Positions 1-35,021 of a stretch of DNA of 35,021 bases are shown piece by piece. Numbering within the stretch: position 1 is the stretch's first letter; each line of letters starts with the position of its first letter. This DNA is from a virus. Both the position numbers and the translations under genes were made by a program. The notes beneath the pieces were generated by a model that was given only the letters and a program-made list of their open reading frames with translations, was not told the DNA's origin and made no database searches. The stretch spans positions 1-35,021 of IMG/VR virus record IMGVR_UViG_3300033144_001471; one strand, 5' to 3'.

Positions 1-1177
1 ACTCCACCTCACGCAGCGTGTCGATGGCTGTGTTCAGAAAATATTTCACAGCCACGCCCGACGTACTACCCGACGTGTCGATGGCAAACACTATGATCCC
101 CAGCTTGCGGTCATACGGGCCGGGTGCCCTGAACCCCGTAGGTAGCATGCGCCTGCGGCTCGGCTTGAGGAATGACTTGTGCCCCTGTCGATTCAGGTTC
201 ACTGCGAAGCGTGTCATCTCCCTCTTCAGCGAGTGAGTCCGCGTCTTGATAGAGTCAGTCATCTGCTTGAGGAACTGATCCTGATGATCACCCTTGCCCA
301 TGGCAGCACGGCTGGCCTGCGCTATGTCCTTGGATGCCTCCGCCTGCATGTTCTGGCGCACCGCTTCGGACATGGGCTTCTCTATCCCTTCGGCCTTCAT
401 CTCTTCCGGTAACATCACGTCGTTACCATCGTCCATGCCGCCGCTTCCCGGCCCATCCTGTGGCTCTGTCTCGCCTTCACCACCTTGGCCTTGGCCTTCG
501 CCCTCATCTTCGGACTCGCCGTCACCTGAGCCTCCCTGCTGGCTCTCGTCACCGTCCTCACCCTCACCGCCTTCTCCCCCGGCTCCGGGCTGCTGATCAT
601 CGCCTTCGCCATCACCATCGCCCTGTCCTTGGCCCTGCTGTGGCGCACCTTCGCCCTCACCCTCACCGGGTGGGTCTTGGCCCTCTCCCCCGGCTCCGGG
701 GTGCTGGCCTGCCAGTATCTCATCGGCCAGTGATTCAATGGTGGTGACACCACCGCAGATGTTGGGGTCATACAGCCGTTCTTCTGGCAGTGGTAACCCC
801 CAGTTGTGGATGATGTCATGGTTGATGATGTAGTCATGCGCTTGGTTGAATACCAGACGCAACTGTTGCACATCGTGGGTTGGATACCGCTTGCGCCAGT
901 CGTCGAAGCGCACGTGTATCATCCCGAACTTGTGCAGTCCTTCATGCACCAGTGCACCCGCCATCTGCTTGACTGTCTGCTGGTCAGACCATCGAGGGTT
1001 GTACTCAATGAGCCTCATCGCATCCGTCCGTGCATTGGGGATGTTAAAGTTCGCCTGAATTCTCATGGTGGCCAGTAGTGCAGCCATCCCCCTGAATTTA
1101 GGCTGGCTTCGCAGCCAAGCGATAGCCTGTTGGACGTTGGTTACCTTCGCAACCGACATGTTGATTACTCTATTCAT
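1..1177 (-). CDS. VWA-domain putative metallopeptidase (CobT/DUF2201-like), cut by the left edge
   Basis: An open frame of at least 392 codons runs off the left edge. The N-terminal part carries HEGLH at residues 78-82, an HExxH zinc-peptidase signature, followed by a helix with further His/Asp residues (NQAHDYIINHDII). A long Gly/Glu/Gln low-complexity linker follows. The C-terminal part reaches a von Willebrand A core: VFAIDTSGSTS, where D367, S369 and S371 form the DxSxS metal-ion site. This layout resembles DUF2201/CobT-like proteins that work with MoxR AAA+ ATPases; such a partner lies two genes upstream. The start at 1177 is chosen because GGAGG sits five bases upstream; an in-frame ATG at 1159 has no such site. 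A large hairpin (1202-1243) lies in the leader. The peptidase activity is inferred, and the substrate is unknown. Confidence 0.85.
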   Translation of the reverse strand, partial: MNRVINMSVAKVTNVQQAIAWLRSQPKFRGMAALLATMRIQANFNIPNARTDAMRLIEYNPRWSDQQTVKQMAGALVHEGLHKFGMIHVRFDDWRKRYPTHDVQQLRLVFNQAHDYIINHDIIHNWGLPLPEERLYDPNICGGVTTIESLADEILAGQHPGAGGEGQDPPGEGEGEGAPQQGQGQGDGDGEGDDQQPGAGGEGGEGEDGDESQQGGSGDGESEDEGEGQGQGGEGETEPQDGPGSGGMDDGNDVMLPEEMKAEGIEKPMSEAVRQNMQAEASKDIAQASRAAMGKGDHQDQFLKQMTDSIKTRTHSLKREMTRFAVNLNRQGHKSFLKPSRRRMLPTGFRAPGPYDRKLGIIVFAIDTSGSTSGVAVKYFLNTAIDTLREVE

Positions 1178-1201
1178 TGTTACCTCCGTGTCGTGAGACA
1201 A

Positions 1202-1243
1202 CGGTTCGATAACCTGCCCCGTAGGGGCAGTGTTATCTAACCG
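1202..1243. other. long hairpin in the leader of the VWA gene
   Basis: This is an 18-bp imperfect inverted repeat with a three-base loop: CGGTT/AACCG, GATAAC/GTTATC and CTGCCCC/GGGGCAG, interrupted by one mismatch and one bulge. It lies between two leftward genes. No T-run follows on either strand, so it is not a classical intrinsic terminator. It could be an RNase III processing site, an attenuator or an mRNA stabiliser. Confidence 0.7.
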
Positions 1244-1251
1244 GATTCACG

Positions 1252-2268
1252 TCAGCTTGTGAAGTCAGACATCTCGTCGAGCATGCCTGACACATTGGCC
1301 TTGTTGACCACTACCTCCGTGTTGCACTGACTGGACAAGGCTGTGGCTTTCTTGCCTACCAGTTCACGTACTGCCGGGTTGCTACGCAGGGTCTCCGCGT
1401 CGTGCTGCAGGATGTCCCGCTCCACTGCCAGTGCCAGCTTCTTCAGCTTGGTGTCACCCATGGCATCAGCCATAGCTTTCACGGTGTCCACTTGCACCTT
1501 CAGGTTAGACAACAACGTGTCGTGCACAGGGCTACGCCTCTTGGCCTTGGTCTCACCCTTGGCGGGTGCACCCTGATCATTGAGGATTTTCGCAGCATGC
1601 GACACACTCTGAGCCAACTGGTTGGCAGCCTGACTCCACGCCTTGGAAGCGTTGGCTGTCACCATCTGCAGTATCTGCTTCTCCAAGTCAGCAGCACTGG
1701 CCTCATCCATGACCACGCGGATGTCCGTGCTCGGTATCTGTTGGACTGATACCTCCACGTCCCACATGTCTTGGAATTCCTTGGCCGTTGGGTAGTCGTC
1801 GGGGTTGAACAGCTTGCCAAGATGAGAGTCACCCATCTGCTTGATCTCTTTCATCATGGTGTCCCAGTTGTCCACCACAAGCTGGATCGCTTCGTGCAAC
1901 TCAGTCTTCTTGGCATTGAGTTCAGCCCGTACCTCTTGGTAAATACCAATGGGGCACAGCCTCCACCCGGTGTCGTCCCACGCCAACAACTTGTGGCGAG
2001 TGATGTCCCTGATCTGGTTGTAGATCGTCGTCACAGGGGACAGGTAGGTCTTCGGGATCAACGTCTTGCTCACCCGCACCGCTGTCTTGCTGGCTTTCTG
2101 CTTGTCACACAGTTCGCCTGTTGCGTCAGCGTCCGGGCGTGTGTTGTTCACACGTTTGGCCGTGACTTTGATCAGGAATCCACGCTCACTCAGCCTGTGA
2201 GTGCGCAGGGTTTCCCGCTGGTCTGCATTAAGTCCCAATGCAGAGGGGGTCTCTTCAATACCTGACAT
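1252..2268 (-). CDS. hypothetical protein between the MoxR-like ATPase and the VWA protein (possibly DUF3150-like)
   Basis: This 338-residue soluble protein has no signal peptide or membrane segment. It is rich in charged and Ala residues, and the C-terminal half (from about residue 185) looks largely helical. No catalytic motif was recognised. Its position between a MoxR-like AAA+ ATPase and a VWA metallopeptidase suggests it is the third component or an adaptor/substrate of that machine. From memory, DUF3150-type proteins occupy similar places in phages, but this assignment needs a profile search. The start at 2268 has a good ribosome site (GGAGG, six bases before ATG). It begins 12 bases after the stop of the ATPase gene, so the two are very probably co-transcribed. 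Confidence 0.8.
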   Translation of the reverse strand: MSGIEETPSALGLNADQRETLRTHRLSERGFLIKVTAKRVNNTRPDADATGELCDKQKASKTAVRVSKTLIPKTYLSPVTTIYNQIRDITRHKLLAWDDTGWRLCPIGIYQEVRAELNAKKTELHEAIQLVVDNWDTMMKEIKQMGDSHLGKLFNPDDYPTAKEFQDMWDVEVSVQQIPSTDIRVVMDEASAADLEKQILQMVTANASKAWSQAANQLAQSVSHAAKILNDQGAPAKGETKAKRRSPVHDTLLSNLKVQVDTVKAMADAMGDTKLKKLALAVERDILQHDAETLRSNPAVRELVGKKATALSSQCNTEVVVNKANVSGMLDEMSDFTS

Positions 2269-2280
2269 ATTTCACCTCCG

Positions 2281-3414
2281 TTAGAGTAAGTCAGCAACCA
2301 ACAGCCCACTGGTACGCTGGGAAAATTCCAGATACTCAGGGGTCGTGGTTAGTTCAGGAAATTTCACCGCTATCGGTGCGATTGCCACCGCTTGCAGTTC
2401 CACTGGCATGCGTGCGATGTACTTGCACACAGGTGCCCACGTGGCTGGCTCTGCCCTGTTGCCCACGTGTGTGACGGTAAGAAAGTTAGCCGCTGGGTCT
2501 GTCTCAGGATCAGGCAGTCTTGCACCCTCTGGATCAGACACGATGTCACCGAACGGAACCAACTGCTCATGCAGTTCGAAGATCGCTTCGGTTTCCAGCG
2601 CAGCAGAGTCACCCACTGCAGCAGCAACACGTTGCATGCGAACACCAATGTCCACGTTGTGCCGTCCACCAGCCAGATACTCGGCTGCCTTCAGGTTCTT
2701 GGACGCGTTGAACCACGCACGGGGAGACGGTGACCTGTCTTCGTCCGCGTCGTAAGCGTTCAACATTTCGGGGTTCATCTTGATGGCCGTGGCTATGACT
2801 GGGTGTCCACCATGTTCTAAGAACCACGGTATCCACTCGTCGTCAGTAGGCCCAAGATACTCGTAGACTACCGTCCGATTGCATACCACCGGGTTGAGTT
2901 GGTAATCCAGATTGCCATCATCCGCCCGGTTACCCAGTAAGATGCGGGTTACGTCGGGTGGCCCCACCCAGTCACCGACTGCGATGCGTTCCCCCGCAGC
3001 CATCTGTAACAGGGCCGTGAGAGTGCTTGGGGCTGCCGGAGTGGTCACTTCGTCACCGATCCAGATGTCACCCCGCGCCAAGGCACGCAGCTTCTTACCC
3101 ACCACGAATTCGAAGTGTTCCGGTGATACCTCACCCGGTGGCAAGAATGGCATACCCACCAAGTCCTCACCCGTCACTTGCGACGCGTAGATAGGCACCA
3201 CGTTTGGCTCCCAGTCGTCAGCCAAGGACTCAGCGTCCATGGTCTCAGGCAGGCACGTCTTGCCCAGCTTGGCAATGTTCAACGTGATCTCCGTCTTCCC
3301 TGAACCCGGAGGCCCAAGGATTATGATGGTCAAGTTGGACACCCGCGCACAGGCAATGGCCTGATACAGTGCTTTCCTGCTGGTCAGCACATTCAAAGGG
3401 TCTTGTGTACTCAT
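2281..3414 (-). CDS. MoxR/CobS-like AAA+ ATPase
   Basis: This 377-residue protein has a clear AAA+ core. Walker A GPPGSGKT is at residues 34-41, the MoxR-type TGEDLVGMP segment at 81-89, Walker B IWIGDEV at 117-123 with D121/E122, and a sensor-1 region ILLGNRADDG with N162. MoxR-type ATPases are chaperones that remodel or activate partner proteins, usually together with VWA-domain proteins. The matching VWA protein lies downstream in the same leftward unit. The start at 3414 is supported by GGGAGG seven bases upstream. In phages such genes are often labelled cobaltochelatase CobS-like. Nothing here suggests cobalamin synthesis, so the general chaperone reading is preferred. Confidence 0.9.
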   Translation of the reverse strand: MSTQDPLNVLTSRKALYQAIACARVSNLTIIILGPPGSGKTEITLNIAKLGKTCLPETMDAESLADDWEPNVVPIYASQVTGEDLVGMPFLPPGEVSPEHFEFVVGKKLRALARGDIWIGDEVTTPAAPSTLTALLQMAAGERIAVGDWVGPPDVTRILLGNRADDGNLDYQLNPVVCNRTVVYEYLGPTDDEWIPWFLEHGGHPVIATAIKMNPEMLNAYDADEDRSPSPRAWFNASKNLKAAEYLAGGRHNVDIGVRMQRVAAAVGDSAALETEAIFELHEQLVPFGDIVSDPEGARLPDPETDPAANFLTVTHVGNRAEPATWAPVCKYIARMPVELQAVAIAPIAVKFPELTTTPEYLEFSQRTSGLLVADLL

Positions 3415-3418
3415 ATTA

Positions 3419-3619
3419 TTACCTCCCGGTGCTCAAAGGGTGCACCGTGTACCCATGAAAAAGGTGGAGCCGCCAGTCCTTACGCTGGCCCAGCCTGCCG
3501 TGTCTATGCAGTGTCTGGCGATAGGGTGCCTCTGCTACCTTTCTGCGTAAGCACATAACATCTTTCGATGTATAGAGCATAGGCCAGCCAGTAGCTGATA
3601 CCTTTTCAGTACCCAGCAC
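3419..3619 (-). CDS. possible small hypothetical protein upstream of the AAA+ ATPase
   Basis: This 66-codon frame starts with GTG, preceded by AGGGA four bases upstream. Its TAA stop lies inside the ribosome-site region of the AAA+ ATPase gene, a spacing typical of operons. The product would be basic (LRRKVAEAPYRQTLHRHGR) with aromatic residues towards the end and no recognised domain. The same frame is open upstream to a TAA at 3698, so the true start could be a non-canonical codon, or this could be the tail of a longer broken gene. The surrounding DNA is poor in stop codons in several frames, which weakens the evidence. Confidence 0.35.
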   Translation of the reverse strand: MLGTEKVSATGWPMLYTSKDVMCLRRKVAEAPYRQTLHRHGRLGQRKDWRLHLFHGYTVHPLSTGR

Positions 3620-3789
3620 TTCGTCCCTAGTTGTCGGCTTGTTTAGTACCGTTTCAGCGGTCTCAGGTTGGTCAATGCTCTGCGCTTGAGAGGTCAGTTA
3701 CGGCAGCGTCCATGCCCCGACGTTCTCCTGACTTACTGCGTCTCGTCTGTTCGCAACTTCTCCACGTACTTTGAGTACCTCACTCTCTC

Positions 3790-3807
3790 GCTGGCTACGT
3801 ACCAGTC
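3790..3807. repeat. 18-bp repeat, copy 1 (core CTGG-CTACGTA-CCAG)
   Basis: GCTGGCTACGTACCAGTC occurs here and again at 4237-4254 in direct orientation. It contains a short inverted repeat, CTGG/CCAG, around TACGTA. Read leftward, both copies can encode DWYVAS. It may therefore be a protein-binding site or a remnant of duplicated coding DNA. Confidence 0.6.
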
Positions 3808-4016
3808 GAGGGCAACCAGTCCTGTGCATGTTGATCCGGCTAGGACTAGCGACTCCGGTAAAAAGGTTGATCGTCGGCGGCTTTGTTGCCGAACGTCTGT
3901 CGTGAGAATCTCCGGTCAAGCCGCTGCTCTCACCGTACTTGTAGTTACCATCGGGGTGCGTCCCCGCTTGGTGTCTACCGGGCGTTGCCAATAGGCGCAT
4001 ACGCCGACGATCAATT

Positions 4017-4032
4017 TGTAATTCGAATTACA
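4017..4032. promoter_or_regulatory. palindrome copy 1: TGTAATTCGAATTACA
   Basis: This is a perfect 16-bp palindrome in the gene-poor region between leftward units. It matches the core of five other copies in the window, so it is a candidate binding site for a dimeric regulator. Confidence 0.65.
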
Positions 4033-4236
4033 CTGGGCACTGGTCATTGCAATGCCCCGTCCGCTACTTCACAGGTGCTGAGTGTCACGATGGCCTGTTG
4101 CCCACCCAGTGGTCAGCTATGGTTAGTTTTCCCGTCAGTCGCAGCCCTGAATCTGATTCATACTGGCATTTGCTGATCATTTTTACGCAACCCGCTGAGC
4201 GGGGATTGTTTACACGGGTACTAACTACTCTTCAGT

Positions 4237-4254
4237 GCTGGCTACGTACCAGTC
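4237..4254. repeat. 18-bp repeat, copy 2
   Basis: An exact second copy of the 18-mer at 3790-3807, lying about 50 bases beyond the stop of the last gene of the seven-gene leftward operon. Confidence 0.6.
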
Positions 4255-4305
4255 ACAGGCAGCCTGTTGCCTTCGCGCGCTTCGGGCACCAGTGCCCAAC
4301 GTAAT

Positions 4306-4509
4306 TCAAACTATCGCGCAGTCCGCTGGCCCTCCAACCATGGTGGTTTCAATATGCTTCACGTGCTCCGGGTCGTCAGCTTCGGCTGCGTACTCCGTCA
4401 ACTCCGTGTAGGTCATGGCTTTTACTTTGGCCACGTCATCGTCGGGCACACGCACCATGTACAACTCCGTGGAGCGTTCTTCCAAGGTGAACTCAATGAA
4501 GGTACTCAT
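4306..4509 (-). CDS. small hypothetical protein (67 aa)
   Basis: This acidic 67-residue protein begins MSTFIEFTLEERSTELYMVR, has a predicted strand-rich start and a helical middle, and contains no recognised motif or membrane segment. It is the last of seven small leftward genes. Its ATG overlaps the stop of the upstream gene (ATGA), so it is probably translated by coupling, and no independent strong ribosome site is visible. Such clusters in phages often hold host-takeover or anti-defence proteins, but nothing in this sequence points to a particular role. Confidence 0.7.
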   Translation of the reverse strand: MSTFIEFTLEERSTELYMVRVPDDDVAKVKAMTYTELTEYAAEADDPEHVKHIETTMVGGPADCAIV

Positions 4510-4943
4510 GAGTGGGTGTGTCCGTCTCTCTCAATGCACAGCACCATGCCGCACCATGGCAATGCTATGATGTTGAGCAGGTAATCGAACTGCGCTCTAC
4601 GTCTGAACTCAAGGTATGACGTGCAGCCGTCACAGCTATCGTTGTACTTGTTCAGGATAGCCCGTCGTTGATCCCGTGTCATCACCCGTGACAACGTGTT
4701 GCCATCGAAGGCAGCCGCATTGATCCGTAGGTCACGGAACCGTACCTCTGCACTGTTCATGCGTTCCAGCCTCTTGTCCGACCAGTCGTCAAGCATGTTC
4801 AGCAGTCCGTCCAGTTGATGGACATCTACCCGGTTCGCTACAGGTGCGTGCAAGGGGATTACCGCCAAAGCCTGCGCCAGTGCCAGACGTTGTATTTCTA
4901 ACAGGTTCAGGTCTACACCTTCAATTGTCAGTGTTGCTTTCAT
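4506..4943 (-). CDS. hypothetical protein (145 aa)
   Basis: This 145-residue protein has a helical N-terminal half (LNLLEIQRLALAQALAVIPL), a basic middle, and a CxxC (SCDGC) followed by a hydrophobic C-terminal stretch (YLLNIIALPWCGMVLCIERD). The latter could be buried or membrane-associated. Four Cys near the end might bind metal, but no known zinc finger fits. The start is well supported by GGAGG six bases upstream inside the previous gene, whose stop overlaps this ATG. It is part of the coupled leftward operon. Confidence 0.8.
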   Translation of the reverse strand: MKATLTIEGVDLNLLEIQRLALAQALAVIPLHAPVANRVDVHQLDGLLNMLDDWSDKRLERMNSAEVRFRDLRINAAAFDGNTLSRVMTRDQRRAILNKYNDSCDGCTSYLEFRRRAQFDYLLNIIALPWCGMVLCIERDGHTHS

Positions 4944-5410
4944 GATTTACCTCCAAGGATGGGGATTCCAAACCGCTCATCTTCTGGCAACACGCACCCA
5001 TCACATACGCGCAAGCCATCGTCGGTGTAATACAAATTGCAATCGGGGAATTTGTCGGGACATCTATCACACTCAAACTCCGTGTCCAGCATGGCCGTAG
5101 GTGTATTGACCAGCACAGCAGGCAGCTTGGCCAGCGTGCCATCCTCCGGCCTGTTGCCAGCAGCTACACCCACAGAGGCAAGCTGATCCCGCACGTCGTT
5201 GCTGGGCACAGCTTCGCCCCGCTCCCGTGCTTTGATGCCTTCCCACGTGCCAGCTTTCCACGCCTGCTCTTCCTCCAGCGTCATGGCCCGTGCGTGGCAG
5301 TGAAACGGGAAGTCAATAGGCCCGTCTTCCTCCGCCTGCATCAACACCCGGACGATGGTGTCCTTCTCCGACAAGTCGGTGGTGATGATAGTTATTTGTT
5401 GCATACCCAT
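4940..5410 (-). CDS. hypothetical protein with a C-terminal Cys-rich putative zinc-binding segment
   Basis: This 156-residue protein has an N-terminal beta-like segment (MGMQQITIITTDLSEKDTIV), an acidic helical middle and a C-terminal segment with two CxxC pairs: CDRC, then after about 18 residues CDGC, with another Cys between them. This looks like a small treble-clef or ribbon zinc site. GGAGGG eight bases before the ATG at 5410 favours that start over the second Met (5404). It overlaps the gene upstream by 19 bases and the gene downstream by an ATGA. Function unknown. Confidence 0.8.
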   Translation of the reverse strand: MGMQQITIITTDLSEKDTIVRVLMQAEEDGPIDFPFHCHARAMTLEEEQAWKAGTWEGIKARERGEAVPSNDVRDQLASVGVAAGNRPEDGTLAKLPAVLVNTPTAMLDTEFECDRCPDKFPDCNLYYTDDGLRVCDGCVLPEDERFGIPILGGKS

Positions 5411-5502
5411 ATCATTAGCCCTCCAAGGTTATAGAAAATAGAGACCGCTGAGACGGTCACAATAAACCACGCAATCCTTCGCATTGTGGTGTGTTCGTTC
5501 AT
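5392..5502 (-). CDS. 36-residue single-pass membrane peptide
   Basis: A very short gene encoding a 36-residue peptide with a charged, basic N-terminus (MNEHTTMRRI) and one hydrophobic span (about residues 10-31: AWFIVTVSAVSIFYNLGG). It lies in a coupled operon: its ATG overlaps the stop of the upstream gene (ATGA), a GGAAGGGG-type site lies upstream, and its 3' end overlaps the next gene by 19 bases. A small inner-membrane peptide in an early-type operon could modulate a host membrane protein or act against superinfection. That is inference only. Confidence 0.6.
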   Translation of the reverse strand: MNEHTTMRRIAWFIVTVSAVSIFYNLGGLMIWVCNK

Positions 5503-5675
5503 CTGATCCACCCCTTCCTCCAGCCACTGCCCTGCTTCTCGACATGTGGTGACTGAGACTCCGGTGGATGCTTCCGGCCCCGCCTGCGGAACCTGCGCAC
5601 CCGGTCAAGAGTGCAGATAGGCTCCCGGTTAGGGCAGTCATCAAGTGCGGACAAATTAGTAAGCGGAATCCTCAT
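5499..5675 (-). CDS. small basic hypothetical protein (58 aa)
   Basis: This 58-residue protein is strongly basic in its middle (RVRRFRRRGRKHPPE) and contains Cys14 and Cys21. There is no recognised domain. Both ends overlap neighbours by ATGA (start with the stop of the Arg-rich gene, stop with the start of the membrane peptide). GAGGTGG lies a few bases before the ATG. It may bind nucleic acid, judging only by charge. Confidence 0.6.
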   Translation of the reverse strand: MRIPLTNLSALDDCPNREPICTLDRVRRFRRRGRKHPPESQSPHVEKQGSGWRKGWIR

Positions 5676-5824
5676 GCCGCCACCTCATCCACATGGACAA
5701 TGGCAGCCTGTGCAGCCATGGCACGACGCATCTCACGGGCGCGCGCATTACGGATAGCAAGACCAGCGGCCTTGCAGCGAGTGCGCCTTGCGGCGCGTGT
5801 CTTTTTACGCTTGTTTGCGTTCAT
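5672..5824 (-). CDS. small Arg/Lys/Ala-rich protein (50 aa)
   Basis: This 50-residue, highly basic protein (MNANKRKKTRAARRTRCKAA at the N-terminus) ends in an acidic tail (VHVDEVAA). The ATG at 5824 is preferred because it overlaps the stop of the upstream gene (ATGA) and AAGGA lies upstream; earlier in-frame Met codons would read back into that gene. The charge suggests nucleic-acid or ribosome binding, with no family recognised. Confidence 0.6.
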   Translation of the reverse strand: MNANKRKKTRAARRTRCKAAGLAIRNARAREMRRAMAAQAAIVHVDEVAA

Positions 5825-6207
5825 AATACTGTCCATCCTTTGTTGGCAAAGCGTGACATTTCGTTCTCTAACTTCTCTTTGCAGAACCCCGCGTTCTCCA
5901 AGCTGCAAGGTGGGAGATGGCGTGTACCATCATCCTCCGGCTCAGGTGCGGTAGCGGTTGCCATGCGCACGGGTGCAGGCTCCAGAGCATAACGCTCTTT
6001 GTCCAGCGACTCGTAGCGAGTAACCATGGAATCAACGCCGCGTAACTCAATCAGCAGCAAGTCCACAGCGTTACGGATGCACGTCTGTGCAGCACGATCA
6101 CGACATCCACGGGCGTGTGCCATGCGAACACGGTACGCTCCGATCTCAGCCCTGATCTCACTGCAACGCCTGTGCGCTGCCGTATAGACCTTTCGTTTAA
6201 TAGCCAT
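5821..6207 (-). CDS. hypothetical protein, first gene of the seven-gene leftward operon
   Basis: This 128-residue protein is helical and basic at its N-terminal half (MAIKRKVYTAAHRRCSEIRA), with a Pro/Glu-rich linker near residue 90 and a short C-terminal domain. No family was recognised. The start at 6207 is chosen because GGAGG lies five bases upstream; the ATGs at 6219 and 6222 lie at or before that site. It is the promoter-proximal gene of the leftward unit. A sigma70-like promoter (6307-6335) and a 20-bp palindrome (6237-6256) lie directly upstream, so the unit's expression may be controlled there. Confidence 0.8.
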   Translation of the reverse strand: MAIKRKVYTAAHRRCSEIRAEIGAYRVRMAHARGCRDRAAQTCIRNAVDLLLIELRGVDSMVTRYESLDKERYALEPAPVRMATATAPEPEDDGTRHLPPCSLENAGFCKEKLENEMSRFANKGWTVL

Positions 6208-6236
6208 TGTGACCTCCATCACGTTGGGTAAGAGGA

Positions 6237-6256
6237 AGTGTAATTCGAATTACACT
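6237..6256. promoter_or_regulatory. palindrome copy 2: AGTGTAATTCGAATTACACT (20 bp, perfect)
   Basis: This is the longest perfect copy of the repeated palindrome. It lies 29 bases upstream of the first gene of the leftward operon and downstream of that operon's candidate promoter. A bound dimer here could block or pause transcription. Confidence 0.75.
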
Positions 6257-6306
6257 CTTGATCCGGCGATGCGTCTACATTTAACAAACACACCACTGGA
6301 GATGTT

Positions 6307-6335
6307 AGTATGACAGGTATAAGAGCTTATGTCAA
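6307..6335 (-). promoter_or_regulatory. sigma70-like promoter for the leftward small-gene operon
   Basis: On the minus strand there is a perfect -35 box TTGACA (6335-6330), a 17-base spacer and a -10 box CATACT (6312-6307, four of six matches). Transcription would start near 6300, giving a leader of about 90 bases that contains palindrome copy 2. Host RNA polymerase use is inferred from box match and spacing. Confidence 0.6.
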
Positions 6336-6358
6336 GCCACGTGTCAGCCATATTGTCA

Positions 6359-6382
6359 TGATATGACTGGCTCTCCGTCGGA
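6359..6382. repeat. 24-bp direct repeat, copy 1
   Basis: A 24-base sequence starting TGATATGACTGG and ending CTCTCCGTCGGA is repeated exactly at 6403-6426. It lies in the divergent control region, just upstream of the leftward -35 box. It could be an activator or repressor site, or a phage-specific promoter element. The ATATGACT..CT core loosely resembles T7-family promoters. Confidence 0.7.
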
Positions 6383-6402
6383 TCATCTAGCCCTCCAGCC
6401 CT

Positions 6403-6426
6403 TGATATGACTGGCTCTCCGTCGGA
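6403..6426. repeat. 24-bp direct repeat, copy 2
   Basis: Exact second copy of 6359-6382, 44 bases downstream (about four helical turns), in the same orientation. Confidence 0.7.
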
Positions 6427-6500
6427 GCCTGCGCCCCTGCGCTACGCGTGCGCCTACGTGTACAGGCACACATTATTTATGGAGTAGGGCCATATTGTGA

Positions 6501-6518
6501 GTGTAATTCGAATTACAC
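6501..6518. promoter_or_regulatory. palindrome copy 3: GTGTAATTCGAATTACAC
   Basis: A perfect 18-bp copy on the rightward side of the divergent region, about 120 bases before the start of the gene at 6637. Confidence 0.7.
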
Positions 6519-6572
6519 ATTGCATGATATAGGGCGTGACATAAGAGCGTGCATGTGTCATTATAGTGACTG

Positions 6573-6591
6573 GGAGGCGGTACCCGCCTCC
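6573..6591 (+). other. leader hairpin 1 (GGAGGCGG-TAC-CCGCCTCC)
   Basis: A perfect eight-base-pair inverted repeat with a three-base loop in the leader of the gene at 6637. It has no T-run and is immediately followed by a second similar hairpin, suggesting a structured mRNA leader. Confidence 0.55.
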
Positions 6592-6596
6592 ACGGA

Positions 6597-6615
6597 GATG
6601 AGAACGATTCTCATC
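6597..6615 (+). promoter_or_regulatory. leader hairpin 2, also a Fur-box-like palindrome
   Basis: GATGAGAACGATTCTCATC is a 19-bp perfect inverted repeat around CGA. As RNA it forms an eight-pair hairpin 21 bases upstream of the start at 6637. As DNA it resembles the Fur 7-1-7 pattern TGAnAATnATTnTCA. The RNA reading is as likely as the DNA-site reading. Confidence 0.35.
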
Positions 6616-6636
6616 AAGCAAGTGAGGAAACTCAAA

Positions 6637-7332
6637 ATGAGTAAATCCAAAAAAGCTAAATTCCAGCTTAAAGGAATACCCGCCGCGTGCACGTTAATGG
6701 TAGCCGGACTGAAGGCCGCCAATGATACGCACCTGCAAATGTGTCTTGACGTTGCTGCCAGCTTAGCCGCCAGCAATGCCGGACTGGCCAAGGTTAGCAA
6801 GGCGGACAAGCAAGCCGCACGCACTGCCATGGCTAACGGATTGCGCGCCAATGCCAAGGTGAAAGCCGCAGCAACGCGCTACGACATCACTAGCAACGCC
6901 CTACGTGTATTCTCGTATCACATCAGTGATGCGGCAATAGGCATGCTCAGCCAACCCAAAAAGGCGTTCAAGTCTTTACAGGGTGCACAGGGTGCCAGCG
7001 TAGCAGGTGCCAAGGCATGTGGTCGCACTGGCTCAACTGGCAACGGCAAAAAGGCGGCAAAGAAACGTGCCGCACGCCAGCCGGGAAGCAAGCCAGTAAC
7101 ACCGACAGCCGACAGTGTTATTGAGATCACTGCCAGACGTTTGGGCGGTAGTGTCGCAACCCTTGCGACGGCGATTGACGGAGCACAGGAAACGATGGCG
7201 AATGACAAGGCCGACGTTGAAACCCTGCGCACTGCGATGGCTGCACTGTTGAATGGTGCACAGCCTGTCGAGGGTGAATGGTTACGGTTTATCAAAAACG
7301 CGGCAAACAAGCACGTCGCAGTAACCAGCTAA
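6637..7332 (+). CDS. Ala/Lys-rich hypothetical protein (231 aa)
   Basis: This 231-residue protein has a basic start (MSKSKKAKFQLKG), an Ala-rich helical N-terminal half and a Lys/Arg/Gly linker near the middle (GKKAAKKRAARQPGSKP). A second helical domain follows, ending FIKNAANKHVAVTS. The composition suggests DNA or RNA binding; no family was recognised. The start is set at 6637, where GAGGAA lies seven bases upstream. The open frame extends back to 6448, but that part contains the palindrome and two hairpins and is better read as leader. It forms a single-gene unit closed by a strong terminator. Confidence 0.75.
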   Translation: MSKSKKAKFQLKGIPAACTLMVAGLKAANDTHLQMCLDVAASLAASNAGLAKVSKADKQAARTAMANGLRANAKVKAAATRYDITSNALRVFSYHISDAAIGMLSQPKKAFKSLQGAQGASVAGAKACGRTGSTGNGKKAAKKRAARQPGSKPVTPTADSVIEITARRLGGSVATLATAIDGAQETMANDKADVETLRTAMAALLNGAQPVEGEWLRFIKNAANKHVAVTS

Positions 7333-7347
7333 ACCAGCGTAGTCATT

Positions 7348-7378
7348 GGGGCAGGCTTCCGGGCCTGCCCCTTTTTTT
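7348..7378 (+). terminator. rho-independent terminator
   Basis: A nine-pair GC-rich stem GGGGCAGGC/GCCTGCCCC with a six-base loop is followed at once by seven T. It lies 16 bases after the stop of the gene at 6637-7332 and should end that transcript efficiently. Confidence 0.93.
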
Positions 7379-7494
7379 GTGCCTAGAATCCGCGTTTTTC
7401 CGCATATCCTTAAATCCACGTACACGGCTCCGGCCTTGCTACGCTTGCCTACTGCTAAACCTCACTGCGTTATGGTCTGAGAATGGCCCACGTG

Positions 7495-7733
7495 CTAGGC
7501 TATAGCGCGTCCAGTGTACACAGCACCTGCTAACCCGGCTGCCTGTCCAACTGTCCCGGCCTGCTGCACTGCCACGCCAACGCCACAGGCTACGCCGGAT
7601 TTTGCGATCTGCGTCGGAGCCGCGCCACCCGCCCCGTAACGTAGCCACCGATCTACTACGTAACTACGAAGTGGGGGTCGGAAGCCTACGTATCCGGTTC
7701 TGTTAGCTACAATGGGTTAACCTGTGCCGACAT
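7495..7733 (-). pseudogene. possible frame-disrupted small gene (Gly/Ala-rich)
   Basis: On the minus strand ATG at 7733 opens MSAQVNP and then meets TAG. Adding one base in the following CCC run would join it to a 73-codon open frame. That frame reads IVANRTGYVGFRPPLRSYVV and later AGTVGQAAGLAGAVYTGRAI, ending with TAG at 7495-7497. The composition looks protein-like, but no ribosome site is obvious before the ATG. It could be a frameshifted relic, a sequence or assembly error in the C-run, a programmed shift or chance. Confidence 0.25.
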
Positions 7734-7937
7734 CTGGACTTTTCTACGTAGGCGTTAAGTTTTTGGCCACACGTAGACCATTATACGTAGGAAGCCCACA
7801 GCGCACTCACAATTCTACGGGTAAGTGCTTGATTTCAGAGAATTTTCGTAGACAAATATACCATTATACGTACAAGTATACGTGCGGTATAATTAGGTTT
7901 CCCCTTTAGTATCAAGGAGTTAGGTTGCGTTGAGTAG

Positions 7938-7956
7938 GACAATTACACAATTATAC
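7938..7956 (-). repeat. inverted copy of the TATAATTG repeat
   Basis: GACAATTACACAATTATAC is the reverse complement of the first 19 bases of the repeat at 8059 and 8145, with one mismatch. The motif therefore occurs in both orientations in this region. Confidence 0.55.
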
Positions 7957-7995
7957 GTTTTCGAGGGGACGGCCTCACGTAGAAAAATTACTCCC

Positions 7996-8031
7996 TACGT
8001 TAACGTCTACGCGTACGTTAACCTCTACGTT
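7996..8031 (+). repeat. tandem 18-bp repeat (TACGTTAAC.TCTACG)
   Basis: Two adjacent 18-base units, TACGTTAACGTCTACGCG and TACGTTAACCTCTACGTT, match at 15 of 18 positions, which looks like an iteron pair. Confidence 0.6.
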
Positions 8032-8058
8032 CTCTTGTATGTGTATTATCTTAAAAGT

Positions 8059-8078
8059 GTATAATTGTATAATTGTCT
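8059..8078 (+). repeat. 20-bp direct repeat, copy 1: GTATAATTGTATAATTGTCT
   Basis: Exact match to 8145-8164, spaced 86 bases apart. Each copy contains two TATAAT -10-like boxes eight bases apart. No good -35 box was found at the normal distance, so promoter activity is uncertain. Confidence 0.65.
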
Positions 8079-8144
8079 ATGGATTAGTTAGTTAAGTTGT
8101 TGATTGCAATGCGTAAAGACAATTCCACAACCAGTTATACAGGC

Positions 8145-8164
8145 GTATAATTGTATAATTGTCT
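8145..8164 (+). repeat. 20-bp direct repeat, copy 2
   Basis: Second exact copy, ending 17 bases before the start codon at 8182. It would place a -10-like TATAAT just upstream of that gene. Confidence 0.65.
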
Positions 8165-8181
8165 GCGTAGACGGAGGGCCA

Positions 8182-9168
8182 ATGGCCAAGTTGAAGTATC
8201 GCAAGTGGTTGGGAACCCACGCTACCCACCTGTTGTTCCAGTGCTCTGCCTGCGGGGCCGGGTCAGTGGCGAACGCATGGAAGACTGGCCCTGCTGGTAA
8301 GGGCACTGATCCACACGCTCACTCCCAACGTGCTGTGAGGTACCGTTGCGGGAACTGTGGCGTACAACTCACCGCTCAGATACCGCCACCGGGTGTGCGC
8401 CCGAAGTATCCTACGTATTGCCCTGCCCGTATGGTGTACACCAACACGTTGCCAGCCGTGAGATACCCACGCGTCAAGTCAGAGTCCTCAGAGGTCTACA
8501 ATCGTGTGGCCAATCACACAGGTACGTACCGTGACTATCTACGTAGCGGACTGCTGGGAAAGGACATCGACCACCTTGGGCCGTTGCGTGAGGGATTCAG
8601 TGGCTTCCCTGTCCGACCAGTCGTGGAGCAACTGGCGTACATGATGAAGCTGGGGCTGCCAGCCGTGGACGCGATCTTGGCTACGCTGGCGAGTGAGGCC
8701 CACTACATCATGGCAGTGCCCCCGGCCACCATGTTGTTGGAGAATCTGATCGGTATGCTCACCTCTATGGTGTTACCGCCGCTGTCCCGCCCGGTGCCAC
8801 CGGGGTGGCTGTTCGATTACCCCGTCTCACGCGCGACTAACAACGTGTCGTTCCCGCAGCAACGCCTGTGGTACATCTTCGCCCGTTGTCAGAAGCTACC
8901 GGACATGACACTCTCTACGCGTGACGGTCTCTGCCGGATGTATGGAAGCCTAACGGACACGTTCTCCCCCGTCCGTCCGTACATCCGGCATTGCCTTCGT
9001 CCCCTCCGCGTTGACCAGTACCGCTTCCCTGCCCACACGTTGCCCCGGCCCCATGGCGGAAACCTTGGCCTGTTCTGCTGGGAAGGGTGCCATCCGTTCG
9101 TACGCTTGGACTACATGCGGCAGTACCACATTCACAGGCGTGTGGCCCACCAGTTGGTGTTGCACTAA
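8182..9168 (+). CDS. hypothetical protein with an N-terminal zinc ribbon (328 aa)
   Basis: This 328-residue protein has two CxxC pairs near the N-terminus (C21-C24 and C56-C59), spaced as in zinc ribbons and consistent with nucleic-acid or protein contact. The remainder contains a helical segment (LAYMMKLGLPAVDAILATLA) and a His/Tyr/Arg-rich C-terminus (RLDYMRQYHIHRRVAHQLVL). I do not recognise the family. The start at 8182 is supported by GGAGGG a few bases upstream; the open frame extends back to 8104 but that part lies in the repeat region. Being the first gene after the candidate origin, it might take part in replication or transcription. Confidence 0.8.
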   Translation: MAKLKYRKWLGTHATHLLFQCSACGAGSVANAWKTGPAGKGTDPHAHSQRAVRYRCGNCGVQLTAQIPPPGVRPKYPTYCPARMVYTNTLPAVRYPRVKSESSEVYNRVANHTGTYRDYLRSGLLGKDIDHLGPLREGFSGFPVRPVVEQLAYMMKLGLPAVDAILATLASEAHYIMAVPPATMLLENLIGMLTSMVLPPLSRPVPPGWLFDYPVSRATNNVSFPQQRLWYIFARCQKLPDMTLSTRDGLCRMYGSLTDTFSPVRPYIRHCLRPLRVDQYRFPAHTLPRPHGGNLGLFCWEGCHPFVRLDYMRQYHIHRRVAHQLVLH

Positions 9169-9187
9169 AACTTAACAGGTGTATAAT
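9160..9187 (+). promoter_or_regulatory. promoter candidate (TTGCAC - 16 - TATAAT)
   Basis: A perfect -10 box TATAAT (9182-9187) lies 16 bases after TTGCAC (9160-9165), which matches the first three bases of the -35 box. It would start rightward transcripts near 9194 at the head of the long leader before the gene at 9866. Confidence 0.4.
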
Positions 9188-9483
9188 TATTGCATAGGGC
9201 TGAATACGCGTGGCGTAGCAAGATCAAGCAGTCCGATGGGTTCTACATGACCCGGTAACAACACGTTGAGCCGACCCGGACTGGGCCGAAGTCTCCCGTA
9301 AAGAAACCTGAATACGTAGCGCGCGGCATACGAGACTGCCCTGTGGTTAGGAAGGACGTGAAAGGTTGCACATGTGTACTTGGCCCCCCGGAAGCGACAC
9401 CCCGCAAGTCTTGGTACTATTGCGTTGAACGCACAAACCATCTGCTAACACCACAGTATCTTATTGAATACGAAGAGGAATAA
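9187..9483 (+). pseudogene. possible small gene interrupted by an in-frame TAA
   Basis: A rightward frame reads HRAEYAWRSKIKQSDGFYMT, meets TAA at 9256-9258, and stays open for 74 further codons to TAA at 9481 (ending HLLTPQYLIEYEEE). The amino-acid pattern looks coding on both sides of the stop. No ATG with a ribosome site is present; TTG at 9190 and GTG at 9343 or 9358 are the only starts. It may be a decayed gene, two minute genes or chance. Confidence 0.25.
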
Positions 9484-9489
9484 CCGAGA

Positions 9490-9507
9490 GTGTAATTCCA
9501 ATTACAC
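9490..9507. promoter_or_regulatory. palindrome copy 4 (centre changed): GTGTAATTCCAATTACAC
   Basis: Same as the other copies except CC in place of CG at the centre. It lies just before the structured RNA region and after the interrupted small frame. Confidence 0.6.
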
Positions 9508-9516
9508 TTCATGAGC

Positions 9517-9671
9517 GGGGGTCATTAGCCCAACTGCGATGACCAGTGCGTGAAAGCAAAGTCGCACACTAAACAGCGTGACAGGGCCGGGTGGGAGTCG
9601 TTATCTATCCCCCGCACGTGAGATGCGAAGTAAGGGCTACTCGCCCCCAAAAGTGAGGGCGAATGACCCCC
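9517..9671 (+). ncRNA. candidate structured RNA with a three-way junction (about 155 nt)
   Basis: A ten-pair outer helix joins GGGGGTCATT (9517-9526) to AATGACCCCC (9662-9671). Directly inside it, AGCCC (9527-9531) pairs with GGGCT (9634-9638) and CGCCC (9642-9646) pairs with GGGCG (9657-9661), leaving a tight three-way junction. Within the second arm lie GTGCG/CGCAC (9546-9550/9563-9567), CGTG/CACG (9577-9580/9615-9618) and GG.GGGA/TCCCCC (9590-9596/9608-9613). No protein frame fits. I recognise no Rfam family: no tRNA cloverleaf and no obvious ribozyme core. It could be a small phage RNA or a structured 5' leader. Confidence 0.5.
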
Positions 9672-9798
9672 GAAGCTACATCAGGTGATCTTGGTACATG
9701 CGCAGCACTGAAGTTGTTTAAGCATCCCCATCTGTCACACACGTAGCGGTTACTTATCCGCTGCCATCTACGCCACCACCGTAGGCGGCGGTACCTAG

Positions 9799-9842
9799 CA
9801 CGACGGCGAGCGTCGTGTGTGCCCCGGCTCGCAAGGGCCGGG
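9799..9842 (+). other. two leader hairpins before the gene at 9866
   Basis: CACGACG/CGTCGTG (9799-9817, five-base loop) is followed by CCCGGC/GCCGGG (9823-9842, eight-base loop). A short AT-rich stretch but no T-run comes next, and the ribosome site lies 14 bases further on. They might shape translation of the downstream gene or protect the transcript's 5' end. Confidence 0.5.
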
Positions 9843-9865
9843 ACTTTAATTACATGGAGGGCATC

Positions 9866-10471
9866 ATGCCGAAAGAAGAAGTATTACCACCGGGGAAGCC
9901 CGGACATATCGAAATAGACGACCTACCCGGAGGCGACGCGTTGGCAGCAGAACCTATGCTGGACGAGAACGTGGACTTGCTGGGGCCACAGGCTGAACCA
10001 CTTGTTGTGGAGGAAGCACCCGGCACCATTGGGCTACACGAAGCACGGGAACGGGCACCAGAGATACTGGCACGCAGAGACCCCCCGCTGCCGGATAAGG
10101 TACCGATGCGAACACGTCCCGCACCACCAGCCCAGTACACTCCACCACCTATACCTGCGCACGCTCAGTCCTTGGGTGGCAACACGGCACACGATCCACA
10201 GCCGGATCGGCCAGCACGTCCGCTTGAGAGTGTCCTGCACACAGAGCAGACCCAGCACCACAGGATGAACAACATCACGGATCGGTTGCGTAATATCATC
10301 CAGAATACTGTGGGTGAGAAGCCTGCCAACATGGAGGTACCCCGCAGCGAGACCGCTGTACCTTTGGGCAATGGTGACGTGTCCGCCATCCAGTATTGTC
10401 AGGAAGATGTGAACTTCCAGCTAGATACGCTGGAGCACCTTACTGCTGTGCTGACGGAGGCGTTCGGATGA
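9866..10471 (+). CDS. acidic Pro-rich hypothetical protein (201 aa)
   Basis: This 201-residue protein has a long Pro/Glu-rich, probably disordered first half (residues about 1-130, with TRPAPPAQYTPPPIPAHAQS) and a short helical C-terminal region (QEDVNFQLDTLEHLTAVLTE). No domain was recognised. The start at 9866 is chosen for the GGAGG five bases upstream; an earlier in-frame ATG at 9854 overlaps that site. It heads a chain of four genes joined by ATGA overlaps (9866-11236). It may be a minor virion or scaffold-like protein, but that is a guess from composition. Confidence 0.75.
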   Translation: MPKEEVLPPGKPGHIEIDDLPGGDALAAEPMLDENVDLLGPQAEPLVVEEAPGTIGLHEARERAPEILARRDPPLPDKVPMRTRPAPPAQYTPPPIPAHAQSLGGNTAHDPQPDRPARPLESVLHTEQTQHHRMNNITDRLRNIIQNTVGEKPANMEVPRSETAVPLGNGDVSAIQYCQEDVNFQLDTLEHLTAVLTEAFG

Positions 10472-10671
10472 GCGCGGGGTATTACAAGATACATCTGGCC
10501 AAGGACGGGCAGACGTATTTCACACTCCATGCAGCGAATGGCAAGGTCATCGCCACCTCCGAGATGTACAGGAAGGAACGCAGTGCCATGAAAGGCATAC
10601 GCTCTGTGCAGACCAATGCGTCGTTTGACGACGTGAGGTACGCGAAGGGCCACCCGTTGTACGTGAAATGA
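10468..10671 (+). CDS. YegP/DUF1508-family protein (67 aa)
   Basis: The 67 residues match one DUF1508 (YegP, UPF0339) unit: YYKIHLAKDGQTYFTLHAAN, then GKVIATSEMY and KGIRSVQTNA. This is the usual strand-strand-helix pattern of these small proteins. Bacterial YegP proteins usually carry two such units and their role is not known; here there is one. The ATG overlaps the stop of the preceding gene (ATGA), with GGAGG seven bases upstream, so it is translationally coupled. A single-unit DUF1508 protein in a phage is uncommon in my experience. Confidence 0.88.
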   Translation: MSAGYYKIHLAKDGQTYFTLHAANGKVIATSEMYRKERSAMKGIRSVQTNASFDDVRYAKGHPLYVK

Positions 10672-10883
10672 AACTCCACCAACAAGTTTCCTATGGTAAC
10701 GTGGAGAAACTGCGCCTGTTGCTTGCCGAATACCGGATCACCGTGACGGCGGCAGCTAAGGCGTTGGGGGTGAGCCGCACTGGCTTATCCCTGATGCTCA
10801 ACCAGCAGGCTCCCATGCGCTTGGCATACGGGCTGGCACTGCGCCAGTTGGTCGCTGAGACCATGGGAAGGCGTAACCTATGA
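10668..10883 (+). CDS. small helix-turn-helix protein (XRE-like)
   Basis: This 71-residue protein has a helix-turn-helix at about residues 25-46 (VTAAAKALGVSRTGLSLMLN), followed by a helix (LAYGLALRQLVAETMG). The pattern fits XRE/HigA-type DNA-binding proteins and phage Cro-like regulators. Its ATG overlaps the stop of the YegP-like gene. It is the only clear DNA-binding regulator visible in the window. It is therefore a candidate for binding one of the repeated palindromes, though nothing in the sequence proves the link. Confidence 0.75.
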   Translation: MKLHQQVSYGNVEKLRLLLAEYRITVTAAAKALGVSRTGLSLMLNQQAPMRLAYGLALRQLVAETMGRRNL

Positions 10884-11236
10884 CCCCCATCGAAGGCCGC
10901 TGGTTTGACGCTGAGCAGCCCGGTGTGGACTTGGTGATCATCGCATCCAACGAAGGTGATATTGAGGCGCGCTTGCACGGTTTCGCTGCTGCTGTCCCGT
11001 ACTGTTTCTTCACCAGCAAAGTGTCGTGGATGGACATCACTGAATCCTTTGTGCCCCTGTTCAAATGGTTCCTTCCCACACTACATGCGGCGGACAAAGC
11101 ACCAGAGACTCGCATGGTGGAGATGGCTTCCATAAAGCTGCGGGTTGGAGAGGACGGTATGCACATCCTGCTTGATGGGGGTGAGATGACGTGGCTCCCC
11201 GCTACGATACACTTGCCGCTTAACATCATGGCGTAG
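10880..11236 (+). CDS. hypothetical protein (118 aa)
   Basis: This 118-residue protein appears alpha/beta, with MTPIEGRWFDAEQPGVDLVI at the start and a hydrophobic middle (SFVPLFKWFLPTLHAA) too polar overall for a clear membrane span. No motif was recognised. Its ATG overlaps the stop of the HTH gene (ATGA), making it the last of the four coupled genes. About 140 non-coding bases follow before the endolysin. Confidence 0.75.
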   Translation: MTPIEGRWFDAEQPGVDLVIIASNEGDIEARLHGFAAAVPYCFFTSKVSWMDITESFVPLFKWFLPTLHAADKAPETRMVEMASIKLRVGEDGMHILLDGGEMTWLPATIHLPLNIMA

Positions 11237-11378
11237 TACCATGTAAGTGGCTGGATAAGGTAGATGCCCTCCACCAAGTCTAGCCCCGGCAGCACTGGGT
11301 TCTGGTTTACTTGCAACATTCCTAACAGGGCTTGAAGCACTGCACGTCACTTCCCGGTGTTGCCACTAACAATGGGTG

Positions 11379-11846
11379 ATGGCCATGAATCTAAGTAAAA
11401 ACTTCAGCCTTGCTGAGTTTGTGTTCAGTGATACGGCGGACAGAGAAGGAATAGATAATACTCCGCCCGGTGACGTGGTACACAACCTGCAATTCTTCTG
11501 CCAGTCAGTGATGCAACCTATGCGTGATCATTTAGGTGTGTCGATCAAACTGTCCTCCGGCTTCCGGTGTCTTGACCTCAACAGGTTGTTGAAGAGCAAG
11601 GACACTTCCTACCATCTGCTTGGGCAGGCATGTGACGGCAACGCCGCAGGCATGACCCCCTTCGAATTCGCTAGTGCCATCGCTGAGATGGATGTCCCCT
11701 ACGACAAGGTGATATTGGAGTTCGACAGGTGGGTGCACATACAGGGCAAGCCTGAAGGCGAGAACCCCCGCCGCCAGTTGCTGACCGCGTACAAGAACGA
11801 GTTGAACAAGACCGCGTATGTGGTTGGTATACAGGACAATCCCTGA
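11379..11846 (+). CDS. endolysin, peptidase M15 (D,D-/L,D-carboxypeptidase-like)
   Basis: The 155-residue protein matches the M15_3/VanY-like lysin pattern: SSGFRCLDLN around R63, then YHLLGQACDG giving zinc ligands H79 and D86, and RWVHIQ giving the third ligand H120. Such enzymes cut peptide crosslinks in peptidoglycan at the end of infection. There is no signal peptide, so a holin should be needed for release, and a holin-like gene lies two genes downstream. Start choice is uncertain (GTG 11376, ATG 11379 or ATG 11385, none with a strong ribosome site). The stop overlaps the next ATG by one base. Confidence 0.88.
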   Translation: MAMNLSKNFSLAEFVFSDTADREGIDNTPPGDVVHNLQFFCQSVMQPMRDHLGVSIKLSSGFRCLDLNRLLKSKDTSYHLLGQACDGNAAGMTPFEFASAIAEMDVPYDKVILEFDRWVHIQGKPEGENPRRQLLTAYKNELNKTAYVVGIQDNP

Positions 11847-12370
11847 TGGTCGTAGTGCCACGTAAGTTCGTCTTCGTGGCCAATCCCCGTACCGGAAGCC
11901 GCAGCATGGTTCAGGCTTTACTGCGCATGAAAGGTGCCGTTCGTTCTGAGCGACACCACTCCAATTACGATGAGGTACCTACGGACTTGCCCGTGTATGC
12001 GATCATCCGTGATCCACACACGCAGTTGCGTTCGTGGTGGTACCAAAGTTCTGACCGGACGTTGCACCGGGCCACGTTCTGTAGTTGGATCAGGCACCAG
12101 TCTCAGGGCTTCGCTCCACTGTACTTCCATGCCAACGAGGCGCAGACAAAGCTGAACATATACCACGGGTTGGTGACGAAGTATTTTCTGTTTGAGCGTG
12201 GGCTTACTGCCGCGCTGGAGTACATGGGATCACCTCCACCACCCGTTCACATTGGCCAAACCAACGCGCATACGTATATGCTGACCGAAGAAGACTACGC
12301 GACAGTGGAAGAATTGTTCGCAGAAGATATTAAATTGCATAAGGAAATAAGTCGTGTGGGATTGGATTGA
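11846..12370 (+). CDS. sulfotransferase-like P-loop protein
   Basis: This 174-residue protein begins FVFVANPRTGSRSM; NPRTGSRS (13-20) matches the 5'-phosphosulfate-binding loop of PAPS-dependent sulfotransferases. YAIIRDPHTQLRSWW (R55, S63) matches the 3'-phosphate-binding segment. It is shorter than most of the family (about 250 residues or more), so it may be a minimal form. If active it would move sulfate from PAPS to a sugar or other acceptor. It sits inside the lysis cassette, overlapping the endolysin stop by one base and the holin-like gene by 17 bases. Together with the nearby glycosyltransferase it suggests modification of surface polysaccharide or virion glycans. Confidence 0.7.
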   Translation: MVVVPRKFVFVANPRTGSRSMVQALLRMKGAVRSERHHSNYDEVPTDLPVYAIIRDPHTQLRSWWYQSSDRTLHRATFCSWIRHQSQGFAPLYFHANEAQTKLNIYHGLVTKYFLFERGLTAALEYMGSPPPPVHIGQTNAHTYMLTEEDYATVEELFAEDIKLHKEISRVGLD

Positions 12371-12569
12371 CGACCTGTTCAATAAGCACCAGTTCGTGCG
12401 TCGCATGCTGGTGCTGTGGGCCGTGTGGCTGATTACCTTAGTTATCCTCCGTGTGACTAAGGACTTGGCGTTGATTACTACTCCAGTCGCAGTCGTGGTA
12501 GGCTCTGTCACTGGACTGCTTACGCTTGTGGTTACTCACTACCAGTGGTCACGGAACAAGGACAAATGA
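12354..12569 (+). CDS. holin-like membrane protein (two spans)
   Basis: This 71-residue protein has two hydrophobic spans (about residues 17-34 and 42-62), a charged N-terminus (WDWIDDLFNKHQFVRRM) and a basic tail (WSRNKDK), the layout of class II holins. It would permeabilise the inner membrane so that the endolysin can reach the cell wall. It starts with GTG at 12354; AAGGA eight bases upstream supports this, and no ATG precedes the first span. It overlaps the end of the sulfotransferase-like gene and is followed after one base by the i-spanin. Confidence 0.8.
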   Translation: MWDWIDDLFNKHQFVRRMLVLWAVWLITLVILRVTKDLALITTPVAVVVGSVTGLLTLVVTHYQWSRNKDK

Positions 12570-12570
12570 C

Positions 12571-13002
12571 ATGTACGGGATACCGATAAAATACTTGGCC
12601 ATGGCAGGCGGTGCCTTGGCTCTGATCCTGATGCTTACGTTGCACGCGAGAGCGGACAATAAGAGACAGGAATTGCTCATAGTTTTGCAGCTTGATCTGC
12701 GCCAGTCTGAGCAGAATTTCGACAAGTGCGCAGAGGTTAACGCGGCCAATGTGGCCAAGATGGAAGAGCAGCAAGCCAGTATCGAAAACTTTGCTGCCGA
12801 GAAGCAAGCCGCTCTGGAAGGTGCCGAGATCGTGGCAGCGGAGTTGGCGAGGGCTAGTGTGATACATGAACGCGAAACAACGCTATTGCGAGACAAGATC
12901 AGGGTGGCTTTGCAAGCTGACGCTTGTGCTAATCAGCGTATCCCTGACGATGATGTTCTCCGGTTGCTCAACGCAGCCATCCGTACAGCCAGTGCTGGTT
13001 GA
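12571..13002 (+). CDS. inner-membrane spanin (Rz-like)
   Basis: This 143-residue protein has one N-terminal membrane anchor (residues about 7-24: YLAMAGGALALILMLTL), a long charged coiled-coil region (about 30-125) with few Pro and a short polar tail. This is the standard Rz layout, in which the coiled coil spans the periplasm and meets the outer-membrane lipoprotein to fuse the membranes at lysis. The ATG at 12571 directly follows the holin stop; the frame extends back to 12526 but inside the holin gene. Its 3' end overlaps the o-spanin gene in another frame, as in lambda Rz/Rz1. Confidence 0.85.
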   Translation: MYGIPIKYLAMAGGALALILMLTLHARADNKRQELLIVLQLDLRQSEQNFDKCAEVNAANVAKMEEQQASIENFAAEKQAALEGAEIVAAELARASVIHERETTLLRDKIRVALQADACANQRIPDDDVLRLLNAAIRTASAG

Positions 13003-13210
13003 GGAAGGCGAGTTAAGAGATCGGATCATACGTGAGCAGGTGCCAGTACCGGAAAGTCTGACCATAGCTTGCGTCATTGCGGAACGACAGGTTGTCACCT
13101 ACGGAGAGGTGGTTGACTTGTCATTGGAGGCCATGGCTGCCCTTGAGGACTGTAACAGTCGGATGGGGGCTATACGAGATTTGGGGGATGACCTAGAAGG
13201 AAATCCGTAA
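12866..13210 (+). CDS. outer-membrane spanin lipoprotein (Rz1-like)
   Basis: This 114-residue protein has a hydrophobic signal (LTLVLISVSLTMMFSGC) ending at a lipobox-like FSGC with Cys34. A short mature part follows with the TYGEVVDLSLEAMAALEDCN pattern usual in Rz1-type proteins. The first 137 bases overlap the i-spanin gene in a different frame, the classical Rz/Rz1 arrangement. The lipobox is not ideal (Phe at -3), yet the overall fit is good. Presence of an outer-membrane spanin implies a host with an outer membrane. Confidence 0.83.
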   Translation: MNAKQRYCETRSGWLCKLTLVLISVSLTMMFSGCSTQPSVQPVLVEEGELRDRIIREQVPVPESLTIACVIAERQVVTYGEVVDLSLEAMAALEDCNSRMGAIRDLGDDLEGNP

Positions 13211-13452
13211 TGGGTGGGGAAGACGAAAGAACAATACTGTTGCAATCAATACTGGACAGTCAGACAGAACTACGCCGGGAGTTCAAAGACCACATCAGAG
13301 AAAATGCCAGATCACATGGCAAACTTTACGACGAGATGGGTTTACTGCGCACTGACATGGGAGTGAACAAAGCCAAGTTGGCTGGCTTGGTGTCCTTTCT
13401 GGCTCTGTGCGTGTCTGTGCTAGGCACCTTTCTAACAAGGAAAATGTGGTGA
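13210..13452 (+). CDS. small coiled-coil membrane protein (XhlA-like layout)
   Basis: This 80-residue protein has an N-terminal amphipathic helical part (ILLQSILDSQTELRREFKDH) and a single C-terminal membrane span (about 57-76: KLAGLVSFLALCVSVLGTFL) with a short basic end. This layout resembles XhlA/hemolysin-type phage proteins that assist holins. Its ATG overlaps the o-spanin stop, and the next gene overlaps its end, so it belongs to the lysis operon. A role as second holin or antiholin is inferred. Confidence 0.7.
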   Translation: MGGEDERTILLQSILDSQTELRREFKDHIRENARSHGKLYDEMGLLRTDMGVNKAKLAGLVSFLALCVSVLGTFLTRKMW

Positions 13453-13811
13453 AAACGTATAAACCTTGGACGATTATCATCACCATTGGTTCGGTACTCG
13501 CCGCACTGACAGCCACCTTTATATTTTGGGCCGACTGGGGTTACGTCCACAACAAGAAGTACACAGAGGATCACATAGCTGTGCCCGTGGCTCAGACTGT
13601 AGTGCTTGCTATCGACAGGTTGGACAAGAAGGTAACGGCTTTTAATACTCAGTGGGAGTGTGACGAGACCGGGGAAGAGTTGTTAGAAAAGCGTACTGAG
13701 TTGGCTACGCTGGCTACGGTGGACTTGGCCTTGTCTGTGGCTTTGACTTTCGATATAGAGAACCTGCAAGCCACGTGGGACGAATTGGACTGTAAGCAGT
13801 TTTCGAAGTAG
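13449..13811 (+). CDS. membrane-anchored hypothetical protein (120 aa)
   Basis: This 120-residue protein has one N-terminal membrane span (about 7-28: WTIIITIGSVLAALTATFIF) and a mostly helical extramembrane domain containing two Cys (ECDETGEELL and ELDCKQ). The GTG start at 13449 is chosen because it overlaps the preceding stop (GTGA) and AGGAA lies upstream; an open frame further upstream lies inside the previous gene. It completes a run of five membrane or envelope proteins and probably assists lysis or acts at the membrane. No family was recognised. Confidence 0.65.
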   Translation: MKTYKPWTIIITIGSVLAALTATFIFWADWGYVHNKKYTEDHIAVPVAQTVVLAIDRLDKKVTAFNTQWECDETGEELLEKRTELATLATVDLALSVALTFDIENLQATWDELDCKQFSK

Positions 13812-13840
13812 TATATCCACGAATCAATTGAGAGAAGATC

Positions 13841-14155
13841 ATGCCTGTTAAACGCACACAAGTAATCAATCCTCAGACCGGGGCCGTTGTGAAGCAACGC
13901 TTCAACATCGACGACGTACCTGTGAGACTGTTCCAGTCCGGGTTAGCCGGGGTAGAGGAAATGGATTTGTTCATGAACAACGGCTCAGCGTGGGTTGCTG
14001 CTGAGAACGCTGCTGGTGCTGGTATCGGGCCGTTAGCAGTGGGTACACCCGATGTAGTCATCGACGTACCCGGAGAGTACGCGTCTGATAAGGATTCTTC
14101 TGCTGGCGCAGCAGGCTCCCACTACTACAAGATTGTGGGCAAGAATTCAGCATAG
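13841..14155 (+). CDS. small hypothetical protein, possibly virion-associated (104 aa)
   Basis: This 104-residue protein begins MPVKRTQVINPQTGAVVKQR and ends SHYYKIVGKNSA. It is Gly/Ala/Val-rich in the C-terminal half and looks beta-rich, with no membrane span. No family was recognised; the composition would fit a small decoration or tail-associated protein. The ribosome site is GAGAGAAG. Palindrome copy 5 overlaps the end of its stop codon region. Confidence 0.65.
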   Translation: MPVKRTQVINPQTGAVVKQRFNIDDVPVRLFQSGLAGVEEMDLFMNNGSAWVAAENAAGAGIGPLAVGTPDVVIDVPGEYASDKDSSAGAAGSHYYKIVGKNSA

Positions 14156-14172
14156 TGTAATTCGAATTACAC
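14155..14172. promoter_or_regulatory. palindrome copy 5: GTGTAATTCGAATTACAC
   Basis: A perfect 18-bp copy filling most of the 29-base gap between the gene ending at 14155 and the glycosyltransferase start, immediately before CCGGAGG. Bound protein could affect transcription into the following genes, or the palindrome may be an mRNA boundary. Confidence 0.7.
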
Positions 14173-14184
14173 ACCGGAGGGCAC

Positions 14185-15576
14185 ATGTTATTTTCCGTAT
14201 TTACCCCTACGCACAGGCCGAAGGGCTTGCTGCTTACGGCCAAGTCTTTAGTCGCTCAGCGCGCAGTAGATAAAGCCGATCCCACAGTAAGTAAGTTTAT
14301 GGATTACGAGTGGGTAATTGGTCTCAACAACGGGGCCAAGTTCAAGCACTTACCCAAGGAAATCAGAACCGAAGCCAAGCGAGAGGGAGGCTTCATCCGC
14401 ATAGTTGAGATACCCCCTGACGAAGAACGCAACGAGAACATTGGTTACATCAAGCACATGCTATGCGGGATGTGTGAGGGTGACTATCTGGTAGAACTGG
14501 ATCACGACGATGAACTTCACCAAGACGCACTGCAGACGTTGGCTTCACATATAGATGAAGGGAAAAAATACCCGGACTTTCTATACTCGGATTCGGTACA
14601 CATCCATGACAAGGATGGCACCACGCAAACCTATTCAGGTAAGTACGGCTGGGGTGCCACCTACGAGGTGGACTGGAAGGGCAAGAAGTATCAGAACAAC
14701 ACAGCCTTCAAGCCTACTGCCGCCAGTCTGTACAACATATTCCACTCACCTGACCACGTACGCGTATGGCGCAGGGAATTCTATCAGCAGATTGGTGGCC
14801 ACAACATTGACCTGTTTGTGGCTTATGACCACGATCTATTGCAGCGCACCTACATCGCGGGTGGGAGCATGGTGCACATCCCCCTGTGCCTGTACATTTA
14901 CCACCTGCACGAAGATGCCAGCAACTCTTATCTGGAACGCAATGCTGCTGTTCAGACGCAGCAGGCTAAGAACGGGCAACTGAAGAGGGATGCTCTGATA
15001 CGTCAGTGGTGCTGGCGCGAGAAGCTGTTGCGTGTGGAACTGGGAGGTAAGCAGTCGTTGAGGGACAGCGGGGTGTTGGGCGTAGGGCTAAAGAACGCAG
15101 ACGTGGAATACGACATCACCCAGTTGGGGCTGATCTTCCCTGACAACTCGGTGGGACACATACACGCACAGGACTTTCTGGAGCACATCCCCAGTTGCAA
15201 GTCGAGTAGCTGCCTGCATAACGATGGCAGGAAGGTGCTGTGCACTGTGGGTATGATGAACGAGATATGGCGCGTGCTGGCTCCCAACGGGTGGTTCACA
15301 TCCAGTACGCCTAGCAGTGATGGCAGGGGGGCGTTTCAAGACCCCAGCCACGTGTCCTTTTGGAACCCCAACTCTTTCTGGTACTATACGCGTAAGCAAC
15401 AGGCTGCTTACTTGAGTAACCAACCACCTGCGAAGTTCATTGAGCGTAGCGTTTCACAGGGCTTCCCTTCAGCGTGGCATAGAGAGCATAATATCCCGTA
15501 TGTAGACGCGACACTTGTGGCTCTCAAGGTAAAAGGTCAACCGGGGGTAAACGGATTCTGGCCTCAGTATCCATAG
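14185..15576 (+). CDS. glycosyltransferase (GT2-like) fused to a methyltransferase-like domain
   Basis: This 463-residue protein has two parts. Residues about 1-270 form a GT-A glycosyltransferase: MLFSVFTPTHRPKGLLLTAK at the N-terminus, a DxD-type motif ELDHDDEL (D106-D109) for metal and nucleotide-sugar, and a later HDLLQRTYIAGG segment. From about 285 to the end is a class I methyltransferase-like domain: VELGGKQSL for the SAM loop, DNSVGHIHAQDFLEHI and EIWRVLAPNGWFTSSTPSSD. It probably adds and methylates a sugar on a surface polymer or virion protein. GGAGG lies five bases before ATG. The first SAM loop is degenerate, so methylation is less sure than glycosyl transfer. Confidence 0.82.
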   Translation: MLFSVFTPTHRPKGLLLTAKSLVAQRAVDKADPTVSKFMDYEWVIGLNNGAKFKHLPKEIRTEAKREGGFIRIVEIPPDEERNENIGYIKHMLCGMCEGDYLVELDHDDELHQDALQTLASHIDEGKKYPDFLYSDSVHIHDKDGTTQTYSGKYGWGATYEVDWKGKKYQNNTAFKPTAASLYNIFHSPDHVRVWRREFYQQIGGHNIDLFVAYDHDLLQRTYIAGGSMVHIPLCLYIYHLHEDASNSYLERNAAVQTQQAKNGQLKRDALIRQWCWREKLLRVELGGKQSLRDSGVLGVGLKNADVEYDITQLGLIFPDNSVGHIHAQDFLEHIPSCKSSSCLHNDGRKVLCTVGMMNEIWRVLAPNGWFTSSTPSSDGRGAFQDPSHVSFWNPNSFWYYTRKQQAAYLSNQPPAKFIERSVSQGFPSAWHREHNIPYVDATLVALKVKGQPGVNGFWPQYP

Positions 15577-15611
15577 TTTGATACTCTGGCCCGAATATGG
15601 AGTAGCGGCCA

Positions 15612-18600
15612 GTGGCAACATCCTTTCATGAAATCGTAAACGTACCGCCTATTGTTGCGCCCGTTCACGGGCAGGTATTTCATTTCACACCAGACAAAGA
15701 CTCTGAGGCGCAGGCCCAGTTAAAAGTCGATTCCTCCCAGTACATGTTCATCAAGCGATGGGATGCTGCGCTTGAAGATTTCATCCATCTTGGCGTTGAT
15801 TTCCTAAAGCTGAATGTCCCCACCTACGTGGCCTACGACGGCAACCGGGTGGAGTACATCATGGGTGCCAGTGCGTTAACCATTGGCGGTGTGTACTGGA
15901 CACGATCCTCTGTTGGTTTGAACATCAGTTCTACAGGTGACAACCGTGTGTGGTTCCAAGGCCACACTGGCAACCTGACGGTAGACTGGCTGAACGCTCC
16001 CAAACTCAACGCTATCTTCGAATTTCATAACGCCTCCCCTACTTACACGGTGACACTGCTAGGCTTCGCATCCAACACGGCGGGTCTGCACATCCACTGG
16101 AAGACTGAGCAGTCGGAAACTTTGGGCGTGGCAGATGAGATCGTTCTTGATCCGGGTGATACGGTTAAGATGGTCATGCGATCCACCGATACGCTGGATA
16201 TTCTGGAAGCCAACTACAAGCTGGTAACTGTGGCTGCACCAGCAGGGCCGCAGGGTGATCAGGGTGCCAAGGGCTTGCGTTGGCTGGAGCCACCGTGGAG
16301 TGGGGGTAGTACATACAACATCGACGATGCAGTTGCTTATCTTGGCTCATCCTACATCTGCCATACGTTCCACGTGTCAAGCGGATTGGATGCTCCGGGG
16401 ATCGGAGCCAACTGGGAAGACTTTTGGGACTTGCTGGCTGCAGAGGGAGATCAAGGGCCGCAGGGTACCAAGGGGACTAAGGGAGACACTGGAGCGCAGG
16501 GTTCAACAGGCTCTCAGGGTGCGCAGGGAGCCACAGGTACGCAAGGGGCGCAGGGTGACCAAGGTAACCAAGGCACAACGGGCGCACAGGGCACCACAGG
16601 CTCTCAGGGAGCCACTGGTACGCAGGGTACGCAAGGCTTCCAAGGCACACAGGGTGTTACGGGCGCACAGGGCACCACAGGCTCTCAGGGAGACCAAGGC
16701 GACCAAGGTGATCAGGGTACAGCAGGCGGGGCTATGTCATGGCTCGGTGCGTGGAGTGGGGCTACTCCGTATGTGATCGACGATGCAGTGTCCATAGCTG
16801 GGCAGTCGTACATCTGTATTCTTGGTCACACCAACCAGACACCTCCCAACGCCACCTATTGGAACTTGATGGCTGACAAGGGTGATCAGGGCTTCCAAGG
16901 CACGCAGGGTGTAACAGGCGCACAGGGCGATCAGGGTGATACCGGAGTCAAAGGTGATCAGGGCTTCCAAGGCACGCAGGGTGTAACAGGCGCACAGGGT
17001 ACGCAGGGCTTCCAAGGTGACACGGGAGTCAAAGGCGATCAGGGCTTCCAAGGCACGCAGGGTGTAACAGGCGCACAGGGTACGCAGGGCTTCCAAGGTG
17101 ACACGGGAGTCAAAGGCGATCAGGGTTTCCAAGGCACGCAAGGTTTCCAAGGCACTACTGGTGCCAAGGGAGATCAGGGCGATGATGGAGCACAAGGTTT
17201 CCAAGGCACGCAGGGTGTAACAGGTGCTCAGGGTGTGGCTGGTGGAGCCATGTCGTGGACAGGTGCGTGGCTCACAGCAACGGCGTACTCAATTGATGAT
17301 GCGGTTGAGAACGACGGGTCTTCCTATATATGCACCACGGCACACACATCAGGTGACTTAGACGATGAACCGGGTGTGGGTGCGGTGTGGACTACCTACT
17401 GGGATTTGTTTGCCCAAGCAGGTGTTCAGGGCTTCCAAGGTGACGACGGGGCACAGGGAACGCAGGGCTTCCAAGGCACTCAGGGCTTCCAAGGCACTCA
17501 GGGCTTCCAAGGCACGCAGGGAGATCAAGGAGATCAAGGAGCCGATGGCGTTCAGGGATTGAATTGGCTGGGTGCGTGGAGTGGGGCTACCCCGTACGTG
17601 GTCAATGACGCAGTTACTGAGGCTGGGTCTTCTTATGTCTGCAATACTGGGCACACTAATCAGGTTCCCCCCAACGCGTCGTTTTGGGACGAATTGGCAC
17701 TGAAAGGCGATCAGGGCTTCCAAGGCACACAGGGCTTCCAAGGCACACAGGGCTTCCAAGGCGATGCAGGTGCACAGGGCGATCAGGGCGATCAGGGTGC
17801 AGCAGGCAGTGGGGCTGATTGGGTTCGCAAGACGGCATATTATCTATCCGTCCACGCTGATTCACTAATAGGCGATACCACGGGCGGGATTTTTACAATT
17901 GATCTCCCCGCGACACCAAGCGCAGGTAACCGCGTGCACGTTGCGGATACCGACACGTCGTGGGGTACCAACGCTCTGACAATAGGACGCAATGGTTCGA
18001 CCATCAACGGAGCGGCAGCCGACTACGATTGTGATATTGATAACGGTAATGTGATCTTCACTTACGTCGGTGGAACGTGGGAGCACATCATTAGTGCTCC
18101 GGGCTTCCAAGGGCCGACTGGTACGCAGGGCGATCAGGGTGATCAGGGCTTCCAAGGCTTCCAAGGCTTCCAAGGCTTCCAAGGCTTCCAAGGTGATCAG
18201 GGTGATCAGGGCGACACAGGCGTAGAAGGATTGGACTGGTTGGGTGCTTGGGGGGCTGGCCCAACGTACGTGATAGACGACGCGGTTACCGATTTGGGAA
18301 CTTCGTACATCTGTATACTGGGACATATCAACCAGCAACCCCCTAATGTCACTTACTGGGATGTGCTGGCAGCTAAGGGTGATCAGGGCGATCAGGGCGA
18401 TCAGGGCTTCCAAGGCTTCCAAGGCTTCCAAGGTTTCCAAGGGTTCCAAGGCGATCAGGGAGACCAAGGCGATCAGGGCTTCCAAGGCTTCCAAGGCTTC
18501 CAAGGCAACGCGGGGGTAGATAAACTCACTGCGGTACCTGCAGATGAAGTTGTTTCTGGTATCACGATTGATTTAGTAGCGGATGTGGCAATGGTATTTG

Positions 18601-18920
18601 GTGACATCTGTTACATAGACAGCGCAGGGGAGGCAGCCAAAGCGGATGCTTCCGCTGCTGGAACTTCCCGTGCTTTGTTCATGGCCACGGGGGTTATAAG
18701 TGCTGATGCCACAGGTACATTCCTTGCGTGGGGTATAGCGCGGGATGACGTTAGGTGGGCGTGGACTGTAGGTGGGGCCATTTACTTATCTGAGACAGCG
18801 GGGGCTATGACACAAACTGCACCGACTACAACAGATTCAGTGACGCAGGTAATAGGCGTGGCTACACATGCTGACCGCATGTTCTTCACACCGTCACCTG
18901 ACCTGATTGTTCACGTGTGA
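15612..18920 (+). CDS. collagen-like tail fibre with five carbohydrate-binding-like modules (1102 aa)
   Basis: The N-terminal 200 or so residues are a non-repetitive, beta-rich domain that probably attaches to the virion. Long Gly-X-Gln tracts follow (GDQ, GFQ, GTQ, GAQ), predicted to form collagen triple helices. Between them lie five modules of about 50 residues with the pattern WLGAWSGATPYVVNDAV, SSYIC, GHTNQ, P, YWD, resembling CBM5/12-type sugar-binding modules. A separate beta domain lies around 735-830 and another at the C-terminus (about 970-1102). The GTG start has GGAG nine bases upstream. A trimeric fibre contacting host surface glycans is the natural reading. The Gly-Phe-Gln triplet is unusual for collagen-like sequence. 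Confidence 0.85.
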   Translation: MATSFHEIVNVPPIVAPVHGQVFHFTPDKDSEAQAQLKVDSSQYMFIKRWDAALEDFIHLGVDFLKLNVPTYVAYDGNRVEYIMGASALTIGGVYWTRSSVGLNISSTGDNRVWFQGHTGNLTVDWLNAPKLNAIFEFHNASPTYTVTLLGFASNTAGLHIHWKTEQSETLGVADEIVLDPGDTVKMVMRSTDTLDILEANYKLVTVAAPAGPQGDQGAKGLRWLEPPWSGGSTYNIDDAVAYLGSSYICHTFHVSSGLDAPGIGANWEDFWDLLAAEGDQGPQGTKGTKGDTGAQGSTGSQGAQGATGTQGAQGDQGNQGTTGAQGTTGSQGATGTQGTQGFQGTQGVTGAQGTTGSQGDQGDQGDQGTAGGAMSWLGAWSGATPYVIDDAVSIAGQSYICILGHTNQTPPNATYWNLMADKGDQGFQGTQGVTGAQGDQGDTGVKGDQGFQGTQGVTGAQGTQGFQGDTGVKGDQGFQGTQGVTGAQGTQGFQGDTGVKGDQGFQGTQGFQGTTGAKGDQGDDGAQGFQGTQGVTGAQGVAGGAMSWTGAWLTATAYSIDDAVENDGSSYICTTAHTSGDLDDEPGVGAVWTTYWDLFAQAGVQGFQGDDGAQGTQGFQGTQGFQGTQGFQGTQGDQGDQGADGVQGLNWLGAWSGATPYVVNDAVTEAGSSYVCNTGHTNQVPPNASFWDELALKGDQGFQGTQGFQGTQGFQGDAGAQGDQGDQGAAGSGADWVRKTAYYLSVHADSLIGDTTGGIFTIDLPATPSAGNRVHVADTDTSWGTNALTIGRNGSTINGAAADYDCDIDNGNVIFTYVGGTWEHIISAPGFQGPTGTQGDQGDQGFQGFQGFQGFQGFQGDQGDQGDTGVEGLDWLGAWGAGPTYVIDDAVTDLGTSYICILGHINQQPPNVTYWDVLAAKGDQGDQGDQGFQGFQGFQGFQGFQGDQGDQGDQGFQGFQGFQGNAGVDKLTAVPADEVVSGITIDLVADVAMVFGDICYIDSAGEAAKADASAAGTSRALFMATGVISADATGTFLAWGIARDDVRWAWTVGGAIYLSETAGAMTQTAPTTTDSVTQVIGVATHADRMFFTPSPDLIVHV
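17007..17150 (+). repeat. 81-bp tandem repeat within the collagen-like tract
   Basis: A 27-codon unit starting GFQGDTGVKGDQG begins at 17007 and again at 17088, nearly identical at DNA level, and partial units flank it. It points to expansion by unequal recombination or slippage. Confidence 0.75.
18147..18191 (+). repeat. nine-base tandem repeat (GGCTTCCAA), five copies
   Basis: Five successive identical GGC TTC CAA codon triplets encode Gly-Phe-Gln. The lack of synonymous change indicates recent expansion or conversion. Confidence 0.75.
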
Positions 18921-18936
18921 GCATGGGAGTTAAATA

Positions 18937-20409
18937 ATGGGCGCACTGTCCGACACACTTTTCCAGTTAAGCGTAGGCCCACAGGGCTTCCAAGGCTTCC
19001 AAGGCTTCCAAGGTGACACGGGAGTCAAGGGAGATCAGGGCTTCCAAGGCACGCAGGGCTTCCAAGGCACGCAGGGCTTCCAAGGCACGCAGGGCTTCCA
19101 AGGCACGCAGGGGTTCCAAGGCGATAAGGGAATGGTGTGGGATACCGCGTGGGTTACATCCAATGCCTATGTCGCGGATGAAGTCGTTGAGAACGACGGG
19201 TCGTCATACATCTGCATCCTTAACCACACGTCAGAGGCAAGCAACGAAGCGGGCGTGGGCGGTCAGTGGACAACCTACTGGGATTTAGTCGCGTCCAAAG
19301 GCGATCAGGGATTCCAAGGCGATCAGGGCGACCAAGGCGATCAGGGCTTCCAAGGCACGCAGGGCTTCCAAGGCTTCCAAGGTTTCCAAGGCGATCAGGG
19401 CGATCAGGGCGACATTGGTGTAGAAGGATTGGATTGGTTGGGTGCTTGGGGGTCTGGCCCGACATACGCAATTGATGATGCGGTTACTGATTTGGGAACT
19501 TCGTACATTTGCATACTAGGGCACAACAATCAGCAGCCGCCCAATGCCACGTACTGGAACGTGTTGGCAGCAAAGGGAGACCAAGGCGATCAGGGCGATC
19601 AGGGCTTCCAAGGCACTCAGGGCTTCCAAGGCTTCCAAGGGTTCCAAGGCACGCCCGGAGCGGCTGACTTCACGTTCAGTATCATTACTGATGACCAGAC
19701 GGATGTTGTGGCAGATGGCAACACGCTTAACTTTGATGGTGCGACGGGTCTTGATGTCACGACACCAGATACAACAGGCCCGACTTACGCGTTCCAGTGG
19801 GCGTTGGACTTTGCAGAACTAACTACACGTACTTCCGAGTTAGTTGGTACGGATTGGATTATTGCGCTGGACGGTACGCTTGAGTGCAAGATCACACTGA
19901 CGAATCTGGCCACTGAGTTGGGAAATATTGGTGGTTGGTATTCGGGTACCTCCATTTACAACAACTCGTTGCAGGTTGGGTACAACTCAGCGAACTATAT
20001 TGATTTTGACCTGACGGACTTCGCCTTCTTCTTCGATAGCATTGAAGACTTCCGGTTTTCTGATGGTGGAGCCGCGTTGTTTAACGGGGATGTCACGGCT
20101 TTCTCCACCGTGATAGCTTCTGACCGAAACCTGAAAGAGAACATCAAGGTTATCCCTGATGCGCTGGACAAGGTGCAGCAGCTTGAAGGGGTTACTTTCA
20201 ACTGGAAACGTGATGGAGTAGAAGCCGCCGGATTGATTGCGCAGGATGTGCAGAAAGTGTTGCCGCAGGCAGTCCGCTTGGTCGATGATGCTTTGAACGG
20301 AGCGGAAGATTATTTGGCTTTGAATTACGATTCGGTAACGGGGCTTCTGGTCGAAGTTGTGAAAGTTCTACTCGCAAGGGTGGAGGCACTAGAAAACAGT
20401 GCCGAATGA
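18937..20409 (+). CDS. collagen-like tail fibre with C-terminal S74 intramolecular chaperone
   Basis: The 490-residue protein starts almost directly with Gly-Phe-Gln tracts. It holds two sugar-binding-like modules (the second very similar to the fifth module of the preceding fibre), then a beta-rich domain (about 250-390). It ends with a peptidase S74 chaperone domain: ASDRNLKENIKVI with the cleavage Ser at about 395, then LIAQDVQKVLPQAV and ALNYDSVTGLLVEVVK. S74 domains drive trimer folding and then cut themselves off. The ATG at 18937 has GGAG eight bases upstream. The end overlaps the next gene by 11 bases. This looks like the receptor-binding fibre or its distal part. Confidence 0.9.
   Translation: MGALSDTLFQLSVGPQGFQGFQGFQGDTGVKGDQGFQGTQGFQGTQGFQGTQGFQGTQGFQGDKGMVWDTAWVTSNAYVADEVVENDGSSYICILNHTSEASNEAGVGGQWTTYWDLVASKGDQGFQGDQGDQGDQGFQGTQGFQGFQGFQGDQGDQGDIGVEGLDWLGAWGSGPTYAIDDAVTDLGTSYICILGHNNQQPPNATYWNVLAAKGDQGDQGDQGFQGTQGFQGFQGFQGTPGAADFTFSIITDDQTDVVADGNTLNFDGATGLDVTTPDTTGPTYAFQWALDFAELTTRTSELVGTDWIIALDGTLECKITLTNLATELGNIGGWYSGTSIYNNSLQVGYNSANYIDFDLTDFAFFFDSIEDFRFSDGGAALFNGDVTAFSTVIASDRNLKENIKVIPDALDKVQQLEGVTFNWKRDGVEAAGLIAQDVQKVLPQAVRLVDDALNGAEDYLALNYDSVTGLLVEVVKVLLARVEALENSAE
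19039..19110 (+). repeat. 18-bp tandem repeat (GGCTTCCAAGGCACGCAG), four copies
   Basis: Four exact consecutive units encode Gly-Phe-Gln-Gly-Thr-Gln, inside the S74 fibre gene. They are identical at every codon, so copy number may vary between isolates. Confidence 0.85.
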
Positions 20410-21058
20410 TGACACAAAACTTCGTGACAACGGGTTGATAATAGACCCCGGTATTGCTGATACGATTGATGGGGCTGTTTCTGACGTTGCGCTGTCCGCT
20501 GATTACCATGCGTTTGGCGGGGCTGCTGCATCTGCTGAAATTGAAATGGCCAATGATATTGATTATTTCCTCAAGGCTGAGAATCCCTTTTGGGGGTCTG
20601 ACGATTGGAACGCTTTGGCAGCAACGGAGCAAACTAACTCAGACCCCGGAACGATTATTGATACTGCGGCTTCTGGTGATACCCGTGCCAGATGGAGGAT
20701 AAATACAGATGGTCGATGGGGTGAAAGGGCCGACGTAGTAGATAGTAATACCTACACCTATTACAACTGGATGGCGGGTACTTCACCGGGTGGCGGCATA
20801 GACGCGGAGTTTGAAATAAAATGGGTGAAGGTATCTGGTGATACAGTTAACTTTGGTTCTGCTTGGCCGCTGGAAAATACTTACTATGACATCGACGGGA
20901 ACACGGCTAACATTTGGATTGTTCTCTTCGCTAATCAAGACGTTTCAACACCTAAAGAAGCTGTGTTTGATATAACGCTTAGATGTAAACGTAGCGGAGG
21001 ATGGAATAGTGGTGATCCCGATACACAACGATTTTTCTTACGCGTACTCCAATCTTAA
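20399..21058 (+). CDS. fibre-region hypothetical protein (219 aa)
   Basis: This 219-residue protein is beta-rich and acidic, with many Trp/Tyr residues (NPFWGSDDWNALAATEQ, NTYTYYNWMAGTSPGGG). It has no repeats, signal peptide or membrane span. It begins with GTG at 20399, overlapping the S74 fibre end by 11 bases. GGAGG lies 12 bases upstream, longer than ideal, but no better start exists. The context suggests a fibre tip, a receptor-binding accessory or a structural knob. No family was recognised. Confidence 0.7.
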   Translation: MPNDDTKLRDNGLIIDPGIADTIDGAVSDVALSADYHAFGGAAASAEIEMANDIDYFLKAENPFWGSDDWNALAATEQTNSDPGTIIDTAASGDTRARWRINTDGRWGERADVVDSNTYTYYNWMAGTSPGGGIDAEFEIKWVKVSGDTVNFGSAWPLENTYYDIDGNTANIWIVLFANQDVSTPKEAVFDITLRCKRSGGWNSGDPDTQRFFLRVLQS

Positions 21059-21072
21059 CGGGAGATATTTTA

Positions 21073-21384
21073 ATGGGCATTAACTTGACTACACCAATTT
21101 CAATACCGGATGTGACGCATCAAGGTGTCACCGGAATTGATCTGCAATTCCCGCATTTTCATGATGCTGGCGAAATGAAGCTGAACAAGCCTGACATCAA
21201 GGTGACGTTCAGAGTCACCACGTGGGCAGGTGACGGCACCGTGATTGGGGAAACCCGACACATTGCCGCATTTCCTGATTGGCCAGCCGCCTTCACCACA
21301 GATGTTCGCGCTGTGTACTCACGCATTGAGCAGTACGCTATTGCGCAGGGCTTCATGGACGCAGGCGTGGCAGAGCAGGTTTAG
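21073..21384 (+). CDS. fibre-region hypothetical protein (103 aa)
   Basis: This 103-residue protein has a hydrophobic-polar alternating, beta-like sequence (MGINLTTPISIPDVTHQGVT, DIKVTFRVTTWAGDGTVIGE) and a helical end. No known domain was seen. GGGAGA precedes the ATG by seven bases. It lies between fibre-type genes, separated from both by a few bases, and is probably a virion or fibre-assembly protein. Confidence 0.7.
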   Translation: MGINLTTPISIPDVTHQGVTGIDLQFPHFHDAGEMKLNKPDIKVTFRVTTWAGDGTVIGETRHIAAFPDWPAAFTTDVRAVYSRIEQYAIAQGFMDAGVAEQV

Positions 21385-21392
21385 GATAAATA

Positions 21393-21986
21393 GTGGGTTT
21401 AGAAACACTAGCCCCCACAGCCTTAGAAGCTGATGTCAATTACACCGGACTGACGATTGCGGTAATTGACGATGACCCCAGCCTTGGTACTTCTTTTGCT
21501 AATTGGGATGGTAACGGTAATCCCGAAGCTAGGGTTTCGTTTCCCTCCCCTTCAGGGAATCTGACAGTAGGTGCTGGGCTGCAGTCCTTTGGGATTGGAG
21601 GACGCAAGGGGGATAGCACGGGTGGCAATGGGCCTGTATACGACGTGGAGTTGTGGGAGGCTGGGATATTTGTAGCCACCCTGACTAGCGGTGCAACGTG
21701 GTCTGACTCTACTTCTAACGCCACCATATCCGCTAGTTGGAACGCGAGTCTTTTGTCTGATATAAGCGGTGCTGATGTTGAGGTACGGCTTGTGCAGACT
21801 TCTGGAGCCACAGGTTCGCCGGGTAACCGTCGAGCGATTGAGATTAGTGGTATAGACTGGGATGTAGATTACTCAGAGGGGTCTGCTACATTTAAGCAGA
21901 TGAACCCTGTAGTTGAAGCGAACATTAAGGAAGTGGACGGAATCGCAATAGCCAGTATCAAAAGCATTAACGGAGTGCCGATCTGA
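21393..21986 (+). CDS. fibre-region beta-rich hypothetical protein (197 aa)
   Basis: This 197-residue protein looks like a beta-sandwich adhesion or tail protein: Gly/Ser/Thr-rich strands (NLTVGAGLQSFGIGGRKGDS, TSNATISASWNASLLSDISG) and a short C-terminal extension (KEVDGIAIASIKSINGVPI). That extension resembles linker tails found in phage receptor-binding regions. The GTG start at 21393 has AGGA six bases upstream. Its stop overlaps the next ATG (ATGA), so it is coupled to the short collagen-like protein that follows. Confidence 0.7.
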   Translation: MGLETLAPTALEADVNYTGLTIAVIDDDPSLGTSFANWDGNGNPEARVSFPSPSGNLTVGAGLQSFGIGGRKGDSTGGNGPVYDVELWEAGIFVATLTSGATWSDSTSNATISASWNASLLSDISGADVEVRLVQTSGATGSPGNRRAIEISGIDWDVDYSEGSATFKQMNPVVEANIKEVDGIAIASIKSINGVPI

Positions 21987-22588
21987 TGAGCAGCAAAAAA
22001 TTAGCCCAAGTAGTGGGAGGCGATGATCTAGGTGCCTTCATTGGGCCACAGGGAAACCAAGGCGATCAGGGAACTACAGGCACTGGTGATCAGGGCGATC
22101 AAGGGGACACGGGCACTCAGGGCTTCCAAGGCGATACTGGAGGCCCACAGGGGCCGCAGGGGAACGATGGAGCGGGTGGTGCGCCGGGTGCGCAGGGTAC
22201 GCAGGGCTTCCAAGGCGATACTGGAGGCCCACAGGGGCCACAAGGTTTCCAAGGTACCACGGGTGCCCAAGGCACGCAGGGCGATCAGGGCGATCAGGGG
22301 GCTGCAGGATCAGACGGTGGCACAGGGCCGCAGGGTTCCACAGGTTCGCAGGGTTCCACAGGTTCGCAGGGTTCCACAGGTTCGCAGGGTTCCACAGGTA
22401 CGGCTGGTTCGCAGGGTACTCAAGGTACGCAGGGCGTAGTCGGCTCACAAGGCCCAGCAGGGGCACAGGGGCCGCAAGGCGACCAAGGGGACGCAGGAGC
22501 GGACTATACGGGCGTGACAGTCCACTCAGGGGCTGGTACACCGGGTGCTGGACTGGGTGTGGACGGGGATGTTTACTTCGAAAGCTGA
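21986..22588 (+). CDS. short collagen-like protein (200 aa)
   Basis: After a 20-residue leader (MSSKKLAQVVGGDDLGAFIG) the protein is almost entirely Gly-X-Y triplets. Some are Pro-containing (GPQGPQG), and a run of GSTGSQ repeats lies near the middle. It ends with a compact C-terminal cap (GLGVDGDVYFES). There are no sugar-binding modules here, unlike the two larger fibres. It may be a fibre shaft segment or a whisker-like protein. The start overlaps the previous stop; GGAG lies upstream. The following gene's ATG overlaps its stop. Confidence 0.8.
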   Translation: MSSKKLAQVVGGDDLGAFIGPQGNQGDQGTTGTGDQGDQGDTGTQGFQGDTGGPQGPQGNDGAGGAPGAQGTQGFQGDTGGPQGPQGFQGTTGAQGTQGDQGDQGAAGSDGGTGPQGSTGSQGSTGSQGSTGSQGSTGTAGSQGTQGTQGVVGSQGPAGAQGPQGDQGDAGADYTGVTVHSGAGTPGAGLGVDGDVYFES

Positions 22589-23124
22589 TGACTTGGGCAC
22601 ACGAAAAAGTTACTGGATCGTGGCTGTCCCGTTTACCGTGGCTGAAGGGAATCACTGTGCCCGGTACGTGGGAGTGGCCGCGCAGAGGTTATCGTAAGAT
22701 AGCAGGTGTCTGGACAGTCATTGGACGTACGCGGGTAACCAACGGGCCATTTAGCGATCACAGTTTTGCCATTTTTCCATCAGACGCGGAAGGGGGTTTT
22801 AGGTTTCGTAGTGACGGGCAGGTTCAGAAGGTAAGTAATTCCAGCCTGTTTGATTACTTGGATAAACCCGAATCATCCATTGGGAATTACTACGAGATAT
22901 TTGTTACTGAGGCCGCTGGGTCTCCCGATCCAGCCGCTGGGTTGACGGTGGGTTCTGGTGATCTGGATGCTTGGAAAACTTTATCCTCGCCGTACGAGTA
23001 CAGCCAAGAGGAAACAGGCTTGGGTACCACTTCTGTGTGGCTGGATGTTACTATCAGGGAAATAGCGCACACCAACAATTCAATTACGAGTAAGTACACA
23101 CTTGAAGCAATAGTAGAACCATGA
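22588..23124 (+). CDS. hypothetical virion-region protein (178 aa)
   Basis: This 178-residue protein begins MTWAHEKVTGSWLSRLPWLK and contains many Trp residues early, then a beta-rich domain (TSVWLDVTIREIAHTNNSI). No family was recognised. It is coupled at both ends: its ATG overlaps the collagen-like gene's stop and its stop overlaps the TerS start. It lies at the border between host-recognition and packaging genes and is likely structural. Confidence 0.7.
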   Translation: MTWAHEKVTGSWLSRLPWLKGITVPGTWEWPRRGYRKIAGVWTVIGRTRVTNGPFSDHSFAIFPSDAEGGFRFRSDGQVQKVSNSSLFDYLDKPESSIGNYYEIFVTEAAGSPDPAAGLTVGSGDLDAWKTLSSPYEYSQEETGLGTTSVWLDVTIREIAHTNNSITSKYTLEAIVEP

Positions 23125-23906
23125 ATAAATCTGAAGACCCCGTAGCCACATGGCTGAAGGAACACTACGGTAGCTTTGGCACCAAGATAGCCAGTTCCTT
23201 ATCACACATCTCAGAGACCGAAAGGGACTTCTGCGATGCGTACCTGTCCTGTGGTAGTTCTACGCAGGCCAACCGGGAGTCCGGCCTGAATTCCAGTTCC
23301 CCACAGATGCTCTTACACCTACCGAGAATCAGTGCGTATCTGAATATACTGGCAGCCAAGCAGGAAGTAGACCTTGGCAGGAAGAGCACGGCTGAGATGC
23401 TGGACAGGATCAGGGCCACCCCCGTCCTTTCCGCTGACGACCAGTTGCTGCCCAAAGAAGTGCTGGCCGAGGTGCAGGCTTCCTTGGAGGATGTTGGGGT
23501 ACTGGACGAAGAGACGCTACGGGATCAGGTTAACCCTACACCAGACTTCGGGATCATGCAGGTACCGGAAGTAACGATGCTGCACAACACCGTGTTTGGC
23601 CCTGAGTGGGTACTGGAGAATTTGGTACGTGTGGCTGAACGCTGCCTCCAGATTGAACCCGTATATGATACTAAGGGCAGGCCCATAGGTGAGTTTAAGT
23701 TTGAGGCCAATGCTTCGTTGAAAGCGTTGGAGTTGGTAGGTAAGACCATGGCTCTGTTCCGTGAGCGCATTGAGCACACAGGATCATTGGATAAATTTGA
23801 GACTACGGATATTGATGACCGTATTGCGGCTCTGATTGGAGAGCACCCACAACTGGCAAGGCTAGTAAAAGTTGACGACGACAAGACACCAGATAGGACA
23901 CATTGA
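23121..23906 (+). CDS. terS: terminase small subunit (putative)
   Basis: This 261-residue protein has an N-terminal helical DNA-recognition region resembling small terminases (SETERDFCDAYLSCGSSTQA, then ANRESGL and MLLHLPRISAYL). A longer helical C-terminal part follows, containing ALELVGKTMALFRERIEHTG. Small terminases form rings that bind the packaging site and regulate the large subunit. Position directly before an unmistakable large terminase is the strongest support. The ATG overlaps the preceding stop (ATGA); the 3' end overlaps the large-subunit gene by 35 bases. It is longer than many TerS proteins. Confidence 0.75.
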   Translation: MNKSEDPVATWLKEHYGSFGTKIASSLSHISETERDFCDAYLSCGSSTQANRESGLNSSSPQMLLHLPRISAYLNILAAKQEVDLGRKSTAEMLDRIRATPVLSADDQLLPKEVLAEVQASLEDVGVLDEETLRDQVNPTPDFGIMQVPEVTMLHNTVFGPEWVLENLVRVAERCLQIEPVYDTKGRPIGEFKFEANASLKALELVGKTMALFRERIEHTGSLDKFETTDIDDRIAALIGEHPQLARLVKVDDDKTPDRTH

Positions 23907-25371
23907 CACCAGCACAGTGCCTCTCCCCGGCAACTGGGAGGAAGCGAAGCTGGAACTCTACCGCTTGTTGGAAGAGAAGGCTACGCGTGCCAAGCGAAGA
24001 ATGATCGACACGGTGTTTCCTGACAATGGGGAATACCGCAGAGAGCATTACCACAAGCACATGGAATTTCTGGCTGCAGGTTCACACTACCGTGAGCGTG
24101 TAGTGTTTGGGGGTAACCGTTCAGGCAAGTCATGGCTGGGCGGATACGAGACCACAATGCACATGACCGGGGAGTACCCGGACTGGTGGCGTGGTAAGCG
24201 ATTTGCCCGACCTATTGTGGGCATTGCGTGCGGTAAGGACGGCAAGATCACCCGCGACTCTGTACAGCGTATTCTGCTTGGCAGCAGAGATTCGTTTGGC
24301 ACAGGGTTCATACCGGGTGACTGTCTGGATCGGGACAAGTGCACCATGTCGAGAGCAGCCTCCGGCCTGTTCGATGAAGTGCCAATTAAGCACAAGTCCG
24401 GGGGCTGGTCGATTCTTCGTTTCAAGTCCTACGATCAGGGCCGTGAGTCCTTTGAGGCCACGGAGTTGGATTGGGTGTGGGAGGATGAGGAAGCCCCCGT
24501 CGAAATCCACAAAGAAAACCTGATGCGTACCATGACTACCATGGGATCGGTGATCAATACGTTCACCCCGCTCAAGGGTGAGACTCCACTGGTACGTGAT
24601 CTGCTCAACCGGGCACACGAAGGTGGTGTCTTCCAGATCAAGATTTGGTGGGACGATTGCCCACACATTACCAAAGAGATGATCTCCGATATGATGCGTA
24701 GGTACGCGCACCATGAGATCAGGGCGCGCAGGTACGGGGAGCCACAACTGGGTGAAGGTGCTATCTATACAATAGACGAGCACGAATTTATGATACCCCC
24801 ACGGCCACTGCCTGCTCATTTTCCAAGAGCATACGGATTGGATTTTGGTTGGCGACATCCTACGGCTTGTGTGCATGGTGCTTTGGACAGGGAGACACAG
24901 ACGGTTTACCTGTACTCTGAGCACCGTCGTTCCAAGACGGAAGCCGCCATACACGCTGCCGCGATCAACGCGCGGGGCGACTGGATACCGGGCATAGCTG
25001 AGACTGCTGGCACCAACATGGCGGACGGCAAGAAGATGATTGACCTGTACAAGAAAACGTACGGGTTGAAGCTGAAGAAAGCGCAGAAGGGGCCGGGTAG
25101 TCTGGAATCGGGCATAATGCTCATGCAAGAGATGCTGGCCGAAGGGCGAGTGAAGGTGTTTAATACCATGCACCTGTGGTTCGACGAGTACCGTTCGTAC
25201 CACCGCAAAGACAATGGTTCTGTGCACAACGAGAAGGATGACTTGATGGATGCCACCCGCTACCTGTTGGTGAGTATCGCTAAATATGCGAAGACTGAGG
25301 TTGAAACGCGAATGAACAGCACCGCTGGAAAAGTAGTAGAGGTTAGGTTTGGACGGAGCGCAATAAGATGA
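23872..25371 (+). CDS. terL: terminase large subunit
   Basis: This 499-residue packaging motor and nuclease has the expected parts. The ATPase Walker A GGNRSGKS is at about 80-87, with Walker B LDWVWEDEE at about 199-207. An RNase H-like nuclease has acidic residues D324 in GLDFGWRHPTACVHG and D456/D457/D460 in EKDDLMDATRY. It cuts concatemers and drives DNA into the prohead through the portal encoded next. It has a TTG start (23872) inside the terS gene with AAGG upstream; GTG at 23917 is an alternative. Its stop overlaps the portal ATG. Confidence 0.95.
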   Translation: MTTTRHQIGHIDTSTVPLPGNWEEAKLELYRLLEEKATRAKRRMIDTVFPDNGEYRREHYHKHMEFLAAGSHYRERVVFGGNRSGKSWLGGYETTMHMTGEYPDWWRGKRFARPIVGIACGKDGKITRDSVQRILLGSRDSFGTGFIPGDCLDRDKCTMSRAASGLFDEVPIKHKSGGWSILRFKSYDQGRESFEATELDWVWEDEEAPVEIHKENLMRTMTTMGSVINTFTPLKGETPLVRDLLNRAHEGGVFQIKIWWDDCPHITKEMISDMMRRYAHHEIRARRYGEPQLGEGAIYTIDEHEFMIPPRPLPAHFPRAYGLDFGWRHPTACVHGALDRETQTVYLYSEHRRSKTEAAIHAAAINARGDWIPGIAETAGTNMADGKKMIDLYKKTYGLKLKKAQKGPGSLESGIMLMQEMLAEGRVKVFNTMHLWFDEYRSYHRKDNGSVHNEKDDLMDATRYLLVSIAKYAKTEVETRMNSTAGKVVEVRFGRSAIR

Positions 25372-27665
25372 CTGATACAAGCAAAGCAGTGGTAGCTGCT
25401 CCTGACGCAGCAGAGCAGCGTCGCCAAGAACATGAGTTCAGCGAGATACTGGAGAAGCTGGGCGGAGAATTGGAAGAGAAAAAGGATGGCTGTGTCGCGC
25501 ACAAGACTCCCATCGAAACCCGCATGCTGCTGGATGAGGCTCAGTATTGGGGTGTGACCTACGGGGGCAACACCAAGGCAGACACGGCGGCAGGACTGGG
25601 TGACAGGGCGGTACTCCGGGGCGGTACCCCGGTAGACAATAAGACCCGTTCCAAAACACGTGTGGCCTCTGCCCGTATTGGCGACATGTTGTTCCCTACC
25701 AACTCCCCCAACTGGAGTTTGAAGCCTTCGCCAGAACCTGAGATAGCTGACGAAGTATTACAGAAAGAATACAAGGCACAGCTTGCCAAGATACCTCCCG
25801 TACCGGAAGGCCAGCCACAACCCGAATTACCCCCTATTGATCTGGAAGCCCTGTCATGGACAGTGGCCCAACGACGTTGCCGGAAGATGGTACGCAAGAT
25901 CAAGGATACGTTTGTTGAGAGTCACTACCCCAAGATTGGCCGCAAGTGCATCTTCGACGGGTGCAAGGTGGGCACGGGTATCGTCAAGGGGCCATACGTT
26001 CGCAACCGGATTCAAAAGAAGTACAAGTCACAGCAGGCAGAGGGGGGAGCACAGGTTGAACTGCTGACTTCCGCTGTGGTTAAGAAGCCAGCCGTTGCTA
26101 GAGTCAGCCCGTGGATGTTCTTTCCGCAGCGTGCACGATCCATTGAAGAATGTGAGTTCGCCTTCGAACTTCACCTGTACAACAAAACCCAGCTACAGCA
26201 GATGGTAATGACGCACGGGTTCAACCCTGAGCGCACGGCCAAGATCATTGAACTGGGGCCAAAGCGCGGCTCCGTGGATACAGTGCTGACGCAGCGTGCC
26301 GCTATCACAGGTGAGCAGGGTGAGTATGAGCAGTGCTGGGCAGTGTGGGAGTACCACGGCCCTATCGACGCGAAGGTACTGAAGGCAGCCGGGGTTGAGT
26401 TACAGGGCACCGATGAACAACTGAAATCGTATTACGGGGAAATCTGGTTTGCTGAAGGGATCATTACCCGCATTAGCCTGTCCCCACTGGAAGCGGATTC
26501 TTCATTGCCTTACCACGTGTGGTGCTACGAGGAAGACGAGACCAGTATCTTCGGCTTCGGTATCCCGTTCGTGATGCGCGACGATCAGTATGTCATCGAC
26601 ATGATGTGGGATGCCATGATCCACAACGCGGCGGTGTCCGCAGGCCCACAGGTGGCCATCATCAAAGGGGTGGTTACGCCAGCAGATAATAGTTACAACA
26701 TCCGAGGGCCGAAACTCTGGTACATCAACGATGAGGACATGAAGATCGGTGATGCGATCCAGACCATGGTGGTGCCGTCCACGATCAATAACAACATGCC
26801 GCTCTACCAGCAGGCCAAGCAGAACGCTGATGAGAATACTAACCTGCCTATGCTGGTTGGGGGCGGAGATGCCAAGGATGTTAAGCAGACTCTGGATGGA
26901 CGTTCAGAGGTAATGAACCAGCAGAATATCGTGCAGCGTGCTGCCGCGCATAGCTGGGACGACAACATCACGATTCGATTACTGCCACGCTTCTACGACT
27001 GGTTCATGCAGCATGATCCTGACCCGTCTATCAAGGGTGACTATGAGGTGGAGGCGCGTGGTGCGTCCTACCTGCTGGTTAAGGAAACACAGGCTCAGCA
27101 TGCACAGCTACTGATCCAGATGGCAGCCCAAGACCCGGAGATAAAAATCCTGTTGAATATGGAAGAGTTGTACAGGGTGTACCTTGGCTTCTTGGACATA
27201 CCAACGGATGCGTTGATCAAGTCACCAGAACAGGTGGAACGGGACAGGGCCAATATCCCGCCTGATGAGATGGCAGCCGCGAACTTACAAAAGGTACAGG
27301 CAGAAACAGATTTGCTGGTGGCTAAAGCCGAAACTGAGAGGGGCGGTACGGGGACTCCAGAGGAAGACGGACAACCTAGTCCCGACAAGATGGTAGAGAT
27401 GCAGATGCTCTTCCTCAAGTTGTCGGACAAAGAGTCTGACCGGGCTACCCAACTTGAAGTAGAACGTATGCGCATGCACACTGCGATGATGCGTGTGGCC
27501 TCTGACGAGAACATTGCATACGATACGCTCATGGCTGACATGGAGCGGTTTACACGCAAGCAGAGTTCTGACGATTTCTTCAAGGCCGCGCAACTGCGGT
27601 TGGATGAATTCCGCGAAACACTGAAGAGTATCAATCTTGGCAAGGGCTTTGATACTTTTGGCTAG
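25368..27665 (+). CDS. portal protein
   Basis: This large 765-residue protein follows terL directly (ATGA overlap). The family match rests on its size, position and features of podovirus portals: an acidic helical start, KTRVASARIGDMLFPTNSPN, a central domain with PWMFFPQRARSIEECEFAFE, YEEDETSIFGFGIPFVMRDD and a long helical C-terminus (DLLVAKAETERGG, then coiled segments). The dodecameric portal is the DNA entry vertex and head-tail connector. The size is typical of the larger N4/P22-type portals. Confidence 0.88.
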   Translation: MTDTSKAVVAAPDAAEQRRQEHEFSEILEKLGGELEEKKDGCVAHKTPIETRMLLDEAQYWGVTYGGNTKADTAAGLGDRAVLRGGTPVDNKTRSKTRVASARIGDMLFPTNSPNWSLKPSPEPEIADEVLQKEYKAQLAKIPPVPEGQPQPELPPIDLEALSWTVAQRRCRKMVRKIKDTFVESHYPKIGRKCIFDGCKVGTGIVKGPYVRNRIQKKYKSQQAEGGAQVELLTSAVVKKPAVARVSPWMFFPQRARSIEECEFAFELHLYNKTQLQQMVMTHGFNPERTAKIIELGPKRGSVDTVLTQRAAITGEQGEYEQCWAVWEYHGPIDAKVLKAAGVELQGTDEQLKSYYGEIWFAEGIITRISLSPLEADSSLPYHVWCYEEDETSIFGFGIPFVMRDDQYVIDMMWDAMIHNAAVSAGPQVAIIKGVVTPADNSYNIRGPKLWYINDEDMKIGDAIQTMVVPSTINNNMPLYQQAKQNADENTNLPMLVGGGDAKDVKQTLDGRSEVMNQQNIVQRAAAHSWDDNITIRLLPRFYDWFMQHDPDPSIKGDYEVEARGASYLLVKETQAQHAQLLIQMAAQDPEIKILLNMEELYRVYLGFLDIPTDALIKSPEQVERDRANIPPDEMAAANLQKVQAETDLLVAKAETERGGTGTPEEDGQPSPDKMVEMQMLFLKLSDKESDRATQLEVERMRMHTAMMRVASDENIAYDTLMADMERFTRKQSSDDFFKAAQLRLDEFRETLKSINLGKGFDTFG

Positions 27666-27687
27666 TAGCGTTATGATGATGGGAAAA

Positions 27688-27705
27688 GTGTAATTCGAAT
27701 TACAA
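27688..27705. promoter_or_regulatory. palindrome copy 6: TGTAATTCGAATTACA (27689-27704)
   Basis: A perfect 16-bp core lying just after the portal stop and before the next small gene. The outer right base differs (A instead of C), so this copy is shorter than the others. Confidence 0.65.
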
Positions 27706-27744
27706 AATGACATGTTTATTGATCCGTTAAGTACAGGTGGACGC

Positions 27745-27912
27745 ATGATGCTCACGTGGTTGAATGAAACCATTGAGAAGAAGCGCAAAGCCTTAGAAAG
27801 TCCAAACAAGGATCACGGAGAATCTCAGCATCTCCGTGGACAGATCAAAGCATACCGTGCGGTGGTGGCTAAAATTGAGGGAGTAGAGGAAGAAGATGAG
27901 TCGTCCGGCTGA
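27745..27912 (+). CDS. small hypothetical protein between portal and scaffold (55 aa)
   Basis: This 55-residue helical, charged protein begins MMLTWLNETIEKKRKALESP and ends in an acidic tail. ATG at 27745 has AGGTGG four bases upstream and is preferred. ATG at 27712 would add 11 residues (MFIDPLSTGGR) but lacks a ribosome site. It overlaps the scaffold-like gene by 17 bases. Its size, charge and place suggest a small head-assembly factor. No family was recognised. Confidence 0.65.
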   Translation: MMLTWLNETIEKKRKALESPNKDHGESQHLRGQIKAYRAVVAKIEGVEEEDESSG

Positions 27913-29092
27913 ACACGTATTACCAGATAATCAGGTTCCACCCGTCGTGGAGGAACCGGAAGTACCTCTGACTGAGGATGAGGCCAACGAATTGATCTTT
28001 GCAGAAGAGGTTGATCGAAGGCACCCCGACAGCATTGACCCCAACCCTGAGCCTGAGCCTGAGCCTGAGCCTGAACCGGAACCCGGTGTACAGGCCGCTG
28101 TAGAGCCGCCTCCGGGCACACAAGCACCAGCCGCAGTCCCTGTCCCCGGTGTGCAGGCAGAAGAGCCTCCACCGGGCACACAGGCTGCCGCACCAGTACC
28201 GGGCGCACAGGCACCTGCTGTAGTCCCACAGTTACCACCCGAAGATTTACTACCAGACGGCAACCCCATTGAGCGGCCCGACTGGTACAAGGATTTGCCA
28301 CAGGAAGCACAGGCTGATTTTGATCAGCGTGCGCGAGACCATAACAGTCTCCAATGGCAATACTCTGCTGTACACGGAAGACTCGCCCCGGTACAGAGAG
28401 AAAACGAAAGGCTTACCCAAAGGCTTGCAGTGCAACCAGCACCGCAACCCGGAGCACCGGGTGACCCTGTACAGAGCGGTCAATCCCAGCCTTTACCTGC
28501 CGCAACCCCACCTCCGGGCTTGCAGATAACTCCTGAATTCGCTGAGTACAAAGAGGCGTTTCCAGAAGAGGCAAAGGCCATCGAAGCTATGGTTGGGGCT
28601 TACGCCAACCACAACGCGCACCTGACGCAGCAGATTCAGTCGTTGACTCAGGGGCTTGAACGGGTACAGCAAAATGTATCAACACGGCAGGGCCAAGATG
28701 AACTGACCCGACTTACTACGGCGCACCCCGACTGGTCGCAGCTACGTAACTCGGAACCGTTTGTTAACTGGCTTACTTACCAACCGCTGCAAGTGCAGCA
28801 GTTCGCAGACTCAGCTAATGCTGATGAGTGCATATACGTGTTGGATCAATACAAGACCGCTGCTTATCTGGCCAACCTCCAGACACCAACACCTCCGAAC
28901 CCCGGAGTACCGAATCCCGCAGTCGCGGCGCAAAACACGCTGACGCATCGACAATCTCTGGTTAACAACCCGACACCTGATCCTGATAGTGGTGGTGTGG
29001 GCTTGCCCCGGTTATCCCCGGAGGCAATGTTGTCGGCTGAAGACCTGTTCGCGCAGGAATTCGAACGTCGAACGAAAGCACAACGTCAATAA
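27896..29092 (+). CDS. scaffolding-like head assembly protein
   Basis: This 398-residue acidic protein has a disordered Pro/Glu-rich N-terminal third, including a run of Pro-Glu pairs at about 49-62 and repeated PPPGTQA segments. A helical and coiled-coil part follows (EEAKAIEAMVGAYANHNAHL, then QQIQSLTQGLERVQQ) with a C-terminal segment HPDWSQLRNSEPFVNWL. It lies between portal and major capsid genes, the usual scaffold position. Scaffolds guide capsid assembly and are then expelled or cleaved. GAGGAAGA lies before ATG. Confidence 0.8.
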   Translation: MSRPAEHVLPDNQVPPVVEEPEVPLTEDEANELIFAEEVDRRHPDSIDPNPEPEPEPEPEPEPGVQAAVEPPPGTQAPAAVPVPGVQAEEPPPGTQAAAPVPGAQAPAVVPQLPPEDLLPDGNPIERPDWYKDLPQEAQADFDQRARDHNSLQWQYSAVHGRLAPVQRENERLTQRLAVQPAPQPGAPGDPVQSGQSQPLPAATPPPGLQITPEFAEYKEAFPEEAKAIEAMVGAYANHNAHLTQQIQSLTQGLERVQQNVSTRQGQDELTRLTTAHPDWSQLRNSEPFVNWLTYQPLQVQQFADSANADECIYVLDQYKTAAYLANLQTPTPPNPGVPNPAVAAQNTLTHRQSLVNNPTPDPDSGGVGLPRLSPEAMLSAEDLFAQEFERRTKAQRQ

Positions 29093-29113
29093 ACGATGAA
29101 GGATTGATACATC

Positions 29114-30187
29114 ATGGGTACACTCGCTCGTCATTACGGCGGTGTAGGAGATTACACTGGTTCACCTACAGCCATTACGGCTCCCGGTAACCGGACAAAT
29201 GTCTATGCCGAACTCGACCTTATCGAAAGGGCACGCCCCCAGCTTGTGCTGGATATTGCCTGCGATAAGAAACTTATCCCGATGAACAAGGCCGAAACGA
29301 TCTCGTTCCGGCGCGCTGTGAATCCGTCTGTGAGTACCACTGTGGTTGTTGAGGGTGTGACCCCCGCCAGCCGTGGTGTTGCTTATGAGGACGTTTCAGG
29401 CACGCTGGGTGAGTACGCGGAAGTCTTTGAAATTACCAGCCGCATGAAAGAACTGGGTGAGGACGATGCCGTCCGTGACTCTGCTGACGTGCTTGCTGAT
29501 CTGGTGGCTAACACCAAGGAAGCTGTTGGCTGGGCCGCGTTCATCGCTGGAACTGGTGTGGCCTACTCAGGCTCCGCTGCTGCCCGGAATCAAGTAGTCG
29601 CACCTATTGGACTAGGCGATGTACAGACAGCAGTACGGTCTCTGATGGCTGCCAAGGCTGCACGTTTCACAGCAGCACTGGACGGAAGTCTGAACGACAA
29701 CACGTTTCCTATCGAAGCGTCGTTCTACGGTTTCTGCCACACTGATCTGCATGCTGATTTTCGTACCATCGCAGGCTTTCGGACTACCGCTGATTACGGT
29801 GGTAAGAAGATGGCTTCTGAGTACGAATTCGGTAATGTGGAAAACCTCCGTGTTATCACCACTCCGCAGTTGACTCCAATTCTCGACGGAGGTGCCGCTA
29901 TTGGTGCCGCCAACGTGAAGTCCAACGGCGGAACCAATGCCGATGTCTACCCGGTACTGGTCTGCGGCAAGCATGCGTATGGCACAGTTGACCTGAAGGG
30001 TGGCGGTAAGAAAGGCTACGGTGGTGTGAAGATCAATGTTCTTAACGGCCCGGACAAGTCCGATCCTACGAACCAGCGTTGCTACGTTGCGTGTCGTTGG
30101 TGGGATTTGAAACTCATTCTGAACGACGCGTGGAGCGTTCGAATTGAGTGTGCCGCTACGGACGATCTCAACGTACTGAATCCGTAA
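29114..30187 (+). CDS. major capsid protein, N4-gp56-like
   Basis: This 357-residue protein fits the N4-gp56 capsid family. N-terminal ELDLIERARPQLVLDIACDK is followed by AETISFRRAVNPSVSTTVVV, then EVFEITSRMKELGEDDAVRD. The middle has ASFYGFCHTDLHADFRTIAG, and later VYPVLVCGKHAYGTVDLKGG. The end contains RCYVACRWWDLKLILNDAWS. It has the HK97-type fold by family relationship. AAGGA lies ten bases before ATG. It follows the scaffold after 21 bases and is closed by a ten-pair hairpin, which fits strong expression of the capsid gene. Confidence 0.93.
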   Translation: MGTLARHYGGVGDYTGSPTAITAPGNRTNVYAELDLIERARPQLVLDIACDKKLIPMNKAETISFRRAVNPSVSTTVVVEGVTPASRGVAYEDVSGTLGEYAEVFEITSRMKELGEDDAVRDSADVLADLVANTKEAVGWAAFIAGTGVAYSGSAAARNQVVAPIGLGDVQTAVRSLMAAKAARFTAALDGSLNDNTFPIEASFYGFCHTDLHADFRTIAGFRTTADYGGKKMASEYEFGNVENLRVITTPQLTPILDGGAAIGAANVKSNGGTNADVYPVLVCGKHAYGTVDLKGGGKKGYGGVKINVLNGPDKSDPTNQRCYVACRWWDLKLILNDAWSVRIECAATDDLNVLNP

Positions 30188-30209
30188 GCCGGGTTTAGCA
30201 CAACCACAT

Positions 30210-30233
30210 GGTGAGGGGGACTTCCCCCTCACC
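30210..30233 (+). terminator. strong hairpin after the capsid gene (weak or partial terminator)
   Basis: A perfect ten-pair stem GGTGAGGGGG/CCCCCTCACC with a four-base loop is followed by only GCTTT. Without a long T-run it may cause partial termination or protect the capsid mRNA 3' end. Confidence 0.6.
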
Positions 30234-30256
30234 GCTTTGAACCACAGGAACTTATC

Positions 30257-31069
30257 ATGGACTTAAAAACCGCTGCAGAAACACAGTTCGCTGAGTGCGA
30301 ACGACCTGAACTATCAGAATTTTGTGACATACTGGGGGTAGCATACTTGCCACAAAACAATGCCAAGACATTACGTAAGAAGTTGATGGAACAACTGGGC
30401 GTGCTTACTGAGGTAATCGCCGCCAACGTGCAGGAAAAAACCGAACTAGCAAAGGCTCCCGATTTTGACGGGGGTGAACTGACCATGGATGTCTTGGCCG
30501 CGATCAACATGCGCCCCCAAGGTACATGGCAAGGCAGGCGTAGAGTTATCGTCCTGCACCGGGAGGCTTCGCACACTACCACCTTCCCTCAATTCTTCGC
30601 ATGGGAAGATTTGCACTGCTACATCCCGTGGGGAGTAGAGGCACCTATACCATTCCCGATTTGGAACATCCTGTTTTCCACCACGCAGGGTAATCGGTTG
30701 ATTCGTAAACGCCGGGTGGATGAAGATGGCCGTATCTTCTACGAAGAGCATTGGGTGAATGACCAGCGTTTCATGTTCACTGACTTGGGTGACGATCCTG
30801 CAACTGCACATCTGCCCCGTGACATACAGGAACAGTTCCGTTGGATGTGGTTCAAGACCGATGGCTTTGACGGGTATTCACTGAGGCAGTTTGCAGACAT
30901 CGCACGCAGGCTGAAGATTCCGAAGCCCATTGACCAGACGTGGCAGTTGCACGATTACAAGAACAAGATTGCTGGACTACTGGGTGTGCTCAAGGATGAC
31001 TTGTCTAACCCGTTGGCCCGTGCTGCCAACAAGAAGAAAGATTTACCTCTTGAGTCTGCGGCTGCCTGA
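30257..31069 (+). CDS. hypothetical head/connector protein (270 aa)
   Basis: This 270-residue protein has an N-terminal helical region (LSEFCDILGVAYLPQNNAKT) somewhat like a SAP/Rho-N fold. A beta-rich centre with many aromatic residues follows (WEDLHCYIPWGVEAPIPFPI), then a helical end (QLHDYKNKIAGLLGVLKDDL). It follows the capsid gene and precedes the adaptor-like gene, so it is probably a virion or head-completion protein. AGGAA lies eight bases before the ATG. No family was recognised with confidence. Confidence 0.72.
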   Translation: MDLKTAAETQFAECERPELSEFCDILGVAYLPQNNAKTLRKKLMEQLGVLTEVIAANVQEKTELAKAPDFDGGELTMDVLAAINMRPQGTWQGRRRVIVLHREASHTTTFPQFFAWEDLHCYIPWGVEAPIPFPIWNILFSTTQGNRLIRKRRVDEDGRIFYEEHWVNDQRFMFTDLGDDPATAHLPRDIQEQFRWMWFKTDGFDGYSLRQFADIARRLKIPKPIDQTWQLHDYKNKIAGLLGVLKDDLSNPLARAANKKKDLPLESAAA

Positions 31070-31074
31070 CCGTC

Positions 31075-31809
31075 GTGGACTTCCTCACCTTAGTCAAAGA
31101 ATTGTCCGGGGAGACTGGCACTGAGTTAACCGTCAAGGTTACTGACGTGACGCTCTCCCCCGCCACTTCCTATGGTGAGACTACGGAGCACATCACCCGC
31201 TGCATACGATGGATACAGCAGGCGTGGATCGAACTTCAGGATGATCAGAAATGGGACTTCATGGTAGCGAGGGAACAGATGCCCTTGCTCAATGGCCAGA
31301 CCAGTTATGACATCCGCCAGCAGGTGGAAGATATTGTTGGCACCGACGTGTATGACGGGATCGTACCTTTCGTGGCTCCAGTGGACAACCGCTATATATG
31401 GGTTGTGAACGGGGCCAGCGATCCACTGGTTAAACAGCCCTGTTACTACGTACCCCCCGAACACTTCTTTGGTGATCGGGATAGGTACATCAATGATCAG
31501 GGCCAGCCCTACTGGTACACGATAGACCGGGACAACGCTTTCGTAATTGAGAGCGCACCCACATCGAACGATTGGAACATCGAATTCGAATACCGTCTGA
31601 AGCCTCAGACGCTAAGCGTAAATTCGGACACACCCACAGGTTTGCCGGATAAATATCACATGCTCATAGTTTACTGGGCCATGATGGACTACGCTGATTT
31701 TGATGAGACAGACCGTCAATTCAAGCGTGCTAAAAGAAAATACCGGCGAATGTTGAACAAGCTGCGTCTCCAAGAGACGCGCGAGTACACTATGCCGGGA
31801 GTAAGGTGA
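31075..31809 (+). CDS. head-tail adaptor-like protein (244 aa)
   Basis: This 244-residue protein has TEHITRCIRWIQQAWIELQD near the N-terminus, then MVAREQMPLLNGQTSYDIRQ. The C-terminal part has LPDKYHMLIVYWAMMDYADF and QFKRAKRKYRRMLNKLRLQE. This order of helical bundle, beta insert and C-terminal helices resembles podovirus adaptor or tail-tubular-A proteins that sit under the portal. The GTG start at 31075 has no good ribosome site and probably depends on coupling to the gene ending six bases earlier. The next gene starts one base after its stop. Confidence 0.72.
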   Translation: MDFLTLVKELSGETGTELTVKVTDVTLSPATSYGETTEHITRCIRWIQQAWIELQDDQKWDFMVAREQMPLLNGQTSYDIRQQVEDIVGTDVYDGIVPFVAPVDNRYIWVVNGASDPLVKQPCYYVPPEHFFGDRDRYINDQGQPYWYTIDRDNAFVIESAPTSNDWNIEFEYRLKPQTLSVNSDTPTGLPDKYHMLIVYWAMMDYADFDETDRQFKRAKRKYRRMLNKLRLQETREYTMPGVR

Positions 31810-34800
31810 TTGCATCACGTAGTAATTGATGGTGGCTTAGACCTAGTACGTGCCCGTCCGGCAGCCTTGCCGGGTAGCATACGGGAGTGCTTGAACTACG
31901 AAGTCGGTTTCCGTCGTGGTATGGCGCGGATCGACGGGCTAGAACGCTTCGATGGCCAGACCAGTCCTTCCTCTACCAACGCGTGGCGGTACTACATGGT
32001 CAACGCGGACATCACTGGCACCTTCACGCCCGTAGAAACCCTGACTTGGACTAAGGATGATCGGACGAGTGAGTCCGGGGTGCTGGTGCAGATTGAGGAT
32101 GCAGGCACACACAAAGGACTGTTCATTGTCTTCCGTTCCACAACTGCTGTACCACCTGACGGAGCCGTCATCACTGGCGACGAGTCGGGGGCCAGCTTCA
32201 CAGTGGACGAAGCTACTCACGACATACGCAAGCTAACTGACTACCACAGTGACCAGCAGAATTATCTGGCGGCACTGGACAGCTTTGCTACTACCCTTCG
32301 GGCAGAGGTAGATGCCGTGCCCGGAACTGGTAGCATCGTGGGCCTGCACTTCCACGAAGACAAGTTGTATTCCATACGGGACTCCCGTGTTTTCGTGGCT
32401 ACCGACGACAGTACGGACTGGGCACCACAGGTGGGGGGCTTCCTGATCTCACCTACTGGCCAGATCGGGGAGATCGTAGACTATGATCCAGACACCGATA
32501 CCCTGACCGTACATGCCATGAGTGCCACTGGGTTCGACGTGGTGGCCGCGAATCAGTGTACCGCTGCCATGGCCGTGCGTATGGATGACGGTGACGGTAC
32601 GCTGGACGTGGGAGATGATGTCTCCGGGGACGCGTCTGCTTACGCGGCTGTGATCCGTTACATAGAAGTGCGCAATGGTTCCTTGGACGCAGGCAATGCC
32701 GAAGGGATTGTGATCTTGGAATCACAGATAGTGTTGACGGACGGAGAGTTTAATACAGGTGAAAATGTCACCAATGATGTAGGTGGCAAGACAGGTAATT
32801 TCACAGCCACTGAGATATTCGAACCTTATTTGCAGGATGTACTGACCGTAGGCACCGTGGCCACGCAGGCAGAGACTGCTTCCTTGTGGCAGTCCAGTCC
32901 AACAGGTTGGCAGAAAGCGTGGGTAGGTCGCCGGGTGGATTTCAAGACAGGCACCCTTGATCCCACGACGGTAGCTGCTACGCCAGCCAACACCGGGGCT
33001 AAGCTGCCCACAGATACCTCTATACCCAATCCCCGGTCTTACCGGGTAGACTGGAGTGGAACTTCCGGTGCGAACAATCCTACGCCTATAGAGACAGACG
33101 ACGCAGGTATTACCAACATCTCCACCAGTTGGGTACGTAGTACCTATTCGCGGAAACAATCTGAGACGATCAATATCAGTGGCTTCAAAGCGCAGTTGCG
33201 TAATGAGGATGTGATCACTGGTATGGAAGTGGTGATCAGTGCTCAGGCTAACACCATTGGAGCCGACGATGGAGGTACCCTGTACGTGGTGCACCAAGCC
33301 CCCAATGGGCAGTACCACCGAGCCTCAGTACGTATTGCTACTACTGCTAGTTACAACGACTACACGGTGGGCGGTGAGAACGCCAAGTGGGGAGAGAACC
33401 TGACCCCGGAGATCGTAAACGCGGGTGGCTTCGAATTCCTGATCTATGCACGCGGTCTGTTTTGCGACATTGACATCAATAGCATACACATCGTTGTTTA
33501 CTACAACACCAATACTGCTAAGCAACGCCTGTTCGTGTGGGATGGAGCGGCAGATGTGGGCTGGGTGCAAGTGCAAACTGCTAACCTCACAAGCGGAGAC
33601 TGGGATGCCACTGGTGAGGGGTACATGCAGCTATTCGATTGGTCACGACCTGACTTCGATGTGGGTATGGAGATCAGGACGGCTGCGGCTGGGGCTGGCA
33701 ACCTGATAGGGGTGCTTACTTCGTCTGTTAACTACCCGTTGTTACCGGGATCAAAGCTGTTACAGGATGAGGACAGCAGATACCAGTTCATCTCACATAA
33801 CTTCTTTGCCAGTGAAGAGTTGAACGCCATCTATGGTGTGAACGGAGCAGGCAGAGGATTCTACTACGATGGCACCACGTTAGATTTCGTGGATACAGGG
33901 GTGGGTGAAGACCTAGATAAGCCACGTCATCTGGCTGCGCACCAGCAGCGGTTGGCGTTGGGCTTTGCTTGGGGCGAAGTGTACATGTCCAGCAGCACAG
34001 CCCCTACTGAATTTGACGCGATCACGTTAGCGTCCACGCACGGCTTCGGAGATCGGATCACTGGGATGATGTCACTGAATGGTGAAGCCTTGGCCGTGTT
34101 CACAGAGGCCAGCATTGGTGTGATCTACGGAGCGGCTTTGGACTCTAGTGGTAATGGGGTACGACAGGACATCATAAGTGCAAACTCCGGGGCCATTGAG
34201 TACACCGTGCAGAACATGGGTAACAAGCCAATCTTCGCAGACTTCCGGGGAGTCAGCACCATTGATTCAGTACAGGAATATGGTGACTTTTCTGCCCGTC
34301 CACTTAGCTTCGATGTGACTCCGTGGCTGGTAGGTAGGTTGCAGCGTAAGTCTGGCTTCGAAACCACCAACGAGAAGGTGGTGCACAGCACCGTGGTACG
34401 GAACAAGTCTCAGTACCGTCTCTTCTTTGCAGACGGGTGGGTACTAACGACTACCTTGGTAGGTGCGGAGCAGGAACCACAGGCTACTACCCAACGGTAT
34501 TGGTTGGGAGGCACCGACAGTAAGTTCACTAAGATTATAGCCACGGCGGCAGGTGTCACGACGGACGGGAGAGACCGAATTTTCATGGCTGTTGAAGATA
34601 GATTTGACATCGACATGTCAGCGGAAGCAAGCTATGTATACGAATTGGATCGTGGAGTTAGCTTTGATGGCTTCGCAATCAGTTCCTTCTTTGAGATAAC
34701 TCACCATTTTGGAGAGGAACCACATGGGGTACACAGGTGGAACATAGTTCACATGCACGGGTACGCGGCTGGAGCAGCTACTACCAAGATTTCACGGGCT

Positions 34801-35021
34801 GTGAACTATGAAGAAATGGATAACCCCGTACTGCCGTTTGAGCCAGCTTACTTGGGTAGCCTTAGTGCGCCTCCCATGGATGAACTTACTCCGTACTATG
34901 CCAAGTGTAGAATATCTGGCCGGGGGTTCGCCGTGACGTTCCGAGTAGACCACCAGTCTCAAATTGAATTTCCACATATCATCCAAATGTTGACCTTCGT
35001 GGATGATGTACCACTGAAACC
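31810..35021 (+). CDS. very large tail nozzle/stabilisation-type protein, cut by the right edge
   Basis: At least 1070 codons are visible. The N-terminus HHVVIDGGLDLVRARPAALP followed by ECLNYEVGFRRGMARIDGLE matches the opening of podovirus tail stabilisation/nozzle proteins. Most of the rest is beta-rich and repeatedly Asp/Gly/Thr-rich, with a propeller-like feel (DDGDGTLDVGDDVSGDASA). No membrane or protease motif was seen. TTG at 31810 is the start, with GGAG eight bases upstream and the preceding stop ending one base before. It is unusually long for this role, suggesting extra inserted domains. Confidence 0.75.
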   Translation, partial: MHHVVIDGGLDLVRARPAALPGSIRECLNYEVGFRRGMARIDGLERFDGQTSPSSTNAWRYYMVNADITGTFTPVETLTWTKDDRTSESGVLVQIEDAGTHKGLFIVFRSTTAVPPDGAVITGDESGASFTVDEATHDIRKLTDYHSDQQNYLAALDSFATTLRAEVDAVPGTGSIVGLHFHEDKLYSIRDSRVFVATDDSTDWAPQVGGFLISPTGQIGEIVDYDPDTDTLTVHAMSATGFDVVAANQCTAAMAVRMDDGDGTLDVGDDVSGDASAYAAVIRYIEVRNGSLDAGNAEGIVILESQIVLTDGEFNTGENVTNDVGGKTGNFTATEIFEPYLQDVLTVGTVATQAETASLWQSSPTGWQKAWVGRRVDFKTGTLDPTTVAATPANTGAKLPTDTSIPNPRSYRVDWSGTSGANNPTPIETDDAGITNISTSWVRSTYSRKQSETINISGFKAQLRNEDVITGMEVVISAQANTIGADDGGTLYVVHQAPNGQYHRASVRIATTASYNDYTVGGENAKWGENLTPEIVNAGGFEFLIYARGLFCDIDINSIHIVVYYNTNTAKQRLFVWDGAADVGWVQVQTANLTSGDWDATGEGYMQLFDWSRPDFDVGMEIRTAAAGAGNLIGVLTSSVNYPLLPGSKLLQDEDSRYQFISHNFFASEELNAIYGVNGAGRGFYYDGTTLDFVDTGVGEDLDKPRHLAAHQQRLALGFAWGEVYMSSSTAPTEFDAITLASTHGFGDRITGMMSLNGEALAVFTEASIGVIYGAALDSSGNGVRQDIISANSGAIEYTVQNMGNKPIFADFRGVSTIDSVQEYGDFSARPLSFDVTPWLVGRLQRKSGFETTNEKVVHSTVVRNKSQYRLFFADGWVLTTTLVGAEQEPQATTQRYWLGGTDSKFTKIIATAAGVTTDGRDRIFMAVEDRFDIDMSAEASYVYELDRGVSFDGFAISSFFEITHHFGEEPHGVHRWNIVHMHGYAAGAATTKISRAVNYEEMDNPVLPFEPAYLGSLSAPPMDELTPYYAKCRISGRGFAVTFRVDHQSQIEFPHIIQMLTFVDDVPLK

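Follow-up and report, generated by a model that had tools for sequence, protein, structure and literature searches.

What kind of element fills the 700-bp gap that separates gene 8182-9168 from gene 9866-10471 in this phage? The source, a linear IMG/VR phage record of 35 kb, was analysed as a single window of 35,021 nt, with genes oriented leftward up to ~6.2 kb and rightward beyond 6.6 kb. An initial annotation had placed a structured RNA with a nested three-way junction at 9517-9671 within this gap, referred to below as the focal domain. Our answer is tentative: flanked as it is by a repeated palindrome and a gene start, this may be the main domain of a ~360-nt folded 5' leader RNA (9489-9850) for the rightward operon headed by the gene at 9866. 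The coordinates of the relevant features are collected in Table 1.

Table 1. Structured features, helices and neighbouring elements of the focal locus, and comparable folds elsewhere in the window
Feature	Position	Strand	Description
Palindrome AGTGTAATTCCAATTACACT	9489-9508		One of six gene-boundary copies
Folded domain	9517-9671	+	P1, P2 and P3; z -3.84, 1/1000 shuffles as stable
Helix P1 (outer)	9517-9525/9663-9671		9 pairs in predicted fold; extendable to 11 (9516-9526/9662-9672)
Helix P2	9526-9531/9634-9639		6 pairs; adjoins P1
Helix P3	9641-9646/9657-9662		6 pairs plus 2; adjoins P1
Alternative pairing	9528-9660	+	GCCC 9528-9531 with GGGC 9657-9660
27-codon ORF	9663-9746	+	Codon score 0.065; possible leader peptide
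Downstream hairpins	9672-9822	+	Part of the same structured stretch
8-pair GC-rich hairpin, GCAA loop	9823-9842	+	Poor T tract; possible weak terminator
First downstream gene	9866-10471	+	Unknown function; good ribosome site
Comparable folded domain	3867-4014	-	13-pair helix closing 122 nt; z -4.6
Comparable folded leader	6519-6636	+	z -5.2 plus, -2.9 minus
Helix A	4288-4313/4019-4044	-	26 pairs, including 4 G-U on the transcribed strand
Helix B	4002-4014/3867-3879	-	13 pairs, then a CCTTTTT tract
Helix C	3842-3856/3466-3480	-	15 pairs, then a CCTTTTT tract

The structure had been judged unlikely to arise by chance. The predicted fold energy of 9517-9671 is -64.1 kcal/mol, a stability equalled by one of 1000 dinucleotide-shuffled controls (z -3.84). 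The whole of the stability excess comes from the three abutting helices P1-P3, which meet with a single unpaired base; a junction of this kind appeared in 0 of 5000 shuffles, by a criterion set after the junction had been seen. The outer helix, annotated as having ten pairs, is present with nine in the predicted fold, and the two further helices said to abut it were recovered as P2 and P3. The several inner hairpins that were also claimed are no more stable than chance, the interior 9532-9635 having a z of -0.26. The three-way junction is the best predicted fold at -67.8 kcal/mol but is not the only one. Together with the extended P1, the alternative GCCC/GGGC pairing gives one long 16-nt arm (11 pairs, an A.G and 4 more pairs), which was also found by a strand-neutral search; at -66.8 kcal/mol, this extended-arm fold is ~1 kcal/mol less stable. 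P1-P3 lack G-U pairs, and the reverse strand of 9517-9671 folds equally well (z -3.97), so that the strand of the focal domain is not fixed by energy. Among 1342 windows of 155 nt, taken from both strands of the whole 35-kb window, the focal domain ranks 8th; the fold is therefore strong within the phage genome but not unique, and is real as a prediction.

The natural structured unit, ~9489-9850, is larger than the focal domain. It has a z of -4.38, with 0 of 150 shuffles as stable, versus +0.83 for the adjacent, unstructured 9169-9488, and the sharp edge of structure coincides with the palindrome at 9489. This difference supports the leader reading, as does the 3' part of the locus (9672-9865), which is more stable on the plus strand than on the minus strand (z -2.9 versus -1.4). 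Further support comes from the noncoding character of the stretch and its position immediately before a gene that has a good ribosome site: the hairpin at 9823-9842 lies just upstream of that site, and the gene heads a rightward run with DUF1508, HTH, and endolysin genes. As the initial annotation had stated, there is no convincing protein frame; by codon score, no frame within 9484-9865 resembles the phage's clear genes. The sole candidate is the 27-codon ORF, whose SD-like GAGGG and ATG sit in the 3' strands of P3 and P1. The frame at 9259-9483, upstream of the palindrome and outside the structured stretch, was rejected as a hidden protein (codon score near zero, no Pfam match). The claim that the domain lies downstream of a promoter candidate was not confirmed. 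A promoter scan reported no sigma-70-type site and none is recognisable beside the palindrome, which counts against the leader reading; by eye, TTGCAC-16-TATAAT can be found at 9160-9187, 330 nt upstream across the unstructured stretch.

The palindrome follows the pattern AGTGTAATTC(G/C)AATTACACT and has six intergenic copies in the phage, each 16-20 bp long and lying between genes, upstream of one. With up to three mismatches, there are seven matches to the pattern versus 0.73 expected. As GTGTAATTCGAATTACAC, it is found at 4017, 6239, 6502, 9491, 14156, and 27689. As RNA, AGTGTAATTCCAATTACACT would make an 8-pair hairpin; the symmetry, which runs through the central CG in five of the six copies, suggests a DNA site bound by a dimeric protein, not an RNA hairpin, and the copy at 9489-9508 is a probable operator or promoter-associated site. 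Exact copies were absent from the other IMG/VR contigs and the GTDB species genomes searched.

That the fold starts at a palindrome repeated six times at gene boundaries supports a leader, and so does the folding around the other copies. In 150-nt windows, the z values downstream of the six palindromes are -4.9, -0.4, -5.4, -2.1, -0.1, and -3.5, versus 0.6, -2.2, -0.6, 1.7, -1.3, and 0.0 upstream, so that folding is on the whole stronger downstream. Two other copies precede noncoding folds as strong as the focal one. The minus-strand fold 4014-3867 begins 2 nt after the copy at 4017-4032, and the plus-strand fold 6519-6636, which includes two perfect 8-pair hairpins, fills the gap from the copy at 6502-6517 to the gene start at 6637. 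The focal RNA has no significant sequence similarity to the folds after other palindromes (similarity score 12 against minus-strand 3861-4016, shuffle mean 11.6), which counts against the leader reading. In the same part of the window, an exact 24-nt direct repeat, TGATATGACTGGCTCTCCGTCGGA, occupies 6359-6382 and 6403-6426 in the gap between divergent genes.

If the locus encodes a leader, transcription controlled at or near the palindrome 9489-9508 would run into it, and the RNA would fold co-transcriptionally, with P1 closing last, once 9663-9671 emerges. We infer that the folded leader would act in cis on its own plus-strand transcript; it may influence polymerase passing the hairpin at 9823-9842, shield the message or affect its stability, or hide an internal ribosome site or otherwise affect translation. 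The 3' arm of that hairpin, AGGGCCGGG, has an exact copy at 9583-9591, a repeat hardly expected by chance, as it was present in 9 of 5000 shuffles in a test chosen post hoc. An attenuator or antiterminator switch through this repeat was rejected because the forced pairing costs 27 kcal/mol; we therefore claim no switch through AGGGCCGGG, and the cost counts against the leader reading, as do the lack of G-U pairs in the focal helices with the equally stable reverse strand, and the interior at chance level.

Searches for relatives were made at the RNA, DNA, and protein levels. In agreement with the statement that the RNA matches no known class, a covariance-model search with 4227 Rfam families (riboswitches, ribozymes, GOLLD, introns, and others) gave no match, even at E <= 10, and ARAGORN found no tRNA or tmRNA in the window. 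An HDV-like ribozyme, prompted by GGGCGAAUGACCCCC, was rejected on inspection, there being no room for the P1 pseudoknot. Blastn against phages and plasmids returned nothing, and searches of INPHARED phages, PLSDB plasmids, IMG/VR, and GTDB genomes turned up no homologous locus; the consequent lack of covariation counts against the leader reading. The protein queries were both flanking proteins, capsid, terminase, ATPase, DUF1508, and glycosyltransferase. In IMG/VR and GTDB the protein-based searches used short exact peptide seeds, which mainly reach close relatives, so that missing homologues are no proof of uniqueness. They yielded one structural-gene relative, L003 (20 kb, ~70% DNA identity), whose sequence does not reach the focal region and which lacks the palindrome. 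The glycosyltransferase relatives had no other gene in common with the window among the genes tested. The terminase (23872), portal (25368), and capsid (29114) genes are only distantly related to those of named phages, with best identities of ~27 to 42%. After the capsid gene, a hairpin GGTGAGGGGG..CCCCCTCACC at 30210-30233 is a possible terminator; its stem is kept in L003 (9891-9914) with the loop changed. Long collagen-like tail fibre genes rich in short repeats occupy 15612-20409 and 21986-22588.

The main rival to the leader is a stand-alone phage small RNA of ~350 nt, running from the palindrome to the hairpin at 9823-9842 and acting in trans, either on messages of the host or phage or on a protein. 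A discrete structured unit bounded by hairpins on both sides would suit such an RNA, as would the terminator-like site at 9823-9842. However, only a poor T tract follows the hairpin, and the terminator scan found this one site versus 1.2 in shuffles, that is, no excess, so that the terminator reading is weak; moreover, the structured unit stops right at the next gene's ribosome site. We consider a separate small RNA unlikely; the initial reading as a small RNA or a regulatory leader fits the evidence, with the leader preferred. The remaining proposed role, that of a packaging-type RNA, finds no support, the terminase large subunit and portal of this phage being ordinary ones rather than parts of a phi29-type packaging system.

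A chance fold without function, in a region with runs of G and C (GGGGG, CCCCC, GGGC, and GCCC), is in our estimate likewise unlikely. It would account for the rank of 8th, the unremarkable interior, and the equal stability of the reverse strand. It sits poorly with the single shuffle in 1000 that matched the focal domain, with the length and sharp palindrome edge of the structured stretch, and with the recurrence of folding after other palindromes. Less probable still is a DNA-level element, a protein-binding or replication/recombination site in which the inverted repeats work as double-stranded or cruciform DNA. The central symmetry of the palindrome copies and the equal folding of both strands are consistent with it, but the P1 arms are 137 nt apart, far for a cruciform, and a better origin-like region, AT-rich and with repeats, lies at 7333-8181. 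This noncoding, partly AT-rich region carries repeated GTATAATTGTATAATTGTC and inverted repeats of 20-24 nt, and is a possible replication origin; TACGTAG occurs 14 times in the window versus 2.5 expected, five of them within it. Finally, a translation switch in which P1 and P3 mask both the SD-like GAGGG and the 9663 ATG of the 27-codon leader peptide until 9520-9525 pairs with 9539-9544 is very improbable: the SD and ATG are suitably placed and the local hairpin is predicted at several early transcript lengths up to 9612, but this form is ~9.6 kcal/mol less stable and the ORF is very short, with no known relative.

Returning to the leader reading, the stretch is untranslated, folded, and directly upstream of a gene, as in a general structured cis leader. 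Like riboswitch-type and attenuator leaders, it is a long, folded 5' untranslated segment with a hairpin immediately ahead of the first gene; unlike them, it has no Rfam match and no competitive antiterminator pairing. The phi29 packaging RNA is a compact phage RNA with a multi-way junction, as is predicted for the focal domain, but here the terminase large subunit, portal, and capsid are of another kind. The put RNAs of phage HK022 (putL and putR), which make polymerase ignore terminators, are ~70 nt long with two stem-loops, and the copies in the left and right operons are similar in sequence to each other (PMC9378689). Like them, the focal RNA would be a phage-encoded folded RNA early in a transcript, near a promoter or control site, and one of more than one per genome; unlike them, it is a 155-nt three-helix domain within ~360 nt, and the folds after this phage's palindromes are dissimilar in sequence. 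The GOLLD and ROOL large ornate RNAs are likewise orphan structured RNAs from phages and metagenomes (PMC12286853), whereas the focal RNA is much smaller, has no Rfam match, and has no tRNA genes in its window.

Stronger evidence of structured RNA than at the focal domain is found on the minus strand at 3456-4315, where three long-range helices, A, B, and C, abut one another in a noncoding stretch of 860 nt. The 26-nt arms of helix A were found by a strand-neutral search at 85% complementarity, and each of its four mismatches is a G-U pair when read on the transcribed minus strand, a hint that selection has acted on the RNA. There was no Rfam match in 3300-4600 at E <= 10 and no phage match for the stretch, and a hidden protein in minus-strand 3419-4018 was rejected (codon score near zero, no Pfam match). 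A 31-nt direct repeat at 3790-3820 and 4237-4267, with one copy in domain C and the other in domain A, contains GCTGGCTACGTACCAGTC, a hairpin with the loop TACGTA. Elsewhere among the leftward genes, the gap at 1150-1251 downstream of the minus-strand gene 1252-2268 contains a strong hairpin, whose z is -4.1 for the transcribed strand and -5.4 for the opposite one.

The focal domain is thus a credible predicted folded RNA of this phage that belongs to no described family and is probably a leader. If it is not functional, it is a reminder that z values near -4 occur several times in a 35-kb genome; if it is transcribed and functional, it would be an orphan phage RNA. The more interesting lead is the repeated design suggested within the window, a palindrome followed by a folded RNA. 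As a low-probability proposal, the palindrome may mark transcription units in a private control system, several of them starting with a different folded RNA of a new class that acts on polymerase or message; its members would be plus-strand 9489-9850, plus-strand 6519-6636, and minus-strand 4014-3867 within the larger 860-nt stretch.
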